This document shows, piece after piece, positions 1-64,000 of a stretch of 64,000 nt of DNA. The DNA lies in contig PDRW01000034.1 of the NCBI GenBank assembly GCA_002746935.1, positions 1 to 64,000 of the forward strand, written 5' to 3'. Each line of letters starts with the position of its first letter. Positions within the stretch are counted from its first letter, which is position 1. A model generated the notes under the pieces. That model had not been told where the DNA came from and did not search any database. It saw only the letters and a program-made list of their open reading frames with translations. Source of the DNA: Rhodobacterales bacterium (GTDB taxonomy: Bacteria; Pseudomonadota; Alphaproteobacteria; Rhodobacterales; Rhodobacteraceae). A program made the position numbers and the translations under genes.

Positions 1-1552
1 CGTTCACCACGCCGAGCGCCCGGTCGATGAGCCAGAGGTTTTCCGCCACCAGCGGCCAGAGCACCTCGTCGGCCAGAGGCTCGTCGTCGCGGTCGTACCG
101 GGTGCGCCGGCGCAGAAACAGCAGGTCGAGGCTTTCGCCGGGCTTCATCTCACGGCTTCCGGCGCCTTTCGGCAGAACGTAACGCGCGCCTGCCGCGCGG
201 GCCCGGGTTTCGAGCCAGCGGAAATCGGCGCCGTCGCTGGCGAGCCAGGCCTTGATGATCCCGGAGCAAAAGTTGTCCAGACGATCGTAAGAGCGCCAGT
301 CGAGGCGACCGCGGAGCATTCTGACGGCAAGCTCCAGCGCCGGTTTCGGCGGCAGAGTGTCGATATGGCCTTGCAAAAGGGCAATGGTCTGGGGCGTGCC
401 CAGACGGCGCATGAAATCCTTGGGTTCGCTGCCATCCATCGGCGTGCCGTTCAGCCGTTTCAGCACCTGTTCGGCAAACACCTCCGGGGCGATGGGGGCG
501 GCGTATTTCAGATAATACGCCTTGCTCTCCGGGATTTTGCCGGATTTGCTGTCTTTCAAGGCCTGCTGGTAGAGGTCTTCGAGTTCCTGCCCGACCGCCA
601 GAAGCTCCGCCCGGAAGGCATCGGTGATCTCGGGCACCGGCCCGTCTTCCGGAGACCGCACCGGCGGGATCCCGACCCGGCTGCCGTCCATCGCCAGATA
701 GCTGGTGGCGTCCTCCGCCTCATCCGGGGCGGTCGCCAGATGCCCCTCGATCAGCGCCCGGACCCGGGCCACCTTCTCGCCCTCCAGATGCGCCACGAGC
801 GCGGCCCGGGCGCTCTCGCTGTCGATCCCGATCAGCACTTCGGCCATCATCGCGCGCAGCTCCACCTTGCCCTTGCCCAGCAATTCCACCGCAATGCGCT
901 CGCGGGTTTCGGCGGGGACTTGCAGGAAACAGGCAAGCGCCGCTTCGCGGATGGCCTTCGCCGAGGCGCCAAGCCCGTCGAGCACCATCGAAAAGAACGG
1001 TTCCCCCTCGGCAAGCTCGCGTTTCTCGATGAAGGCGAACAGGTTTTCCCGGCCTGGCTGTTCCAGACGCTTGCCGAGGGCAATGAAGGCCTGAGGCTCG
1101 GCGCGCACCAGAGCCGGCACATCGATGCACTCGTTCAACTCGCCGCCGTTGCGCCAGCCGTAACGCCTCTGCTGGTAGAACACGCTTGCCAGCAGGTCTT
1201 CGGCCCCGGCACCGAGATCGGCCGCCACCTCCAGGACCCTTGCGATGGATTGCTTTTCCCGCGCCGGGATCGGACCTTCGGTCACGCCGGCGGGGCGGGT
1301 CCGGTAGGCGTGGAAAAGCTCGACGAGATAGACCCGGAACGCCAGCGGGGTGTCGTCGGGCTTGTAGATCCGGTAGCCGCGATGGGTGGTCGGCAGGGTG
1401 GCGGTGAGCACCTCGACGTAGCGCGCGGTACTGGCCGCGTCGAGACTGCCATCGGCAAAGGCGCGGCGCCGGATGTTGACCGCTTCGTCCTCGGTGCGTT
1501 TGCCAGTGTAGAACCTGCCGGAGTTCTCGCCGACCCCGAAATCGCAGCTCAC
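1..1552 (-). CDS. Large HEAT-repeat protein, DUF4132/MolR-like (partial)
   Basis: This minus-strand frame stays open from just after an in-frame TGA (1616-1618) to the left edge, so the C-terminus lies outside the window. From the GTG at 1552 it encodes about 517 residues. The middle (roughly nucleotides 700-1050) is helical and HEAT-like, with segments such as VELRAMMAEVLIGIDSES. The part nearest the edge, rich in Trp, Leu and Arg, resembles the DUF4132 (MolR) family. Codon use is strongly coding. The start is uncertain: the GTG has no good ribosome site, and coding-like sequence continues upstream to the TGA, so the gene may be 5'-truncated. Function is unknown; large DUF4132 proteins are poorly characterised. 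It diverges from the P450 gene. Confidence 0.5.
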   Translation of the reverse strand, partial: MSCDFGVGENSGRFYTGKRTEDEAVNIRRRAFADGSLDAASTARYVEVLTATLPTTHRGYRIYKPDDTPLAFRVYLVELFHAYRTRPAGVTEGPIPAREKQSIARVLEVAADLGAGAEDLLASVFYQQRRYGWRNGGELNECIDVPALVRAEPQAFIALGKRLEQPGRENLFAFIEKRELAEGEPFFSMVLDGLGASAKAIREAALACFLQVPAETRERIAVELLGKGKVELRAMMAEVLIGIDSESARAALVAHLEGEKVARVRALIEGHLATAPDEAEDATSYLAMDGSRVGIPPVRSPEDGPVPEITDAFRAELLAVGQELEDLYQQALKDSKSGKIPESKAYYLKYAAPIAPEVFAEQVLKRLNGTPMDGSEPKDFMRRLGTPQTIALLQGHIDTLPPKPALELAVRMLRGRLDWRSYDRLDNFCSGIIKAWLASDGADFRWLETRARAAGARYVLPKGAGSREMKPGESLDLLFLRRRTRYDRDDEPLADEVLWPLVAENLWLIDRALGVVN

Positions 1553-1924
1553 CCCGCCGAGCGCGGCCAGCGCGCGTTCATCGGCGGTTCCGGCGATGTA
1601 ATCGGCGGCGATCTTTCAATTGTGGCGCCAAGGTGGGATTGTGTTGCGCGGCGCGGCAATTTCCGCGCGTGGTTTCGGTCTGTCACGGCTTCGGCACCGC
1701 AAGGCGGCGCCATCGGGTTCGATCGGGCGCGGTTCGGCGATCGGGCGTTTGAAATCCGCAGGTTCGCGCCCACGCCCGCGGCTCTGTTCTCTGCCCGGCG
1801 CACCCCGGAAACCCGCAGGCCCTGACAGGTCTTGCGTGCCTGTGGCCAGGCAATTGCATGCCGCAGATTGGCAACATACACTGGGCAAAAGGCAATCCAC
1901 TCAGGCAAAGGCGGCGTGATAGCC
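1553..1924. other. Intergenic region upstream of the P450 gene
   Basis: About 370 bp between the HEAT-repeat gene and the P450. Positions 1553-1615 still read as protein-like sequence in the minus frame of the neighbouring gene but lack a start codon. The rest shows no convincing ORF. It carries a candidate plus-strand promoter at 1854-1882. Confidence 0.4.
1854..1882 (+). promoter_or_regulatory. Candidate sigma-70 promoter of the P450 gene
   Basis: TTGCAT at 1854-1859 and TACACT at 1877-1882 are separated by exactly 17 bases, about 40 bp before the P450 start. This is a consensus-like -35/-10 pair in an otherwise GC-rich region. It is inferred from sequence only. Confidence 0.35.
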
Positions 1925-4270
1925 ATGGTTTCCGAAGCAAAGACACTCCTTTCCGACAGCTGCCCGTTTTCCGGAGCAAGCCAGCAGGACGCGGCACAAG
2001 CCCGCTGCCCGGTCGGCACCCCTGCCGAAATGGCCGATGCCTTTGACGCCTTCGAAGGCGCCTACCAGCTCGACCCGGCCGAGGCGCTGCGCTGGTCGCG
2101 CGATCAACTGCCCGTCTTCTACGCGCCGAAACTCGGCTATTGGGTCGTCAGCCGGTATGACGACATCAAGGCCGTCTTCCGCGACAATATACTTTATTCG
2201 CCGCGCAACGTGCTCGAAAAGATCACCCCCGCCACCGACGAGGCGGTAAGGATCCTGAAAAGCTATGATTATGCCATGGCGAAAACGCTGGTGAACGAAG
2301 ACGAGCCCGCGCATATGGAGCGCCGCCGTGCGCTGATGGATCATTTCATTCCCGCCAATCTCGAAGCCCATCAGAGCATGGTGCGCCGCCTGACGCGCGA
2401 GAAGATGGACGCGTTCATCGACAGCGGCCGTGTCGAGCTGGTCGACGCCATGCTCTATGAAGTGCCGCTTCTGGTGGCGCTGCATTTTCTCGGGGTGCCG
2501 GAAGACGAGATTGCCACGCTGCGCACCTTCTCCGTGGCCCATTCGGTGAATACATGGGGCAAGCCGTCGGATGAAAAACAGGCCGAGGTGGCCCATGATG
2601 TCGGCCGGTTCTGGCAATATGCCGGGCAGGTGATCGAGAAAATGCGGGCCGAAAAACACGGCACCGGCTGGATGCACGAGACCATCCGCCTCAATGCCGA
2701 GATCCCCGAAATCGTGACCGACAGCTATGTGCATTCGATGATGATGGCGATCATCGTCGCCGCCCATGAAACCACCTCGCTGGCCTCGGCCAACATGTTC
2801 AAGACCCTGCTGACCCATCGCGACGCATGGGACGACATCTGCGCCGATCCGTCGCTGATCCCCAATGCCGTTGAAGAATGCCTGCGCTACGCCGGGTCCA
2901 TCGTGGCCTGGCGGCGTCAGGCCACCGCCCCCGCCACCCTGGGCGGTGTTGACCTGCCGGAGGGCGCGAAGCTTTTGCTGGTGCAGGCTTCGGGCAACCA
3001 GGACGAGCGGCATTTCGAAGATGGCGACCGGTTCGATATATACCGCGATAATGCGGTGGAGCATCTGACCTTCGGTTACGGCGCCCATCAATGTATGGGC
3101 AAGAATATCGGCCGGATGGAGATGCGCATTTTCCTCGAGGAAATGACCCGCCGCCTGCCGCATCTGCGGCTGGCCGAACAGGACTATACCTATCTGCCCA
3201 ATACCTCTTTCCGCGGCCCGGATCATCTTTGGGTCGAATGGGATCCGGCGCAGAACCCCGAGCGAAAAACGTCAACCCCCCCTGCAAAACCGGTGCATTT
3301 TTCGGTCGGACCGCCCGCACGGCAGAATATCGCCCGCAAGGTGCGCGTGGTCGAAGCGCGCGAGGAGGCCGAAGGCGTCCTCGGGCTTATATTCGAAGAT
3401 GCCAGGGGCCGGCCGCTTCCCAGATGGAGTGCCGGCGCCCATATCGAGCTTTGCGTCGGCGAATATGACCGCAAGTATTCGCTCTGCGGCGCCCCCGGTG
3501 ACGGGCGTTTTCAGGTGGCGATCCTGCGCGAAGAGGACGGGCGCGGCGGCTCGAAATATATTCACGACACGATTACCAAAGGCGCCGAAATCAAGTTGCG
3601 GGGGCCGTCGAATCTGTTCCGACTCGACGACAGCGCCTCGCATTATATTCTGGTCGCGGGCGGTATCGGCATCACGCCGATCATCGCCATGGCGGACCGA
3701 CTGAAGGCGCAGGGCAAGAGTTACGAGGTCCATTATGCCGGCCGCAGCCGCAAGACCATGGCCTTCCTGCACCGCCTTGCCCGCGATCACGCCGCAGCGC
3801 ATATATATCCCTCCAACGAGAATACCCGCGTGGACCTTGCCGCACTGGTCGCCGCCTTGCCCGCGGGGGGGCAGATATATTCCTGCGGCCCGCAAAGGCT
3901 GCTCGATGCGCTGGAAGACCTGACGGCCGATATGCCCGAAGGCACGTTCCACTTCGAGCATTTCAGCGCCAAGGACACCGCGCTTGATCCGGAAAAGGAA
4001 ACCGCCTTCGAGGTCGAACTGGTCGACTCGGGCATGAGTCTTCAGGTGGCCAATGACACCACCCTTCTGGACGCTCTTCTCGCCGCCGGCATCGACATCG
4101 CCTGCGACTGCCGCGAGGGGCTGTGCGGCTCCTGCGAGGTGACGGTTGTGGACGGCGAGATCGACCACCGCGATGTGGTTCTGACCCGCGCGGAGCGGGC
4201 CGAAAACAAACGCATGATGAGCTGCTGCTCGCGGGCGAAAGCAGGGCAGAAGATCAGGCTGGCCTTGTGA
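1925..4270 (+). CDS. Self-sufficient cytochrome P450 (CYP116B type)
   Basis: A 781-residue single-chain monooxygenase that should carry electrons from NAD(P)H through FMN and a 2Fe-2S centre to heme. Residues 1-440 are the P450: I-helix AHETTS at 280-285, ExxR at E318-R321, and heme loop FGYGAHQCMG with ligand Cys390. Residues 465-680 are a phthalate-dioxygenase-reductase-like module with RKYSL (FMN) and GGIGITP (nucleotide) motifs. Residues 690-781 are a plant-type ferredoxin with Cys729, Cys734, Cys737 and Cys767. Order and length match class VII (CYP116B/P450RhF) enzymes. The frame is open upstream to 1832, but the ATG at 1925 starts the conserved protein. An alpha/beta hydrolase follows, suggesting a shared substrate pathway. 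The substrate cannot be read from sequence. Confidence 0.93.
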   Translation: MVSEAKTLLSDSCPFSGASQQDAAQARCPVGTPAEMADAFDAFEGAYQLDPAEALRWSRDQLPVFYAPKLGYWVVSRYDDIKAVFRDNILYSPRNVLEKITPATDEAVRILKSYDYAMAKTLVNEDEPAHMERRRALMDHFIPANLEAHQSMVRRLTREKMDAFIDSGRVELVDAMLYEVPLLVALHFLGVPEDEIATLRTFSVAHSVNTWGKPSDEKQAEVAHDVGRFWQYAGQVIEKMRAEKHGTGWMHETIRLNAEIPEIVTDSYVHSMMMAIIVAAHETTSLASANMFKTLLTHRDAWDDICADPSLIPNAVEECLRYAGSIVAWRRQATAPATLGGVDLPEGAKLLLVQASGNQDERHFEDGDRFDIYRDNAVEHLTFGYGAHQCMGKNIGRMEMRIFLEEMTRRLPHLRLAEQDYTYLPNTSFRGPDHLWVEWDPAQNPERKTSTPPAKPVHFSVGPPARQNIARKVRVVEAREEAEGVLGLIFEDARGRPLPRWSAGAHIELCVGEYDRKYSLCGAPGDGRFQVAILREEDGRGGSKYIHDTITKGAEIKLRGPSNLFRLDDSASHYILVAGGIGITPIIAMADRLKAQGKSYEVHYAGRSRKTMAFLHRLARDHAAAHIYPSNENTRVDLAALVAALPAGGQIYSCGPQRLLDALEDLTADMPEGTFHFEHFSAKDTALDPEKETAFEVELVDSGMSLQVANDTTLLDALLAAGIDIACDCREGLCGSCEVTVVDGEIDHRDVVLTRAERAENKRMMSCCSRAKAGQKIRLAL

Positions 4271-4365
4271 CAGAAATTTTTATTCGCCCGGGCACGACAG
4301 CAATACCCTGATATACAGGGCCACAAACGGATGCGAAACACTCGATCGAAAGGAAAGGAAGCACA

Positions 4366-5127
4366 ATGGCGCGACTTGGATATGAAACCATCGGCCACGG
4401 GCCGACAAAGGTCATGGTCCTGCACGGCTGGTTCAGCGACCAGACCTGCCTGACCCCGATGAAACAGGTGCTCGACACCGAGGCCTTCACCTATGTCTGC
4501 CCGGCCTATCGCGGCTATGGCGCCTCGCGCGAGCTGACCGGCGCCTGTGACATGGCCGAGATTTCCGCCGACGTGCTGGAACTGGCCGACGCTCTTGGCT
4601 GGGAAAAGTTCAGCCTGATCGGCCATTCGATGGGTGGCATGGCCATCCAGCGGGTGCTGGCCGATGCGCCCGACCGGGTGGAAAAGATGGTCGCGCTGAC
4701 GCCGGTGCCCGCTTCGGGTGTGCCGCTGGACGCGGACTCCGCCGCGCTGTTTGGCGGTGCGGCCGCCAACATCGAAAACCGCCGCGCCATCATCGACTTC
4801 ACCACCGGCAACCGGCTGACCCCGGTCTGGGTTGCGTCGGTGGCCGATTATTCGCGCAAGACGGCGCTCGACGAGGCTTTCGCCGCCTATCTGACGGCCT
4901 GGACCGAAAGTGATTTCCATGAAGAGATCGTGGGCAATCCGGTGCCGCTGAAAGTCATCGTCGGAGAGCATGACCCCGCGCTGTCCGCCGAGGTGATGGA
5001 AGCGACCTACATGCAGTGGTATCCGAACGCCGAGCTTGAGGTGATGCCCAATGCCGGACACTACCCGATAGACGAAACGCCCGTCGCCCTGGCCACCACC
5101 ATCGAGCGCTTCCTGAAAGGCGTTTAA
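4366..5127 (+). CDS. Alpha/beta hydrolase
   Basis: A 253-residue soluble hydrolase. The oxyanion-hole HGW sits at residues 20-22, the nucleophile elbow GHSMGG places Ser88, the acid is probably Asp203 (GEHDPA), and the base is His232 (NAGHYP). The complete Ser-Asp-His triad supports an esterase, lactonase or related hydrolase. A strong ribosome site (AAAGGAAAGGAAG) precedes the ATG. The gene lies 95 bp downstream of the P450 on the same strand and may be co-transcribed, for example to hydrolyse an ester or lactone linked to the oxidation. The specific substrate is unknown. Confidence 0.85.
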   Translation: MARLGYETIGHGPTKVMVLHGWFSDQTCLTPMKQVLDTEAFTYVCPAYRGYGASRELTGACDMAEISADVLELADALGWEKFSLIGHSMGGMAIQRVLADAPDRVEKMVALTPVPASGVPLDADSAALFGGAAANIENRRAIIDFTTGNRLTPVWVASVADYSRKTALDEAFAAYLTAWTESDFHEEIVGNPVPLKVIVGEHDPALSAEVMEATYMQWYPNAELEVMPNAGHYPIDETPVALATTIERFLKGV

Positions 5128-5211
5128 GGATCGCGCGAAGCGGGTACCGGCGTTTGCGCCGCCTGCTCTGCTGGCAAAGCGCCGCAGCAGAAACGGCGCA
5201 GCCACGGCGCG

Positions 5212-5228
5212 CCCTCCCGGCGGGAGGG
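5212..5228. terminator. Hairpin between convergent genes
   Basis: CCCTCCC and GGGAGGG flank a three-base loop between the plus-strand hydrolase and the minus-strand lipoprotein. There is no T-run, so this is only a candidate bidirectional transcription end. Confidence 0.3.
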
Positions 5229-5252
5229 GCGCCACCGCATGCCGCGACAGGC

Positions 5253-5693
5253 TCAGTCGACGCAGATCGTTCTTCGCGCCCCGTCGGACGCGAAGATCGC
5301 AAAGCAGCCGAAGCGCGGGGTTTCGGCGCTGCATGTTCCGGTTTCGGCCAGGCAGACACCGGTGCAATCCCCCGCAGCAGTGCAGGACTTGCCCGCATCG
5401 GGCGTGGGCAGGAAGCACAGGTGCCGGTGCCGCATCCCGCCTGCGGCCCAGCGCCCGCCGGCCTCGCGGCAAGCGGCTTCGGTCTTTGGCGCGCCGGTTT
5501 GCGGCGTATCGGCCACGGGGGTGCCTGTCACAGGGCTGCCTGTCACGGGGGTGACCGTCACGGAACTGCCTGTCACGGGGGTGACCGCCGCAGGGATGTC
5601 CGCCGTGGCCGGCCCGCTCCCGGGCACCGGATCCTCATCGGCCATGCAGCCCGTCATCGCGGCAATGAACAGCATCAGGGTCAATCGGCGCAT
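5253..5693 (-). CDS. Small lipoprotein with VTPVTG-type repeats
   Basis: A 146-residue protein starting at the ATG at 5693, which has an AGGA site six bases upstream. The N-terminus (MRRLTLMLFIAAMTGC) is a lipoprotein signal with a TGC lipobox, so the mature protein is probably lipid-anchored in an envelope membrane. Next comes a low-complexity linker built from VTPVTG/SPVTGTPV units (DNA about 5516-5590), then a globular C-terminal part with about eight cysteines that may form disulfides. No catalytic motif is recognised. It is convergent with the hydrolase. The function is unknown. Confidence 0.75.
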   Translation of the reverse strand: MRRLTLMLFIAAMTGCMADEDPVPGSGPATADIPAAVTPVTGSSVTVTPVTGSPVTGTPVADTPQTGAPKTEAACREAGGRWAAGGMRHRHLCFLPTPDAGKSCTAAGDCTGVCLAETGTCSAETPRFGCFAIFASDGARRTICVD

Positions 5694-5889
5694 GTCTTGT
5701 CCTTTCTGGCTTCCGGTCCGGCTTCCGGTGAACGGCTTGCAGCATCGGGGCAGTACCGGGCAGATCCGCCTGCGCGTCCTCCATTCGCGGGAAATGGTAG
5801 AGCAACGCCGGCGGGCCGGAAACGGTTTTGTCCGCACCGGGCGCGGTCGGCCCGCAGCCGCCGAACCGCCCGAACCGCCCGAACCGGGC

Positions 5890-6933
5890 TCAGAAGGGGA
5901 GCGGATGCGCCTTGTGGGTTGCGTCTATGGCGGCCCTGAGTTCGTCGGTCAGCGTCACCTCCGCCGCGGTCAGGCTGCGGGCAAGCTGCTCCGGCGTGGT
6001 GGCGCCGAAGATCACCGAGCCGGTGAACGGCCGGTCGGCGGCCCAGCGCAGCGCCATGTGCACCGGATCGACCCCATGCGCCTCGGCCAGCGCGAGATAG
6101 GCCGCCGCCGCCTCCCAGGCGCGCGGGGTGACCCGCCCGCCGAGCGTCTTGTTGATCGACATCCGGCTGCCGAAGGGCACGGTCAGGCCGCCGTGATACT
6201 TGCCGGTGAGGATCCCGGTGGCGAGCGGTGAATAGGCCAGCAGCGCCACGCCCTCATTGGCGCTCACTTCGGCGAGGTCGGTATCGAACAGCCGGCAGAG
6301 CAGGGAATATTCGTTCTGGATCGTCACCATCTCCGGCGCGCCGGTCTCGCGCGCCAGCTGAAGCCACATCGCCGTGCCCCAGGCGCTTTCGTTGGACAGG
6401 CCGAAATGGCGCACCTTGCCGGCGGCGACTGCGGCCTTCGCCGCCTCCAGCACGCCGGCCATATGGTCGAGCGTGGCGGCGCGGTCCTGTTTGAACGGGT
6501 TGTAGTCCCAGTTCTGCCGGAAGGCATAGGAGCCGCGCATCGGCCAGTGGAGCTGGTAGAGGTCGATCACATCGGTCTGCAAGCGCTTCAGCGAGGCGTC
6601 GATGGTCGCGGGCAGGATCGCACCCGAAAACCCCTCGCCACCGCGGGCCATCTTCGTGTCGCCCGAAACCTTGGTGGCCAGCACCACCTCGTTCCGGCGG
6701 CCGGTCTTCGCAAACCATGTGCCGATGATTTCCTCGGTGCGCCCGGTGGTCTTGGGCGACAGCGGGTTGACCGGATACATCTCGGCGGTGTCGATGAAGT
6801 TGACCCCGTGGTCGAGCGCCATTTCGATCTGGGCATGGGCTTCGGCCTCGGTGTTCTGGGTGCCCCAGGTCATGGAGCCGAGGCACAGCTCGCTGACCTC
6901 GAGCGCGCCTCCGGCAAGCTGGTTCGTTTTCAT
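5890..6933 (-). CDS. Aldo/keto reductase, Tas-like
   Basis: A 347-residue NAD(P)H-dependent oxidoreductase of the aldo/keto reductase superfamily. It has the N-terminal [10 protein letters not shown] segment, a catalytic Asp/Tyr in DTAEMYP, Lys in ATKVSG and His in QLHWP, and a C-terminal cofactor site near GATTPEQL. Length and motifs match the E. coli Tas subfamily (346 residues). A ribosome site AAGGGAG precedes the ATG. It is transcribed away from metG and appears to be a single-gene unit. The physiological carbonyl substrate is unknown. Confidence 0.9.
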
Positions 6934-7171
6934 CCGGCGCTCTCCCTTGATCCGTCTGGTCGGTACCGGGGCAGACTGGGCAACTCCGCGCCGGGGCGCA
7001 AGGGCGGATTGTCAGCGTCTGGCCCGAGGGCAGGAGCGGCGCCCGGCGCCGCCGACACCAAAACAGCACCTGCCGCTCCCCGCGCGCCCTGCCCCGCAGA
7101 GGCTCTGGCAAAGCCCCGCGCCTTGCGATAAGCCGGGCGCAAGCTCTCGACAGGACATCGAAGGACATCGC

Positions 7172-8887
7172 ATGGCCCGCATTCTCATCACCTCCGCGCT
7201 CCCCTATATCAATGGTATCAAGCACCTCGGCAATCTCGTCGGCTCGCAACTGCCCGCCGATCTCTTTGCCCGCTACCAGCGCGCCCGCGGCCATGAGGTG
7301 ATGTTCATCTGCGCCACCGACGAGCACGGCACCCCGGCGGAACTCGCCGCCGCCAAGACCGGCGAGCCGGTGGCCGACTACTGCGCCCGGATGCACGGGG
7401 TGCAGGCGGAGCTTGCCGCCGGGTTCCGGCTGTCCTTCGACCATTTCGGCCGCTCCTCCAGCCCCCGGAACCACCGGCTGACCCAGCATATGGCGGGGCG
7501 TCTGGCCGAGGCCGGGCTGATCGAGGAGGTGGCCGAAAAGCAGGTCTATTCCAATGCCGACGGCCGCTTCCTGCCGGACCGCTACATCGAGGGCACCTGC
7601 CCCAATTGCGGCTATGACAAGGCCCGCGGCGACCAGTGCGAGAACTGCACCAAACAGCTCGACCCGACCGATCTGATCGACCCGCGCTCCGCCGTCTCCG
7701 GCTCCACCGACCTCGAAGTGCGCGAGACCAGGCACCTCTTTCTCAGGCAATCCGCCATGCGCGACCGGCTCAACGCCTGGATCGACGCCAAGGCAGACTG
7801 GCCGGTGCTCACCACCTCGATCGCCAAGAAATGGCTCAACGATGGCGACGGGCTTCAGGACCGGGGCATCACCCGCGATCTCGACTGGGGCGTGCCGGTG
7901 AAGAAGGGCGACGCAGACTGGCCGGGGATGGAAGGCAAGGTGTTCTACGTCTGGTTCGACGCGCCGATCGAATATATCGCCGCCACCGCCGAATGGGCCG
8001 ACGCGCAGGGGCTTGGCGACGAGGCCTGGGAGCGTTGGTGGCGCATTGACAAGGGTGCGGAGGATGTGCGCTACGTCCAGTTCATGGGCAAGGACAACGT
8101 GCCCTTCCACACGCTCTCCTTCCCCGCGACGCTGATGGGCTCCGGTGAACCGTGGAAGATGGTCGACTACATCAAGTCGTTCAACTACCTCAATTATCAG
8201 GGCGGGCAATTCTCCACCTCGCAGGGCCGCGGGGTGTTCATGGATCAGGCGCTGGAGATCCTGCCGGCCGATTACTGGCGCTGGTGGCTGCTCTCCCACG
8301 CACCGGAAAACGCCGACAGCGAGTTCACCTGGGAGAATTTCCAGGCCGCGATCAACAAGGATCTGGCCGATGTGCTCGGCAATTTCGTCAGCCGGGTCAC
8401 CAAGTTCTGCCGCTCGAAATTCGGAGAAGAGGTGCCCGCGGGCGGCGCCTTGGGCGCGGCCGAACAGGCGCTGATCGCGGATCTGACCGCGCGGATCGAA
8501 GAATATCAGACCCTCATGGACGCAATGGAGCTGCGCAAATCCGCCACCGCCCTGCGCGCCATCTGGGCCGCGGGCAACGAATATCTGCAAAACGCCGCGC
8601 CCTGGGCGGTCTACAAGGAAGACCCGGAGCGCGCCGCCGGCATCATCCGCTTCGCGCTCAACCTGATCGCCCTCTATGCCGCGCTCTCGGCGCCCTTCAT
8701 CCCCGATGCCAGCGCGAAGATGGCCGGGGCCATGGGCACCGACGGCGCCTGGCCGGAAGACCTCGCGGGGGCCTTCGAGACCCTTGCGCCCGGGGCGGGT
8801 TTCACGGTGCCGGACAATCTGTTCGACAAGATCACCGACGAGGCGCGCGAGGACTGGGAGACCCGTTTCGCGGGCCAGCGCGGGTAG
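7172..8887 (+). CDS. metG: Methionyl-tRNA synthetase
   Basis: A 571-residue class I aminoacyl-tRNA synthetase that charges tRNA-Met. It has the HIGH-type signature HLGN early (KHLGNLVGS), a zinc-binding knob with two CxxC-like pairs ([14 protein letters not shown]), and a KMSKS-equivalent loop FSTSQGRG near residue 347. It lacks the C-terminal tRNA-binding extension of the longer E. coli enzyme. The frame is open far upstream, but the ATG at 7172 is preceded by GAAGGA and gives the conserved N-terminus [12 protein letters not shown]. It is divergent from the aldo/keto reductase. Confidence 0.97.
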
Positions 8888-8900
8888 CAAAGGCCGGCGC

Positions 8901-8921
8901 CCGGGGGTTTCACACCCCCGG
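8901..8921. terminator. Hairpin after metG
   Basis: CCGGGGGT and ACCCCCGG form an 8-bp stem with a TTCAC loop 14 bases after the metG stop. There is no immediate T-run; TTTT occurs only at 8937-8940. It is a candidate transcription end or attenuation structure before the dehydratase gene. Confidence 0.35.
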
Positions 8922-9031
8922 AACCCCCGTGGAGTGTTTTCCCCAGGATAAAGAGCGGAAGGTTCGGGATGGGTGTTGGGGACGGGCCGGAAAGGCCGCA
9001 GGCCCGCGTGATCTGATGGCAGGAGAAGGAC

Positions 9032-10006
9032 ATGGCGCTGTTTACCGTTGAAGAGATCGAGGCCGCCCGGGCGCTGGTTTATACGCAGATGGACCCCACC
9101 CCGCAGATCGCCTGGCCGCTTCTGGGGGAGCGTGTGGGCACGGAGGTGGTGGTGAAGCACGAGAACCACGCGCCCACCGGTGCCTTCAAGGTGCGCGGCG
9201 CGATCACCTTCATCGACTGGCTGCGCCGGGAACAGCCCGGGGCGCGCGGCATCGTCACCGCGACGCGGGGCAATCACGGCCAGGCACAGGCGCGCGCCGC
9301 CCGGGCCGCGGGGCTGGAAGCGAAGGTCTATGTGCCCGAGGGCAATTCGGTGGAGAAGAACGCCGCGATGCGCGCCTATGGCGCCGATCTGAAGGTGTTC
9401 GGCCGCGATTTCGATACCGCCCGCGAGGAGGCGATGCGGGTGGCGGCGGCGGGGGATCATTTTCCCGTCCCGCCGTTTCATGCCGAGCTGGTGCGGGGGG
9501 TTGCGACCTACGGGCTGGAGCTTTTCTCGGCTCATCCCGACCTCGATACGGTCTATGTGCCGATCGGCTGCGGCTCGGGCATCTCCGGCACGATTGCAGC
9601 GCGCGATGCGCTCGGGCTCGGCACCGAGGTGGTGGGCGTCGTCTCCACCGAGGCGGCAGGTGCCATGCTTTCGGTCAAGGCGGGGCGGCTGGTGGAGACC
9701 GGCTCGGCCGACACTTTCGCCGACGGCATGGCGGTGCGGGTGCCGGTGCAGGCGGCTTTCGACATCTATTCGCGGGGTGCGGCGCGGATCGTGGCAGTGA
9801 GCGAAGCGGAGATCGCCCGGGCGATCCGGCTGTATTTCGAATGCACCCATAATGTGGCCGAGGGCGCGGGCGCCGCGGCTTTGGCGGCGTTGATGCAGGA
9901 GCGCGACCGGATGGCCGGGCGCAAGGTGGCGGTGGTTCTGTCGGGCGGCAATATCGACACCGCACGCTTTATGGAAGTGCTGCGCGGCGGGGTGCCGGCG
10001 GCCTGA
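9032..10006 (+). CDS. PLP-dependent threonine/serine dehydratase family protein
   Basis: A 324-residue fold-type II pyridoxal-phosphate enzyme. The Schiff-base lysine is in TGAFKVRGA, the substrate loop is TRGNHGQ, and the phosphate-binding Gly cluster is IGCGSGISG. The C-terminal LSGGNIDT is typical of threonine dehydratases. It has no regulatory ACT domain, so it resembles a catabolic threonine/serine dehydratase or hydroxyectoine-type EutB rather than biosynthetic IlvA. An AGGAGAAGGAC site precedes the ATG. Substrate choice among threonine, serine and hydroxyaspartate cannot be settled here. Confidence 0.88.
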   Translation: MALFTVEEIEAARALVYTQMDPTPQIAWPLLGERVGTEVVVKHENHAPTGAFKVRGAITFIDWLRREQPGARGIVTATRGNHGQAQARAARAAGLEAKVYVPEGNSVEKNAAMRAYGADLKVFGRDFDTAREEAMRVAAAGDHFPVPPFHAELVRGVATYGLELFSAHPDLDTVYVPIGCGSGISGTIAARDALGLGTEVVGVVSTEAAGAMLSVKAGRLVETGSADTFADGMAVRVPVQAAFDIYSRGAARIVAVSEAEIARAIRLYFECTHNVAEGAGAAALAALMQERDRMAGRKVAVVLSGGNIDTARFMEVLRGGVPAA

Positions 10007-10171
10007 GCCCCGGGGCTCTGCCCCCCTGAAAGGATTTCGGCACTGGCGCTCCGGGTCGGGTCGGGGGGCCTTCAAATCCGCCGCCCGGGCACCTACATCA
10101 CTAACGATCGAAACAAGACTTTTACAATTCTGTTGCAGAGTCCACCGGGGGGTTTCCGGAGGAAGGCGGCA

Positions 10172-10666
10172 GTGAGCAGGACGGCCCGAGTGAACAATCC
10201 CGGTATAAACCAGAAGCCGATCCGGCTGGCGGGGTCGGGCAAGCGCGACGTTCGCACCCAGTTCGGTGCGCTGCCCTGGCGGATAAGCCAGGGAAAGCTC
10301 GAGATCCTGCTGGTGACCTCGCGCGACACCGGGCGCTGGATCATCCCGAAAGGCTGGCCGATGGACGGCGCCACACCCGCCGAAGCCGCCGCGACCGAGG
10401 CGTTCGAAGAAGGCGGGGTCGAGGGCAAGCTTTCGCATATGGTCATCGGCTTCTATGGCTATCTCAAGCAGATGGACAAATCCGGCGATCTGCCGATCAT
10501 GGTTGCGGTGTTTCCGATCCGGGTGAAGCGTTTGTTGAAGCAATGGCCGGAGCAGGCCTCGCGCAAGCGCCGCTGGTTTCCGGCCAGGAAGGCCGCGCAG
10601 ATGGTGGCCGAGCCGGAGCTTCGCCAGATCATCAAGTCCTTCGACCCGCGGGTTCTGCGCCGGTAG
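10172..10666 (+). CDS. Nudix hydrolase
   Basis: A 164-residue Nudix-fold pyrophosphohydrolase. It begins at a GTG (10172) placed five bases after GGAGGAAGG, which decides the start. The Nudix box runs from GWPMDGATPAEA to EAFEEGGV. The usual Arg-Glu at its centre is Thr-Glu here, while the metal-binding EE pair is intact. KRDVRTQFGALPWR before the box and the position of RWIIPKGWP resemble diphosphoinositol-polyphosphate-type Nudix proteins of alphaproteobacteria. It probably hydrolyses a nucleoside or inositol diphosphate derivative; the substrate is unknown. Confidence 0.88.
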   Translation: MSRTARVNNPGINQKPIRLAGSGKRDVRTQFGALPWRISQGKLEILLVTSRDTGRWIIPKGWPMDGATPAEAAATEAFEEGGVEGKLSHMVIGFYGYLKQMDKSGDLPIMVAVFPIRVKRLLKQWPEQASRKRRWFPARKAAQMVAEPELRQIIKSFDPRVLRR

Positions 10667-10680
10667 CCAGCACCCCGCAA

Positions 10681-10708
10681 GCCGGCCCCATTGCGCGGCG
10701 GGGCCGGC
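10681..10708. terminator. GC-rich hairpin between Nudix and DUF1178 genes
   Basis: GCCGGCCCC and GGGGCCGGC form a perfect 9-bp stem around a 10-base loop, 15 bases after the Nudix stop. It has no T-run. It may slow or end transcription, or protect an upstream 3' end. Confidence 0.35.
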
Positions 10709-10737
10709 ATGCCCATAGTTGAGGGCGAGGAAAGCCG

Positions 10738-11241
10738 ATGATCCGTTTCACTTTGCAATGCCCCGGAGGGCACCGTTTTGAAAGCTGGTTCCGCGACGGC
10801 CAGGCGTTCGACACCGTGGCGGCGGCGGGCGGGCTGGTCTGTCCGGACTGCGGCTCGACCGAGATCGAAAAGAGCCTGATGACACCGCGAATCCGGCCCG
10901 CACGCGACCGGGCGCAACCACCCGCGCCGGTCCATGCGCAGGCGTCGGCCCCGATGTCCGGCCCGGCCGCCCTGGCTCACCCCCCGGCGGGCGCCCCTGC
11001 CCCGCCTCTCGCGGCCGCAAGCCCGCGCGAGAAAGCCATCGCGGCACTGCGCGCCAGGGTCGAATCGGAGGCGGATTATGTTGGCCTGGAATTCGCCCGC
11101 GAAGCCCGCGCCATGCATACCGGCGATGTCCCGCAGCGCCCGATCTATGGCGAGGCGAAAGCCGCCGAGGCCGTTGAACTCATCGAAGAGGGCATACCGG
11201 TCGCCCCCCTGCCCTTCACCCCCACGCGCAAGGTAAACTGA
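10738..11241 (+). CDS. DUF1178 family protein
   Basis: A 167-residue protein. The N-terminal 50 residues hold a small zinc-ribbon-like module (CPGGHRFESWF, then CPDCGSTEIEKSLM). An Ala/Pro-rich linker follows, then a helical C-terminus with ESEADYVGLEFAREARAMH, characteristic of DUF1178. GAGGAAAG precedes the ATG. The family is conserved in alphaproteobacteria without an assigned function. It lies 71 bp after the Nudix gene on the same strand and could be in its transcript. Confidence 0.85.
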   Translation: MIRFTLQCPGGHRFESWFRDGQAFDTVAAAGGLVCPDCGSTEIEKSLMTPRIRPARDRAQPPAPVHAQASAPMSGPAALAHPPAGAPAPPLAAASPREKAIAALRARVESEADYVGLEFAREARAMHTGDVPQRPIYGEAKAAEAVELIEEGIPVAPLPFTPTRKVN

Positions 11242-11600
11242 AGCCCCTGGACAAGACGTCTCGAAACGCCTCCGGGCATGTTTTCGAAAGTGCCCGGGGC
11301 CGCGCCGGAGCCGCAACACCGCAACACCGCAACACACGGACAGGCCACACCGGGATACACGGGTGGGCGCATACGGGGCGCACATGGGTGGCACACGGGG
11401 CGGTGACGGAAGGCGGCGCAGCGTTCCTGCAACAGCAACAATCCCGTTAGAATTGTCATATTCTTTCCCCAGTGACGCCTTTTCGCCGCTTCAATGCGGC
11501 GCGACAGTAGGCTCGTGGTCAGCGAATGACCATATTTCAGGGCCAGATGCCCGGGAAGAGCCCCGGGCTTCAACTCAGGCATATCGTTCCCCCACCTTGC

Positions 11601-11629
11601 GGCCAGGGCATTCCCCTGGCCGCCTTTTT
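11601..11629 (+). terminator. Rho-independent terminator, copy 1
   Basis: GGCCAGGG and CCCTGGCC form an 8-bp stem with a five-base loop, followed by GCCTTTTT. This is a textbook plus-strand intrinsic terminator. Confidence 0.75.
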
Positions 11630-11651
11630 CGTCTGGACGCTCCCGCGCCCG

Positions 11652-11682
11652 GGCCAGGGCATTCCCCTGGCCGCCTTTTTTT
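11652..11682 (+). terminator. Rho-independent terminator, copy 2
   Basis: The same stem, loop and tail as the copy 51 bp upstream, here followed by seven T residues. The two copies match over their whole 29-base core, so one is probably a duplication of the other. It insulates lysC from upstream transcription. Confidence 0.78.
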
Positions 11683-11782
11683 CCCAGGACACGCCCGCCC
11701 CCCTGAAACCCGCCTTGCCCTTTTCCCACCGCAAGCCTAGAACGCCCGAAACCCGAACTTCCGCAGACCCGGCCCGAGCCCC

Positions 11783-13021
11783 ATGCCCATTCTCGTGATG
11801 AAATTCGGCGGCACCTCCGTCGCCACCCTCGACCGCATCGCGCGGGCCTCGAAGCGCGTCGCCCGCGAGGTGGCGAACGGTTACGACGTCATCGTCATCG
11901 TCTCGGCGATGGCGGGCAAGACCAACGAACTCGTCGGCTGGGTCGAGGAGACCGCGCCGCTTTACGATGCGCGCGAATACGATGCCGTGGTGAGTGCGGG
12001 CGAAAACGTCACCGCCGGGCTGATGGCGCTCAGGCTTCAGGAAATGGACATCCCCGCCCGCAGCTGGCAGGGCTGGCAGGTGCCGGTGAAGACCACCGGC
12101 GTCCATTCCGCGGCGCGAATCGAGGAGATCCCCAACGCCAACATCCTCACCAAATTCGGCGAAGGCATGCGGGTGGCGGTGGTCGCGGGGTTCCAGGGGC
12201 TGGCGAAGGACGGGCGAATCACCACGCTCGGCCGCGGCGGCTCCGACACCACCGCGGTCGCCTTCGCCGCCGCCTTCGACGCCGAGCGCTGCGACATCTA
12301 CACTGATGTGGACGGGGTCTATACCACCGACCCCCGAATCGAGGCCAAGGCCCGCAAGCTCGAGCGGATCTCGTTCGAGGAAATGCTCGAACTCGCCTCG
12401 CTGGGCGCCAAGGTGCTGCAGACCCGTTCGGTCGAACTGGCGATGCGCTACAAGGTGAAGCTGCGGGTCTTGTCGAGCTTCGCAGAATACGACCCCAAGG
12501 CAGGCACGCTGGTCTGCGACGAGGAGGAAATCGTGGAAAAGAACGCCGTTGCCGGGGTCGCCCATTCGCGCGACGAAGCCAAGATGACGCTGATCTCGGT
12601 CGCCGACCGGCCCGGGATTGCTGCGGCAATCTTCGGGCCGCTCGCCGAAGCGGGGGTGAATGTCGACATGATCGTGCAGAACATCTCGGAAGAGGGCCGC
12701 ACCGACATGACCTTCTCCTGCCCGGTTGGCCAGGTGGCCCGCGCCGAACAGGCGATGCAGGCGGCGAAGGCATCCGGCGAAATCGACTACCATGACCTTC
12801 TGGCCGACCGGGCGGTGGCCAAGGTCTCGATCGTCGGCATCGGCATGCGCAGCCAGGCGGGCATCGCCTCGCGGATGTTCGAGGTGCTCTCGCGCGAGGG
12901 CATCAACATCAAGGTCATCACCACATCGGAAATCAAGATCTCGGTGCTGATCGACCGCAAATACATGGAGCTTGCGGTCCAGGCGCTGCACGACGCGTTC
13001 GAACTCGAAAAGGCGGTCTGA
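11783..13021 (+). CDS. lysC: Aspartate kinase
   Basis: A 412-residue enzyme that phosphorylates aspartate, the first step to lysine, threonine, methionine and diaminopimelate. The N-terminal amino-acid-kinase domain starts MPILVMKFGGTSV and contains the conserved GRGGSDTTAV. Two ACT domains follow, around residues 265-335 (SVADRPGIAA) and 345-410 (IGMRSQAGIASRM), consistent with feedback control by lysine and threonine. It starts about 100 bp after the second tandem terminator, so it needs its own promoter. No clear ribosome site precedes the ATG. Confidence 0.96.
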   Translation: MPILVMKFGGTSVATLDRIARASKRVAREVANGYDVIVIVSAMAGKTNELVGWVEETAPLYDAREYDAVVSAGENVTAGLMALRLQEMDIPARSWQGWQVPVKTTGVHSAARIEEIPNANILTKFGEGMRVAVVAGFQGLAKDGRITTLGRGGSDTTAVAFAAAFDAERCDIYTDVDGVYTTDPRIEAKARKLERISFEEMLELASLGAKVLQTRSVELAMRYKVKLRVLSSFAEYDPKAGTLVCDEEEIVEKNAVAGVAHSRDEAKMTLISVADRPGIAAAIFGPLAEAGVNVDMIVQNISEEGRTDMTFSCPVGQVARAEQAMQAAKASGEIDYHDLLADRAVAKVSIVGIGMRSQAGIASRMFEVLSREGINIKVITTSEIKISVLIDRKYMELAVQALHDAFELEKAV

Positions 13022-13261
13022 GACGGGAGCGATTTCGAAAGCGGGAGCGGCCTGGCCCGGGGCCCGCACGGGGTCGAACCCGCGTGGCCCGCACCCGAAG
13101 TGGCGCCCGCCGCCAGACCGCCGCCGAGCCTTTGCGCGATCCCGCGAAACCGGTGCAACGGCCGCGCGATTTCCCACCTCAAACGTTGGCAAACCCTCCC
13201 CCCGCGGGTAACCTGCCCCCGACAGCCCGGACGAACCGGGGCGCAAACGACAGGGACGGAT

Positions 13262-15517
13262 TTGGATCACGGACGTGAAAGCGACAGCCGCAAGCTGCTG
13301 GGACGCCTGCGCGACGCGCTGGCTGGCGATTCTGCGGGTCAGGAACGGCTCGACCGGGTAACCGACATCATCGCCGACGCGATGGGGGTCGAGGTCTGTT
13401 CGATCTATCTGTTCCGCGACACAGAGACCCTCGAGCTCTGCGCCACCGAGGGCCTGCGCCCCGAAGCGGTTCACCAGACACGGATGCGTATCGGTGAGGG
13501 GCTTGTGGGCCGGGTCGCGCGCGACAAGCGCCCGCTCAACACCGCCGACGCCCCTTCGGAGCGCGGTTTCCGCTACATGGCAGAGACCGGCGAAGAGCGC
13601 TATTCGAGCTTCCTCGGGGTGCCGATCCAGCGGCTCGGCGAGAGCCTGGGTGTGCTGGTCGTCCAGTCGAAACAGCAGCGCGCCTATTCCGACGACGAAA
13701 TCTACGGCATGGAAGTCGTCGCCATGGTTCTGGCGGAGATGACCGAGCTTGGTGCCTTCGTCGGCGAGGGCGCCGCGCTCGCGCCGCTGCACCGCCGGCC
13801 GGTCAGCTTCCGTGGCGGGGTTGGCCAGGAGGGCTCGTCAATGGGCCAGGTCTGGCTGCACGAGCCCCGGGTGGTGGTGACCAACCCGATCGGCGAGGAT
13901 CCGGGCGAGGAACTCAGGAAACTCGACGAGGCGATTGCCACGCTCCAGCTCTCGGTCGACGAGCTGCTGGCCACCGCCACCGGGGCCGACAAGGACCAGA
14001 TGCAGGTGCTCGAAGCCTACCGGATGTTTGCCAATTCGCGCGGCTGGCGGCGGCGGATGGAAGAAGACATCGCCCGCGGCCTGTCGGCGGCGGCGGCGGT
14101 CGAGAAGGAACAGACCACCACCCGTCAGCGCATGAGCCAGGTGCCCGACCCCTATCTGCGCGAACGCCTGCACGACCTCGACGACCTGTCCAACCGGCTG
14201 CTGCGCATCCTCACCGGACAGGGCCGCGAGACCGGCGCCGAGATGCCGGAAGACCCGATCCTGATCGCCTCCAACATCGGCCCCGGCGAGTTGCTCGAAT
14301 ACGGCCGCCACAAGCTCAAGGCGGTGGTGCTGGAAGAAGGCTCCGTGGCCAGCCATGCGGCGATCGTGGCGCGGGCCTGGGCGATTCCGCTGGTGGTCCA
14401 TGCCGGGCCGATTGCCTCCGAGGCGCTGAACGGCGATCTGATCCTGGTCGACGGCGAACACGGGATCGTGCATCTGCGCCCCGAAGATGCCGTGGTGGAC
14501 AGTTTCCGCGACAAGATGGCGATGGAGGCGGCCCAGCAGGAACGCTATGTCTCGCTGCGCGACAAGCCCGCCGAGAGCAGGGACGGGGTCCGGGTGGCGA
14601 TGTCGATGAACGCCGGGCTGATGGCCGATCTGCCGAGCCTCGAAAGCTCCGGTGCCGAAGGGGTCGGGCTGTTCCGCACCGAGCTTCAGTTTCTCACCCA
14701 GCCGCGTCTACCGCGCAGGGGCGAGCTTGCCGAGCAATATTCCAGCGTGCTCGACCGGGCGGGCGACAAGGACGTGGTGTTCCGCACCCTCGACATCGGT
14801 TCCGACAAGGTGCTGCCCTACATGAAGGCGCAGGACGAGCCGAACCCGGCGCTTGGCTGGCGGGCGATCCGGGTCGGGCTCGACAAGCCCGGCGTGATGC
14901 GGATGCAGCTTCAGGCGCTGATTCGCGCCGCCGCCGGGCGCCGGCTCTCGGTGATGTTTCCCTTCATCGCGCAATTGCAGGAATTCCACGACGCCCGCGC
15001 GCTCCTGTTCGGCGAAATCGAGCGCGAACGCCGCCTGGGCCATATGCTGCCCACCGAGGTCCGGGCAGGGGCGATGCTCGAAACCCCCTCAATGGCCTTC
15101 GCGCCCTCGCAATTCTTCGCCGAGGCCGATTTCATCTCCATCGGCGGCAATGATCTGAAACAGTTCTTCTTCGCTGCCGACCGCGAAAACGAGCGCGTCC
15201 GCCGCCGCTACGACACGCTCAATGTTTCCTTCCTCAATCTGCTCGAAATGATCGTGCGGCGGTGCAGCGAAACCGGCACCCCGGTGAGTTTCTGCGGCGA
15301 AGACGCCGGCCGGCCGATCGAGGCGGCGGTGTTTACCGCGCTCGGCATGCGCAACCTGTCGATGCGCCCGGCCTCCATCGGGCCGGTCAAGCACCTGATA
15401 AGGCGCCTGGACATGGGAGCGCTTCGGCGCGTGGTCGACGATGCCCGCGCCTCCGGCGCACAGTCGGTGAGACCATCTGTGGTTGAATTCTTGTACAATC
15501 CCGGCAATCACTCTTGA
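13262..15517 (+). CDS. ptsP: PTS enzyme I (Ntr type) with GAF domain
   Basis: A 751-residue phosphoenolpyruvate-protein phosphotransferase. An N-terminal GAF domain (about 20-165) precedes the enzyme I N-domain, with phosphorylatable His365 in the SVASHAAIVAR motif. The C-terminal PEP-binding barrel contains EGVGLFRTE and the catalytic-loop FCGEDAG. In the nitrogen PTS it passes phosphate from PEP to NPr (PtsO). The GAF domain is expected to sense a small ligand, glutamine in studied homologues. The start is TTG at 13262 after AGGGACGGA; the frame is open further upstream, but that part is not conserved-looking. It lies 240 bp after lysC. Confidence 0.95.
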   Translation: MDHGRESDSRKLLGRLRDALAGDSAGQERLDRVTDIIADAMGVEVCSIYLFRDTETLELCATEGLRPEAVHQTRMRIGEGLVGRVARDKRPLNTADAPSERGFRYMAETGEERYSSFLGVPIQRLGESLGVLVVQSKQQRAYSDDEIYGMEVVAMVLAEMTELGAFVGEGAALAPLHRRPVSFRGGVGQEGSSMGQVWLHEPRVVVTNPIGEDPGEELRKLDEAIATLQLSVDELLATATGADKDQMQVLEAYRMFANSRGWRRRMEEDIARGLSAAAAVEKEQTTTRQRMSQVPDPYLRERLHDLDDLSNRLLRILTGQGRETGAEMPEDPILIASNIGPGELLEYGRHKLKAVVLEEGSVASHAAIVARAWAIPLVVHAGPIASEALNGDLILVDGEHGIVHLRPEDAVVDSFRDKMAMEAAQQERYVSLRDKPAESRDGVRVAMSMNAGLMADLPSLESSGAEGVGLFRTELQFLTQPRLPRRGELAEQYSSVLDRAGDKDVVFRTLDIGSDKVLPYMKAQDEPNPALGWRAIRVGLDKPGVMRMQLQALIRAAAGRRLSVMFPFIAQLQEFHDARALLFGEIERERRLGHMLPTEVRAGAMLETPSMAFAPSQFFAEADFISIGGNDLKQFFFAADRENERVRRRYDTLNVSFLNLLEMIVRRCSETGTPVSFCGEDAGRPIEAAVFTALGMRNLSMRPASIGPVKHLIRRLDMGALRRVVDDARASGAQSVRPSVVEFLYNPGNHS

Positions 15518-15581
15518 TTGTTCACACAATTCCTCACAAATTGCTTTCACTTTTCTTTTATGGGGCGCGTTTTGCTGCAAA

Positions 15582-15612
15582 TTGCATTAAGCTGACATTT
15601 ACCGGTTAGAAT
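15582..15612 (+). promoter_or_regulatory. Possible promoter before the small membrane protein
   Basis: The 108-bp gap after ptsP is unusually AT-rich. TTGCAT (15582) and TAGAAT (15607) are the best hexamers, but the spacer is 19 bases, longer than optimal. Confidence 0.25.
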
Positions 15613-15625
15613 CAAGGATGGGGGC

Positions 15626-15886
15626 ATGGACAGGGAGACAGACATGATTCTCTATTTCGTGCTGATCGGTTTTGTCACCGGCGCCGTGAGCGCCACCGCC
15701 GTGCTCACATCCGGTGGCAGCATACCCTTCGCCCTGCTTGCCTATTCGCTCGGCGGCGCCGCCGGTGTGATGCTTCTGGCCGTTTTCGTGGCCTTTGTCC
15801 CGCCCATGCCGCGACCGCGCCGCGGTTTGCCCGCCACCGGCTCACAACACGTGCATATCCCGGTACAGGCCCCGCACCGGCGCTGA
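15626..15886 (+). CDS. Small membrane protein of unknown function
   Basis: An 86-residue protein (80 if translation starts at the ATG at 15644, which has AGGGAG just upstream). Two hydrophobic segments fill residues 7-30 and 35-58 (ILYFVLIGFVTGAV and FALLAYSLGGAAGVMLLAVF). A short basic, Pro-rich tail follows and would face the cytoplasm if the termini are inside. No family is recognised. It stands alone after ptsP, behind an AT-rich stretch. Confidence 0.65.
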   Translation: MDRETDMILYFVLIGFVTGAVSATAVLTSGGSIPFALLAYSLGGAAGVMLLAVFVAFVPPMPRPRRGLPATGSQHVHIPVQAPHRR

Positions 15887-16081
15887 TAACCGGCGCTGAT
15901 ACCGGCCCGTTACCCACCTGATGCGAAGCGGCTGACGCGAGCCTTCACTCCCTGTCCTGTGAACCCGGTCCTGTGAACCCGCGCGCACGCATCCGGCGCT
16001 GTTGGCGCGGGGGGTCTGACTTTCGCGGAAATTCTGCCGCGCCCAGTCCTTTCCCGGCCATGTCTTTGCAGAGCTGCCCGG

Positions 16082-16609
16082 TCACAGCCCCGCCGGGCCA
16101 CGCTCCTGCCCGCCGTCCTGACCACCGGTCCAGCGCCGCACCCGTCCAGACACCCCGGCCCAGGCGCCCGGCACAAGCTCTCGGCCAAGAACGCGGTCGG
16201 GATTGGTTGGCGGCGGCATCCCGACCCCCGGCAGAACCTCGAAACCGAAGCGCGCATAATAGGGCCGGTCGCCCACCAGCATCATCCGTTCCCAGCCAAG
16301 CGCCGCCGCGCGGGCGAGCCCCTCCCGGATCAGCAATGCGCCGAGCCCTTCGCCCTGCCGGGTCGGATGGACGGCCACCGGCCCCAGCAGCAGCGCCGGC
16401 TGTGCGGCCACCCGGACCGGCCAGTGACGAATCGCACCGGCGAGAATGCCCGCCTCGTCGCGCACGGTCAGCGACAGCCCGGCCACCGGCGCAACCCCGT
16501 CGCGCAGCCGGTAGGACGAGAGCGCCTCGCGCCCCGGCGCAAAGCAGAGGTCATAGAGCGCCTCGACCTCCCACCAGTCCGCCGCCGTTTCCTCGTCGAG
16601 ACGAAACAT
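16082..16609 (-). CDS. GNAT family N-acetyltransferase (YhbS-like)
   Basis: A 175-residue acetyl-CoA-dependent acetyltransferase. The core has LLLGPVAVHPTRQGEGLG, where the RQGEGLG loop binds the CoA pyrophosphate, followed by LIREGLARAAALGW and the strand/loop MLVGDRPYYARFGFEV typical of YhbS-like proteins. The C-terminal 30 residues are Gly/Arg-rich and probably disordered. It is monocistronic, on the strand opposite to its neighbours. The acceptor substrate is unknown. Confidence 0.85.
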   Translation of the reverse strand: MFRLDEETAADWWEVEALYDLCFAPGREALSSYRLRDGVAPVAGLSLTVRDEAGILAGAIRHWPVRVAAQPALLLGPVAVHPTRQGEGLGALLIREGLARAAALGWERMMLVGDRPYYARFGFEVLPGVGMPPPTNPDRVLGRELVPGAWAGVSGRVRRWTGGQDGGQERGPAGL

Positions 16610-16750
16610 CCCGCCCGCCTGCCTCCGTTCACACCCCGGTCAATGCCCGTTCAACGCCGCCTCCCGGGCGCCCCGCCCCCCGGTAAGGGGCTGGAAACGC
16701 CCGTAACATGAGCGTAACCACAGGGCAAACCCCGGCAAGGAGGTCCACGC

Positions 16751-17356
16751 ATGTTCTACCGCCCCGAAGACGGCCACGGGCTGCCCCGGAACCCGTTCAG
16801 CGCCATCGTCGCACCACGCCCGATCGCATGGGTCTCGACCCGCGGCGCCGACGGCCATGACAACCTCGCGCCCTATTCCTTCTTCAGCGCCGTGGCCTAC
16901 ACCCCGCCCCAGGTGATGTTCTCCACCACCGGCGCCAAGCCCGACCGCCTGCGCGGCAAGGACACGCTCGGCAATATCGAACAGACCGGGGTTTTCTGCA
17001 TCAATACGGTAGACGAAGAGAGCATGGCGGCCATGAACGCCACCTCTGCCGCCTTCCCCGCCGGTACCGACGAATTTGCCGCCGCCCATATCACCAGGGC
17101 TGCCTGCAAGGAGATCGCCTGCAGCCGCGTCGCACTCGCGCCCGCCGCCCTCGAATGCCGGCTCTCCCAGGTGGTGAAGGCCCGCGGCGATCACAATTAC
17201 ATCGTGATCGGCGAGGTGATCGGGGTGCATCTGCGCGACGATTGCCTGACCGACGGCCGGTTCGACCCCGCAGCCTTCGGGCTCGTCGGCCGGCTCGGCT
17301 ACCGCGACTACGCGGTGCTGCGCGACACGGTGGAGATGGAGCGCCCCGGGGCCTGA
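16751..17356 (+). CDS. Flavin reductase-like (FMN-binding split barrel) protein
   Basis: A 201-residue protein of the flavin-reductase-like split-barrel family. RNPFSAIVAPRPIAWVSTR and NLAPYSFFSAVAYTPPQVMF form the flavin-binding strands, and GEVIGVHL lies near the C-terminus. It probably binds FMN and may reduce flavin or act as a flavin-dependent oxidoreductase. A perfect AAGGAGGT site precedes the ATG, so expression is likely strong. It is convergent with the SulP gene. Its partner oxygenase, if any, is not evident nearby. Confidence 0.88.
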   Translation: MFYRPEDGHGLPRNPFSAIVAPRPIAWVSTRGADGHDNLAPYSFFSAVAYTPPQVMFSTTGAKPDRLRGKDTLGNIEQTGVFCINTVDEESMAAMNATSAAFPAGTDEFAAAHITRAACKEIACSRVALAPAALECRLSQVVKARGDHNYIVIGEVIGVHLRDDCLTDGRFDPAAFGLVGRLGYRDYAVLRDTVEMERPGA

Positions 17357-17384
17357 ACCCCGAACCGCGCCCTGGGTCAACCGG

Positions 17385-19007
17385 TCAGTGCCCGCCGAGA
17401 ATCCCCGTCCGGACGGTGTAATCGGCGGCAATCTCATAGTCCGGGTCATCGTCCGAATCGACCATCAGATGCCCCGCCTTCGTCAGCAGCGCATGGCAGT
17501 CGCGCGACAGATGCCGCAGTTGCAGGAGCTTGCCCCGCGCTTCGTATCGCGCCGCCACCGCCTCGATCGCCTGCAACGCCGACTGGTCGACCACCCGGCT
17601 GTCGGCGAAATCCACCACCACCGAGTCCGGGTCGTTCTCGACGTCGAACAGCTCGGCAAAGCCCTCCGCCGACCCGAAGAACAGCGGCCCCTGGATGCGG
17701 TAGACCTTCTGCCCGTCCTTGCCGGTATATTCATCCGCATGGATCCGCCGCGCGTTCTGCCAGGCATAGGCCAGCGCCGACACGATGACCCCCACCACCA
17801 CCGCGGTGGCGAGGTCTTCGGCCACGGTCACGGCCGTCACCAGCACGATCACGAAAGCGTCGGTCCGCGGCACCCGCAACAGGATGCGGATCGAGTTCCA
17901 CGCAAAGGTGCCGATCACCACCATGAACATCACCCCCACCAGCGCCGCCAGCGGGATCTGCTCGATCAGCGGGCTGGCGAACAGGATGAACGACAACAGG
18001 AACAGCGCCGCCGCGACCCCGGCAATCCGCGTGCGCCCGCCGGATTTCACGTTGATCATCGACTGGCCGATCATCGCGCAGCCGCCCATGCCGCCGAAGA
18101 ACCCGGTGAGGATGTTGGCCGAGCCCTGGGCCACGCATTCCTGACTGGCCCCGCCCCGGGTGCCGGTCATCTCGCCGACGAGGTTGAGGGTCAGCAGGCT
18201 TTCGATCAGCCCGATCGCCGCGAGGATCACCGCATAGGGCAGGATGATCCGCAGCGTCTCGAACTCAAGCGGCACCGCGGGGATGTGAAACGCCGGGAAC
18301 CCGCCCTCGATCGAGGCCATGTCGCCCACCCGCGGCACGTCGATGCCGAAACCGATCACCACCGCCGCCACCACGGCAATCCCCGCAAGCGGCGCCGGCA
18401 CCGCCCGGGTGAGCTTCGGCATCGCCCAGATCACCGCCATGGTCAGCACCACGAGGCCGAGCATGACAAACAGCGGCCCGCCGCTGAGCCATTCGCCGCC
18501 GCCCACACCATGGCCGGTCGCCTCGACCGTGCCGGGCACCTTGAACTGGCTGAGCTGCGCCAGAAAGATCACGATCGCGAGGCCGTTGACAAAGCCCAGC
18601 ATCACCGGATGCGGCACCAGACGGATGAACTTGCCCCAGTGCAACACCCCGACGGCCACTTGCAGCAGCCCCATCAGCACCACCGTGGCGAACAGATATT
18701 CCACCCCGTGTTCCGCCACCAGAGACACCATCACCACCGCCAGCGCCCCGGTGGCGCCCGAGATCATCCCCGGCCGCCCGCCAATCAGCGCCGTCACCAG
18801 CCCGACGAGAAACGCCGCATAAAGCCCGACCAGCGGATGCACCCCCGCCACAAAGGCAAAGGCCACCGCTTCCGGCACCAGTGCCAGCGCCACGGTGAGG
18901 CCCGACAGTACTTCGATGCGCAACCGCGCGATCGTCAGCGCCTCGCCGGGGCCGCGGGGCTCGGGGCGGATACGGTCGGCATAGCGTGCCAGCAGAGCTC
19001 GGGCCAC
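17385..19007 (-). CDS. SulP family inorganic anion transporter with STAS domain
   Basis: A 540-residue inner-membrane protein beginning at a GTG (19007) after GGAGGAG. About 10-14 membrane segments span residues 30-420, with the SulP signature near [21 protein letters not shown] cytoplasmic STAS domain occupies about 440-520 ([20 protein letters not shown]). SulP proteins carry sulfate, bicarbonate or other anions; the substrate cannot be assigned. It is divergent from mtnP across 310 bp. Confidence 0.92.
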
Positions 19008-19317
19008 GTGGGACTCCTCCTTGACGGGATCAATGGGACCGGTGAACCCGGCCGAACGCGCCCCCTACACCCGCCACCCGCCAATGACCACCCCCACCGC
19101 GCCACATCCCGCTTTGCCCGCCCGCTGTCACCCCGGGGCCACGCCCCTCCCCTTTCCTGGCCCAGATCCTCAAACCCGCCCCGGCGGGCCCGTCAGAGGC
19201 GCCGGAGCGGGTCAAACCGCCCCGATCCCCGACGAAACCCGCCATGCGTGCGCGCCTTTCGAGTTGATTTCCCCGGACGGTTTTGCAACCCCTTGACCAA
19301 CGGACAGGGAGGCAGAC
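19008..19317. other. Divergent intergenic region, SulP / mtnP
   Basis: 310 bp without an ORF. It must hold promoters for both genes, but no clear hexamer pair stands out. At 19152-19171 it carries CTTTCCTGGCCCAGATCCTC, a relative of the intergenic motif at 58853 and 62755, followed at 19175-19188 by a short CCCGCC/GGCGGG hairpin. Confidence 0.4.
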
Positions 19318-20181
19318 ATGGAACGCATTATCGGCGTGATCGGCGGCTCGGGGCTTTATCAGATCGGCGGGCTGGAAGATGCGAAATGGGTGCGCGTCGA
19401 CACCCCCTGGGGCCCGCCCTCGGACGAGCTTTTCACCGGCCGGCTCGACGGGGTGAAAATAGTCTTCCTGCCCCGCCACGGCCGCGGCCATGTGCATTCC
19501 CCGACCTCCGTGCCCTACCGCGCCAATATCGACGCGATGAAACGCCTCGGGGTCACCGATCTCGTCTCGCTCTCCGCCACCGGCAGTTTCCGCGAGACCA
19601 TGGCGCCGGGCGATTTCGTGCTCGTCGACCAGTTCATCGACCGCACCTTCGCCCGCGAAAAGAGCTTCTTCGGTCCCGGCTGCGTCGCCCATGTGAGCGT
19701 CGCCCACCCGACCTGCCCGGAGCTGTCGAAAGCCTGTTTCGAAGCCGCCGAAGGGGTAACCGTGCATATGGGCGGCACCTATCTGGCGATGGAGGGGCCG
19801 CAATTCTCGACGCTTGCGGAATCGCGGATGTATCGCGAGACATGGGGCGCCGATGTGATCGGCATGACCAACATGCCGGAGGCGAAACTCGCCCGCGAGG
19901 CCGAGCTCTGCTACGCCAGCGTGGCAATGGTGACCGATTACGACAGCTGGCACCCCGGCCACGGCGAGGTCGACGTGACCGGGATCATCGCCACCCTCAC
20001 CGCCAATTCCGCCGCCGCCCGCAAGCTCATCGCCAACCTTCCCCGAGCCCTCGGCACCACCCATGACCTCTGCCGTCACGGCTGCGACCAGGCGCTGACC
20101 CATGCGGTCATGACCGCGCCCGACCAGCGCGACCCCCGGGTGGTCGCGAAGCTCGACGCCATCGGGGCCCGGGTGTTGTGA
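19318..20181 (+). CDS. mtnP: S-methyl-5'-thioadenosine phosphorylase
   Basis: A 287-residue purine-nucleoside-phosphorylase-family enzyme. It cleaves methylthioadenosine, a by-product of polyamine and homoserine-lactone synthesis, to adenine and 5-methylthioribose-1-phosphate. Diagnostic features are the N-terminal VIGGSGLY, the phosphate-site PRHGRGH, and the base/ribose-site GGTYLAMEGPQFSTLAES with NMPEAKLAREAELCYA. GACAGGGAGGC precedes the ATG. It overlaps the next gene by four bases and shares the cluster with apt, which reuses the adenine released. Confidence 0.95.
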   Translation: MERIIGVIGGSGLYQIGGLEDAKWVRVDTPWGPPSDELFTGRLDGVKIVFLPRHGRGHVHSPTSVPYRANIDAMKRLGVTDLVSLSATGSFRETMAPGDFVLVDQFIDRTFAREKSFFGPGCVAHVSVAHPTCPELSKACFEAAEGVTVHMGGTYLAMEGPQFSTLAESRMYRETWGADVIGMTNMPEAKLAREAELCYASVAMVTDYDSWHPGHGEVDVTGIIATLTANSAAARKLIANLPRALGTTHDLCRHGCDQALTHAVMTAPDQRDPRVVAKLDAIGARVL

Positions 20182-20855
20182 GGCGCGGCCCTGCGGCGGC
20201 GTTCGCCTTTGCCCTGGCATTGCCCTGGGGCGCCACGGCTGATCCGTTGGCCCTGCCGGGCCGCCTGAGCGACGCGGATTTCTACCGCGCGGCAAGTTGC
20301 GGCGCGCCGCCCGGGGAACCGTGCACCGGACCGCTGCTGCGCTGGAACACCGAAAAACCGGTCCGCGTCGCCCTGCGCCCGCTTGCCCCCGCCTATGCCG
20401 GGCGGCGCAAGCCCCGCGCCGAAGCCGCGCTCACCCGGGCCTTGCAGGAACTCAACGCCACCGGCGCGGGTTTCCGCCTCACCCGCGTCGGCGCCCGCGA
20501 CCTTGCGGAGATTTCGGTGTATTTCCTGGGTGTTGCGCCCGGCGACACGATCGCCGGCACCGGGATTGGCTGGGTCGACGGTGCGGCGATCGGCGAGGTC
20601 TCGACCCGGCTCGCCGTCGACCCGGAGACCGGCAGGATCCGCGCCGCGGCGGTGCTCGTTTCCACCGGCCTCGCCACCGCCGCCTATGAGGCGGCACTGC
20701 TCGCCGCCCTCACCGGGGCCATGGGGCTCACCGCCGAGATCAGCGCCCCCGCCTATAACGGCCGCTCCACCCTCGCCCGCCAGGGCACCGCTCCCATACG
20801 CCTCGCCCCGCAGGACGCGGCGGCACTGCGCCTGCATTACCCGCCGGTCCGATGA
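20178..20855 (+). CDS. Secreted protein of unknown function (DUF2927-like, tentative)
   Basis: A 225-residue protein starting at a GTG inside the mtnP stop (GTGA overlap). A signal peptide (residues 1-21, ending GATA) predicts export. The mature part has RWNTEKPVRVALRPL, a conserved-looking strand ISVYFLGVAPGD, and a C-terminal LAPQDAAALRLHYPP. This layout resembles DUF2927 proteins, but I cannot confirm membership. Translational coupling between two purine-salvage genes is curious, because the product should be periplasmic. There is no obvious active-site motif. Confidence 0.65.
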   Translation: MRRGPAAAFAFALALPWGATADPLALPGRLSDADFYRAASCGAPPGEPCTGPLLRWNTEKPVRVALRPLAPAYAGRRKPRAEAALTRALQELNATGAGFRLTRVGARDLAEISVYFLGVAPGDTIAGTGIGWVDGAAIGEVSTRLAVDPETGRIRAAAVLVSTGLATAAYEAALLAALTGAMGLTAEISAPAYNGRSTLARQGTAPIRLAPQDAAALRLHYPPVR

Positions 20856-21051
20856 TCCCGGCCACTCCAGCCCTTCCAACTGCCCTCCCCTGCCCGCCTG
20901 CGGCGCGCAGTTCGCCTGCGGCGGGCGGGGCGCCTGCGGTGCTGCCCCCGGCCAGGCCGACCGGTGGCGGAATGCCGCGCAGCGGGGCAGCCGTTCCTGT
21001 TCTACCCTGTCGCCAAGGCGATGATTTCCAACCCGAAGTGAGGACGCTCTC

Positions 21052-21588
21052 ATGAAACCCACCAATGTCCGGGACTACATCCGCACGATCGTCGACTTCC
21101 CGCATGAAGGCATCCTGTTTCGCGATGTGACCACGCTGTTCAACGACCCGCGCGGGTTCCGGATGTGCATCGACCAGCTGTTGCACCCCTATGCGGGGGA
21201 ACAGATCGACAAGGTGGTCGGGCTCGAAGCGCGCGGCTTCATCATCGGCGGCGCCATCGCCCACCAGCTGACCCTCGGCTTCGTGCCGATCCGCAAGAAG
21301 GGCAAGCTGCCGGGGGCGACGCTGTCGGAGAGCTATCAGCTCGAATATGGCGAAGCGGTGATGGAAGTGCATGCCGATGCGATCCAGCCCGGCGAGAAGG
21401 TGCTGGTGGTGGACGATCTGCTGGCCACCGGCGGCACCGCGGCCGCCGGGATCAAGCTGATCGAACGCCTCGGCGGCGAAATCGTCGGCTGCGCCTTCAT
21501 CGTCGATCTGCCGGAGCTTGGCGGGCGCAAGGTGCTGGAGGCGCTCGGCATGGACGTGCATGTGCTCTGCGAATTCGAAGGCGCCTGA
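21052..21588 (+). CDS. apt: Adenine phosphoribosyltransferase
   Basis: A 178-residue type I phosphoribosyltransferase that converts adenine and PRPP to AMP. The PRPP-binding loop is [16 protein letters not shown], and the N-terminal [22 protein letters not shown] is the family signature, with KKGKLPGAT forming the flexible catalytic loop. It lies 196 bp after the secreted protein, downstream of mtnP, making a methylthioadenosine-to-AMP salvage unit. A strong terminator candidate follows at 21710-21748. Confidence 0.96.
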
Positions 21589-21996
21589 GTCAGCGGCCGG
21601 TTTTCGGCGGAAACCGCATATCCGTAAGGGTTTTGGAAAGGGTCTTGCCTACAAGCACCGCAGCCCGGGAATGCGGGCCGCTGTTTGCAAACCCACGCAA
21701 GAGCCGTGGGCGCCCCGCCTTCCTCCCCCGGCGGGGCGCTTTGCCTTTCGCCGTTTTCGCCCGCCTGTATCGGGGTTTCGCCCAGCTGTGTCGGCAGGCG
21801 CAGGGTATCTGTCGGCAGGCGTACGGCCTCGTGGCCGGGTCCGGCGTCACCCCCGCCGGCCCCCGAAGCCCCGCAGCATGCCGGGTTCGGCAGCCGCCGC
21901 GCCGGGCCCTGATCTTCCTCCGTGGTGTCACAGCCCGAAAAGCGCCGCCCCGCTGCCCGCTCTCGCACAGCCAGCGTTCGCCGCGTCAGCCACCCC
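21589..21996. other. Intergenic region between convergent apt and FAD oxidase
   Basis: About 400 bp without a convincing ORF. It contains the apt terminator at 21710-21748 and, overlapping its left arm, an alternative small hairpin CCCACG/CGTGGG (21692-21710) that cannot form at the same time. The rest (21750-21996) shows nothing recognisable. Confidence 0.45.
21710..21748 (+). terminator. Terminator downstream of apt
   Basis: GCGCCCCGCC and GGCGGGGCGC form a perfect 10-bp stem with a 10-base loop, followed by TTTGCCTTT. It lies 120 bases past the apt stop on the plus strand. Confidence 0.6.
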
Positions 21997-23415
21997 TCAC
22001 CCGTCCGGCAGCCCCATCACGCCCGGGTTCATGATGCCCTGCGGGTCGAGCGCGGCCTTGATCGCGCCCATCGCAGCCAGCTTCGCCGGGTCGCCGTAGC
22101 GCACGAGATCGCCCGCCTTGAGCCGGCCAACCCCGTGTTCCGCCGAGAAGGAGCCATCGAATTCGGCGACCAGATCGTAGATCGCCGTCGCCAGTTCCGC
22201 GGATGTGCCGGGCGGATAGTCCGACCGCGCGCCACCTTCCGTCGGGAACACATTGAAATGCAGGTTCCCGTCGCCGAGATGGCCGAAGGCGTTGATGCGG
22301 AAACGTCCGAGCCGCGCCACCCGCTCCGGCGCGGCACGCAGGAAATCCGGGATTGCCGAGAGCGGCAGCGAGATGTCATGCGACGAGATCGCGCCGATGC
22401 GCCTGTTGGCTTCGGGGATCTGCTCGCGCATCTGCCACAGCCGCGCGCGTTTGGCGCCGGTGCCGATCACCCCGTCATGCGCCAGACCCGCCGCTTCGGC
22501 CGCCTCGAAGAGTTCGGCCAGCGCCATTTCCGGGTCGTCCTCGGGCCCGAGGCCAAGGTCGATCAGCACCGCCCACCCCGGCACCGGCCTGAGCGGAGAC
22601 CGCGCCGGGCATCCGGTTTCCTCAAGGAAATGCAGCCCCTGCCCCGAGATCAGTTCGAAGGCCGTGAGCCCCGGACCGACGCGCGCGCTGGTGAGCGCCA
22701 GCAGCGCCAGCGCCGCGGCGGGGCTCTCGACGGAGATCAGCGCCGCCGCTTCGCGGGCCGGGCGTGGAAACAACCGCAGCACCGCCGCGGTGATGATGCC
22801 AAGCGTGCCCTCGGAGCCGATCATCAGCCCGCGCAGATCGTAGCCGGTGTTGTCCTTCCTCAGCCGCTTCATCCCGTTCCAGATCGAGCCGTCCGGCAGC
22901 ACCGCTTCGAGGCCGAGGCACAGCTCGCGGGTGTTGCCGTAGCGCAGCACGTTGACGCCGCCGGCATTGGTGGCGAGGTTGCCGCCGATCCGGCAGGACC
23001 CTTCGGCGCCGAGGCTGAGCGGAAACAGCCGGCCGGCCTCCGCCGCCGCCGCCTGAATGTCGGCCAGCACCGCCCCCGCCTCCACCGCCATTGCGTTCTC
23101 TTCCGGCCAGAGGCCGCGGATCGCCCGCATCCGTTCGAGCGACAGAATCATCGGCAGCGGCCCGTCGGGCATCACCTGCCCGCCGACGAGGCCGGTCCCC
23201 CCGCCATAGGGCACGATGCCGACGCGGGCCTTGGCGGCGAGGCGCACGAGGCGGGCGGTTTCTTCGGTGGAGCGCGGCGCCACCAGCACCCCGCCCCGCC
23301 CCCTGAAAAAGCCGCGGCGCTCTTCGAGATAGCCCGGTGTCAGGGGCCGGCGGACGCCCTCCGGCAGGCGGGCGGCGAAGCTTTCATCGGCGGGGTTCAG
23401 GGGGGCGCGGGTCAT
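21997..23415 (-). CDS. FAD-linked oxidase, GlcD/D-lactate dehydrogenase type
   Basis: A 472-residue flavoenzyme of the VAO/PCMH family. The FAD-binding PCMH domain spans about 40-215, with PYGGGTGLVGG and the IGGNLATNAGG segment that contacts the flavin. The C-terminal FAD-oxidase cap ends with GHLGDGNLHFN and SFSAEHGVGRLK, whose His/Glu residues bind the 2-hydroxy-acid substrate. It probably oxidises D-lactate, glycolate or D-2-hydroxyglutarate. The frame is open upstream, but the ATG at 23415 gives the family N-terminus. It lies beside, but opposes, the ABC transporter cluster. Confidence 0.9.
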   Translation of the reverse strand: MTRAPLNPADESFAARLPEGVRRPLTPGYLEERRGFFRGRGGVLVAPRSTEETARLVRLAAKARVGIVPYGGGTGLVGGQVMPDGPLPMILSLERMRAIRGLWPEENAMAVEAGAVLADIQAAAAEAGRLFPLSLGAEGSCRIGGNLATNAGGVNVLRYGNTRELCLGLEAVLPDGSIWNGMKRLRKDNTGYDLRGLMIGSEGTLGIITAAVLRLFPRPAREAAALISVESPAAALALLALTSARVGPGLTAFELISGQGLHFLEETGCPARSPLRPVPGWAVLIDLGLGPEDDPEMALAELFEAAEAAGLAHDGVIGTGAKRARLWQMREQIPEANRRIGAISSHDISLPLSAIPDFLRAAPERVARLGRFRINAFGHLGDGNLHFNVFPTEGGARSDYPPGTSAELATAIYDLVAEFDGSFSAEHGVGRLKAGDLVRYGDPAKLAAMGAIKAALDPQGIMNPGVMGLPDG

Positions 23416-23507
23416 GGGGGGAGTGTGCCGGTTTTGACGCGCCGGGCAAGGGGGCTCCGCCGTCGAAGGCGGAGGGGGAAGGCGCCCGAAGCGCCTCCCC
23501 CGGGAAA

Positions 23508-25082
23508 TCACGCGAAGGACCAGCGCTCCATCCAGCGCTCGCCGTCCACGTCCAGATGCGAGGAGAAATCCCCGCCGGTGTCCACATCCTTGCCGGTGGC
23601 AAAGACGAAATTGGCAAACATCGGGATCACCGCGCCGCCGTCTTCGTTCACGATCACCTGCATCTCGTAGTACATTTCCCGGCGCTTCGCCTCGTCGAGC
23701 TCGGCCCGGGCCGCGACCAGCAATTCGTTGAACCGCGCGTTGTCCCAGAAGGTATCGTTCCACTCGGCGCCGGCGGAATAGGCGGTGGTGAACATCGCAT
23801 CTTCCGTCGGGCGGCCGCTCCAGTAGACGGCGGAGAAGGGATCCTGCATCCAGACATCGGCCCAGTAGCCGTCGTTCGGCACGCGGTTGACGTTGATGTC
23901 GATCCCCGCCTTTCTGGCCGAATTCTGGAACAGCACCGCCGCATCGACCGCGCCGGCAAAAGCGGCATCGGCCGCCGAGAGGTCGACCCTGAGCCCGTCG
24001 AGGCCGGCCTGCTTGAGGTAGAATTTCGCCTTGTCGGGGTCGTAGGCGGTCTGGGTCATTTCATCGTTGAAGAACCGCTGGCCCCGGCCGATCGGATGGT
24101 CGTTGCCGACCGAGCCGTAGCCGAACAGGATCTTTTCGACCAGCTCTTCACGGTTGACCGCGTATTTCAGCGCCCGGCGGACATTGACGTCGGTGAACGG
24201 ATCCTTGTTGGTCGCCATGGCGAAGGTGTAGTGCTGGTTGCCGGCCACCGAATGCACGTTGAGGTTCGGCGCGCGTTCGACGAGGGCAATGGTCTTGAGG
24301 TCGAGCTTGTCGGCGGCATTGACGTCACCGGAGACCAGCGCCGTGGTCCGGGCGTTGACGTCGATCACCGAGAGAATTTCAACCGTGTCGAAGAAGCCGC
24401 GATCGGGGTTCCAGTCGTTTTCGTTGCGCGCGAAACCGGCGCTCACACCGGGCTCGAAGGAGGTGAGCTTGTAGGCGCCGCAGCCGATGCCCGAAGCCCA
24501 GTCGATGCCGTGATCGTCGCCCGCGGGCAGGATCGGGAAGTGATAATCGGTGAGGATGGCCGGGAAGTCGGCATTGCCGCTTTCAAGCTCGAACACCACC
24601 GTATCGCCGTCGGCGCGGATGTCGCTCACCGCCTCCAGCAGCGGCTTTGCCGCCGAAATCGACTCCTCGCCACGGTGGAAATTGAGCGAGGCCACCACGT
24701 TTTCGGCCGTCACCGGGGCGCCGTTGTGGAAGGTCACGCCGGGGCGGAGCCTGAACGTCCAGGTCTTCGCGTCCGGGCTCGCGTCCCAGCTTTCGGCCAC
24801 GTTGCCCTCGATCGACCCGTCGCGGGCGAAACCGGTGAGGTAGCCGTTGATCCCGTAGCTCGTCGCCGACATGAAGCCGTTTTCGAAGGTCGCCGGGTTC
24901 AGCGTGTCGGAGGTCGAGCCGTGGCCCTTGGCGATGCGGAAATGCCCGCCGCGTTTCTGCGCCGCGCGCGCGGGGCTGACCCCGAGGCCGGTCGCAGCCA
25001 GACCGGTGAGCGCGGCCCCGCCAGCGAGGATCGAACGGCGGGTCGGATGGAAGCGGGCGGACCCGAAATGAGATTTGGACAT
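23508..25082 (-). CDS. ABC transporter substrate-binding protein, family 5 (copy 1)
   Basis: A 524-residue periplasmic binding protein of the peptide/nickel (SBP_bac_5) class. The N-terminus carries a Tat-type signal (TRRSILAGG, hydrophobic stretch, cleavage near SPARAA). The fold signature FHNGAPVTAENVVASLNFHR follows. The ATG at 25082 is preceded by AGGAGC. It is paralogous to the protein at 25857-27461 (compare NDGYWADVW with NDGYYTNVW, and DGGAVIPMF with DGGTVIPFF). It is transcribed divergently from the transporter operon and probably shares its permeases. The substrate is unknown. Confidence 0.92.
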   Translation of the reverse strand: MSKSHFGSARFHPTRRSILAGGAALTGLAATGLGVSPARAAQKRGGHFRIAKGHGSTSDTLNPATFENGFMSATSYGINGYLTGFARDGSIEGNVAESWDASPDAKTWTFRLRPGVTFHNGAPVTAENVVASLNFHRGEESISAAKPLLEAVSDIRADGDTVVFELESGNADFPAILTDYHFPILPAGDDHGIDWASGIGCGAYKLTSFEPGVSAGFARNENDWNPDRGFFDTVEILSVIDVNARTTALVSGDVNAADKLDLKTIALVERAPNLNVHSVAGNQHYTFAMATNKDPFTDVNVRRALKYAVNREELVEKILFGYGSVGNDHPIGRGQRFFNDEMTQTAYDPDKAKFYLKQAGLDGLRVDLSAADAAFAGAVDAAVLFQNSARKAGIDINVNRVPNDGYWADVWMQDPFSAVYWSGRPTEDAMFTTAYSAGAEWNDTFWDNARFNELLVAARAELDEAKRREMYYEMQVIVNEDGGAVIPMFANFVFATGKDVDTGGDFSSHLDVDGERWMERWSFA

Positions 25083-25169
25083 GATGCTCCTATTGGATTT
25101 GCTTTGTTTGCGCGCTCCCGGGGGGGGACACGCTCCCCGGGGGGCGAAGACGCCGCAGGTTTCCCAAAA

Positions 25170-25186
25170 ACGACATTGTGTGTCGT
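25170..25186. promoter_or_regulatory. Inverted repeat at the binding-protein promoter
   Basis: ACGACA and TGTCGT flank TTGTG. The repeat overlaps the expected start site of the minus-strand promoter at 25186-25214, where a repressor would act. No regulator is identified. Confidence 0.35.
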
Positions 25187-25214
25187 ATATAGCCCGCAAA
25201 TCCCGCCATGGGAA
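25186..25214 (-). promoter_or_regulatory. Candidate promoter for binding protein copy 1
   Basis: Read on the minus strand, TTCCCA (25209-25214) and TATATA (25186-25191) are 17 bases apart, about 100 bp before the ATG at 25082. The GGGCTATATA context also occurs at the hupK promoter candidate. Confidence 0.45.
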
Positions 25215-25408
25215 CCGGCTTTGCCCGGGCCAGCGCGATGGGTCGGGCCTGGCGCGGGCAGCCGGGAGGGGTGTGAGGGGCATACCGCCCGCTTTCCCGG
25301 CCGCTCCGGCGCGGACAAACCGGATGAGCCTTCTTCGACGTCTGACGCAGGCCGGTCCGCGAAACCGGACATCTGCTTCTTACCGCCGCAATGAGGCGGT
25401 GCAAGCTG

Positions 25409-25437
25409 TTGTTCTTACATATCAATATGACATATTC
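25409..25437 (+). promoter_or_regulatory. Possible promoter for the ABC importer operon
   Basis: TTGTTC at 25409 and ATATTC at 25432 with 17 bases between, in the only AT-rich stretch of the region. The palindrome at 25435-25464 would sit over the start site. Confidence 0.3.
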
Positions 25438-25464
25438 ATTTTTCCGGTTTTCCGGACTAATGGA
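25435..25464. promoter_or_regulatory. Degenerate 13-4-13 palindrome (operator candidate)
   Basis: The right half CCGGACTAATGGA (25452-25464) is identical to the right half of the perfect palindrome at 56961-56990. The left half TTCATTTTTCCGG matches in 10 of 13 positions, and the spacer is again four bases. Confidence 0.5.
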
Positions 25465-25856
25465 CAGACAGCGCGGCCCGTCCCGGGGCACGCCGTCACC
25501 CCGATGACGCAGGGCTCCACCGCCGCCCCCAAGGGCCATCCGCCAGGCCGTGGCCAGCGACCTGCCATGACCGTGCGGCGCCGGTCCGGGCGATCCCGCA
25601 AAGCCCCCGCCCGCGACAGATGGCCCGAAAACGACACCACCGCCCCCCGCTGCGCCGAAAAAACCGGTGCCTGTGGGGTAGATACCCGCAACGTTTCGTG
25701 TTTTTCTCCGGCCATGTCGTTTTTTGGCCATTTTTCCGCGCCCGCGGCCGCAGACCGGCCGGACGACACCGGCCCGCATGGCTCTGGGCTGTTCAGAACG
25801 GGTCGGGGCGAGGAATGTCAGGGCCGGAAAACAGAGGCGCCACAACGGGGAGTGAC

Positions 25857-27461
25857 ATGCCAGGCAAGGATCGGGAACTGATCGGCCGGATCACCGGGGC
25901 AAGCCGCGCGGGCCGGATTTCGCGGCGCGGCTTCATGAGCTGCGCGACCGCCGCCGGGCTGGGCACGGCCTCCGCCGCCGGGCTGTGGACCAGCGCCGCA
26001 AGGGCCGCACCGCGCCGCGGCGGCACCTTTCGCTGGGGCTGTCACGACGGCAACACCGCCGACAGCCACGACCCCGGCACATATGTCAGCCGGATGCAGA
26101 TCCACACCGCCCACACCCACCGCTCCTATCTGACCCAGATCAACGGCGACGGCTCCCTCGGCGGCGACCTCGCCACCGGCTGGGAAGGCTCGGCCGATGC
26201 CTCCCGCTGGACCTTCACCCTGCACCCGAAGGCCGTCTTTCACTCCGGCCGCCCGGTCACCGCGCGCGATGTGGTGGCCTCGCTCAACCACCACCGCGGC
26301 GACAGCACCTCCGCCGCCAGGCCGCTGCTCGCCGATGTGGCGGAGATCGCCGCCGACGGCGACCACACGCTGGTGGTGACGCTGACCGGCGGCAATGCCG
26401 ATTTTCCCTGGGCGATGACCGATTATCACCTCGCGATCTGCCCGGCGCAGGACGACGGCGGCATCGACTGGCAATCGGGCGACGGCTCCGGCCCCTACCG
26501 GCTGACCGGTGGCGAATGGGGGGTGCAGTTCGATTTCGAGCGCCACGAGGGCTGGCACGGCGAGGGCGCCTGGTTCGACAAGGTCCGGCTCATCGCGATC
26601 AACGACCCCAACGCCCGCCAGACGGCGCTGGTCACCGGCGATGTCGACGCGGTCACCGCGATCGACCTCAAGACCATGGCGCTGCTCGAACGCAACCCCG
26701 ATGTCACGGTGTTCAACGTCCCCTCGGCCCGGGCGATCACCCTGCCGATGCATTGCGACACCGCGCCGTTCGACGATCTGCGGGTGCGCCAGGCGATGAA
26801 ATACGCCATCGACCGCGACGAGATGATCGACAAGATCACCTTCAGCACCGCCACGAAGGCCAACGACTTCCACCATGCCCCGGCCCAGCCCTACTGGCCC
26901 GACGGCATCCCGCAGCACGATTACGACCCCGACCGCGCGAAAGCGCTGTTGAAGGCGGCGGGGCACGAGCGGCTGTCCGTCAGCCTTTCGACCGCCGAAA
27001 GCCTGTTCTCCGGCGCGGTCGACATGGCCGTTCTCTATGCCCAGCAGGCCGCCGCCGCGGGGATCGACATCAATGTGCTGCGCGAACCGAACGACGGCTA
27101 TTACACCAATGTCTGGCTGAAAAAACCCTTCTGCATCGCCTCCTGGGGCGCCCGCCCGACGGCCGACATGACCTATACGCTGGCCTACACCTCCGGCGCC
27201 GCCTGGAACGAAAGCCGCTGGCAGAACCCGCGGTTCAACGATCTGCTGGCGATGGGCAAGCGCGAACTCGACGACACCAAACGCGCCGAAATCTACCGCG
27301 AGATGGCGAAGATCGCCCATGACGACGGCGGAACGGTGATTCCCTTTTTCAACAATTTCGTCTATGGCGCACGTTCCAGCGTCGCCACGCCCGCGACCCT
27401 CGCCCCAAGCTGGGACAGCGACGGCGCCCGCGCCGCCAGCCGCTGGTGGTTCGCGGCGTGA
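25857..27461 (+). CDS. ABC transporter substrate-binding protein, family 5 (copy 2)
   Basis: A 534-residue periplasmic binding protein. The Tat-type signal has SRRGFMSCATAAG and cleavage near SAARAA. The SBP_bac_5 signature includes FHSGRPVTARDVVASLNHHR, and conserved blocks such as VRQAMKYAIDRDEMIDKI follow. The ATG at 25857, with GGGGAG five bases upstream, is preferred over the long upstream frame. It heads the importer operon: two permeases and a double ATPase follow on the same strand. It is clearly related to the divergent copy at 23508-25082, so one transporter appears to have two receptors. Confidence 0.92.
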   Translation: MPGKDRELIGRITGASRAGRISRRGFMSCATAAGLGTASAAGLWTSAARAAPRRGGTFRWGCHDGNTADSHDPGTYVSRMQIHTAHTHRSYLTQINGDGSLGGDLATGWEGSADASRWTFTLHPKAVFHSGRPVTARDVVASLNHHRGDSTSAARPLLADVAEIAADGDHTLVVTLTGGNADFPWAMTDYHLAICPAQDDGGIDWQSGDGSGPYRLTGGEWGVQFDFERHEGWHGEGAWFDKVRLIAINDPNARQTALVTGDVDAVTAIDLKTMALLERNPDVTVFNVPSARAITLPMHCDTAPFDDLRVRQAMKYAIDRDEMIDKITFSTATKANDFHHAPAQPYWPDGIPQHDYDPDRAKALLKAAGHERLSVSLSTAESLFSGAVDMAVLYAQQAAAAGIDINVLREPNDGYYTNVWLKKPFCIASWGARPTADMTYTLAYTSGAAWNESRWQNPRFNDLLAMGKRELDDTKRAEIYREMAKIAHDDGGTVIPFFNNFVYGARSSVATPATLAPSWDSDGARAASRWWFAA

Positions 27462-27608
27462 TGCGCTGACAGACATGATCCGGCGCCCGCCGCGCGCCGG
27501 CCCGCTTTTCGTTGTGCCGGAAACCCGGGAGCCCGCGCCCCGCCCGGCACCACAGCCAAACCGGCCCCGCACAGGGCCGGAACAACAAGAACAAACGGGG
27601 GAAGTTCC

Positions 27609-28568
27609 ATGAGTTCCTTGCTCTCGCTCGTTGCCAGACGGCTGGGATTGGGCCTGGTCACACTCCTGGTGGTCTCGGTGCTGATCTTCTTTGCGGTCGA
27701 GCTCCTGCCGGGCGATACCGCCCAGGCGATCCTCGGCCAGGCTGCCACACCAGACACGGTCACCGCGCTCCGCAAGGAGCTCGGCCTCGATCAGCCGGCC
27801 TATATCCGCTATTTCGAATGGCTGGGCGGCGCCCTTACCGGCGATCTCGGCAAATCCGCCATCCCGCCGCATGAACCGGTGATTTCGGTGATCGGCCCGC
27901 GTTTCGTCAACACGCTGTTTCTCGCCGCTTATGCGGCCGTGATCGCGGTGCCGATCGCCATTACCCTCGGGGTGATCGTCGCGCTGCTGCGCAACACGGT
28001 CTTCGACCGGGTCGCCAACGTGCTGACGCTGACCTCCATTTCCAGCCCGGAGTTCTTTCTCGGCTATATCCTGATCCTCTATCTGGCGGTGAAAATGCCC
28101 ATATTCCCGGCCCTTGCCAGCCTCTCCGACGACATGACCCTCGGCGACCTCATGTACCGCACCTTCCTGCCGGCGCTGACGCTGGTGCTGGTGGTCACCG
28201 CCCACATGATGCGGATGACCCGCGCCGCGATCATCAACCTGCTGGCCTCGCCCTATATCGAAATGGCACGGCTGAAGGGCGTGCCGCCCTGGCGGGTGAT
28301 CGTGAAACACGCGCTGCCCAACGCCTGGGCGCCGATCATCAACGTGGTGGCGCTGAACCTCGCCTACCTCGTCACCGGCGTGGTGCTGGTCGAGGTGGTG
28401 TTCGTCTATCCGGGCATCGGCCAGCTGCTGGTTGATGCGGTCGCCAAGCGCAACTTTCCGGTGGTACAGGCGGTGAGCCTCATTTTCGCGGCCACCTTCA
28501 TCCTGCTGAACCTCGCCGCCGATGTCGGCGCGATCATCACCAACCCGCGCCTGCGGCATCCGAAGTAA
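27609..28568 (+). CDS. ABC transporter permease, DppB type
   Basis: A 319-residue inner-membrane permease of the binding-protein-dependent family. It has six or so membrane segments, the N-terminal RLGLGLVTLLVVSVLIFF typical of DppB/OppB, and the cytoplasmic EAA-like loop near ARLKGVPPWRVIVKHALPNA that docks the ATPase. It lies 147 bp after the binding protein and 11 bp before the second permease, so it is within the operon. Confidence 0.93.
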   Translation: MSSLLSLVARRLGLGLVTLLVVSVLIFFAVELLPGDTAQAILGQAATPDTVTALRKELGLDQPAYIRYFEWLGGALTGDLGKSAIPPHEPVISVIGPRFVNTLFLAAYAAVIAVPIAITLGVIVALLRNTVFDRVANVLTLTSISSPEFFLGYILILYLAVKMPIFPALASLSDDMTLGDLMYRTFLPALTLVLVVTAHMMRMTRAAIINLLASPYIEMARLKGVPPWRVIVKHALPNAWAPIINVVALNLAYLVTGVVLVEVVFVYPGIGQLLVDAVAKRNFPVVQAVSLIFAATFILLNLAADVGAIITNPRLRHPK

Positions 28569-28579
28569 GGGGCGATCCC

Positions 28580-29644
28580 ATGAGTATTTTCGTCATCGGG
28601 TTCTATACCCTGCTGATCGCCGCCTCCACCGCGCTGGCCTGGGCGAAACAGGACCGCTGGTTCATGACGGTCTTCGGGCTGACGCTGTTGTCCTTCCTCG
28701 CCGGCATCATCGGCGGCGCCGGGGCGCTGCGTGCGATCGCGATCTTCCTCGCGCTGCTGGCGGCGGCAGCGGGCATCTCCTATACGTTCAGGGAATTCCT
28801 GATCCGCATCGCCACGCCCAACCTTGCCAGAGAGCTGCGCACCGCGCCGCTCACCGCCTCCTTCGGCATGTTCGTGATCTTCACCTATGCCATCGCCGGC
28901 ATCTTCGCCCCCGTCGTCGCCCCCTTCGGCGAGGCAGAGGTGATTTCCTCCGCCTTTGCCCCCGCCGATGACAAGATGCTGCTCGGCGCCGACCAGCTGG
29001 GCCGGGACATGTTTTCGCGGCTGATCTATGGCGCGCGCAACACCGTTGGGCTGGCGCTTGTCGCCACCACGCTCGCCTTTCTCGCGGGCGCCCTCGCCGG
29101 GCTGCTGGCGGCGGTCAAGGGCGGCTGGGTCGACCAGCTTCTGGGGCGTGCGGCGGATGTCATCATGTCGGTGCCGTCGCTGATCTTCTCGCTGCTGATG
29201 CTGTCGATCTTCGGCACCAACCTCGTGGTGATCGTGATCGTGGTCGCCATCATCTATTCGCCACGCGTCTTCCGCCTCACCCGGGCGGTGGCGGGCAGCA
29301 TCGTGGTGATGGATTACATCGAGGCCGCGAAACTGCGCGGCGAGGGCGACTGGTATCTGATCCGCCGCGAGATCCTGCCCAATTCCACCGCGCCGCTGGT
29401 GGCCGAATACGGGCTCGAATTCTGCTTCGTGTTCCTGCTGATCGCCGGCCTCAGCTTTCTCGGCCTCGGCATCCAGCCGCCCACGGCCGACTGGGGCTCG
29501 ATGGTGCGTGAAAACGCGACGCTGATTTCCTTCGGCGACATCACGCCGCTGATCCCCGCCGCGGCAATCGCGCTGCTGACGGTGGCCGTCAACCTCGTGG
29601 TCGACTGGATGCTGTTCCGGTCGTCGGGCCTCAAGGAGCATTGA
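28580..29644 (+). CDS. ABC transporter permease, DppC type, with extended N-terminus
   Basis: A 354-residue permease partner. The C-terminal 280 residues are DppC-like: LLGADQLGRDMFSRLIYGAR and the EAA loop AAKLRGEGDWYLIRREILPN. The first 75 residues add about three hydrophobic segments before the usual start of the family, making it roughly 60 residues longer than typical DppC proteins. AAGGGG precedes the ATG. Its stop lies just before the ATPase start, with AAGGAG inside its last codons serving the next gene. Confidence 0.9.
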   Translation: MSIFVIGFYTLLIAASTALAWAKQDRWFMTVFGLTLLSFLAGIIGGAGALRAIAIFLALLAAAAGISYTFREFLIRIATPNLARELRTAPLTASFGMFVIFTYAIAGIFAPVVAPFGEAEVISSAFAPADDKMLLGADQLGRDMFSRLIYGARNTVGLALVATTLAFLAGALAGLLAAVKGGWVDQLLGRAADVIMSVPSLIFSLLMLSIFGTNLVVIVIVVAIIYSPRVFRLTRAVAGSIVVMDYIEAAKLRGEGDWYLIRREILPNSTAPLVAEYGLEFCFVFLLIAGLSFLGLGIQPPTADWGSMVRENATLISFGDITPLIPAAAIALLTVAVNLVVDWMLFRSSGLKEH

Positions 29645-29646
29645 AA

Positions 29647-31305
29647 ATGGGCAAGTTCAAGCAAAGCGACATTCTGCTCAAGATCAGGGATTTGCAGATC
29701 CAGGGCTATTCCGACGAGCAGTGGATCGACATCATCAAGGGCGTCGATCTCACCCTGCACCGCGGCGAGGTGCTCGGGCTGATCGGCGAATCCGGGGCGG
29801 GCAAATCCACCATCGGCGCCGCCGCCATGGGCTATGCCCGCGACGGCACCCGGATCTCGGGCGGCACCATCGAGTTCGACGGCATCGAGCTCACCACCGC
29901 CACCCAGGCCGAGAAACGCGCGCTGCGCGGCTCGCGCATCGCCTATGTGGCGCAATCGGCGGCGGCGAGCTTCAACCCCGCCCACAAGATCATCGACCAG
30001 CACACCGAGGCACCGGTGCAATACCGCATCAAGAAGCGGATGGAAGCCCAGGAAGACGCGATGGAGCTCTACGAGCGCCTGCGTCTGCCGAACCCGACCG
30101 AAATCGGCTTCCGCTATCCGCATCAGGTCTCGGGCGGCCAGTTGCAGCGGGCGATGACCGCCATGGCCATGGCCTGCCGGCCGGATCTGATCATCTTCGA
30201 CGAGCCCACCACCGCGCTCGACGTCACCACCCAGATCGAGGTGCTGGCGGCGATCCGCGACATTGTCGACCAGTTCAACACCGCCGCGATCTACATCACC
30301 CATGACCTCGCGGTGGTGGCGCAGATGGCCGACACCATCAAGGTGCTGCTGCGCGGCGAGGAGGTCGAACAGGCCCCGACCGAGGAGATGCTGGAAAATC
30401 CGCAGGAAGACTACACCAAGTCGCTCTGGGCGGTGCGCAGCTTCAAACGCGAGCAGAAGGCCCGGCCCACCGACGGCACCCTGCCGATCATCTCGGTGAA
30501 GAACATCGACGCCGCCTATCCCGGCGGCGACAAGGTGCTCGAGGACGTATCCTTCGACATCTACCCCGGCATGACCGTGGCGGTGGTCGGCGAATCGGGC
30601 TCCGGCAAATCCACCACCGCGCGCTGCATCACCGGGCTGCTGCCGCCCTCAAGCGGGCAGATCTTCCACAACGGCGAGCTTCTGCCGCCGAAATACACCA
30701 GCCGCAGCCGCGACCAGCTGCGCCAGGTGCAGATGATCTATCAGATGGCCGACACCGCGCTGAACCCGAAGGTGCCGATCTTCGAGATCATCGGCCGGCC
30801 GGCGCAATTCTATTCCGGCCTCAAGGGCACGGCGCTGAAACAGCGGGTGGACGAGCTGCTCGACCTGATCGAGATGGAGCCGTCGCTCTATTATAACCGC
30901 TATCCGCCGGAACTGTCCGGCGGCCAGAAACAGCGGATCGGCATTGCCCGGGCGCTGGCGGCGGAGCCCGATTTCATCATCTGCGACGAGGTGACCTCGG
31001 CGCTCGACCAGCTGGTGGCGGAAGGCATCCTGAAGCTGCTCGACCGGCTGCAACGCGAACTGGGGCTGGCCTACATGTTCATCACCCACGACCTCGCCAC
31101 CGTGCGCTCGATCGCAGACGAGGTGGTGGTGATGCAGAACGGCCGGGTGGTGGAACAGGGCCCGAAAGACGAAATGTTCACCCCGCCGCATCACCCCTAT
31201 ACCGATCTGCTGCTGAGCTCGGTGCCGGAAATGGACCCGAACTGGCTCACCACGGTGCTGGAAGAACGCGGGGTCGACAATATCGGCGAGAGCGCCAGGG
31301 TCTGA
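29647..31305 (+). CDS. ABC transporter ATP-binding protein, fused DppD-DppF type
   Basis: A 552-residue protein with two ATPase domains in one chain. Domain 1 (about 10-265) has Walker A GESGAGKS and signature SGGQLQR. Domain 2 (about 285-540) has GESGSGKS and LSGGQKQR, each followed by a Walker B DEPT or DEVT-type motif. It powers the two permeases upstream for uptake of a peptide-like substrate. The ATG at 29647, eight bases after AAGGAG, is preferred to a TTG two codons earlier. It is the last gene of the operon. Confidence 0.94.
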
Positions 31306-31553
31306 GGCCGGGCCGGCGGGGGCTCATCCTGCGCGAATGCCAGCGCAGGGTTCCGCGTTGGGCCAGCGTTCTGCAAAGGCCGCACGCACGCACGCGCTCC
31401 GAGTGCCGCACCCCTTCCGCCCGGCCCCGGCCTCGCCCCACCGGCGAGAACTGCCCCGGTCGGCGGCGTATTCGGGCTCGGGCGGCAGCACATTGACGCA
31501 GCGCGAGTTCGTCGGGATGGGTTTATCCGGGCAGGTTTGTCGCGGAAACGCCC

Positions 31554-31676
31554 TCAGACAATTACCGAGGCCGTCACGCCCAGCACGGCGAGGAGAATGG
31601 CATAGATGCCGACGAGGGTCGCCAAGCCACCGCTGCGGCGCTGGTGCTCCCGGATCAGTTGGTCGCGTGTCAGCAT
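31554..31676 (-). CDS. 40-residue single-span membrane protein
   Basis: A very short gene whose ATG at 31676 follows a perfect GGAGGT at five bases, which argues for real translation. The product has a charged N-terminus (MLTRDQLIREHQRRSGG) and one hydrophobic segment (residues 18-40) ending at the C-terminus, a tail-anchored layout. The frame continues upstream to 31769 without a better start. No family is recognised. Neighbouring DNA on either side has no genes on this strand until rimJ. Confidence 0.6.
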   Translation of the reverse strand: MLTRDQLIREHQRRSGGLATLVGIYAILLAVLGVTASVIV

Positions 31677-32010
31677 GTCCACCTCCATCGGCCCGGAGGG
31701 CAAGAGCCCTTGAGCGAAAACCCGTGTTATCCGTCCGGCCCCGCTACACGCGGATATTCCCCCGATCAACCGTCATTTTCATGCAGACCGGCGAATGCAG
31801 GCGGTTATCCGCCAGCGTTGCAGGGATTCCTGTTCACGTCTCAGGTTACAGAATACTGCCGCTTTGGAGGGCGAGACCCTCAGGGAACGACACTGGCGCG
31901 CCGGAATGCGTCAGATTTTGCCCCAAATCACGAGAATCGGCTTCAAGCTTTCGGGGCGTCACCCGCGTTTCACATGACAGACAATGTGTTGTCATTGCGT
32001 CAACACTGTC
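31677..32010. other. Intergenic region upstream of the 40-residue protein
   Basis: About 330 bp without a convincing ORF. Near the rimJ stop lies a small inverted repeat GACAA/TTGTC (31980-31993) that could mark the end of the thrC operon transcript. Nothing else is recognised. Confidence 0.35.
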
Positions 32011-32595
32011 TTACCCGGCGTCCGTTCGCCCCCGGCGGTCGGCGCGCAGGTTGGCGTAGAGCACGTGATTGCGCCAGCGGCCGTTGATCTGCAGATAGCT
32101 CTGGGCCACGCCCTCGTATTTGTAGCCGACCTTCTCCAGAAGCCCGCGGGAGGCGGCATTTTCCGGCAGGCAGCCGGCTTCGAGCCGCGACAGATCGAGT
32201 TCCGTAAAGGCGTAATGCACCACCGCCGCCAGGGCCTCGCGCATATAGCCCGCCCGCGCATGTGGCGCGCCGATCCAGTAGCCGGTGGTGCCCGCCTGAG
32301 CCGGGCCGCGGCGGATATTGTCGAGGGTGAGCGCGCCGAGCAGGGCATTGTCCGCGCGCCGGATCAGGAACAATGGCAGCGCCGTGCCCTGATTGATCGA
32401 CCGGTTGGCCCAGAACACCCTGTTGCCGAAACTTCTGCGGCTGAGGTGGTCCTTCGCCCAGGTGGGCTCCCAGGGGGTGAGAAAATCCCGGCTGCGGTCG
32501 CGCAGTGCCGCCCAGTCGGCATGGTCGCCGTGCTGGGGGGGGCGCAGGGTCATCCGTTCGGTCTCGATCCGGACCCGTTTTGCCCGTCCGAACAT
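32011..32595 (-). CDS. rimJ: GNAT acetyltransferase, RimJ/RimL type
   Basis: A 194-residue acetyltransferase related to the enzymes that acetylate the N-termini of ribosomal proteins S5 and L12. ERMTLRPPQHGDHADW starts the domain, the acetyl-CoA site is around ARAGYMREALAAVVHYAF, and LEAGCLPENAASRGLLEKVGY is the typical C-terminal block. The ATG overlaps the stop of the M16 peptidase gene by one base (TGATG), showing translational coupling. The exact acceptor is not proven by sequence. Confidence 0.85.
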   Translation of the reverse strand: MFGRAKRVRIETERMTLRPPQHGDHADWAALRDRSRDFLTPWEPTWAKDHLSRRSFGNRVFWANRSINQGTALPLFLIRRADNALLGALTLDNIRRGPAQAGTTGYWIGAPHARAGYMREALAAVVHYAFTELDLSRLEAGCLPENAASRGLLEKVGYKYEGVAQSYLQINGRWRNHVLYANLRADRRGRTDAG

Positions 32596-33857
32596 CACGC
32601 CGCCAGCCTTTCGCGCAGTTCTTCAAGGCCCGGCGCGGCTTCGGCGGGGCCGTAGAGCGCCAGCGCCGATCCCGCCTGCCCCAGCAGCGTACCGGCGAAG
32701 TCGCGCACCTCATGCAGGCCGACCGCGTCGATCTGCGCCACGGTCTCTTCGAGCGGGATCACCCGGTTCCAGATCGACACCTGGCGGGCCAGCCGCTCCG
32801 CCCGCGCCGAGGCGCCTTCGAGCCCCATGAACAGCCCCGCCTTCATCTGCGCCCGGGCCCGGTCGATTTCGGCGGCGCTCAGATCTTCGGCGGCGCGTTT
32901 CAGCTCGTCGACGGTGAGCGCCGCGAGATCGGCGATCTGTTCGGCGGAGGTTCCGGCGTAGATCGTCAGCATCCCGGTGTCGGACCAGGCCCCCGCCTGG
33001 GCATGGATCGTGTAGCACAGGCCGCGCGCTTCGCGGATCTTCTGAAACAGCCGCGACGACATGCCGCCGCCCAGCGCCCCGGCCCAGGTCTGGGCGGTAA
33101 ACAGCAGCCCCTCGTCGGCATAGGAGGGGCCTTCGAAGCCGAGGGTGAAATGCACCTGCTCCAGCGTCCTGAATTCGCGCCGCTCGCCGCCGATGAACCC
33201 CGCGGGCTCCATCTGCTCCGGCCCGCCGGGGGTGAGCGCGCCGAACGTGGTTTCGGCGAGCTTCATGATCTGGTTGTGGTCGACCGCCCCGGCGGCCGCG
33301 AGGATCATCCGTTCCGGCCGGTAGTGCTCGGCGACGAAGCCCGCAAGATCGTCGCGGGTGAAGCCCCGCACCCGCTCGGCGGGGCCGAGGATGCTGCGGC
33401 CCATGGGCTGGTCGGGGAAGGCCGCCTCCTGCAACCAGTCGAAGACGATATCGTCCGGCGTGTCGAGCGCCTGGCCGATCTCCTGAAGGATCACCCCGCG
33501 TTCCATCTCGATCTCGGCGGGGTCGAACACCGGGTTCAGCACGATGTCGGACACCACGTCGAAGGCCAGCGGCACGTCTTCCTTCAGCACCCGGGCATAG
33601 AAGGCGGTCACTTCGCGCGAGGTATAGGCGTTGAGATAGCCGCCGACGTCTTCGATCTCCTCGGCGATCTGCAAGGCCGAGCGCCGTTTGGTGCCCTTGA
33701 AGGCCATATGTTCGAGGAAATGCGCGATGCCGTTCTGCGGCGCGCGCTCGTGGCGGCCGCCGGCGGTGACCCAGAGGCCGAGCGAGGCCGAGGCGAGGCC
33801 GGGCATATGTTCGGTGACGACGCGGACGCCGTTGGGAAGGGTGTCGAAATGGATCAC
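32595..33857 (-). CDS. M16 family zinc metallopeptidase
   Basis: A 420-residue protein related to mitochondrial processing peptidase beta subunit and bacterial PqqL/YmxG-like proteases. The inverted zinc motif HFLEH is near residue 48 (IAHFLEHMAFKG), with the distal glutamate about 75 residues later in MERGVILQEIGQ. The C-terminal half is the second M16 domain. It starts at a GTG inside the thrC stop (GTGA) and ends inside the rimJ start. thrC - M16 - rimJ is a recurrent order in Rhodobacteraceae. Probably processes peptides; the substrate is unknown. Confidence 0.92.
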   Translation of the reverse strand: MIHFDTLPNGVRVVTEHMPGLASASLGLWVTAGGRHERAPQNGIAHFLEHMAFKGTKRRSALQIAEEIEDVGGYLNAYTSREVTAFYARVLKEDVPLAFDVVSDIVLNPVFDPAEIEMERGVILQEIGQALDTPDDIVFDWLQEAAFPDQPMGRSILGPAERVRGFTRDDLAGFVAEHYRPERMILAAAGAVDHNQIMKLAETTFGALTPGGPEQMEPAGFIGGERREFRTLEQVHFTLGFEGPSYADEGLLFTAQTWAGALGGGMSSRLFQKIREARGLCYTIHAQAGAWSDTGMLTIYAGTSAEQIADLAALTVDELKRAAEDLSAAEIDRARAQMKAGLFMGLEGASARAERLARQVSIWNRVIPLEETVAQIDAVGLHEVRDFAGTLLGQAGSALALYGPAEAAPGLEELRERLAA

Positions 33858-35239
33858 GACCGGCGGCGCTCCCGGATCAGCGCTTCCAGCGCGCCGAGAT
33901 CGTTCGCCACCCGCGTGAGCCGCTCTTCACGGTCGAACAGATCGGCCATGGCGGGCGGAAGCGGCGCCTCGACGCCGCAGGCGTCCTTCACCGCGGCCGG
34001 AAACTTCGCCGGATGGGCGGTGGCCAGCGTGATCATCGGGGTGGCGCCGAGGTGTTCGTCGGCCACTTTCACCGCCACCGCCGAATGCGGACAGATCACC
34101 TCGCCAGTGGTCTGGTGGATCCGCCGGATGGTCGCCATGGTCTCGGCCTCGCTGGCGGAGCCGGACGCGAACTGGTCGCGCAGGAAACCGATGGCGCCCT
34201 GAGAGATGGTGAAGCCGCCTTTCGCGAGGTCGGCCATCTGGCCGGCCACCGCGCTGCCGTCGCGGCCATAGGCGTCGAACAGCACGCGTTCGAAATTGGA
34301 CGAGACCTGAATATCCATCGACGGCGAGATCGAGGGCACCACCTCCGCCGTGGTATAGGCGCCGGTCCGCAGGGTGCGGTGGAGGATGTCGTTCTGGTTC
34401 GTGGCGATCACCAGCTTTTCGACCGGCAGGCCCATCCGGCGGGCGATATAGCCCGCGAAGATGTCGCCGAAATTCCCCGTGGGCACGGTGAAGCTCACGG
34501 GGCGCATCGGCGCGCCGAGCGAGGTGGCGGCGGTGAAGTAATAGACCACCTGCGCCAGCACCCGGGCCCAGTTGATCGAGTTGACCCCGGCAAGCTTCAC
34601 CTCGTCGCGGAAGGCGAAATGGTTGAACATGTCCTTGAGGCGCGCCTGAGCGTCGTCGAAAGTGCCGTCGATGGCCAGCGCATGAACGTTGGCCTCATCG
34701 GGCGTGGTCATCTGCCGGCGCTGCACCTCCGACACCCGGCCGTGCGGGTAGAGGATGAACACATCCACATTGTCGAGCCCGCGAAACGCCTCGATCGCCG
34801 CCGACCCGGTATCGCCCGACGTGGCACCGACGATGGTGATCCGCTCGCCGCGCTTCGCCAGCGCCGCCTGAAACAGCTGGCCGATCAGCTGCATGGCGAA
34901 ATCCTTGAACGCCAGCGTCGGCCCGTGGAACAGCTCCAGCAGGAAGTGGTTGGGGCCGAGCTGGGTGAGCGGGGCGCGGGCCGGATGGTCGAACCCGGCA
35001 TAGGCCCGGGCGATGATGCCGCTGAGCTCGTCATCCGTGAAACTGTCGCCGATGAAGGGCCGCATCACCCGGAAGGCGGCCTCCTCATAGGGCAGACCGG
35101 CAAGGGCGGCGATGGCCTCACCGGTCATGGCCGGAATGCCCTCCGGCACGTAAAGCCCGCCGTCACGGGCAAGCCCGGTGAGCATCGCCTCTTCAAAGCT
35201 CAAGACCGGGGCCTGTCCACGGGTCGAGATATAGCGCAT
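33854..35239 (-). CDS. thrC: Threonine synthase
   Basis: A 461-residue PLP enzyme that converts O-phosphohomoserine to threonine. The N-terminal MRYISTRGQAPVLSFEEAML is typical of the longer (fungal/proteobacterial) subgroup. The PLP lysine lies in GPTLAFKDFAMQ and the phosphate-binding loop in GATSGDTGSAAIEA. It is the first gene of a three-gene coupled operon. Together with lysC in this window it covers the threonine branch of the aspartate pathway, though the two are not co-transcribed. Confidence 0.96.
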   Translation of the reverse strand: MRYISTRGQAPVLSFEEAMLTGLARDGGLYVPEGIPAMTGEAIAALAGLPYEEAAFRVMRPFIGDSFTDDELSGIIARAYAGFDHPARAPLTQLGPNHFLLELFHGPTLAFKDFAMQLIGQLFQAALAKRGERITIVGATSGDTGSAAIEAFRGLDNVDVFILYPHGRVSEVQRRQMTTPDEANVHALAIDGTFDDAQARLKDMFNHFAFRDEVKLAGVNSINWARVLAQVVYYFTAATSLGAPMRPVSFTVPTGNFGDIFAGYIARRMGLPVEKLVIATNQNDILHRTLRTGAYTTAEVVPSISPSMDIQVSSNFERVLFDAYGRDGSAVAGQMADLAKGGFTISQGAIGFLRDQFASGSASEAETMATIRRIHQTTGEVICPHSAVAVKVADEHLGATPMITLATAHPAKFPAAVKDACGVEAPLPPAMADLFDREERLTRVANDLGALEALIRERRRS

Positions 35240-35465
35240 CGTCCTGTCCTCGTCTGCTCCGGGGCTTCATACGCCAAAGCGCAAAGCCTGTCATCACGAT
35301 CCATCGGGCCGCGGGCATAATCCCGTGATGACAGAACCGGGAGGCCGCCGGGCACAGGTTCATGCCACCGGAAGAGACCGGAAGGGGCGCGCTGCTGACA
35401 GGATGCTGTCAGCAGGGCTGTGTCATGGTCGGACAAGACACAGCAGCACCAGCAGGAGACACCCC

Positions 35466-35873
35466 ATGAAACGCACCGGACACTGCGCCTGTGGCGCGGT
35501 TCGCTTCGAAACAACCGCCGAGCCCATGGCCGTCGGGGCCTGTCATTGCACCGATTGCCAGAAAGCCTCGGGCGGTGGCCCCAATTATGTTGCTTTGATC
35601 CCGCGTGACGCCTTCCGTGTCACCCGGGGGGCGGCAAAAGCCTATGTGGCAAAAGGCGGAAGCGGCAAGGATGTCCGCCGCTGGTTCTGCCCCGATTGCG
35701 GCACGCCCCTGTGGAGCGAACCCGCCGACCAGCCCTTCTACACGGTGAAGCTGGGCGCTTTCGACGGGCAGGATCTGGTTCCGGCGATGCATGTCTTCAC
35801 CGCATCGGCCCCGGAATGGCACCCGATCGACCGCAGCAAACCCTGCTTTGAACGCGGACCGGACGCGATGTGA
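35466..35873 (+). CDS. GFA/CENP-V family zinc protein
   Basis: A 135-residue protein of the glutathione-dependent formaldehyde-activating (GFA) fold. Zinc-binding cysteines appear as CACGAV, CHCTDCQ and CPDCG. The ATG at 35466 follows AGGAGA; the upstream open frame is not conserved-looking. The family includes Gfa, but most bacterial members have no proven activity, so formaldehyde metabolism is only one possibility. It stands alone between thrC (divergent) and tldD. Confidence 0.87.
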   Translation: MKRTGHCACGAVRFETTAEPMAVGACHCTDCQKASGGGPNYVALIPRDAFRVTRGAAKAYVAKGGSGKDVRRWFCPDCGTPLWSEPADQPFYTVKLGAFDGQDLVPAMHVFTASAPEWHPIDRSKPCFERGPDAM

Positions 35874-35980
35874 AACCCGGCGGGTGCCATGCCTGTCCCG
35901 CGCTCAGACCGCCCGGGCGTGACAGAGACCACGACCCCGCCGCCGCCAAAGCTCTGGCAGGCGCCGCTGCCACCCCCGCG

Positions 35981-36018
35981 CCGCGCGCGTCTGCCGCCAC
36001 GGCGGAGGCGCGGGTTTT
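35981..36018 (+). terminator. Probable terminator after the GFA gene
   Basis: A GC-rich two-part stem (CCGCGC/GCGCGG outside, CCGCC/GGCGG inside, with a bulge) followed by GTTTT, about 110 bases past the GFA stop. Confidence 0.45.
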
Positions 36019-36121
36019 GCGTTGTCTCCTCGCGGTTTTGAACCCATATAGTGACGCCAGCCAAGGCATTTCCGCGCGCATCCGCCACCCTTCGTGGCCA
36101 GGCCGCAGGTGAAAGGACGTC

Positions 36122-37546
36122 ATGACCGGTTCCCCCCCCTTCCGCCCGTTCGAAACCCATCTCGACGAGACGCGCAGCCTCGCGATCCTCCGGGCCGCAA
36201 CAAAGGGGGGGGAAGACGGTGAATTGTTCCTCGAACGGCGCCGCTCGGAGGCGCTGGTGTTCGACGACGGCCGCCTCAGGACTGCAAGCTACGATGCCTC
36301 CGAAGGCTTCGGGCTGCGCGCCGTCAACGGCGAAACCGCGGGCTATGCCCATTCGACCGAAATCTCCGAAGCGGCGCTGAAACGGGCCGCCGAAACCGCG
36401 CGCCTCGCGGTCGGCACCGGGGGCGGTTCCCTCGCCCCCGCGCCCGCGGGCACCAACCGCAAACTCTATACCGATGCCGACCCGATGGCCGACGCCAGCT
36501 TCCCGGTGAAGGTCGAGACCCTGCGCGAGATCGACGCCTATGCCCGCGCCAAGGATTCCCGCGTGGTGCAGGTCTCGGCCACCATCGCCGCCAGCCTGCA
36601 AGAGGTGCATATCCTGCGTCCCGACGGCACGCTGGTCTCCGACACCCGGCCGATGGCGCGGGTCAATGTCTCGGTCATCGTCGAACAGGACGGGCGCCGC
36701 GAATCCGGCGGCCATGGCAGCGGCGGCCGCGCCGGGCTTGCCGATCTGATCCGGCCCGAACACTGGAAGGCCAGCGTCGACGAGGCGCTGCGCATCGCGC
36801 TGGTCAATCTCGACGCCGACCCCGCCCCCGCCGGCCAGTTCGACGTGGTGCTCGGCGCCGGCTGGCCCGGCATCCTGTTGCACGAGGCGGTGGGCCACGG
36901 GCTGGAGGGCGATTTCAACCGCAAGGGCACCTCGGCCTTCTCCGGGCTGATGGGCAGCCGGGTGGCGGCAAAGGGCGTGACCGTGGTGGACGACGGCACC
37001 ATCCCCGACCGGCGCGGCTCGATCACGGTGGACGACGAGGGCACCCCCTCGGGGCGCAATGTGCTGATCGAAGACGGCGTGCTGGTCGGCTACATGCAGG
37101 ACCGCCAGAACGCCCGCCTGATGGGCGTCGCCCCCACCGGCAACGGACGGCGCGAAAGCTACGCCCATGCGCCGATGCCGCGGATGACCAACACCATCAT
37201 GGAGGCCGGGTCCGCCACCCGTGAGGAGGTGCTGTCCGAGCTGAAGGACGGGCTCTATGCGGTGGGGTTCGGCGGCGGTCAGGTGGATATCACCAACGGC
37301 AAGTTCGTGTTCTCCTGCACCGAGGCCTACCGGGTGAAAAACGGTGTCATCGGTGCACCGGTGAAGGGCGCGACCCTGATCGGCGACGGCCCGGCGGCGA
37401 TGAAGCAGATCCGCGCGGTGGCGAACGACATGGCGCTCGACCCCGGGATCGGCAATTGCGGCAAGGCCGGACAATGGGTGCCGGTGGGCGTCGGCCAGCC
37501 GACGCTGCTGATCGGCGGGCTGACGGTGGGCGGCTCGGCGGCCTGA
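36122..37546 (+). CDS. tldD: Metalloprotease TldD
   Basis: A 474-residue zinc protease subunit that works with TldE/PmbA in peptide maturation and antitoxin degradation in studied bacteria. The HExxxH motif occurs as HEAVGHGLEGD near residue 256, followed by the conserved DDEGTPSGRNVLIEDG segment and the C-terminal KVTNGKF-like block (QVDITNGKFVFSC). AAAGGACG precedes the ATG. No tldE/pmbA gene is visible in this window, so the partner must be elsewhere. Confidence 0.95.
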   Translation: MTGSPPFRPFETHLDETRSLAILRAATKGGEDGELFLERRRSEALVFDDGRLRTASYDASEGFGLRAVNGETAGYAHSTEISEAALKRAAETARLAVGTGGGSLAPAPAGTNRKLYTDADPMADASFPVKVETLREIDAYARAKDSRVVQVSATIAASLQEVHILRPDGTLVSDTRPMARVNVSVIVEQDGRRESGGHGSGGRAGLADLIRPEHWKASVDEALRIALVNLDADPAPAGQFDVVLGAGWPGILLHEAVGHGLEGDFNRKGTSAFSGLMGSRVAAKGVTVVDDGTIPDRRGSITVDDEGTPSGRNVLIEDGVLVGYMQDRQNARLMGVAPTGNGRRESYAHAPMPRMTNTIMEAGSATREEVLSELKDGLYAVGFGGGQVDITNGKFVFSCTEAYRVKNGVIGAPVKGATLIGDGPAAMKQIRAVANDMALDPGIGNCGKAGQWVPVGVGQPTLLIGGLTVGGSAA

Positions 37547-37676
37547 GGAGGGGCCCGCCTGCGGGCCATTCCGAAGCCGCTTCAAAGTTGCGGGCACCGG
37601 CCACAGGCCCTTTGGCGCGGCTCGGTCTTGGCTTGCACCCCCAACGTGCATCCCTTCGGAAATTTCCCGTTTCCCG

Positions 37677-37691
37677 GTAACCAAGCGTTAA
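37677..37691 (+). promoter_or_regulatory. CtrA-box-like site before dprA
   Basis: GTAA-N7-TTAA, one mismatch from the TTAA-N7-TTAA CtrA consensus, ends 12 bases before the dprA ATG. TTAA is rare in DNA this GC-rich. Confidence 0.4.
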
Positions 37692-37703
37692 CCCTCATGG
37701 GGC

Positions 37704-39020
37704 ATGTTGGCGGGGCAAGAGACGGAATCAGGTGAGACTTTGGATCTTTTCCCTTCCCCCCACCCCCTCACCCCACCCCACTGCGAGGAAGATGTCCTCG
37801 CCTGGCTCCGGCTCTTGCGCTCCCGCCGCGTCGGGATCTCCACCTTTTTCCGGCTGATGCAGGACCATGGCTCGGCGGCGGCCGCGCTCGACGCCCTGCC
37901 CGCCATCGCCGCCGCCGCGGGCGTCGAGCGATACCGCATCTGCCCGCTGCCCGTGGTCGAACAGGAGCTCCGCGCCGCCCGCCGCGCCGGGGCCACCCTC
38001 ATCGCCTATGGCTCTCCGGCCTACCCCACCGCGCTCATGGCGATCCCCGATCCGCCCCCGATCCTCTGGGCGGTGGGCGATCTGTCGCTGTTGCAGCGCT
38101 CCCGCGCCGCGCCCCCTGGCGCCTACCCTGTCGCCCCCCCTGTCGCCCCCCCTGTCGCCCCCCCTGTCGCCCTTGTCGGCGCGCGCAATGCCTCCTCGCT
38201 CGGCCTGCGCATGGCACGCAAGCTCGCCGCCGATCTGGGCGCAAAGGGCCATGTGGTGGTCTCCGGCCTCGCCCGCGGCATCGACACCGCCGCCCACAAG
38301 GCCGCGCTCGACACCGGCACCATCGCGGTGCTCGCCAGCGGTGTCGACGTGATCTACCCGAAGGAAAACACCGCCCTTGGCGAGGAGATCGGCCGCGTGG
38401 GGCTCAGGCTCTCCGAAGCGCCGATGGGCACCTCGCCGCAGGCGCGCCATTTCCCCGCCCGCAACCGGATCGTCTCCGGGCTGTCGCGGGCGGTCGTGGT
38501 GGTCGAGGCGGCGGTGCGCTCGGGCTCGCTGATCACCGCCCGCTGCGCCCTCGACCAGGGCCGCGACGTGCTCGCCGTGCCCGGCCATCCGTTCGACGCC
38601 CGCGCCTCGGGCTGCAACCTCTTGCTCCGCGACGGCGCCCAGCTGGTGCGCCATGCCGGCGACGTGACCGAGGCGCTGGAGGCGCTGCCGGACGCAGACC
38701 CCGACATCGGGCCGGGTTTCGCCGAAGCGGAAGCCGCCGAACCGGGCCCGACCGTCCCCGCTCCAGCCGCATTCAAGGCCGGACCCGCCGCCGGGGCGCC
38801 CGGCCAGGGGCCCAGCCAAGCACCCGGTCACCAGCCCGAGGAGACCGCCGTGTTGCACGACATGATCCTCACCCGCCTCGGCCCCTCGCCGCTCGCCGAA
38901 GACCAGTTGATCCGCGATCTCGCCCTTCCCGCCGCCGCGATCACCCCGGCACTGATCAACCTCGAGATCGAAGGCCGCATCCAGCGCCAGCCGGGCGGGA
39001 TGGTGAACCGGCTCGACTGA
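37704..39020 (+). CDS. dprA: DNA processing protein DprA
   Basis: A 438-residue protein that in other bacteria loads RecA on incoming single-stranded DNA during transformation and gene-transfer-agent uptake. It has an N-terminal SAM-like helical region, then the Rossmann core starting at VALVGARNASSLGLRMA with GLARGIDTAAHKAAL and FPARNRIVSGLS, and a C-terminal winged-helix domain (about 375-438). Just before the Rossmann core, four PVAP units encoded by a 12-bp tandem repeat lengthen the linker. A CtrA-like site lies immediately upstream. Confidence 0.94.
   Translation: MLAGQETESGETLDLFPSPHPLTPPHCEEDVLAWLRLLRSRRVGISTFFRLMQDHGSAAAALDALPAIAAAAGVERYRICPLPVVEQELRAARRAGATLIAYGSPAYPTALMAIPDPPPILWAVGDLSLLQRSRAAPPGAYPVAPPVAPPVAPPVALVGARNASSLGLRMARKLAADLGAKGHVVVSGLARGIDTAAHKAALDTGTIAVLASGVDVIYPKENTALGEEIGRVGLRLSEAPMGTSPQARHFPARNRIVSGLSRAVVVVEAAVRSGSLITARCALDQGRDVLAVPGHPFDARASGCNLLLRDGAQLVRHAGDVTEALEALPDADPDIGPGFAEAEAAEPGPTVPAPAAFKAGPAAGAPGQGPSQAPGHQPEETAVLHDMILTRLGPSPLAEDQLIRDLALPAAAITPALINLEIEGRIQRQPGGMVNRLD
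38126..38172 (+). repeat. 12-bp tandem repeat inside dprA
   Basis: Four copies of TGTCGCCCCCCC-type units begin at 38129, 38141, 38153 and 38165. Each encodes four residues (V-A-P-P), so copy-number change would keep the reading frame and only vary linker length. Confidence 0.8.
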
Positions 39021-39330
39021 ACCCCGGGCCCAGCGCCACCACATCCGCCCCCACTGCATCCGCCCGGCCCGCAGCTCTGTGCCCGGCCGGCCGGCGGATG
39101 GGCGCGCCGCGCGACGCCCCCCGCGCGTGGCAACCGACCCCTCCCGTGGCCGGGCACACTCCACCACGCGCACCCCGGCGCCCGGGTCCAGCCCCCCGCT
39201 CCGGCCACGGCGCGCTTCGCGCCGTACACCGCTCGTCCGGCGCCGGCACGGCGGGCACCATTGACAACCCCCGCCTTCGCCACCCATGTAACGCCCCCAT
39301 GCCCCCCCGTGGCGAGTCGAAAGGATTTCC
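39021..39330. other. Intergenic region between dprA and topA
   Basis: 310 bp, very GC-rich, no convincing ORF, no clear promoter hexamers and no repeats recognised. Confidence 0.4.
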
Positions 39331-42111
39331 ATGCCCGTCGTCGTTGTCGAAAGCCCGGCCAAAGCCAGGACCATCAACAAATATCTCGGCCCCGGTTACA
39401 CCGTGCTGGCGTCTTACGGCCATGTGCGCGACCTGCCGCCGAAGGACGGTTCCGTCGACACCGAGCATGATTTCGAGATGAAATGGGAGGTCGGCGCCGA
39501 CTCGCGCAAGCACGTCAAGGCCATCGCCGACGCGCTGAAACACGACAACGAACTCATCCTCGCGACCGACCCCGACCGCGAGGGCGAGGCGATTTCCTGG
39601 CATCTGGAAGAGACCCTGCGCAAGCGCCGCGCCATCAGGAAAGACACCGCCGTCAGCCGCGTGGTGTTCAACGCGATCACCAAATCCGCGGTGACGCAAG
39701 CAATGCAGAACCCGCGCGAGGTCGATACCCCGCTGGTCGACGCCTATCTCGCCCGCCGCGCCCTCGACTACCTCGTGGGCTTCAACCTCTCGCCGGTGCT
39801 CTGGCGCAAACTCCCGGGCGCGCGCTCGGCCGGACGGGTGCAATCGGTCTGCCTGCGGCTGATCGTCGAGCGCGAAATGGAGATCGAAGCCTTCGACCCG
39901 CGTGAATACTGGTCGGTCGAGGCCGAACTCGCCACCCCGCGGGGCCAGGGCTTCACCGCCCGGCTGGTGAGCCTCGCCGGCCGGAAACTCGACCGCTACG
40001 GCCTCTCCGACCGGCCGCAGGCCGAAATGGCGGTGCAGGCGGTGGCCTCGCGCGCCCTCGCGGTCACCGCGGTCGAGGCCAAACCCGCCGCCCGCAACCC
40101 GTCGGCGCCGTTCATGACCTCGACGCTGCAACAGGAGGCCAGCCGCAAGTTCGGCTTCGGCGCGCGCCAGACGATGAACGCGGCGCAGCGGCTCTACGAG
40201 GCGGGGCATATCACCTACATGCGGACCGACGGTATCGACATGGCCCCCGAGGCGGTCGCCGCCGCGCGTGACGAGATCGCCAGCCGTTACGGTAAAGACT
40301 ACGTGCCGGCCAAACCGCGGCTCTACAAGAACAAGGCGAAAAACGCCCAGGAAGCCCACGAATGCATCCGTCCGACCGACATGAGCAAGGACGCGGGCGC
40401 CCTCGCCCGGCTCGAGGCCGACCAGCGCAAGCTCTACGATCTGATCTGGAAGCGCACGCTTGCCTGTCAGATGGAGGGCGCCCGGCTCGAACGCACCGCG
40501 GTGGAGATCGGTTCCGCCGACGGTCAGGTGGGCCTGCGCGCCACCGGTCAGGTGGTGCTGTTCGACGGTTTCATGCGGGTCTATGAGGAGGGCCGCGACG
40601 ATGACGCGAAAGCGGCTTCGGGCGACGACAGACGCCTGCCGCAGATGGCCACGGGCGAGGCGCTGACCCCGGTCGCGGGCGCGATGCGCGCGGGCTTCGC
40701 CAAGACCCTCGACAGCGACGACCCGCTGATCGAAACCGCACCCCCCGCCCTCAACCCCCGCGCGGTGCTGAGCGACGACGCCGCCGTGCTCGGCCTCCAG
40801 CACCACACCCAGCCGCCGCCGCGCTACACCGAGGCCTCGCTGGTCAAACGCATGGAAGAGCTCGGCATCGGCCGGCCCTCCACCTATGCCTCGATCGTCT
40901 CGACGATCCAGGAGCGCGAATATGTCCGCAAGGACCAGAACCGCCTCTACCCGGAAGACAAGGGCCGGATCGTCACCATCTTTCTGCTCAATTTCTTCCG
41001 CCAATATGTGGGCTACGAGTTTACCGCCAATCTCGAGGAGGAGCTCGACGGGATCTCGGCCGGCGAGCTTGATTACAAGGCCGTGCTGGCGCGGTTCTGG
41101 CGCGATTTCTCGGCCGCCATCGGCGAGACCTCGGAGCTGCGGATCTCGGAAGTGCTGTCGCGGCTCGACGAGGCCCTCGCTCCGCAGCTTTACCCGCCAA
41201 AGGAAGACGGCTCCGACCCGCGCGCCTGTCCGCTCTGCGGCACCGGCTCGCTGCATCTGAAAACCTCGCGGACGGGCGGTTTCGTCGGCTGTTCCAACTA
41301 TCCCGACTGCCGCTACACCCGCCCGATCGGCGGTGAGGACCAGGGCGGCGACCGGGTGCTGGGCGAGGATGAGGGCGACGAGATTTCGCTCCGCACCGGC
41401 CGTTTCGGCCCCTACGTCCAGCGCGGCGAGGTCACCGAAGACAACAAGAAACCGCCCCGCGCCTCGCTGCCCAAGGGCTGGGATCCGGTCACGCTCGACC
41501 TCGAAAAGGCGCTGATGCTGCTGTCGCTGCCGCGGATCGTCGGGATGCATGACGGCGCCCCGATCAAGGCCAATTTCGGCCGTTTCGGCCCTTACCTCAT
41601 GCACCAGAAGGAGGGCGAGGCAAAGCCGGTCTATGCCAATATCAAGGATCCGGCGGATGTGTTCGAGATCGGCATGAACCGGGCGGTGGAGCTCATCGAA
41701 CACAAGCGCGCCAACCCGGGGCGCGGCCGGGCCTCGGCGGCGAAACCGCTGCGCGAGCTTGGCGAACACCCCGAAAAGGGCGGTGCGCTCAACGTGATGG
41801 ACGGGCGTTACGGGCCTTATGTGAAGTGGGAAAAGGTCAACGCCACCCTGCCGAAGGACATGACCCCCGAGAGCATCACCCTCGATCAGGCGGTGCTGCT
41901 GGTCGATGAAAAGGCCGCGAAGGGCAAGGCGCCCACCCGCCGGAAGGCGGCGGCGAAGAAGCCCGCTGCCAAGAAGGCGCCTGCGAAGAAGCCGGCGGCG
42001 AAAAAGGCCCCCGCGAAAAAGGCGGCGGCGAAGAAGCCGGCAGCAAAGAAGGCACCGGCGAAAACCGCAGCCGCAAAGAAAGCGCCCGCCACGAAACCGG
42101 CAGAAGAATAG
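39331..42111 (+). CDS. topA: DNA topoisomerase I
   Basis: A 926-residue type IA topoisomerase that relaxes negative supercoils. The N-terminal Toprim domain has VVVESPAKARTINKYLG and DPDREGEAISWH. The catalytic tyrosine is in HITYMRTDGIDMA. A zinc ribbon near residue 632 (CPLCGTGSLHLK, then GCSNYPDC) and further C-terminal repeats follow. The last 60 residues are a Lys/Ala/Pro tail made of KKPAAKKAP units, which probably binds DNA non-specifically. It is downstream of dprA on the same strand with a 310-bp gap. Confidence 0.97.
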   Translation: MPVVVVESPAKARTINKYLGPGYTVLASYGHVRDLPPKDGSVDTEHDFEMKWEVGADSRKHVKAIADALKHDNELILATDPDREGEAISWHLEETLRKRRAIRKDTAVSRVVFNAITKSAVTQAMQNPREVDTPLVDAYLARRALDYLVGFNLSPVLWRKLPGARSAGRVQSVCLRLIVEREMEIEAFDPREYWSVEAELATPRGQGFTARLVSLAGRKLDRYGLSDRPQAEMAVQAVASRALAVTAVEAKPAARNPSAPFMTSTLQQEASRKFGFGARQTMNAAQRLYEAGHITYMRTDGIDMAPEAVAAARDEIASRYGKDYVPAKPRLYKNKAKNAQEAHECIRPTDMSKDAGALARLEADQRKLYDLIWKRTLACQMEGARLERTAVEIGSADGQVGLRATGQVVLFDGFMRVYEEGRDDDAKAASGDDRRLPQMATGEALTPVAGAMRAGFAKTLDSDDPLIETAPPALNPRAVLSDDAAVLGLQHHTQPPPRYTEASLVKRMEELGIGRPSTYASIVSTIQEREYVRKDQNRLYPEDKGRIVTIFLLNFFRQYVGYEFTANLEEELDGISAGELDYKAVLARFWRDFSAAIGETSELRISEVLSRLDEALAPQLYPPKEDGSDPRACPLCGTGSLHLKTSRTGGFVGCSNYPDCRYTRPIGGEDQGGDRVLGEDEGDEISLRTGRFGPYVQRGEVTEDNKKPPRASLPKGWDPVTLDLEKALMLLSLPRIVGMHDGAPIKANFGRFGPYLMHQKEGEAKPVYANIKDPADVFEIGMNRAVELIEHKRANPGRGRASAAKPLRELGEHPEKGGALNVMDGRYGPYVKWEKVNATLPKDMTPESITLDQAVLLVDEKAAKGKAPTRRKAAAKKPAAKKAPAKKPAAKKAPAKKAAAKKPAAKKAPAKTAAAKKAPATKPAEE

Positions 42112-42222
42112 GCGCTCCGGCCGGAGGCGGGCGGCGCAAAGCGCTGCCCCCGGCCATCCCGCAGGCCATCTCACGGCCATCCCCTGGGCGACCCCCGGAC
42201 AAACCCGGACGGCCCCGCCGGT

Positions 42223-43086
42223 CTACTTCACAGGTGCCGCCAACGCCGCCTGGGCGGCGCGTTGGGCCTCGATCCAGCCGTACCAGCTTTCCATGCCCTC
42301 ACCGGTCAGCGCCGAGACCGTGAGCACGCCGATCTGCGGGTTCACCCGCCGGGCATATTCAACGCATTTCTCCACGTCGAAGGGCACATGGGGCAAGAGA
42401 TCGGCCTTGTTCAGCACCATCAGCCGGGCGGCGGCGAACATGTCCGGGTATTTGATCGGCTTGTCGTCGCCTTCGGTGACGCTCAGGATCACCACCTTCG
42501 CCGCCTCGCCGAGGTCGAACCCCGCCGGGCAGACGAGGTTGCCGACATTTTCGATGAACAGCACGCTTTCGGGCTCCGGCGGCAGCGTCTTCAGCGCCCG
42601 CGCCACCATGTCGGCGTCGAGGTGACAGCCCTTGCCGGTGTTGATCTGCACCGCGCGGGCGCCGGTCTCGCGGATGCGCTCGGCATCGTTCGAGGTCTGC
42701 TGGTCGCCCTCGATCACCGCGACGGGCAGGCGTTCGCCGATTTCCCGCGCAGTGCGGGCAAGCAGGGTGGTCTTGCCGGAGCCGGGCGAGGAGACGAGGT
42801 TCAGCGCCAGCACACCTTTGGCCGCGAGGTCTTCGCGGTTGTGCCGGGCGATATGGTCGTTTTTCGCGAGGATGTCGCGCTCGATCTCGACGATCCGGCG
42901 GCCCTCCATCCCCGGCGCATGGGCGCCGCCGAGCGGCCCCCCATCCGGCCCGTGATCATGGTGATGATGGTGGTGGCCGTGGGAATGGGAATGGTCATGG
43001 CTGTGGTCATGGCCATTGTGGTGATGGTGCTGCCCCTCACCCTCGACGGTCACATCAGCCGCCCCACATCCGCAAGTCGTGCACAT
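42223..43086 (-). CDS. hypB: Hydrogenase nickel incorporation GTPase HypB
   Basis: A 287-residue SIMIBI-class GTPase that delivers nickel during [NiFe]-hydrogenase maturation. The N-terminus MCTTCGCG provides a high-affinity metal motif. It is followed by a histidine-rich stretch (residues 20-45, about 18 His) expected to store nickel. The P-loop is SSPGSGKTT, the switch/metal region includes [14 protein letters not shown], and the guanine motif is NKADLLP. AAGGAG precedes the ATG. It follows hupK by 117 bp; hypA, the usual partner, is not between them. Confidence 0.95.
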
Positions 43087-43132
43087 CGCGCCTCTCCTTC
43101 TGTTGCCGGGTCACCGCCCGGCGCATCCAATC

Positions 43133-43219
43133 AGTCTCTGCCCCGTCCCCGGGGCGCAGGCAGTCTCCGCCCCGTCACCGGGGCGCAAGCAAACTCCACC
43201 CCGTCACCGGGGCGCAAGC
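43133..43219 (-). repeat. 29-bp tandem repeat at the 3' end of hupK
   Basis: Three head-to-tail 29-bp units (43133-43161, 43162-43190, 43191-43219), differing at a few positions. The unit nearest hupK contains its last codons and stop. Each unit carries a short CCCCG/CGGGG inverted repeat. They fill most of the hupK-hypB gap. Confidence 0.8.
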
Positions 43220-44211
43220 TCCAGCCGGCAGGCAACACAGGGGTCGATCGCCAGCACATGCAGTTCCGCGGCCACCGGATCGGCCGCCGCCCCCACCAGA
43301 CCGGCCGCAACCGGGCCGTTCGCGGCAAAATTCGGCTCGGTCGGCGCCTCGGTGCGGCAGCGGGTCACGAGGCCGCCGGCGATGGCAACCCGATGGGTGA
43401 GCGGGCCGCGGGCGGTCGCCACCGTCGCCTCGCCGGTGCCGCTGTCGCGCAACGCCGCGCGGGCCGGGGCCGGCCCGGCGGCCGCAAGCGCGGCGGCGAT
43501 CTCGCCGGGCAGGGTCTCGAGCGCCGCGCGCGCCGCCGCGAGCCGGGCGGCGAGCCCGGCGCCATGGGCGGCCCGGGCCGCCGCAACCGGGGCAAGGCTC
43601 CAGCCGCGGGCGAGCACGCCATGTTCGGGGGCCATCCCGTCTGGCAGGGCGCCGTAACCTTCGAGCCCGCGCCGGGCGAGCGCCTCGGCCAGCGGGTCCG
43701 CCAGCGCCGCCGCGTCGATCACGGGCGCAGAGGCCCTGCCCCCGGCGATCCCGGCCCCGGGCTGGCGCCAGCCGGACCCGAGCACCGCCGCCTCAAGCCC
43801 ATGTTCCGCCGCCATTGCCGCCCGCACCGCTTCGGGCGCCAGCGGCAGACCCAGCACCCGGGGCCAGTGCAGCGCCAGCCGGGTGACGATCTGGGTCAGC
43901 ATCTCGGCACGCCGCAGGGCATCGCGCGCCGCGCTCACCCGCGGGTCGGGCGCGATGGCGAGGGCGGTTTCCACGGCCATCAGCGCGGCCACACTCTGGG
44001 CGCTGCCACAGAGCGAGAAGATCCGCCCGATCCGGGCGCACATCTCCCCGGCCGGTTTGCCCTCGAACACCCGCGCCGCCGCCACCGGCCGGGTGGAGCG
44101 GATATCCACCGCGCGGATCCGCGCGTCCTCCGCCCGCACCCCCACCCTGTCCGCCCCGCCGACCGTGAGACACACCCGGATTTCACCCGCCATGTCGGCC
44201 AGATCGCTCAT
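43204..44211 (-). CDS. hupK: Hydrogenase expression/formation protein HupK
   Basis: A 335-residue protein resembling a degenerate [NiFe]-hydrogenase large subunit, as known for HupK. The N-terminal metal-site segment FEGKPAGEMCARIGRIFSLCG keeps Cys58 and Cys68, while the C-terminal DPCVAC keeps Cys325 and Cys328 without the usual final His. In studied systems HupK-like proteins act as scaffolds in assembly of the active-site cofactor. The last codons lie in a 29-bp tandem repeat. hypB follows. No hydrogenase structural genes are in this window. Confidence 0.88.
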   Translation of the reverse strand: MSDLADMAGEIRVCLTVGGADRVGVRAEDARIRAVDIRSTRPVAAARVFEGKPAGEMCARIGRIFSLCGSAQSVAALMAVETALAIAPDPRVSAARDALRRAEMLTQIVTRLALHWPRVLGLPLAPEAVRAAMAAEHGLEAAVLGSGWRQPGAGIAGGRASAPVIDAAALADPLAEALARRGLEGYGALPDGMAPEHGVLARGWSLAPVAAARAAHGAGLAARLAAARAALETLPGEIAAALAAAGPAPARAALRDSGTGEATVATARGPLTHRVAIAGGLVTRCRTEAPTEPNFAANGPVAAGLVGAAADPVAAELHVLAIDPCVACRLELAPR

Positions 44212-44240
44212 CGCGCCACCGTTTCATTCAACTTCCGTTA

Positions 44241-44269
44241 TATATAGCCCGGGCGCGGCAAAGACCCAA
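44241..44269 (-). promoter_or_regulatory. Candidate promoter of hupK-hypB
   Basis: On the minus strand TTGGGT (44264-44269) and TATATA (44241-44246) are 17 bases apart, about 30 bp before the hupK start. Confidence 0.45.
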
Positions 44270-44364
44270 TGCGCCGCCCGGTCGCGGGGGCCGAATCGCT
44301 TCCTTTGCACCGCCCCGGCCCATATGTTTGCCGCAACGCCACAGCCACAGCAGGGACGCCGCCG

Positions 44365-46326
44365 ATGACCACCCCGATCTGGACCCCCACGCCCGCGCGC
44401 ATCGAAGCCAGCGTGCTCACGGATTTCACCCGCTGGCTCGACGAGACCAGAGGCGTGAAGCTTGACGGCGGCGAAGCGCTGCACGCCTGGTCGGTGGCGG
44501 AGCGCGGCGCATTCTGGTCGGCGCTGTGGGATTATTTCGGCGTGATCGGCGACAAGGGCACGGGCAGCGAAACCGGCCAGTGGATCACCGGCGAGGGCAT
44601 TCTGGAGGAGCATTTCTTCCCCGGGGCGAAACTCAATTTTGCCGAAAACCTGCTGAAGCTTGGCGGCGCGGCGGATGACGCCGAGGCGCTGGTGTTCCGC
44701 GGCGAAGACAAGGTGGCGCTGCGCTGGAGCTGGGGCGAGCTGAAAGCCCATGTCTCGAAGCTGCAACAGGCGCTGGCGGCCGAGGGCGTGGGGCCGGGCG
44801 ACCGGGTCGCGGGGCTGCTGCCGAACCGCCCCGAAAGCATCGCCGCAATGCTCGCCGCCGTCTCGCTCGGGGCCACATGGTCCTGCGCCAGCCCCGATTT
44901 CGGCACCCGCGCGGTGCTCGACCGCTTCGCCCAGATCGAACCCAAGGTGCTGCTGACCACCGATGGCTACTGGTACAACCGCAAGCGCATCGACATTTCC
45001 GGCAAGCTGGCCGAGGTGTTGCCCGGCCTGCCGAGCGTGAAAAAGACGGTGGTGATCGACTATCTCGGCGAGGCCGAAGCGGTGGCGGCGCAGCTGCCCG
45101 GCGCGGTGAGCTACGCGGATTTCACCGCCCCCTTCGAGGCCGGCGAGATCTCCTATACGCGGGTGGATTTCGACCATCCGCTTTTCATCCTGTTCTCTTC
45201 GGGCACCACCGGCGCGCCGAAATGTATCGTCCACCGCACCGGCGGCGTGTTGCTCCAGCACCTCAAGGAACTGGCGCTGCATGGGGACGTGAAGCCCGGC
45301 GACCGGCTGTTCTATTTCACCACTCTGGGCTGGATGATGTGGAACTGGCTCGCCTCCGGCCTCGCCCGCAGCGCCACGCTGATGCTCTACGACGGCTCCC
45401 CCTTCGCGCCCGGCCCCCGGGTGCTCTGGGATTATGCCGAACAGGAGCGGTTTACCCATTTCGGCACCTCGGCCAAATATATCGACACGCTGCGCAAGTC
45501 GGGCTACCGCCCGTCGGACGGGCTGGAGCTCGCGGCGCTGCGCACCCTCTTCTCCACCGGCTCGCCGCTGCTCGCCCACGGGTTCGAGTTTGTTTACAGC
45601 GCCGTGAAGCCCGATCTGCACCTCGCTTCGATCTCCGGCGGCACCGATATCGTCTCCTGCTTCGTCGGTGGCGACCCGACCCGGCCGGTTTACGCCGGCG
45701 AGATCCAGGGGCCGGGCTTCGGGCTTGATGTCGATGTCTGGTCGGCCCCGGGCAAGGCCGCCGCGCCGGGCGAAAAGGGCGAACTGGTCTGCGCCGCCGC
45801 CTTCCCGGTGATGCCGCTGGGCTTCTGGGGCGACGAAGATGGCAGCCGCTACCGCGCCGCCTATTTCGAATTCTTCGACGGGGCCTGGTGCCAGGGCGAC
45901 TACGCCGAACGCACAGAGGCGGGCGGCTTCATCATCCATGGCCGGTCGGACGCCACGCTCAACCCCGGCGGGGTGCGCATTGGCACCGCGGAAATCTACG
46001 CCGAGGTGGAAAAGTTCGCCGAGGTGCGGGATTCGGTGGTGATCGGTCATGATACCGGCGGCGACCAGCGGGTGGTGCTGTTCGTGGCCATGGCCGAGGG
46101 GCATGAGCTGGACGAAGAACTGGTCAAACGCATCAAGGCGGGCATCCGCCAGGGCTCCTCGCCGCGTCACGTTCCGGCGGAAATTCTCGCCGTGCCGGAC
46201 GTGCCCCATACCAAGTCGGGCAAGATCTCCGAGCTTGCGGTGAAGGACGTGGTGCACGGGCGCGAGGTGAAGAACAAGGGCGCGCTCGCCAACCCCGAAG
46301 CGCTGGACGACTTTCCGGAGCTCTGA
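44365..46326 (+). CDS. aacS: Acetoacetyl-CoA synthetase
   Basis: A 653-residue acyl-adenylate-forming ligase that activates acetoacetate to acetoacetyl-CoA, linking ketone-body or polyhydroxybutyrate breakdown to central metabolism. The ATP-binding P-loop is [15 protein letters not shown], the later motif is [11 protein letters not shown], and the C-terminal lysine is in [10 protein letters not shown]. The N-terminal [11 protein letters not shown] and [16 protein letters not shown] are typical of this subfamily rather than acetyl-CoA synthetase. The ATG at 44365 is preferred over the longer frame. Convergent with the glycerate kinase gene. Confidence 0.94.
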
Positions 46327-46334
46327 AACCTGCC

Positions 46335-46374
46335 TGCGCAAAAGCGGGCACCGGTTTTCGCTGGTTGGCATGCA
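46335..46374 (+). repeat. Dispersed hairpin repeat, partial copy
   Basis: TGCGCAAAAGCGGGCACCGG followed by TTTTCGC and GGCATGC matches the 58-bp tandem element at 52381. It lies just after the acetoacetyl-CoA synthetase stop. Confidence 0.6.
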
Positions 46375-46455
46375 AAACAAATGGCAGAGCGCGCGCCGTG
46401 TGAATGCCGCCGTGCGCATGCCAATGAACGCGGGCGCGCTCTGAACGAGCGCGGA

Positions 46456-46501
46456 AACGCCTTCGGGAAAGGCGTTCGGAAGCGGTCTTGAAACCGCTTC
46501 C
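46456..46501. terminator. Two adjacent hairpins between convergent genes
   Basis: AACGCCTT/AAGGCGTT (46456-46476) and GGAAGCGGT/ACCGCTTCC (46478-46501) are perfect stems separated by one base, just past the stop of the minus-strand gene. They may act as a bidirectional transcription end. Confidence 0.5.
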
Positions 46502-46507
46502 GCCTTG

Positions 46508-47818
46508 CTACTCGACCAGAATCGCGCGGAAATCGTTCACATTGGTGAGCGTCGGCCCGGTGATGACCTGCGCCCCGATCGCCTCGAAGAACCCGTGCCC
46601 GTCGTTGTCATCGAGCCGCGCGCGCCCCGAGATGCCAAGGGCGCGGGCCTTTGCCAGCGTGTCCGGGCCGATCACCGCCCCGGCGACCTCCTCGGTCCCG
46701 TCCACCCCGTCGGTATCGCAGGCGATCGCATGCACCCCCGCCAAGCCATCCAGCGCCACGGCGAGCGACAGCAGGCATTCCACATTGCGCCCGCCGCGCC
46801 CGCTGCCACGGAGGGTTACCGTGGTTTCGCCTCCGGACAGGATCACGCAGGGCCGCCCGAAAGGCTGGCCCCGCGCCGCCACCTGGCGCGCGATCCCCGC
46901 CAGCACGATCCCCACCTCCCGCGCCTCGCCTTCCAGCGCATCGCCGAGGATATGGGCCGGATAGCCCGCCGCGCGCGCCACCGCCGCCGCCGCTTCGAGC
47001 GACGCCTGAGGGGTGGCGACAAGATGGGTCTCGGTGCCCGCAAGCCGCGGATCGCCCGGTTTGACGCTTTCGAACGCCCCGCTCTCCAACCCCTCGCGGA
47101 TCGGCTGCGACACGCGCATGCGGTAGCGGTCCAGCACCGCGAGCGCATCGGTACAGGTGGCCGGGTCGGGCATCGTCGGCCCGGAGGCGATCACGCCCGG
47201 ATCGTCGCCCGGCACGTCGGAAATGAGCAGGGTGACCACCCGGGCCGGATGGCAGGCAACCGCGAGACGTCCGCCCTTCACCGCCGACAGATGCCGGCGC
47301 AGGGTATTCATCTCGCCAATGGTCGCACCGCTTTTCAACAGCGCGCGGTTGATCCTGGCCTTTTCGTCGAACGCGATGCCCTTGGCCGGCAGGGACAGCA
47401 GCGCCGAACCACCACCGGAGATCAGGCACAACGCCGTGTCGCCCTCCCGAAGCTCTTCGGCAAACGAGAGAATGCGCCGCGCCGCATCGCGCCCGGCGGC
47501 GTCGGGCACCGGATGCGCCGCCTCGACAATTTCGATCCCCTCGCAGTCCACCGCGTGGCCGTAGCGTGTCACCACGATCCCCTCGAGCGGGCGTTGGTAG
47601 TGCAACTCCGCCGCGCGGGCCATCGCAGCCGACGCCTTGCCTGCGCCGATCACCACCAAACGGCCGGTCTTCGGGGACTCCGGCAGGCAGGGGGGGACGC
47701 AGGTTTCGGGCCGCGCCGCCAAGACGGCCGCCGCGAACATCCGGCGAAGGAGCGCTTCGGGCCCGGTTGTGGGATTGGCTGTGGGGTTGAGTGTGGATCC
47801 GGTTGCGGAAGGAATCAC
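46508..47818 (-). CDS. Glycerate 2-kinase / MOFRL family (TtuD-like)
   Basis: A 436-residue enzyme of the GckA/TtuD family, once called hydroxypyruvate reductase, now known in several cases to be glycerate 2-kinase. The N-terminal DUF4147 domain has VVIGAGKASAAMARA and CLISGGGSALL. The C-terminal MOFRL domain has LSGGETTVTLRGSGRGGRN and ACDTDGVDGTEE. A GTG at 47818 gives a family-like length, but no good ribosome site is seen and an ATG at 47902 is also possible. It would feed glycerate into glycolysis, for example in the serine or glyoxylate route. Confidence 0.88.
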   Translation of the reverse strand: MIPSATGSTLNPTANPTTGPEALLRRMFAAAVLAARPETCVPPCLPESPKTGRLVVIGAGKASAAMARAAELHYQRPLEGIVVTRYGHAVDCEGIEIVEAAHPVPDAAGRDAARRILSFAEELREGDTALCLISGGGSALLSLPAKGIAFDEKARINRALLKSGATIGEMNTLRRHLSAVKGGRLAVACHPARVVTLLISDVPGDDPGVIASGPTMPDPATCTDALAVLDRYRMRVSQPIREGLESGAFESVKPGDPRLAGTETHLVATPQASLEAAAAVARAAGYPAHILGDALEGEAREVGIVLAGIARQVAARGQPFGRPCVILSGGETTVTLRGSGRGGRNVECLLSLAVALDGLAGVHAIACDTDGVDGTEEVAGAVIGPDTLAKARALGISGRARLDDNDGHGFFEAIGAQVITGPTLTNVNDFRAILVE

Positions 47819-48087
47819 GGGGCGGGCCTGCTGAGTTGACCGGCGGGCTGTGCGCCGCTTTGTCTTGCGCCATCCGCCCGGACGGCACGGCGGGGCGGGC
47901 ACAGGTAAACCACCTAGACCACCGCCCCGCCGCCTGTCCAGCCCTGAAGCATTTCAGGCGTTTCAGGCACGCGACCCACCACAGCAGCAGCGTCAGAGCG
48001 GCAGCGGTCCCGGTATCGCCCGTGCCCCGGCAACACTCCCTTGCCCGGCTGGCAACCGGGACCGCTCCCGCAGGCCTGCCCCGATGC

Positions 48088-49083
48088 TCATCGCACCACC
48101 TCGGCCGGCACGCCATGTTGCACGAGGGTGTAGCACGCCCGGCCACGCCGTTTCGACTCATAGAGCGCGGCGTCGGCATCGCGCTGCATCCGTTCGGGAT
48201 CGGGGCGGGCGTAGAGCGAGGAGGGCGCAATGCCAATGGAGGCGGAAATGCGGGCCTCGCCGTCGCCGCAGGGCACCGGTTCCTCAAGCCGTTCGATCAC
48301 CCGCCCGGCCAGGGCACCCAGCTGTTCCGCATCCATCATGTTTTTGAAAACAATGACGAATTCATCGCCCCCGACCCGCGCGACAACATCTTCCGCACGG
48401 GTGAGTTCGTTGAGGACCCGGGCCACGCTCTCCAGCACGAGATCGCCTGCCGCGTGACCCAGCGTATCGTTTACCGCCTTGAAGAAGTCGAGATCGACAT
48501 GCATCAGCGTAAACGGGGTGCCCCGGGACACAATCCGCGCGAGCGCCTGGTCGAGCGCGCGGCGGTTATAGAGGCCGGTGAGCGTGTCGGTCAGCGCCTC
48601 GGCCTGCGCCACCGCCCTGGCCCCCGCAAGCCGCCCCGCGGTCTTGCTCGCCTCCTCCATCGCCGCGGCATTGGCCTCGACGAGATAGAGCAGTTCGAGC
48701 GTCAGGTCGGTGGCGGCGAAATCGGAGCCGGCAAGGCCGAACCGCGCGACCGCCTCCACCACGGCAATTCCAAAGGAGAGATTCAGCAACACCCCCTCGC
48801 CGCCTGCAAGGCAGATCGCGGTCGCGGTGAGCGGGGTGCGGGCGGCATCGCGCAGACGCAGAGAAATCCTGGTGCCGGAGGCCTCGCAAGCCGCGTTGAT
48901 GTCGGCCCCGGCCGGCCTGCGCAGTTCAAACAATTCGTGGAACCCGGCCCCGGCCAGAACCCTTCCGGGGCAGACCTTGGCCAGCGTCGGCCCGGCATGG
49001 AGCATTGTACCGTCCGGCGCGACCAGAACATGCATCGGCATCAGAACGTCGAGCCCGTCGGGGGCGAAGGAAACCAGTTTCAT
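48088..49083 (-). CDS. Diguanylate cyclase with HNOBA sensory domain
   Basis: A 331-residue cytoplasmic protein. Residues 14-140 match the heme-NO-binding-associated (HNOBA) domain of soluble guanylate cyclases: LVAPDGTMLHAGPTL, FHELFELRRP, and FGLAGSDFAATDLTLELLYL. A helix (140-162) leads into a GGDEF domain with intact GGDEF at 238-242 and a product-inhibition site R229-x-x-D232. It should make c-di-GMP. Its ATG overlaps the H-NOX stop (ATGA), so the two are coupled and probably interact. Confidence 0.88.
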   Translation of the reverse strand: MKLVSFAPDGLDVLMPMHVLVAPDGTMLHAGPTLAKVCPGRVLAGAGFHELFELRRPAGADINAACEASGTRISLRLRDAARTPLTATAICLAGGEGVLLNLSFGIAVVEAVARFGLAGSDFAATDLTLELLYLVEANAAAMEEASKTAGRLAGARAVAQAEALTDTLTGLYNRRALDQALARIVSRGTPFTLMHVDLDFFKAVNDTLGHAAGDLVLESVARVLNELTRAEDVVARVGGDEFVIVFKNMMDAEQLGALAGRVIERLEEPVPCGDGEARISASIGIAPSSLYARPDPERMQRDADAALYESKRRGRACYTLVQHGVPAEVVR

Positions 49084-49682
49084 TCCACCGCCCTTTCCGC
49101 GACCGGCGCGGCAAGGTCAAACTCGCGCCCCTCGGCAAATTCCGCGTCAGCCAGCTGGATGGTCAGGATCTCCGCCCCGCCGGATTCGCCCTCGTAGTCG
49201 ATCAGCACCAATGCGCCGTAATCGTCCGCGAGCGCCCTCAGCAGGCCAAGGTAGACATGGCCGAACCCCTTGTGCGGCGAGTGGCAGGCGAGCCGGTAGG
49301 TGCCCCCGCCCTGCTCGCCGACCTCGATCTGCGGCAGATCGAGATCGGGCACCGCAAGGCGGGCACGGCCGCGCAGATCTTCCAGAGAAGCAAGAAAATC
49401 CTCGTAGTCCACGCCCCCGAAACGCAACAGGCGGCGGATCCGCTCCGCGGTGGGGCTGGCGACAAGGAATGTGCCGAAATCCTCGAGCAGCATGTCGGGC
49501 GGTTTGCCAAGCCGCGCGGAGGCGCTTTCAAGCATCTGGTAAGACAGCGCGTCATCATAGTGGAGCACCGCTTCGAAACTGTCGAACCCTGTGTCCAGAT
49601 CTTCCACCACCGCCGCCCAGAGCGGCGCGCCATAGGTAACCTCCAGAAAGCTTTCGAACGATCGGTTGACGAGCCCATGCAT
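49080..49682 (-). CDS. H-NOX (heme-NO-binding) domain protein with altered heme motifs
   Basis: A 200-residue stand-alone H-NOX protein. The N-terminus MHGLVNRSFESFLEVTYGA and LLEDFGTFLV fit the family, which senses NO or O2 through heme. Two key sites deviate. The proximal-ligand position in LEDLRGRARLAVPDL is Arg104 instead of His. The YxSxR heme-propionate motif reads C133-x-S135-x-H137. Either change alone should weaken normal heme binding. The ATG at 49682 gives the family N-terminus; a GTG 11 codons upstream is possible. It is coupled to the HNOBA-GGDEF gene and preceded by a CtrA-like site. Confidence 0.82.
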   Translation of the reverse strand: MHGLVNRSFESFLEVTYGAPLWAAVVEDLDTGFDSFEAVLHYDDALSYQMLESASARLGKPPDMLLEDFGTFLVASPTAERIRRLLRFGGVDYEDFLASLEDLRGRARLAVPDLDLPQIEVGEQGGGTYRLACHSPHKGFGHVYLGLLRALADDYGALVLIDYEGESGGAEILTIQLADAEFAEGREFDLAAPVAERAVE

Positions 49683-49730
49683 GATACGCACCCCGGATAC
49701 CCAAAACAGGATCACCCTAGGACAGAAGTG

Positions 49731-49745
49731 TTAACAGGAGCGTAA
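49731..49745 (-). promoter_or_regulatory. CtrA-box-like site before the H-NOX gene
   Basis: TTAA-N7-GTAA on the plus strand (TTAC-N7-TTAA on the gene strand), one mismatch from the CtrA consensus, about 50 bp upstream of the ATG at 49682, next to an AT-rich promoter-like stretch (49790-49870). Confidence 0.4.
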
Positions 49746-49886
49746 GCCCGGCCGGCGGATTGCGGTTTCTGACACCGTGGTTAGCGGTTGGCTTCAAAAC
49801 TGCGGAAGATCTGAATTCTTACTTTAACTTTCAGTTTTACCACATTGATTGCCAGTGCTTTTCCAAACGAAGGCAAGCCCGCTGCA

Positions 49887-50597
49887 TCACAAGCCCTCAC
49901 AACGCCCTGACAGCCAGTCCGGCAGTTCGCCAATGTCGCGCAGCACCGCATCCGCCAGCGGCGCGAGAGTTTCGGCCCCCGCAAGCCCGGTCAGCACGCC
50001 GACGCAGCGCATCCCCGCTGCCCGGCCCGCGCGGAGGTCATGGAGACTGTCGCCCACCATCGCGACCCGCTCCGGGGCGACGCCGACCGCCCGCGCGAAG
50101 GCGAACAACTGCCCCGGCGCCGGCTTGCCGCCGTAACCGCTGTCGGAACCTGCAATGAAGTCGAACATGGTGCCGACGCCGGCGGCGGAGAGATGAGCGC
50201 GCGCCGGGGCCTCGGCGTCATTGGTGGCAACGCCAAGCCGCAGCCCCATCGCCCGGAGGCGGTCGAGCAAAGGCACAAGCGGCACCGCCTCCGCCATCGG
50301 CGCGCGGGCGGCCTCGGCGTTCAGCCGCCCGATCAACTCCTGCGCGGTCAGCCCCAGCACCGGAGCCACGCTGCCCGCCACCTCCTCAGGTGTGCCCGCG
50401 ATCACCAGTGAGTCAGCGCAGAACCTGTGGGCCCGCCGATCGAAGCCGAGCACGCCCGCAAGCGCCTCCGCGAGACCCGCGTCACCCCCCGACCAATGCG
50501 CCAGCATGGTCTCGACCCAGGCGACCCAGGTGGCGTTGAAATCAAAAAGCGTGCCGTCCTTGTCAAACAGGATGGCATCGGCGCGCAGCGTCTTCAT
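49887..50597 (-). CDS. HAD family hydrolase, phosphoglycolate phosphatase-like
   Basis: A 236-residue haloacid-dehalogenase phosphatase. Motif I is D12-K-D14-G-T, motif II ATND, and motif III/IV around KPAPGQLF and MVGDSLHDLRAG. An alpha-helical cap lies between residues 20 and 95. It resembles Gph, but substrate ranges in this family are broad. It overlaps the upstream DUF3572 gene by four bases (ATGA), and the pair is divergent from pleD. Confidence 0.88.
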   Translation of the reverse strand: MKTLRADAILFDKDGTLFDFNATWVAWVETMLAHWSGGDAGLAEALAGVLGFDRRAHRFCADSLVIAGTPEEVAGSVAPVLGLTAQELIGRLNAEAARAPMAEAVPLVPLLDRLRAMGLRLGVATNDAEAPARAHLSAAGVGTMFDFIAGSDSGYGGKPAPGQLFAFARAVGVAPERVAMVGDSLHDLRAGRAAGMRCVGVLTGLAGAETLAPLADAVLRDIGELPDWLSGRCEGL

Positions 50598-50872
50598 GTC
50601 CAGTTCACCTCTCCACCGCCGGGCAGCGCGTGGCGCGCGCGCATCGGGATGTCATAGGCGAGCCCTGCCGCATCGCAGAACCCGGTAACCCATCTGTCGT
50701 CCATCAGGAGAAAATCGAGCACGGCGCCGAGAAACGCCGGCTCCCCCGCCTGAGCCTTCAGATCTTCCGTTGACGCGCCGGAAGCCCTTAGAAAAACAGG
50801 GAAAATCTCGTCGTTCCCGGCCAGCCAGGCAAGCGCCTGCAAGCCCACGGTTTCGGCAATTTCCTGCTTCAT
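50594..50872 (-). CDS. DUF3572 family protein
   Basis: A 92-residue, mostly helical, acidic protein. Typical family segments are GLQALAWLAGNDEIFPVFLRASG and LGAVLDFLLMDDRWV. No function is known. DUF3572 genes commonly sit divergently next to pleD in alphaproteobacteria, as here. It is translationally coupled to the HAD phosphatase. Confidence 0.87.
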   Translation of the reverse strand: MKQEIAETVGLQALAWLAGNDEIFPVFLRASGASTEDLKAQAGEPAFLGAVLDFLLMDDRWVTGFCDAAGLAYDIPMRARHALPGGGEVNWT

Positions 50873-50967
50873 GGTGCGGTTTTCCCCGGGCCCGGAAACC
50901 CTTTGTTAACGATTCTCGGGCAACATTAACCAAACGACCGCAAATCAACAGAGCGAAGCGCATCTAT

Positions 50968-52359
50968 ATGGTTGGCCGCATCCTCATCGCAGACAGTTCC
51001 GCCGCCAACAGGGTGATCCTGAAGGCGAAGCTCGAAGCGGCGCGCTATGTCATTCTCCAGGCCGCCAGCTGCGAGGAAATGGCGGACTGTGTCGCCAGGC
51101 AACGGCCCGACATGGTCATTCTCGATGCCCGCCTGCCCGGACAGGCGGCGCAGGGGCTGGACTGGCTGCGCGCGGCAAGAGGCGAGGCCGGAATGACCGA
51201 ACTGCCGGTGATCGTGACCGATGCGGTGCCCGGCCGTGCCCAGCGGCTTGAGGCACTGGCGGCCGGCGCCGACGTTTATCTCGAAAAGCCCTTCGATGAG
51301 GTTACCCTGCTCGCCCTGGTGCGTCACCAGATGCGGATGCGGGTGATGCACGAGGAACTGACCCGGCGGCAGGATACCGCCAGAGAGCTGGGCTTCACCG
51401 AGATTCTGCCCGACCCCGGGCGAATGCCGCGCGTGGCGGTGATCGCGCCGGACCCCGCCGAAGGGCTCGCATGGCGCGGCGCGCTGGCGGAGCGGCTTGA
51501 CGCGCGGGTGCTGGTGATCGACCGCAACGGCGCGCTCGACCGCTGGGCCGAGGGCGACGCGCCCGACGCTTTCGTCATCGGCGCCGGGCTCGCGCACGAC
51601 CGCGACGGGCTGATGCTGGTGAGCGAGCTGCGCTCGCGTCCCGCCACCCGGCACGCGGTGATCGTGATCCACGACAGCGCGGCCAATCCCGACACAATGC
51701 CCTCCGCCCTCGACATCGGCGCCAACGCGGTCACCCAGGGCGGCTTTGACCCCGAAGAAATCGCGGTCCGGCTGACACCGCTGATCGCGCGCAAACGCGA
51801 AGTGGACGCGCTGCGCGATTCGGTCGATGCGCGCCTCAGCCTGGCGGTGCTCGACCCGCTCACCGGGCTTTACAACCGCCGCTATGCCGAGACCTACATG
51901 CGCCGGGTAATCGCCCAGGCCTGCCAGACCGGCCAGCCCTTTGCCCTGATGCTGCTCGACCTCGACCGGTTCAAGCGGGTAAACGACAGCTACGGCCATA
52001 TCGCCGGCGATGAAGTGCTGATCGAGACCGCGCGGCGGTTGCAGGCGAATGTGCGCGAGGTGGACATGCTGGTGCGCCACGGTGGCGAGGAATTCCTGAT
52101 CGCCATGCCGGCGACGGGTTACGACGCCGCCTCTCAGGCCGCCGAACGGTTGCGGCAGGTCATCGGCGGGGCGCCGATGCGCACGGCGCATGGGCGCGAA
52201 TTGCCGGTCACCGTTTCGATCGGGGTCACGGTCTGCACCGGCGCGCCGAACGAGACACATGACCTTCCGGGTCTGATCGAAGCGGCCGACCGGGCACTTT
52301 ATGCCTCGAAAACCCACGGCCGCAACATGGTGCGTTTCGCCGGCAGTGCCGCCGCCTGA
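50968..52359 (+). CDS. pleD: PleD-type response regulator diguanylate cyclase
   Basis: A 463-residue two-component output protein with REC - REC-like adaptor - GGDEF architecture. Receiver 1 has the phosphoacceptor D53 (ILDARLPG) and the lysine in YLEKPFDE. The second receiver-like domain (about 150-290) lacks an obvious phosphoacceptor. The cyclase has GGEEF at 372-376 and an inhibitory site R363-x-x-D366. In Caulobacter PleD controls polar development through c-di-GMP. The ATG at 50968 matches family length. No cognate kinase is adjacent. Confidence 0.94.
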   Translation: MVGRILIADSSAANRVILKAKLEAARYVILQAASCEEMADCVARQRPDMVILDARLPGQAAQGLDWLRAARGEAGMTELPVIVTDAVPGRAQRLEALAAGADVYLEKPFDEVTLLALVRHQMRMRVMHEELTRRQDTARELGFTEILPDPGRMPRVAVIAPDPAEGLAWRGALAERLDARVLVIDRNGALDRWAEGDAPDAFVIGAGLAHDRDGLMLVSELRSRPATRHAVIVIHDSAANPDTMPSALDIGANAVTQGGFDPEEIAVRLTPLIARKREVDALRDSVDARLSLAVLDPLTGLYNRRYAETYMRRVIAQACQTGQPFALMLLDLDRFKRVNDSYGHIAGDEVLIETARRLQANVREVDMLVRHGGEEFLIAMPATGYDAASQAAERLRQVIGGAPMRTAHGRELPVTVSIGVTVCTGAPNETHDLPGLIEAADRALYASKTHGRNMVRFAGSAAA

Positions 52360-52380
52360 CCCGGCGCGCGGATCCAAGGC

Positions 52381-52563
52381 ATGTCGCGCAAAAGTGGACA
52401 CCGGTTTTGCGCTTTCCGACATGCCGCAACAAACCGGCATGTCGCGCAAAAGTGGACACCGGTCTTGCGCTTTCCGACATGCCGCAACAAACCGGCATGT
52501 CGCGCAAAAGTGGACACCGGTCTTGCGCCTTCCGACATGCCGCAACAAACCGGCATGTCGCGC
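52381..52563. repeat. 58-bp tandem repeat with hairpin potential, three copies plus
   Basis: Copies start at 52381, 52439, 52497, with a truncated fourth at 52555. Each unit contains nested inverted repeats: GCATGTCG with CGACATGC outside, and CGCAAAA with TTTTGCG inside. Copies 2 and 3 carry a one-base change in the inner arm. The array lies between convergent pleD and sulfotransferase genes. A 58-base period cannot encode an in-frame repeat. Confidence 0.88.
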
Positions 52564-52639
52564 CATGCGGCGGCAAACCCCATTGGGCGTCACCCGCCCC
52601 CGAAAGCAGCGCAACGGCGGCTTCGCCTCATTGCCCTCT

Positions 52640-53398
52640 CTACGCGGAGGGACCGCCGTAAAATCCACTCACCAGCGCATGCAGGCGCATGTCGTTCCGG
52701 CTCTTTTCCTCGACCATCTCACGCACATGCGGCGGCACATCCGCGGCGGCGGGAGCGGGAATTGTGCCAGCGTTTTCATGGTGTTCGTGCAGCGGACCCT
52801 TCAGCCCGTGCGAGATCCGGAAGTGTTCCAGGCTTGCGCCCAGATGCTCTGTCGTGCCGATGAAGGAATAGTATTTCGTCAGCAGTTCCAGCGCATGATC
52901 GAAGTCATAGAACAACCCGATGAGGAGATGCGTCTGGTAGTCGATCTGCAGATCGCGCGCATAATCCTCGATCGTGGGGAAACGCGCGTTGAAGCTCTCG
53001 TTGTCCGGATGTTTGGGCGAGCAATTGTAATTGTAGTTCGACAGGAACCGCGCCAAGGGATCGCGGATGACGGTGGCGGACTTGATCGGCAATTCCTGAT
53101 TGCGCCAGACCTGGATTTCGCCCCAGCCGAAATGCCCGATCAGCACCTGACGGCATTTGCGGTTGCTGCGTGCATACAGCGCCTGGCGGGATTTGCTGCG
53201 GAAAGACTGATGCACGTTCTCCCAACCCACGGAGTGAACCACATCAAAAGCCTCTTGCAGCGCCTTGCCGACGGACATGCCGGCCGTCTTCGGAATATGC
53301 GCAAACAGGATGATGTCGCTGTCATCGTAAAACGCATCCGCCGGAACCCGGGCCGGATCGAAACGATCTTCAAAAGCCCGCAGAATATCGCCGCTCAT
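52640..53398 (-). CDS. Sulfotransferase family protein
   Basis: A 252-residue PAPS-dependent-type sulfotransferase. The 5'-phosphosulfate loop is AHIPKTAGMSVGKAL near residue 33, and the 3'-phosphate region is VIRDPLARFLSNYNY. These two motifs define the family, which modifies polysaccharides, lipids or small molecules. The ATG at 53398 is preferred because the N-terminal extension of the open frame is low-complexity. No glycan gene cluster surrounds it, so the acceptor is unknown. The 58-bp repeat array lies downstream. Confidence 0.83.
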   Translation of the reverse strand: MSGDILRAFEDRFDPARVPADAFYDDSDIILFAHIPKTAGMSVGKALQEAFDVVHSVGWENVHQSFRSKSRQALYARSNRKCRQVLIGHFGWGEIQVWRNQELPIKSATVIRDPLARFLSNYNYNCSPKHPDNESFNARFPTIEDYARDLQIDYQTHLLIGLFYDFDHALELLTKYYSFIGTTEHLGASLEHFRISHGLKGPLHEHHENAGTIPAPAAADVPPHVREMVEEKSRNDMRLHALVSGFYGGPSA

Positions 53399-53671
53399 GT
53401 CGTCTCCCGGACCTTTTTGCCGGATCGTTTGCCGGACCACCTCCCGGGGCAAAACAGCCGCGCCAGCGGTGCGCGCCCCATGTGAGTATGGCCGTAGCTC
53501 AGGGCGGGGGCAGCTGTCAATTGCCGAAACTGCCGGGCGGCGCCCGTTTGCTGCCGTCCGCTTGCCGTTCCTGTCCCGGGCAAACTCCGGATCTCCCCCG
53601 GAGCCACGGCGCGGTGCCATCCGCCACGCCCTTCTGCGGGGCCGGAAGAGGCCCTGCACCGCCTGGCGGGG

Positions 53672-54238
53672 TCAGGGGTCAGCGTCTTCCCTGCCCGCTT
53701 CCGGACCGCGACCGCCCGGTGAACGGGTCACGGCACCGGGAAAGCACCGTTCCAGCCGGTCGGCAAAGGCGGCCCGGTCGCCGGCGCTCATCGCGGCGAT
53801 CTGGTCGACCAGGATCGCCTGACCCGCAGTGACGCGCGTCTGAACCCGCGCAGTCTGTGCCGCCAGCACCTCGGCCGCAGCGGTGGGATCGAAAGGCTCG
53901 GCCCGCACCGCCGCCACGAAAGCACGCAGATCGGCAGCCAGCGCCGCCCTGTCCGGCCCCCTGCCCTGGCCGGAGGCACGAAACGCCTCGGCCATGTCCC
54001 GGCGCGCCGCAGGCGGCAGCGCGTCGAAGAAGGGCCCCAGCCCGCCGTCGCGCAGCAGTCTGCGGTCGGAGGATCCCATGTGGCGATGGTCGTGGCCACC
54101 GCGCAAGAATGCGCCCGCCACCATCGCCAGCACCAACATGTTGAGGGTGAGCGATAGTGCAAACAGCCGTTTCGGCCAGCGCCGGGCGGTTTGACGGGCG
54201 GGTCGCGGCGCGTTCGGTCTGGTGGTGGTCCCGGTCAT
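53672..54238 (-). CDS. Periplasmic heavy-metal-sensor-like membrane protein
   Basis: A 188-residue protein with one membrane segment (about 24-44, FALSLTLNMLVLAMVAGAFL) and a helical periplasmic domain. The first external residues, GGHDHRHMG, are metal-binding in character. Helices with PPAARRDMAEAFRASG resemble the CnrX/Spy-like heavy-metal resistance family. It overlaps the anti-sigma candidate upstream (ATGA) and ends the ECF operon. By analogy with CnrYXH it could sense metal and modulate the sigma factor. That role is inferred. Confidence 0.75.
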   Translation of the reverse strand: MTGTTTRPNAPRPARQTARRWPKRLFALSLTLNMLVLAMVAGAFLRGGHDHRHMGSSDRRLLRDGGLGPFFDALPPAARRDMAEAFRASGQGRGPDRAALAADLRAFVAAVRAEPFDPTAAAEVLAAQTARVQTRVTAGQAILVDQIAAMSAGDRAAFADRLERCFPGAVTRSPGGRGPEAGREDADP

Positions 54239-54648
54239 CCTGTGCTCTCCTCGGCGAGGCCCTCGAAGCCCGAATAGCCTGGCAACAGGTCCTCGAGCTC
54301 ATAACCCGTGTCGCTCACGGAAAGTCCGGGCAACAGACGCCCGCCCGCGAGAGTGTTGATCCGGTCGGGTGCGGCAAAGCCGATCCAGACCCCGGCGACC
54401 GCGGCCGCGCCAAGGCTTGCCAGCGCCGGCCAGCCGCCGATCCCGTCCAGAAGACGGGTCCAGACCCCCGGGCTCCGGGGGGCCGGCCGGGGACGGACGG
54501 GGTTTGGCATGCGCGCGTCGAGCTCCGCCTCGGCGTCGGCCACGATCCGGGCCATCACCCCGGCCCCGGGTTCCGGCGGCCGGGCTCGCCCGGCGGCAAA
54601 AAACGCCTCGAGCGTTTCGTCCGTAATCTCGGTCTCAGTCTTCGCCAT
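54235..54648 (-). CDS. Putative anti-sigma factor
   Basis: A 137-residue protein that begins inside the sigma-factor gene (14-bp overlap). The cytoplasmic N-terminal 65 residues (ETLEAFFAAGRARPPEPGAG, then ARIVADAEAELDARM) are followed by one membrane span (about 73-91, GWPALASLGAAAVAGVWIG) and a short external domain. Position and topology are those of an ECF anti-sigma factor. There is no ZAS zinc motif and no clear family match, so the role is contextual. Confidence 0.6.
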   Translation of the reverse strand: MAKTETEITDETLEAFFAAGRARPPEPGAGVMARIVADAEAELDARMPNPVRPRPAPRSPGVWTRLLDGIGGWPALASLGAAAVAGVWIGFAAPDRINTLAGGRLLPGLSVSDTGYELEDLLPGYSGFEGLAEESTG

Positions 54649-55219
54649 ATCCCAACTCCTCGCGCCGGCCGGCCAGAAGGGCCACCAGCGCCCGTTTGCC
54701 CCGGGCGGTCAGGCTTTCCACCGCCTCGACGCTGATTTCCAGCACCTCGGCGATCTCCGGATTCGTCAGCCCCTCGAGATGCCGCAGGGTCACCGCGGCC
54801 CGCTGGCGTTCCGGCAGCCGGGCCAGCGCCCGCTCCAGCGCCCGCGCCCGGTCGGCCTCCAGCAGGGTCGCCACCGCGGAAGGCGCGCCGGACGGCGGCT
54901 CCGGGATCGCGTCGAGATCGACCGGGCGGCGTTTGCGCAGACGGTCGATGCAGAGGTTGTGCCCCACATGATACGCCCATGTGCTCACCCTGGCTTCGCC
55001 CGGACGCCATTTCGGCGCGGCTTTCCACAGCCGCAGCATCGTCTCCTGGGTCACGTCCTCGGCCTCGGCCCTGTCACCCAGAAGACGCGCCGCCAGCGCC
55101 ATGACCCGCGGCGCCAGCCGCGCCGTCAGCAGTGCCGCCGCCTCGCGGTCGCCCTTGCCATAGGCGATCAGCAAGGCCTCTTCGGGCGGGTCCGGATCCG
55201 GGTCGACTGCCATGGCCAT
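54635..55219 (-). CDS. ECF RNA polymerase sigma factor
   Basis: A 194-residue group IV sigma factor. Region 2 contains AEDVTQETMLRLWKAAPKW and VSTWAYHVGHNLCIDRLRKR. Region 4 has LPERQRAAVTLRHLEGLTNPEIAEVLEIS, the helix-turn-helix that reads the -35 element. It is part of a four-gene minus-strand unit: EF-hand protein, sigma, anti-sigma candidate, metal-sensor-like protein. The target promoter cannot be told, though self-regulation is usual. Confidence 0.9.
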   Translation of the reverse strand: MAMAVDPDPDPPEEALLIAYGKGDREAAALLTARLAPRVMALAARLLGDRAEAEDVTQETMLRLWKAAPKWRPGEARVSTWAYHVGHNLCIDRLRKRRPVDLDAIPEPPSGAPSAVATLLEADRARALERALARLPERQRAAVTLRHLEGLTNPEIAEVLEISVEAVESLTARGKRALVALLAGRREELGYGED

Positions 55220-55313
55220 CGTCTTCGGTTACCCTCGACTGTGCGCCGCCGCAACCGGACGGCAGGAAATGCCCGGGCGCGTTTCGAAAGTGGAGGCCCC
55301 GCCCGGGCCGGTT

Positions 55314-55940
55314 TCAGCGGTGGCGGCCGGAGCCGTCATGACCGTCGCCGTCACAGCCTTTGTGGCCTTTCCAGCCGCCATGCCCCCCGTGCCCCCTGTG
55401 GGCCACGGCCCTGTCGAACTCCCCCTCCGACCAGGCGTTGTCATCATCGGTATCGAAACGGTCGATCAGCGCCGCGACACCCTCCGCCGGCACCAGCTCA
55501 TCGCCCGACAGCACGCCATCACCGTTGGTATCGCGCGCCGAGATCATCCGCCCGGCCCGCTTCGCCGCGATGGCGGCCGGATCGGCATGTTCGCCCTGCC
55601 AGCCCCGGCCAAAACGGTGCCGGCCGCGGTCTTTGAAAGCGGCGGCGAGTTCTTCCGCGCTCACGCGGCCGTCGCCATCGGTATCGACCTCGGCCACCAT
55701 CCCGGCCACCCGGGCCTCGGCGCGGGCGAGCAATTCGGCCTCGGTGATCCGGCCATCGCCGTCGGCGTCAAGATCGCCGAACTGCACCTCGAACACGCCC
55801 CCCAACGGCCCCGCAAACCCCATGCCGCCCGGTCGCCCCATGGGCCCCTTGCCGCCAAACCCCATCGCGGGCGCGGAAACGGTGAGCATCACGGCGCCGG
55901 CGGCAAGACCGAGGGCAGCAGATCCGATAACGTTTTTCAT
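55314..55940 (-). CDS. Exported EF-hand calcium-binding protein
   Basis: A 208-residue protein with a signal peptide (residues 1-26, ending SAPAMG) and four EF-hand loops: D58-E69, D86-E97, D137-E148 and D163-E174. Three are canonical DxDGDG types; the fourth (DTDDDNAWSEGE) is looser. The Gly/His/Asp-rich tail could bind further metal. AAGGA precedes the ATG at 55940. It lies 94 bp upstream of the sigma gene on the same strand and probably leads the operon, suggesting a calcium- or metal-linked envelope response. Confidence 0.88.
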   Translation of the reverse strand: MKNVIGSAALGLAAGAVMLTVSAPAMGFGGKGPMGRPGGMGFAGPLGGVFEVQFGDLDADGDGRITEAELLARAEARVAGMVAEVDTDGDGRVSAEELAAAFKDRGRHRFGRGWQGEHADPAAIAAKRAGRMISARDTNGDGVLSGDELVPAEGVAALIDRFDTDDDNAWSEGEFDRAVAHRGHGGHGGWKGHKGCDGDGHDGSGRHR

Positions 55941-56127
55941 GTCATTTTCCTTTTCGCTCAGAGTGGTCCGGGGGCGGCCTCTGCGGTTTCTTTGACCCCA
56001 CCGCCCCGGTGTCGTATCTCTGAAACGCAAGCGCCCGGCGGTTCCGTCGCCGGGGATGGTGTTTTTTCGGCCGACCGGCGGTATCCGGCCGCAGGGAAAG
56101 CCGGAATGGCAAAGCGAAGGAGGCGAC

Positions 56128-56826
56128 ATGAGCGGTGAAGAGGTGCGGATGCGCGATGCGGCAACGCTGATCGTGCTGCGCGATCCGGGCGGGGCCGAGC
56201 CGCGGGTGCTGATGGGGCAGCGCGGCGCGTCGGCGGCCTTCATGCCCAACAAGTTCGTCTTCCCCGGCGGCGCACTCGACGCGGCGGATGCCGATGTCAC
56301 CGTCACCGGCGCCGCCGCCGAACCGCTCGCCAGCCATCTTGCCGAGGCGTCTGCCGCCGGGACCGGCCCCGCGCTGCTCGCCTGCGCGATCCGCGAGCTC
56401 TGGGAGGAGGCCGGGCTGGTGCTCGGCACGCCCGGCGACTGGCCGGGCGAGGTGCCCCCCGACTGGGTGGATTTCGCCGCCACCGGCCATGTGCCCTCGG
56501 CCGCCGGCTTCGCCTTCGTGTTCCGCGCCAGAACCCCGGTGGGCCGTCCGCGCCGGTTCGACGCCCGCTTCCTGCTGGTCGATGCCGCCCGGCTCGCCGG
56601 CGACCCGGACGATTTTTCGCGCGCTTCCGACGAACTGTCGCATCTCCACTGGGTGCCGGTCCGCGACGCAACGCGTTACGATCTGCCGTTCATCACCCAG
56701 GTGGTGCTGGCCGAGGTCGCCGGACGCCTCCCCGACCTCTCGCCCCCCGAAACCGTGCCGTTCTTCCGCAACGACGACGAGGCGCTGCATTTCGACCGTT
56801 TGGGCGGGATGCCGCCGCCGGGGTGA
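56128..56826 (+). CDS. Nudix hydrolase, NUDT19/CoA-pyrophosphatase-like
   Basis: A 232-residue Nudix protein. FMPNKFVFPGGALDAADADV precedes an insertion of about 35 residues, and then the core ACAIRELWEEAGLVLG. This split Nudix box is characteristic of NUDT19/RP2-like and CoA-type pyrophosphatases. The C-terminal FITQVVLAEVAGRL is also family-like. GAAGGAGGC precedes the ATG at 56128. The substrate is unproven. It is divergent from the EF-hand operon. Confidence 0.85.
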   Translation: MSGEEVRMRDAATLIVLRDPGGAEPRVLMGQRGASAAFMPNKFVFPGGALDAADADVTVTGAAAEPLASHLAEASAAGTGPALLACAIRELWEEAGLVLGTPGDWPGEVPPDWVDFAATGHVPSAAGFAFVFRARTPVGRPRRFDARFLLVDAARLAGDPDDFSRASDELSHLHWVPVRDATRYDLPFITQVVLAEVAGRLPDLSPPETVPFFRNDDEALHFDRLGGMPPPG

Positions 56827-57182
56827 GACGGGCCGGGGGCATCGCGCCTGCAAGACAGCCTGAATCCTGAAACCACGAGACTCCCCGGAAACGGGCTCGC
56901 GACACCGGCAGAACACTGTGCGCCGCGAAACTCGGGCGCTGTCACACCACGGCGCGCCATTCCATTAGTCCGGAATACCGGACTAATGGAAGCGCTGTTT
57001 TCACATTATATTTCAATAATTTATACAAAAAATTACCCCGATACCCAAAGGCCGCGCGGCCACGCCCTCACCCGCCAACACGCGCATTTCAGCCACAGCC
57101 CGCAGCACTATTCGGATCGGGTTTGGACAGCGCCTTCGCCATGGAGTAAGGTTCAATTTATGCAATTCGAAGGACCAGCCGA
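56827..57182. other. Intergenic region with perfect palindrome and AT-rich promoter zone
   Basis: About 355 bp, no convincing ORF. It contains the 30-bp palindrome at 56961-56990, immediately followed by 40 bp of strongly AT-rich sequence (56998-57040) that could be a promoter for the DUF4177 gene. The DNA from 57050 to 57182 would be its leader. Confidence 0.5.
56961..56990. promoter_or_regulatory. Perfect 13-4-13 palindrome (operator candidate)
   Basis: TCCATTAGTCCGG and its exact complement CCGGACTAATGGA flank AATA. It lies beside an AT-rich promoter-like zone, and a degenerate copy with the same geometry occurs at 25435-25464. The regulator is unknown. Confidence 0.65.
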
Positions 57183-57638
57183 ATGAGCTATGAATACAAG
57201 GTGGTGCCCGCGCCGACCCGCGGCCGAAAGGCCCGGGGCGTGAAAACCCCCGCCGACCGTTTCGCCCTCGCCCTCGAAACCGCGATCAATGCCCTGGCCG
57301 CCGAGGGGTGGGAGTTCCAGCGCAGCGAAACGTTGCCGGCCGAAGAGCGCCATGGGCTCGCCAAACGCACCACGGTGGACCAGAACATGCTGGTGTTCCG
57401 CCGCCCGGTCGCGGCAGAGGAGACGACCCGCCCTGAACCCGAAGTCAGGGTCAAGACCCCGGCCCCCTCCGAACCTGCCGCACACCCAGGCCACAACACG
57501 CTCGACAGGATGATCGAGCACGAAATCGCCGCCGCCCGCGCCCCCCGCCTGCCCTCCGCCGGAGAGGCCCAGGAACCCCCCGATGCGCCGATCAAGGCAC
57601 CGGGCGCCCACCGCGACCAGACCGGCACGACCGGCTAG
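57183..57638 (+). CDS. DUF4177 domain protein
   Basis: A 151-residue cytoplasmic protein. The N-terminal 75 residues, MSYEYKVVPAPTRGRK to ETLPAEERHGLAKR, have the DUF4177 pattern, with INALAAEGWEFQR as the core. The remainder is Pro/Ala-rich and probably disordered. CGAAGGA precedes the ATG. The family function is unknown. The palindrome at 56961 and the AT-rich zone upstream suggest specific regulation. Confidence 0.8.
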   Translation: MSYEYKVVPAPTRGRKARGVKTPADRFALALETAINALAAEGWEFQRSETLPAEERHGLAKRTTVDQNMLVFRRPVAAEETTRPEPEVRVKTPAPSEPAAHPGHNTLDRMIEHEIAAARAPRLPSAGEAQEPPDAPIKAPGAHRDQTGTTG

Positions 57639-57680
57639 CGCGAGCCGCACGCATCCGCATTTGCCCGGCGTGCTCTGTCG

Positions 57681-57732
57681 CTTTGTTTCGCATGTCGAAT
57701 GCGCAAAACCGGGGCCGATTTGCGCGCGACAG
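57681..57732 (-). repeat. Dispersed hairpin repeat, single copy
   Basis: Read on the minus strand: CTGTCGCGCGCAAATCGG, CCCCGGTTTTGCGCATTC, then CGACATGCGAAACAAA. This matches the 58-bp unit at 52381 in order and in inverted-repeat structure. It lies between the convergent DUF4177 and BolA genes. Confidence 0.65.
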
Positions 57733-57747
57733 GCTCACATCCGGGCC

Positions 57748-58005
57748 TCAGTCCGAAATCTCCAGCGCCAGGGCGTGAATCCGTGACATGATCCCGTCGC
57801 CCAGCGCCTCCTGCACCGCGCGGTGGCGCGCGATCCGGCTCATCCCGGCAAACCCCGGCGCCGCGATCCGCACCCGGAAATGGCTGTTGCCCGACCCGCT
57901 GTGGCCCGCATGACCCGCATGATGGTGGCTCTCGTCGATCACCTCGAGGACGGTCGGCGCGAAAGCCGCCTCCAGTCTTACGCGGATTTCAGCGTCAAGG
58001 CCCAT
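57748..58005 (-). CDS. BolA family protein
   Basis: An 85-residue BolA/IbaG-type protein. The fold signature is VLEVIDESHHHAGHAGHSGSGNSHFRVRI, then AAPGFAGMSRIARHRAVQEALG, with the conserved late His in SRIHALALEI. BolA proteins pair with monothiol glutaredoxins to handle Fe-S clusters. The His-rich loop fits metal or cluster binding. It is divergent from the J-domain gene, with cobS nearby. Confidence 0.93.
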   Translation of the reverse strand: MGLDAEIRVRLEAAFAPTVLEVIDESHHHAGHAGHSGSGNSHFRVRIAAPGFAGMSRIARHRAVQEALGDGIMSRIHALALEISD

Positions 58006-58079
58006 TTTTCGCCTCCCCCCTCTTCAAAGATTCGCCAGATGAATTAAACTCCTGCGTCCGAGTCGAGAAGAGTGAGAGC

Positions 58080-58706
58080 ATGGACAAGCCCGACCCCTTT
58101 GGCTTCGACATTTCCGTGTCGGCCTCGAAGAAAAAAAAGACCCGAGGCAGGCGCGGCATGTCGGGGGCGTTCGAGACGTCGCAGCGGCAATGCGAGCATC
58201 CCGGATGCACCGAGATCGGGCAATACCGCGCCCCCAAAAGCCCCGACGAACTCGACGAGTACAAGTGGTTCTGCAAGGAACATGTCCGCGAATACAACCT
58301 GAAGTGGAACTTTTTCGATACCAGCAGTGAAGAGGCGATCGAAGCGCAGGCACAGAAAGACCGGGTCTGGGAACGCGAGACCAAACCTTTCCGCAAATCC
58401 GCCGAACAACGCGCCTGGAGCCGGCTCGGCGTCGACGATCCGCACCAGGTGCTGGGCGAAAACGCCACCCGGAACCCCGGCCGCGCTGTCACCGGCTCGA
58501 AGAAACTGCCGCCCACCGAACGGCGCGCCATCGAGATCCTCGAAGCAAAAGACGACTGGACCAAGGCCGAGGTGCGCAGGGCCTACAAGGCGCTGATCAA
58601 GGTGCTGCACCCCGACATGAACGGCGGCGACCGGAGCCAGGAAGAACAATTGCAGGAAGTGGTCTGGGCCTGGGATCAGATCAAGGACAGCCGCAACTTC
58701 AAGTGA
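58080..58706 (+). CDS. J-domain (DnaJ-like) protein
   Basis: A 208-residue cytoplasmic co-chaperone-like protein. The J domain is at the C-terminus (about 145-205), with the HPD tripeptide in KVLHPDMNGGDR. This is opposite to classical DnaJ. The N-terminal half holds a possible zinc site built from CEHPGC and FCKEH. It probably recruits DnaK to a specific client. The BolA - J-domain - cobS neighbourhood is typical of Rhodobacteraceae. Confidence 0.9.
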   Translation: MDKPDPFGFDISVSASKKKKTRGRRGMSGAFETSQRQCEHPGCTEIGQYRAPKSPDELDEYKWFCKEHVREYNLKWNFFDTSSEEAIEAQAQKDRVWERETKPFRKSAEQRAWSRLGVDDPHQVLGENATRNPGRAVTGSKKLPPTERRAIEILEAKDDWTKAEVRRAYKALIKVLHPDMNGGDRSQEEQLQEVVWAWDQIKDSRNFK

Positions 58707-58778
58707 CACCGGGGGCCGCAACGGTTCCCGGCGCGCCACCGCCCAAAAGCCTCACCCGGCCGCAAACCCCGTGCCGTC

Positions 58779-58872
58779 GAGTATTTGACCCAGGAAAACG
58801 GCATGAACGCGCCGAGATAGCCCAACGCCCGGAACCGCCCCGGGCGCCCCTCTTTTCCTGGTACAAATACTC
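58779..58872. terminator. Long-arm inverted repeat between convergent genes
   Basis: GAGTATTTGACCCAGGAAAA (58779-58798) and TTTTCCTGGTACAAATACTC (58853-58872) are inverted copies matching at 18 of 20 positions. The right arm resembles the motifs at 62755 and 19152. It probably ends transcription from both the J-domain and K+ channel genes. Confidence 0.5.
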
Positions 58873-58923
58873 ACGACACAGCACCCGCCAGGGCGCCCGG
58901 CGCCAGCCTCTCAGCCTCCTCTC

Positions 58924-59682
58924 TCAGACGCCCTCGGTGTCGATCTTCACCACCGCGCCGCAATGCTTGCAATGCACCGCATCACTGTCATGGCGCGACA
59001 ACCCGCAGGTCTGACAGGTGTATTTCACCTTCGAGGGGCGGAACAGCGCCGTCGCCAGTTGCAGAAACAGCGTGATGCCGACGATCATCACCAGCACCGA
59101 GATCAGCCGCCCGGAGGTGCCCTGCAGCGTGATGTCACCAAAGCCGGTGGTGGTCAGGGTGGTGACGGTGAAATAGAGCGCGTCGGCGTAATTCCTGATG
59201 TCGTCGTTATGGCCGAATTGCGTGGCGTAGATCAGCCCGGTCATCACGAACAGGAAGACCACGAGGTTGATCGTCGCGAGAATCACGTCCTCGTGCTCGC
59301 GGAAATACCGGAAGTCCTGCTTCAGGCGGAGGGTGATCTGGTAAGTGTGCAGCAGCCTCAGGGTGCGCAGCACCCGCAGGAAGCCGAATCCCTCGCCCGT
59401 GACCGGGGCAAGAAAGGACACCATCGCAACGATATCGGCCCATGTGGTGAGGCGGGTGAAATAGCGGGCCTTGTTGCGCTCGATCGCGAGGCGGATGATG
59501 AAATCGGCAAGGATCAGCACCCCGAACACCGCGTCGGCGATCTCCACCGGTCGGGTGTGCTCGAAGAACGACGTCACCACCACGAAGGCGATGGTGATGA
59601 TATCGAAAGCCAGCACCCCATAGCGGAAGCGATACGCCCGCCGGGTGTTGCCGTAATAGAGTTCGCGAAACAGCTTGAGCAT
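58924..59682 (-). CDS. Voltage-gated-type potassium channel with C-terminal zinc ribbon
   Basis: A 252-residue membrane protein with six predicted segments. S4 carries spaced arginines (FLRVLRTLRLL, 101-111), and the pore filter is TTTGFGD at 177-183, close to the K+ signature TVGYGD. After the last helix a CxxC-x11-CxxC zinc ribbon (Cys223, 226, 238, 241) forms the cytoplasmic tail. The ATG at 59682 follows GAGGAG; the longer upstream frame is not conserved-looking. It is divergent from cobS. Confidence 0.88.
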   Translation of the reverse strand: MLKLFRELYYGNTRRAYRFRYGVLAFDIITIAFVVVTSFFEHTRPVEIADAVFGVLILADFIIRLAIERNKARYFTRLTTWADIVAMVSFLAPVTGEGFGFLRVLRTLRLLHTYQITLRLKQDFRYFREHEDVILATINLVVFLFVMTGLIYATQFGHNDDIRNYADALYFTVTTLTTTGFGDITLQGTSGRLISVLVMIVGITLFLQLATALFRPSKVKYTCQTCGLSRHDSDAVHCKHCGAVVKIDTEGV

Positions 59683-59973
59683 CTCGGGGCTCCTCTTCCG
59701 CAGCCTATGGCGTTTGACGAAATACCTGACACAAAGAGCATCACCTAACGCGTTGAAACCTATGATTTCAGGCAGCGTCAGGTGAGTCAGGTTTTCGCAT
59801 GACGCTTTATATGAGCAAACCGGAAGCGGATTTCCAGACATGTCGTGCCCTGCCGGCCGGCCTCCGGGGCGGCACCGATCCGGCCCCCCCTGCATGGTCC
59901 CCGCCCCCTTGCACCGCCTCCGGGATTGGGGCACCAACAGGTGAAAGGCAAGCGCGGGACGAAGGGATTACCA

Positions 59974-60945
59974 ATGGACAAGGGCATGAAACCGACCGAA
60001 GACATCTCGGTCCGCGAGGCTTTCGGCATCGACACCGGCATGATGGTCAAGGGCTTCGAGGAGCCGGGCGACCGGGTGCCGGAGCTCGACCCGACCTACA
60101 AGTTCGACCCCGACACCACCCTCGCCATCCTCGCCGGCTTCGCCCACAACCGCCGGGTGATGATCCAGGGCTATCACGGCACCGGCAAGTCGACCCATAT
60201 CGAACAGGTCGCCGCCCGGCTCAACTGGCCCGCCGTCCGCGTCAACCTCGACAGCCACATCTCGCGCATCGACCTCATCGGCAAGGACGCGATCAAGCTG
60301 CGCGACGGCAAGCAGGTGACCGAGTTTCACGAGGGCATCCTGCCCTGGGCGCTGCGCAACCCGGTCGCCATCGTGTTCGACGAATACGACGCCGGCCGGG
60401 CGGACGTGATGTTCGTGATCCAGCGGGTGCTGGAGCATGACGGCAAGCTGACCCTGCTGGACCAGAACGAGATCATCACCCCGCACAAATATTTCCGCCT
60501 GTTTTCCACCGCCAACACGGTGGGTCTGGGCGACACCACCGGGCTCTACCACGGGGTGCAGCAGATCAACCAGGCGCAGATGGACCGCTGGTCGCTGGTG
60601 GCGACGCTGAACTACCTCAGCCACGACGCGGAAGTGTCGATCGTGCTGGCCAAGGCGCCGCATTTCAACACCGAGGCCGGGCGGCGCCAGGTGAGCCAGA
60701 TGGTGTCGGTCGCCGATCTCACCCGCACCGCCTTCATGAACGGCGACCTCTCGACGGTGATGAGCCCGCGCACGGTGATCAACTGGGCCTGGAACACCGA
60801 AATCTTCCGCTCCGTCGGCTATGCCTTCCGGCTCACCTTCCTCAACAAATGCGACGAGCTCGAACGCCAGACCGTGGCCGAATTCTACCAGCGCTGCTTC
60901 GACGAAGAACTGCCGGAAAGCGCGGCCAGCATGAGCCTGGGGTGA
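59974..60945 (+). CDS. cobS: Cobaltochelatase subunit CobS
   Basis: A 323-residue AAA+ ATPase that, with CobT and CobN, inserts cobalt into hydrogenobyrinic acid a,c-diamide in aerobic cobalamin synthesis. Walker A is GYHGTGKST (near residue 68) and Walker B is IVFDEYDAG. The N-terminal [18 protein letters not shown] is typical. GAAGGGA precedes the ATG at 59974. cobT, its usual neighbour, does not follow; a coupled EVK-motif protein does. Confidence 0.96.
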
Positions 60946-61907
60946 TGGCACGGATCGACCTCCCGGAGCCGAAAGTCTGGTGGCAAGCCATCCCGGCCTG
61001 GCCCGCAGGCCGGCAATCGCAGCCGTATTTCGCACTGCGGCGGGTCTGGGCCGACCATACCATGGGCGGGGCCAGAGGCATCTGGCGGCCGCGCTCGGAA
61101 GACCACCAGACCGTCGTCCTGTTCCAGCCCTTCGCGGCCTTGCCCGCGCGCGTCTGGTTCCCGGCCCTCTCGCGGGCGCTTGCATTCGATCCGGTCGAAC
61201 CCGATCAGGTGCGCATCGCCTATCTGCACGAGGAAACCGTCCCGCCGCACCGCGCCGGCTTTCATGGGCGCGATTTCGTGATCGCCGACATCGTGCTGTA
61301 TTGGCGCAAGGGCGATGCGGACGGGATCATGGCCTTCGAAGTCAAACGTCAGACCGGCCCCGGCCCGACCGAACAGGATTTCGAAAAGGCCAGGACCTAT
61401 GTCGAATTCGCGTCGATGCAGCAGGTGGCGCGCCGCGACCCGGTGTTTCTGGTGTCCGACCGCCATGTGACAAAGGTCAGAGGGCAATGGCCGCATGTCG
61501 CCTGCTGGTCGGAGGTGCTGGCCGCCCAACTTGCCGCCGCCGGGGCCGTCGCGGGCGACCACCCCGCGCTGCGGGCCATGCCCGGCCTGATCGAAGATCT
61601 GTTCTCCGCCTACGGCATCGGCCGGGCGCCCGCCTTGCCGCCACCCGACCCGTCTGCCCTTTTCGCGGCCGCATCCGCCGAGGGCGCCCCGCCAGACCTT
61701 GCGGCGCTGGCGGCGGGGCTGGCCTGGACGGCCCATTGGCGGCGGGGCGAGACGGGAGCGCCCCTTCCCGATGCGCTCGGCTGGTTGCGCGGAGAACCGA
61801 CAGAAGACCAGCTTCGCCGCGCCAGGTGGCAAAAGCGGCCAGACCGCCGGGTGAACCGCTGGTCGCCCGGCTGGACCCCGGCACAGGAGCGGAGCTTGCC
61901 CCTCTGA
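60945..61907 (+). CDS. Unknown protein with PD-(D/E)xK-like motif, coupled to cobS
   Basis: A 320-residue protein whose ATG shares a base with the cobS stop (TGATG; a GTG three bases earlier is possible). The middle reads DIVLYWRKGDADGIMAFEVK, giving D115 and E132-x-K134 with the spacing of a PD-(D/E)xK nuclease core, though no family is recognised. The C-terminus (LRRARWQKRPDRRVNRWSPG) is very basic. Coupling predicts co-expression with cobS, but a link to cobalamin synthesis is not shown by sequence. Confidence 0.72.
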   Translation: MARIDLPEPKVWWQAIPAWPAGRQSQPYFALRRVWADHTMGGARGIWRPRSEDHQTVVLFQPFAALPARVWFPALSRALAFDPVEPDQVRIAYLHEETVPPHRAGFHGRDFVIADIVLYWRKGDADGIMAFEVKRQTGPGPTEQDFEKARTYVEFASMQQVARRDPVFLVSDRHVTKVRGQWPHVACWSEVLAAQLAAAGAVAGDHPALRAMPGLIEDLFSAYGIGRAPALPPPDPSALFAAASAEGAPPDLAALAAGLAWTAHWRRGETGAPLPDALGWLRGEPTEDQLRRARWQKRPDRRVNRWSPGWTPAQERSLPL

Positions 61908-62257
61908 CAACCGAAACCCCGCCTGCCTGCGCCCTTTCCCGCGTGGCGACGAACCCTTGCCCGGCCCATGGCCGCATTCCGCCGCTTGCCGCGGACGCGC
62001 CCCGCCCCGCAGGAGCCCGCACCAGCCGGACCTCGCCGCCCTGCCCCGCCGGTTTCGGGAAGCAGGCCGGCCAGACGGGTTTTCGGTCGCGCCCGGCAGG
62101 CCCCCAGGCCGCCAAATCCAGAAAACCCGACTTGTACACAGGTTTCGCACGTCCCCCCGTTGTCACTGGCCGGCACTTGCCGCATCCTTCGCATATGAGC
62201 CTTCCATCCGACACCGACCGCGGGGGCGCGGCCAGATCTCGTGTCATGGAGCCCCCG
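61908..62257. other. Intergenic region before the secreted protein
   Basis: About 350 bp, GC-rich, with open frames but no start with a ribosome site and no conserved-looking protein. ATGs at 62195 and 62246 are in frame with the next gene but lack ribosome sites. Confidence 0.35.
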
Positions 62258-62737
62258 GTGCACAAGTTGAGCGCCCGCAACCCGGCCCGCGCCGCCCTGG
62301 CGGCCCTTGCATGCGCGTTCCTCACGAGCGCCCCGGCGGGCGGTTCGGCCCCGAAAGACGTCGCCTTCGACGCTCCCCCGGACGCGCTTGCCCCTCTCAC
62401 CCCGGAAATGGCCACGCTCGACCCGCTGGCGACCGAAGCCCGTTGCCGCTCCTTCCTCGCGGCGCTCTACCACCGCCATCGCGCCCTGCGCTCAAACCCC
62501 GCCTGGGCGCCGGACGATCCGGCAACAGGCCCGCTCGAATGGGTGCTCGAAGCCTTCTTTACCCTGCCCCCCGCCTCCCCGGGCGTGCGCGCCGCAGACG
62601 CGGCCGCGGGCGATCTCACCCGCGCCTATCTTGATGCTTTCGGCCCCGGCAACCAGGCAGACGCCCTGTTCCACGACCCGCTCTACCGCAACGACAAATC
62701 GGTCTGCGACGGCGTGCTCGGCCTGCCGCAGGACTGA
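62258..62737 (+). CDS. Exported protein of unknown function
   Basis: A 159-residue protein from a GTG at 62258, which has GGAG six bases upstream and gives a good signal peptide (MHKLSARNPARAALAALACA, cleavage near PAGG). In-frame ATGs at 62246 and 62195 are alternatives. The mature part has two cysteines (TEARC and SVCDG) that may pair, and a helical middle with ATGPLEWVLEAFFTLPPAS. No family is recognised. Confidence 0.6.
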   Translation: MHKLSARNPARAALAALACAFLTSAPAGGSAPKDVAFDAPPDALAPLTPEMATLDPLATEARCRSFLAALYHRHRALRSNPAWAPDDPATGPLEWVLEAFFTLPPASPGVRAADAAAGDLTRAYLDAFGPGNQADALFHDPLYRNDKSVCDGVLGLPQD

Positions 62738-62754
62738 CCGGACCCCGCCCTCCC

Positions 62755-62800
62755 TTTTCCTGGCTCAGATACTCCGGGGGTCCGGGGGCAGCGCCCCCGG
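62755..62800 (+). terminator. Intergenic motif plus GC-rich hairpin
   Basis: TTTTCCTGGCTCAGATACTC (62755-62774) followed by CCGGGGGC/GCCCCCGG around a three-base loop (62782-62800). It lies between the convergent exported-protein and dehydrogenase genes and resembles the arms at 58779-58872. Confidence 0.45.
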
Positions 62801-62830
62801 GCGGTCGCCCGCGCCAGCGGGCGAAACCCC

Positions 62831-63763
62831 TCAATATCCCGCGTCGCGGTCCACCAGATGCAGCAGTGGCTCCCCCGCCTCGCCGCGGCGGATGTTCTCC
62901 GCGATCACCTTCACCGCCGTCGCCACCCGGGTTTCGGAGGCGATATGCGGGGTGACGGTCACCTTCGGGTGGGTCCAGTAGGGGTCGGTTTCGGGCAGCG
63001 GTTCGACCCGGAAGGCGTCGAGCGTGGCATGGGCAATATGCCCGGCATCGAGCGCCGCCAGCAGCGCCGCGTCGTCGATCAGCGCGCCGCGGCCGGGGTT
63101 CAGCACCACCGCGCCTTTAGGCATCCGCGCAAGCGCCCGCGCGTCGAGGAGGCTTTCGGTGGCCGGGGTGGCGGGCAGCAGCAGCACCAGAATATCGGCG
63201 CGGGCGAGGGCTGCATCGAGCCCCTCCGCGCCCGCGAAACAGGCCACGCCTTCCAGCGCCTTCTGCCGCCGCGACCAGCCGGCCACATCGAAGCCGAGCC
63301 CCGCCAGCGCCCTGGCACAAGCCGCGCCAAGCACGCCAAGGCCGAGGATCGTCACCCGGCGCTCGGCGGCGAGCGGCGGCGCCTCGGGTGCCCAATGCGG
63401 GCGCTTGCGACAGATATGGGCATCCATCCCGAGATGGTGGCGCAGCACGTGGCCGGTGACCCATTCGACCATGCCGCGGGTCAGCCCGTCGTCGACCATC
63501 CGGGCAAAGGGCATGGTGAGCGTCGGGTTGGAGATGATCGTCTCGACCCCGGCCCAGAGCCCGAGTGCCGCCCGCGCGCGGCTGTAGGCCGACAGATCCA
63601 CCAGGCCTTCGACCGGCGCACAGACGATGTAATCCACCTCTCCCGGGGGGTGATCCTCGGCGAGATCCGCCGCGATCCCTGCCTCCTCCAGCGCCCGGGC
63701 GAGCGGGCCGCGGTAGGCTGCGAACCGCTCCGGCCCGGCGATGAATTGCACTTTTACGATCAT
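62831..63763 (-). CDS. 2-hydroxyacid dehydrogenase, GhrA-like (glyoxylate/hydroxypyruvate reductase)
   Basis: A 310-residue NAD(P)-dependent D-2-hydroxyacid dehydrogenase. The nucleotide-binding turn is ILGLGVLGAACARAL, and the catalytic Arg/Glu/His are in VVLNPGRGALIDD, LDAFRVEPLPE and VTPHIAS. Lack of the longer N-terminal lobe and the segment around LTRGMVEWVTGHVLRHHLGM point to the GhrA subfamily, which reduces glyoxylate and hydroxypyruvate. Its ATG overlaps the rodA stop (ATGA). Confidence 0.92.
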   Translation of the reverse strand: MIVKVQFIAGPERFAAYRGPLARALEEAGIAADLAEDHPPGEVDYIVCAPVEGLVDLSAYSRARAALGLWAGVETIISNPTLTMPFARMVDDGLTRGMVEWVTGHVLRHHLGMDAHICRKRPHWAPEAPPLAAERRVTILGLGVLGAACARALAGLGFDVAGWSRRQKALEGVACFAGAEGLDAALARADILVLLLPATPATESLLDARALARMPKGAVVLNPGRGALIDDAALLAALDAGHIAHATLDAFRVEPLPETDPYWTHPKVTVTPHIASETRVATAVKVIAENIRRGEAGEPLLHLVDRDAGY

Positions 63764-64000
63764 TTTGACCGTGCCCGGTGAATATGTGCCGATTGAACCA
63801 GTCCAAATCCAACCATCAGCACCAGCATCGCCGATCCACCATAGCTCACCAGCGGCAGTGGCACCCCAACCACCGGCGCAAGCCCCATGACCATCGACAT
63901 GTTGACCGCGAAGAACAGGAAGAAGGTCGCCGCGATCCCCCAGGTGACCAGCGCCGCGTAGCGATCCTGGTTGCGCAGCGCCGAAGCCACCGCCACCACG
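63760..64000 (-). CDS. rodA: Rod-shape peptidoglycan polymerase RodA (partial, C-terminal end)
   Basis: About 80 C-terminal residues of a SEDS-family membrane glycosyltransferase; the 5' part lies beyond the right edge. The conserved end VNMSMVMGLAPVVGVPLPLVSYGGSAMLVL contains the SEDS signature PLPxxSYGGS, and the last helix VGFGLVQSAHIHRA closes the protein. FtsW shares this signature, but the short cytoplasmic tail and VVGVPLP favour RodA. It is followed by, and coupled to, the GhrA-like gene. Confidence 0.9.
   Translation of the reverse strand, partial: VVAVASALRNQDRYAALVTWGIAATFFLFFAVNMSMVMGLAPVVGVPLPLVSYGGSAMLVLMVGFGLVQSAHIHRARSK

Follow-up and report, generated by a model that had tools for sequence, protein, structure and literature searches.

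When an H-NOX protein carries neither of the two heme signatures and is nevertheless encoded next to an intact diguanylate cyclase, the question arises what it contributes to the pair. Such a protein is encoded in the stretch of DNA analysed here, 64,000 nucleotides in length and hereafter called the window.

The hnox and dgc genes

The genes and their features are listed below; counts in brackets refer to a clade of 136 related loci, the sampling of which is described in the next section.

49080..49682, reverse strand: hnox, encoding P0001, a stand-alone HNOB/H-NOX protein of 200 aa (MHGLVNRS...AERAVE; from CDS translation, Pfam and structure-sequence alignments)
48088..49083, reverse strand: dgc, encoding P0002, a diguanylate cyclase of 331 aa with an HNOBA-like N-terminal region and GGDEF
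49080..49083, reverse strand: ATGA overlap of the hnox stop with the ATG start of dgc (read from the sequence)
49371..49373, reverse strand: CGC codon of Arg104 at the proximal heme ligand position (His105 of Nostoc H-NOX; alignment gapless nearby)
49272..49286, reverse strand: C133-H134-S135-P136-H137 replacing YxSxR (translation and alignment)
49419..49436, reverse strand: R83-R84-L85-L86-R87-F88, a clade signature (R87 136/136, R84 135/136, R83 134/136)
49332..49334, reverse strand: Pro117 (135/136), opposite a Pro in canonical H-NOX proteins which we take to be the proximal-pocket Pro
49209..49229, reverse strand: A152-D153-D154-Y155-G156-A157-L158, a second clade signature (A152 134, D153 134, D154 130 and Y155 132 of 136)
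48358..48372, reverse strand: GGDEF active-site motif, residues 238-242 of P0002
48388..48399, reverse strand: RxxD I-site, reading RAED, residues 229-232 of P0002

The hnox product matched Pfam HNOB (PF07700) with 84.2 bits (E 1.2e-23; cut-off 25.5). Its nearest solved structures by sequence were the Nostoc Alr2278 H-NOX and sGC beta-1, and the match to Alr2278 reached an E-value of 1.1e-14 with the single protein in phmmer and of 4.5e-28 with a 72-row profile. Both alignments placed residue 104 opposite His105 of Alr2278, without gaps around it, and aligned C133, S135 and H137 to the Y, S and R of YxSxR. A first-pass annotation of the locus had assigned Arg to the proximal ligand position and had read the second motif as CxSxH; both readings were upheld. 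Misalignment masking a nearby His was ruled out, because the two alignments are gapless at position 104 and no His occurs between residues 95 and 115 of the window protein. The presence of Arg104 and CHSPH in an H-NOX protein with an intact adjoining cyclase is confirmed.

The coupling of hnox to a cyclase with both GGDEF and I-site, likewise proposed in the first-pass annotation, was borne out by the ATGA overlap and by the two motifs listed above. The description of dgc as an HNOBA-GGDEF cyclase held for the second domain, with 141.5 bits for Pfam GGDEF, while the match to Pfam HNOBA (PF07701) at residues 11-61 stayed below threshold (19.2 bits against a cut-off of 23.4); the N-terminal region is conserved among relatives of the cyclase.

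Several further features were seen around the locus and in the source genome. A response-regulator protein consisting of REC and GGDEF, resembling DgcB of P. denitrificans in its make-up, is encoded on the opposite strand at 50770-52359 (+), its ORF starting about 1.1 kb upstream of hnox, and an apparent tandem repeat array at 52340-52600 gives a short CRNKPACRAKVDTG-like motif that recurs in the ORF translations. The source genome also encodes NnrS, an NO-linked gene (contig C89:53106-54251, E 6.7e-94); a FIST domain, as in NosP-type sensors, gave no match in this genome, which is 84% complete. Upstream of hnox, 63 bases from its start, the sequence TTAC-N7-TTAAC (49730-49745) differs by one mismatch from the CtrA box. 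Sites of this kind, with at most one mismatch, were present in 25 of 130 hnox upstream regions compared with 4.7 in shuffled sequences, and a spacer of 10 gave 21. This upstream site is a weak lead pointing to possible CtrA control of hnox; CtrA has been reported to influence R. capsulatus rcc02629 and the HNOX gene of D. shibae.

Homologues and class assignment

Pfam HNOB was searched in 394 genomes of the family Rhodobacteraceae, of which 296 gave a match and 98 gave none. The scores fell roughly into two classes, one above 100 bits and a lower one that included the window protein. Final classes were assigned with two profiles built on the first 94 proteins, by which L098 and L144, lower-scoring yet canonical, were placed in the canonical class. 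After removal of three duplicate loci, the clade set comprised 136 loci, i.e. the window, nine loci on genome contigs, four more members of the genus, 12 loci from genomes beyond G160 and 110 from genomes G001-G160; the places of HNOB matches are complete for G001-G160, and the loci beyond G160 derive from chosen, non-random genomes. L162, L163, L157 and L165 were left out of the calculation of site rates, leaving 132 rows, and five rows without a clear start were left out of CDS work.

Variation at the heme-ligand position

The first-pass annotation had suggested an alignment of H-NOX proteins from Rhodobacteraceae as a way of judging how widely the two replacements occur. Twelve residue types were found at position 104 of the clade (P 96, H 9, A 6, R 5, N 4, Q 4, S 3, E 2, T 2, G 2, D 1, K 1, and one gap), and the 110 rows from G001-G160 had P in 81, H in eight and one gap. 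Within the genus of the window, residue 104 was R, R, R, A, A, S and S in the seven genomes. A complete YxSxR was found in none of the 136 proteins, the nine with His104 included. Among 34 canonical-class loci of the same family, which are mostly top Pfam scorers and were classed with profiles made from both sets, the proximal-His motif was present in all 34 and a strict YxSxR in 31.

Heme might nevertheless be bound in another way, either via a different ligand, for which the conserved His2 is the best candidate, or without a strong proximal ligand, the protein then sensing NO or CO. On such a reading the proximal His could be dispensed with, since the NO-bound state releases it anyway. His2 was the sole His kept in the majority of the clade (118/136) that also occurs in the window protein, and it was present in all nine His104 and all five Arg104 proteins; the canonical proteins L011, L012 and L015 have Tyr2. 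Two other conserved potential ligands, His76 (92/136) and His98 (78/136), were rejected because both are missing from the window protein. The hinge Gly positions are also retained (G70 136/136, G146 135/136), together with Pro117; from the alignment and from general knowledge of the family, we presume these to be the functional hinge Gly and pocket Pro. Moreover, the D. shibae member of the clade is classed among the heme proteins although it lacks YxSxR, so that loss of YxSxR alone is no proof of the absence of heme. What speaks against heme held in this way is the lack of YxSxR even in the proteins with His104, the occurrence of residues other than His at position 2 in 15 of 136 proteins and of a gap in three, and the lack of any single substitute at position 104. 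A conserved His elsewhere, serving as the proximal ligand, had been named in the first-pass annotation as the observation that would count against its reading; apart from His2, the window protein has His142, which occurs in 52 of 136. With His2 kept so widely, heme held by another ligand is the main rival reading, and we consider it unlikely on balance. The open-licence literature, as far as its text was available, yielded no measured heme content of a His-less member and no biochemical work on the window protein.

Conservation and linkage of the gene pair

Loss of both heme signatures and drift at position 104 could also mean that the H-NOX gene is decaying, or that it is a passenger that merely aids expression or folding of the cyclase. 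Two members looked broken, the one in G036 matching in two frames and the one in G271 containing one internal stop. The window gene itself was compared with L002, to which it is 80% identical, giving a dS of 0.89 and a dN of 0.13, and a pseudogene reading of the window hnox was ruled out, dN being well below dS. Over ten pairs, dS was finite in eight and in all of these well above dN; synonymous sites were saturated in the other two. Ten columns were invariant among 72 rows. Decay or a passenger role is further opposed by the phenotype of the P. denitrificans deletion (PMC5588039) and is regarded as improbable, although a pure aid to folding is still conceivable.

The cyclase gene followed directly after hnox in 135 of the 136 clade loci, the window included, and the remaining one is located where its stretch ends. 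An ATGA overlap like that of the window was present in 91 of the 135 cyclase-bearing loci. A first-match pattern found GGDEF in 132 of 135 clade cyclases; RxxD was present in 130 of 134. In a co-occurrence test on 40 genomes of non-random choice, 20 of them drawn from the 98 lacking an HNOB match, the N-terminal region of the cyclase was found in 20/20 genomes with hnox and in 1/20 without it, there as a fragment at a contig edge (Fisher p 3e-10); H-NOX and this region were jointly present or absent in 39 of the 40. A role beside the intact cyclase that does not rely on a heme ligand at position 104, as had been proposed in the first-pass annotation, is supported by the variety at this position, the linkage of the pair and the low dN.

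Position 104 was at the 61st percentile of site rates (132 rows), and R83, R84, R87, R106, P117, G146, A152 and D153 were all at or below the 8th. As the ligand position evolves at a middling rate while the hinge Gly, Pro117 and Arg/Asp sites are slow, position 104 is weakly constrained, and the hinge Gly and Pro117 are conserved, as is a set of Arg and Asp residues specific to the clade. No mention of the Arg/Asp signature was found in the open-licence literature to the extent that its text was accessible.

The signature residues might form a new small-molecule site, e.g. for an anionic compound or a nucleotide, the H-NOX protein having been repurposed for a new ligand. R83, R84, R87, R106 and D153 are near-invariant in the clade, and as a set they are missing from canonical proteins such as L012 and L013. 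The same residues may, however, be plain salt bridges or form the interface with the cyclase, and two canonical proteins, L011 and L015, likewise have an Arg at the place of R87; we consider a new ligand very improbable. A metal or redox sensor working through C133-H134-x-x-H137, which the first-pass annotation had offered as an example, can be given hardly any credence, for although the residues occur in the window protein and a redox-active Cys-Zn site is present at another place in the canonical H-NOX proteins of Vibrio and Caulobacter (PMC7108781, PMC12329717), all three residues occur together in the window protein alone (1/136), C133 with H137 in 6/136 and C133, the most frequent Cys column of the clade, in 72/136, positions 134-137 are at the 77th-98th percentile of site rates (134 at the 89th, 137 at the 90th), and Group 5 H-NOX proteins have no conserved Cys according to PMC8738867.

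Origin of the clade

A screen of 385 genomes of the class with the clade profile, in which at most eight candidates per genome were scored, gave 11 matches. The clade of the window seems to be confined to the family Rhodobacteraceae, because the six matches outside the family among these candidates (L181-L186) all have His and all lack RRLLRF.

In a tree of a quick kind, 77 of the 141 inner branches were open. His104 required at least seven changes on this tree (shuffled mean 8.8), whereas the well-supported branches force only two, and retention of His is thus indistinguishable there from its loss and regain. The first branch of the clade was L101, with Asn104, LKLLRL and ADHY, so that the full signature either arose after L101 had split off or was lost in L101. 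Inside the family, the H-NOX protein of genome G294 (L011/L180) has both His and YxSxR, and the cyclase next to it is a homologue of P0002 across residues 13-312. Judged from these sequences, the G294 pair is a plausible representative of the ancestral type of arrangement.

Proposed function

We consider it probable, at roughly 60%, that the pair forms a two-part c-di-GMP switch, in which the H-NOX protein regulates the cyclase by contact, probably as an inhibitor, and does so without a His-ligated heme. The physical contact, the sign of the regulation and the absence of heme are each something that we infer. The hnox/dgc pair, kept across Rhodobacteraceae, would be derived from a canonical pair of heme H-NOX and cyclase, and in the lineage of the window the H-NOX subunit would have ceased to depend on heme bound through the usual His. 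This subunit would then regulate, and probably inhibit, the cyclase encoded by the overlapping gene through protein-protein contact with the HNOBA-like N-terminal region of that enzyme.

NO drives the proximal His of a canonical H-NOX protein from its place, and the subdomains rotate around a pair of hinge Gly residues (PMC7108781, PMC12329717). Since this activation by NO also frees helix F and the subdomains, a H-NOX protein without the His may be permanently inhibitory, i.e. fixed in an 'NO-bound-like' conformation; alternatively, its switch may respond to a signal different from NO at a His-ligated heme. Either standing or otherwise-switched inhibition of the cyclase fits the P. denitrificans mutant data described below.

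A more specific proposal is put forward tentatively, and we hold it to be possible rather than probable. The regulator would be independent of heme, with drift at the ligand position; an Arg/Asp lock made up of RRLLRF, R106 and ADDYG, established early in the clade, would have taken over the work of the heme and would keep the protein in the inhibitory state or switch it into that state. D. shibae and the few other carriers of His would be retentions or reversions.

Under this more specific proposal, NO would control c-di-GMP through a His-ligated H-NOX heme only exceptionally in the Rhodobacteraceae. Relatives have been labelled 'heme NO-binding domain-containing protein' and the like, and reviews on c-di-GMP refer to the pair of D. 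shibae as an NO sensor; with His in nine of 136 proteins, the NO-sensor reading ought not to be extended to most of the clade. RRLLRF, R106, ADDYG and His2 would be concrete targets for studying how the His-less majority signals.

Comparison with known systems

The window protein is not a singular case, as the loss of the ligand is clade-wide and has been published (PMC8738867 and PMC5588039). Group 5 H-NOX, built from the P. denitrificans H-NOX by Lee-Lopez and Yukl (2022, PMC8738867), has a proximal His in less than 10% of its members and Pro in most, with a GGDEF gene adjacent, and the paper already poses the question of how the His-less group signals. The clade of the window fits these features with respect to His (9/136), Pro (96/136), the lack of a conserved Cys and the adjacent GGDEF gene (135/136). 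Ligand loss at the level of the group is thus already in print, and the window protein is a new, Arg-bearing member.

The P. denitrificans and R. sphaeroides H-NOX proteins are described as lacking the heme ligand (PMC5588039). P. denitrificans strain HAMBI_2443 (NZ_CP141053.1) encodes a 189-aa member of the clade (L197), with the cyclase directly after it, which has Pro at the ligand place (ELPGRV) as well as IRRLLRF and MADDYG. The hnoX/dgcA pair thus resembles that of the window in RRLLRF, ADDYG, the adjoining cyclase and the missing proximal His; it differs in having Pro where the window protein has Arg, and the two proteins are 39% identical. The hnoX mutant was partially deficient in biofilm formation and BapA was absent, contrary to what is seen in the dgcAB mutant; Kumar and Spiro suggested inhibition of DgcA by H-NOX and took NO to be the input (PMC5588039). 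For authors working on P. denitrificans, c-di-GMP was undetectable (PMC12582929), and inhibition of DgcA is unproven there.

Genome G035 is that of Dinoroseobacter shibae, a 3 kb piece being 100% identical to plasmid NC_009955.1. Its H-NOX protein has His104 (DLHDRA), which puts it in the minority of the clade, and CIWHR in place of YxSxR. The D. shibae H-NOX/Dgc1 pair shares with the window the clade signature and the overlapping cyclase gene, but its H-NOX, 43% identical to the window protein, has His104 rather than Arg104, and a review counts this protein among the heme NO sensors, as one that inhibits Dgc1 (PMC8846402).

The canonical heme H-NOX proteins, i.e. Nostoc Alr2278, the Shewanella protein and sGC beta-1, have the HNOB family, Pro117 and the hinge Gly positions in common with the window protein; they possess the proximal His and YxSxR, however, both of which the window protein lacks. 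The H-NOX domain of sGC alpha-1 is free of heme and still serves a cyclase. It resembles the window protein as a heme-less H-NOX domain with this task, and differs from it in being a eukaryotic, fused domain that forms a heterodimer with the heme-bearing beta subunit.
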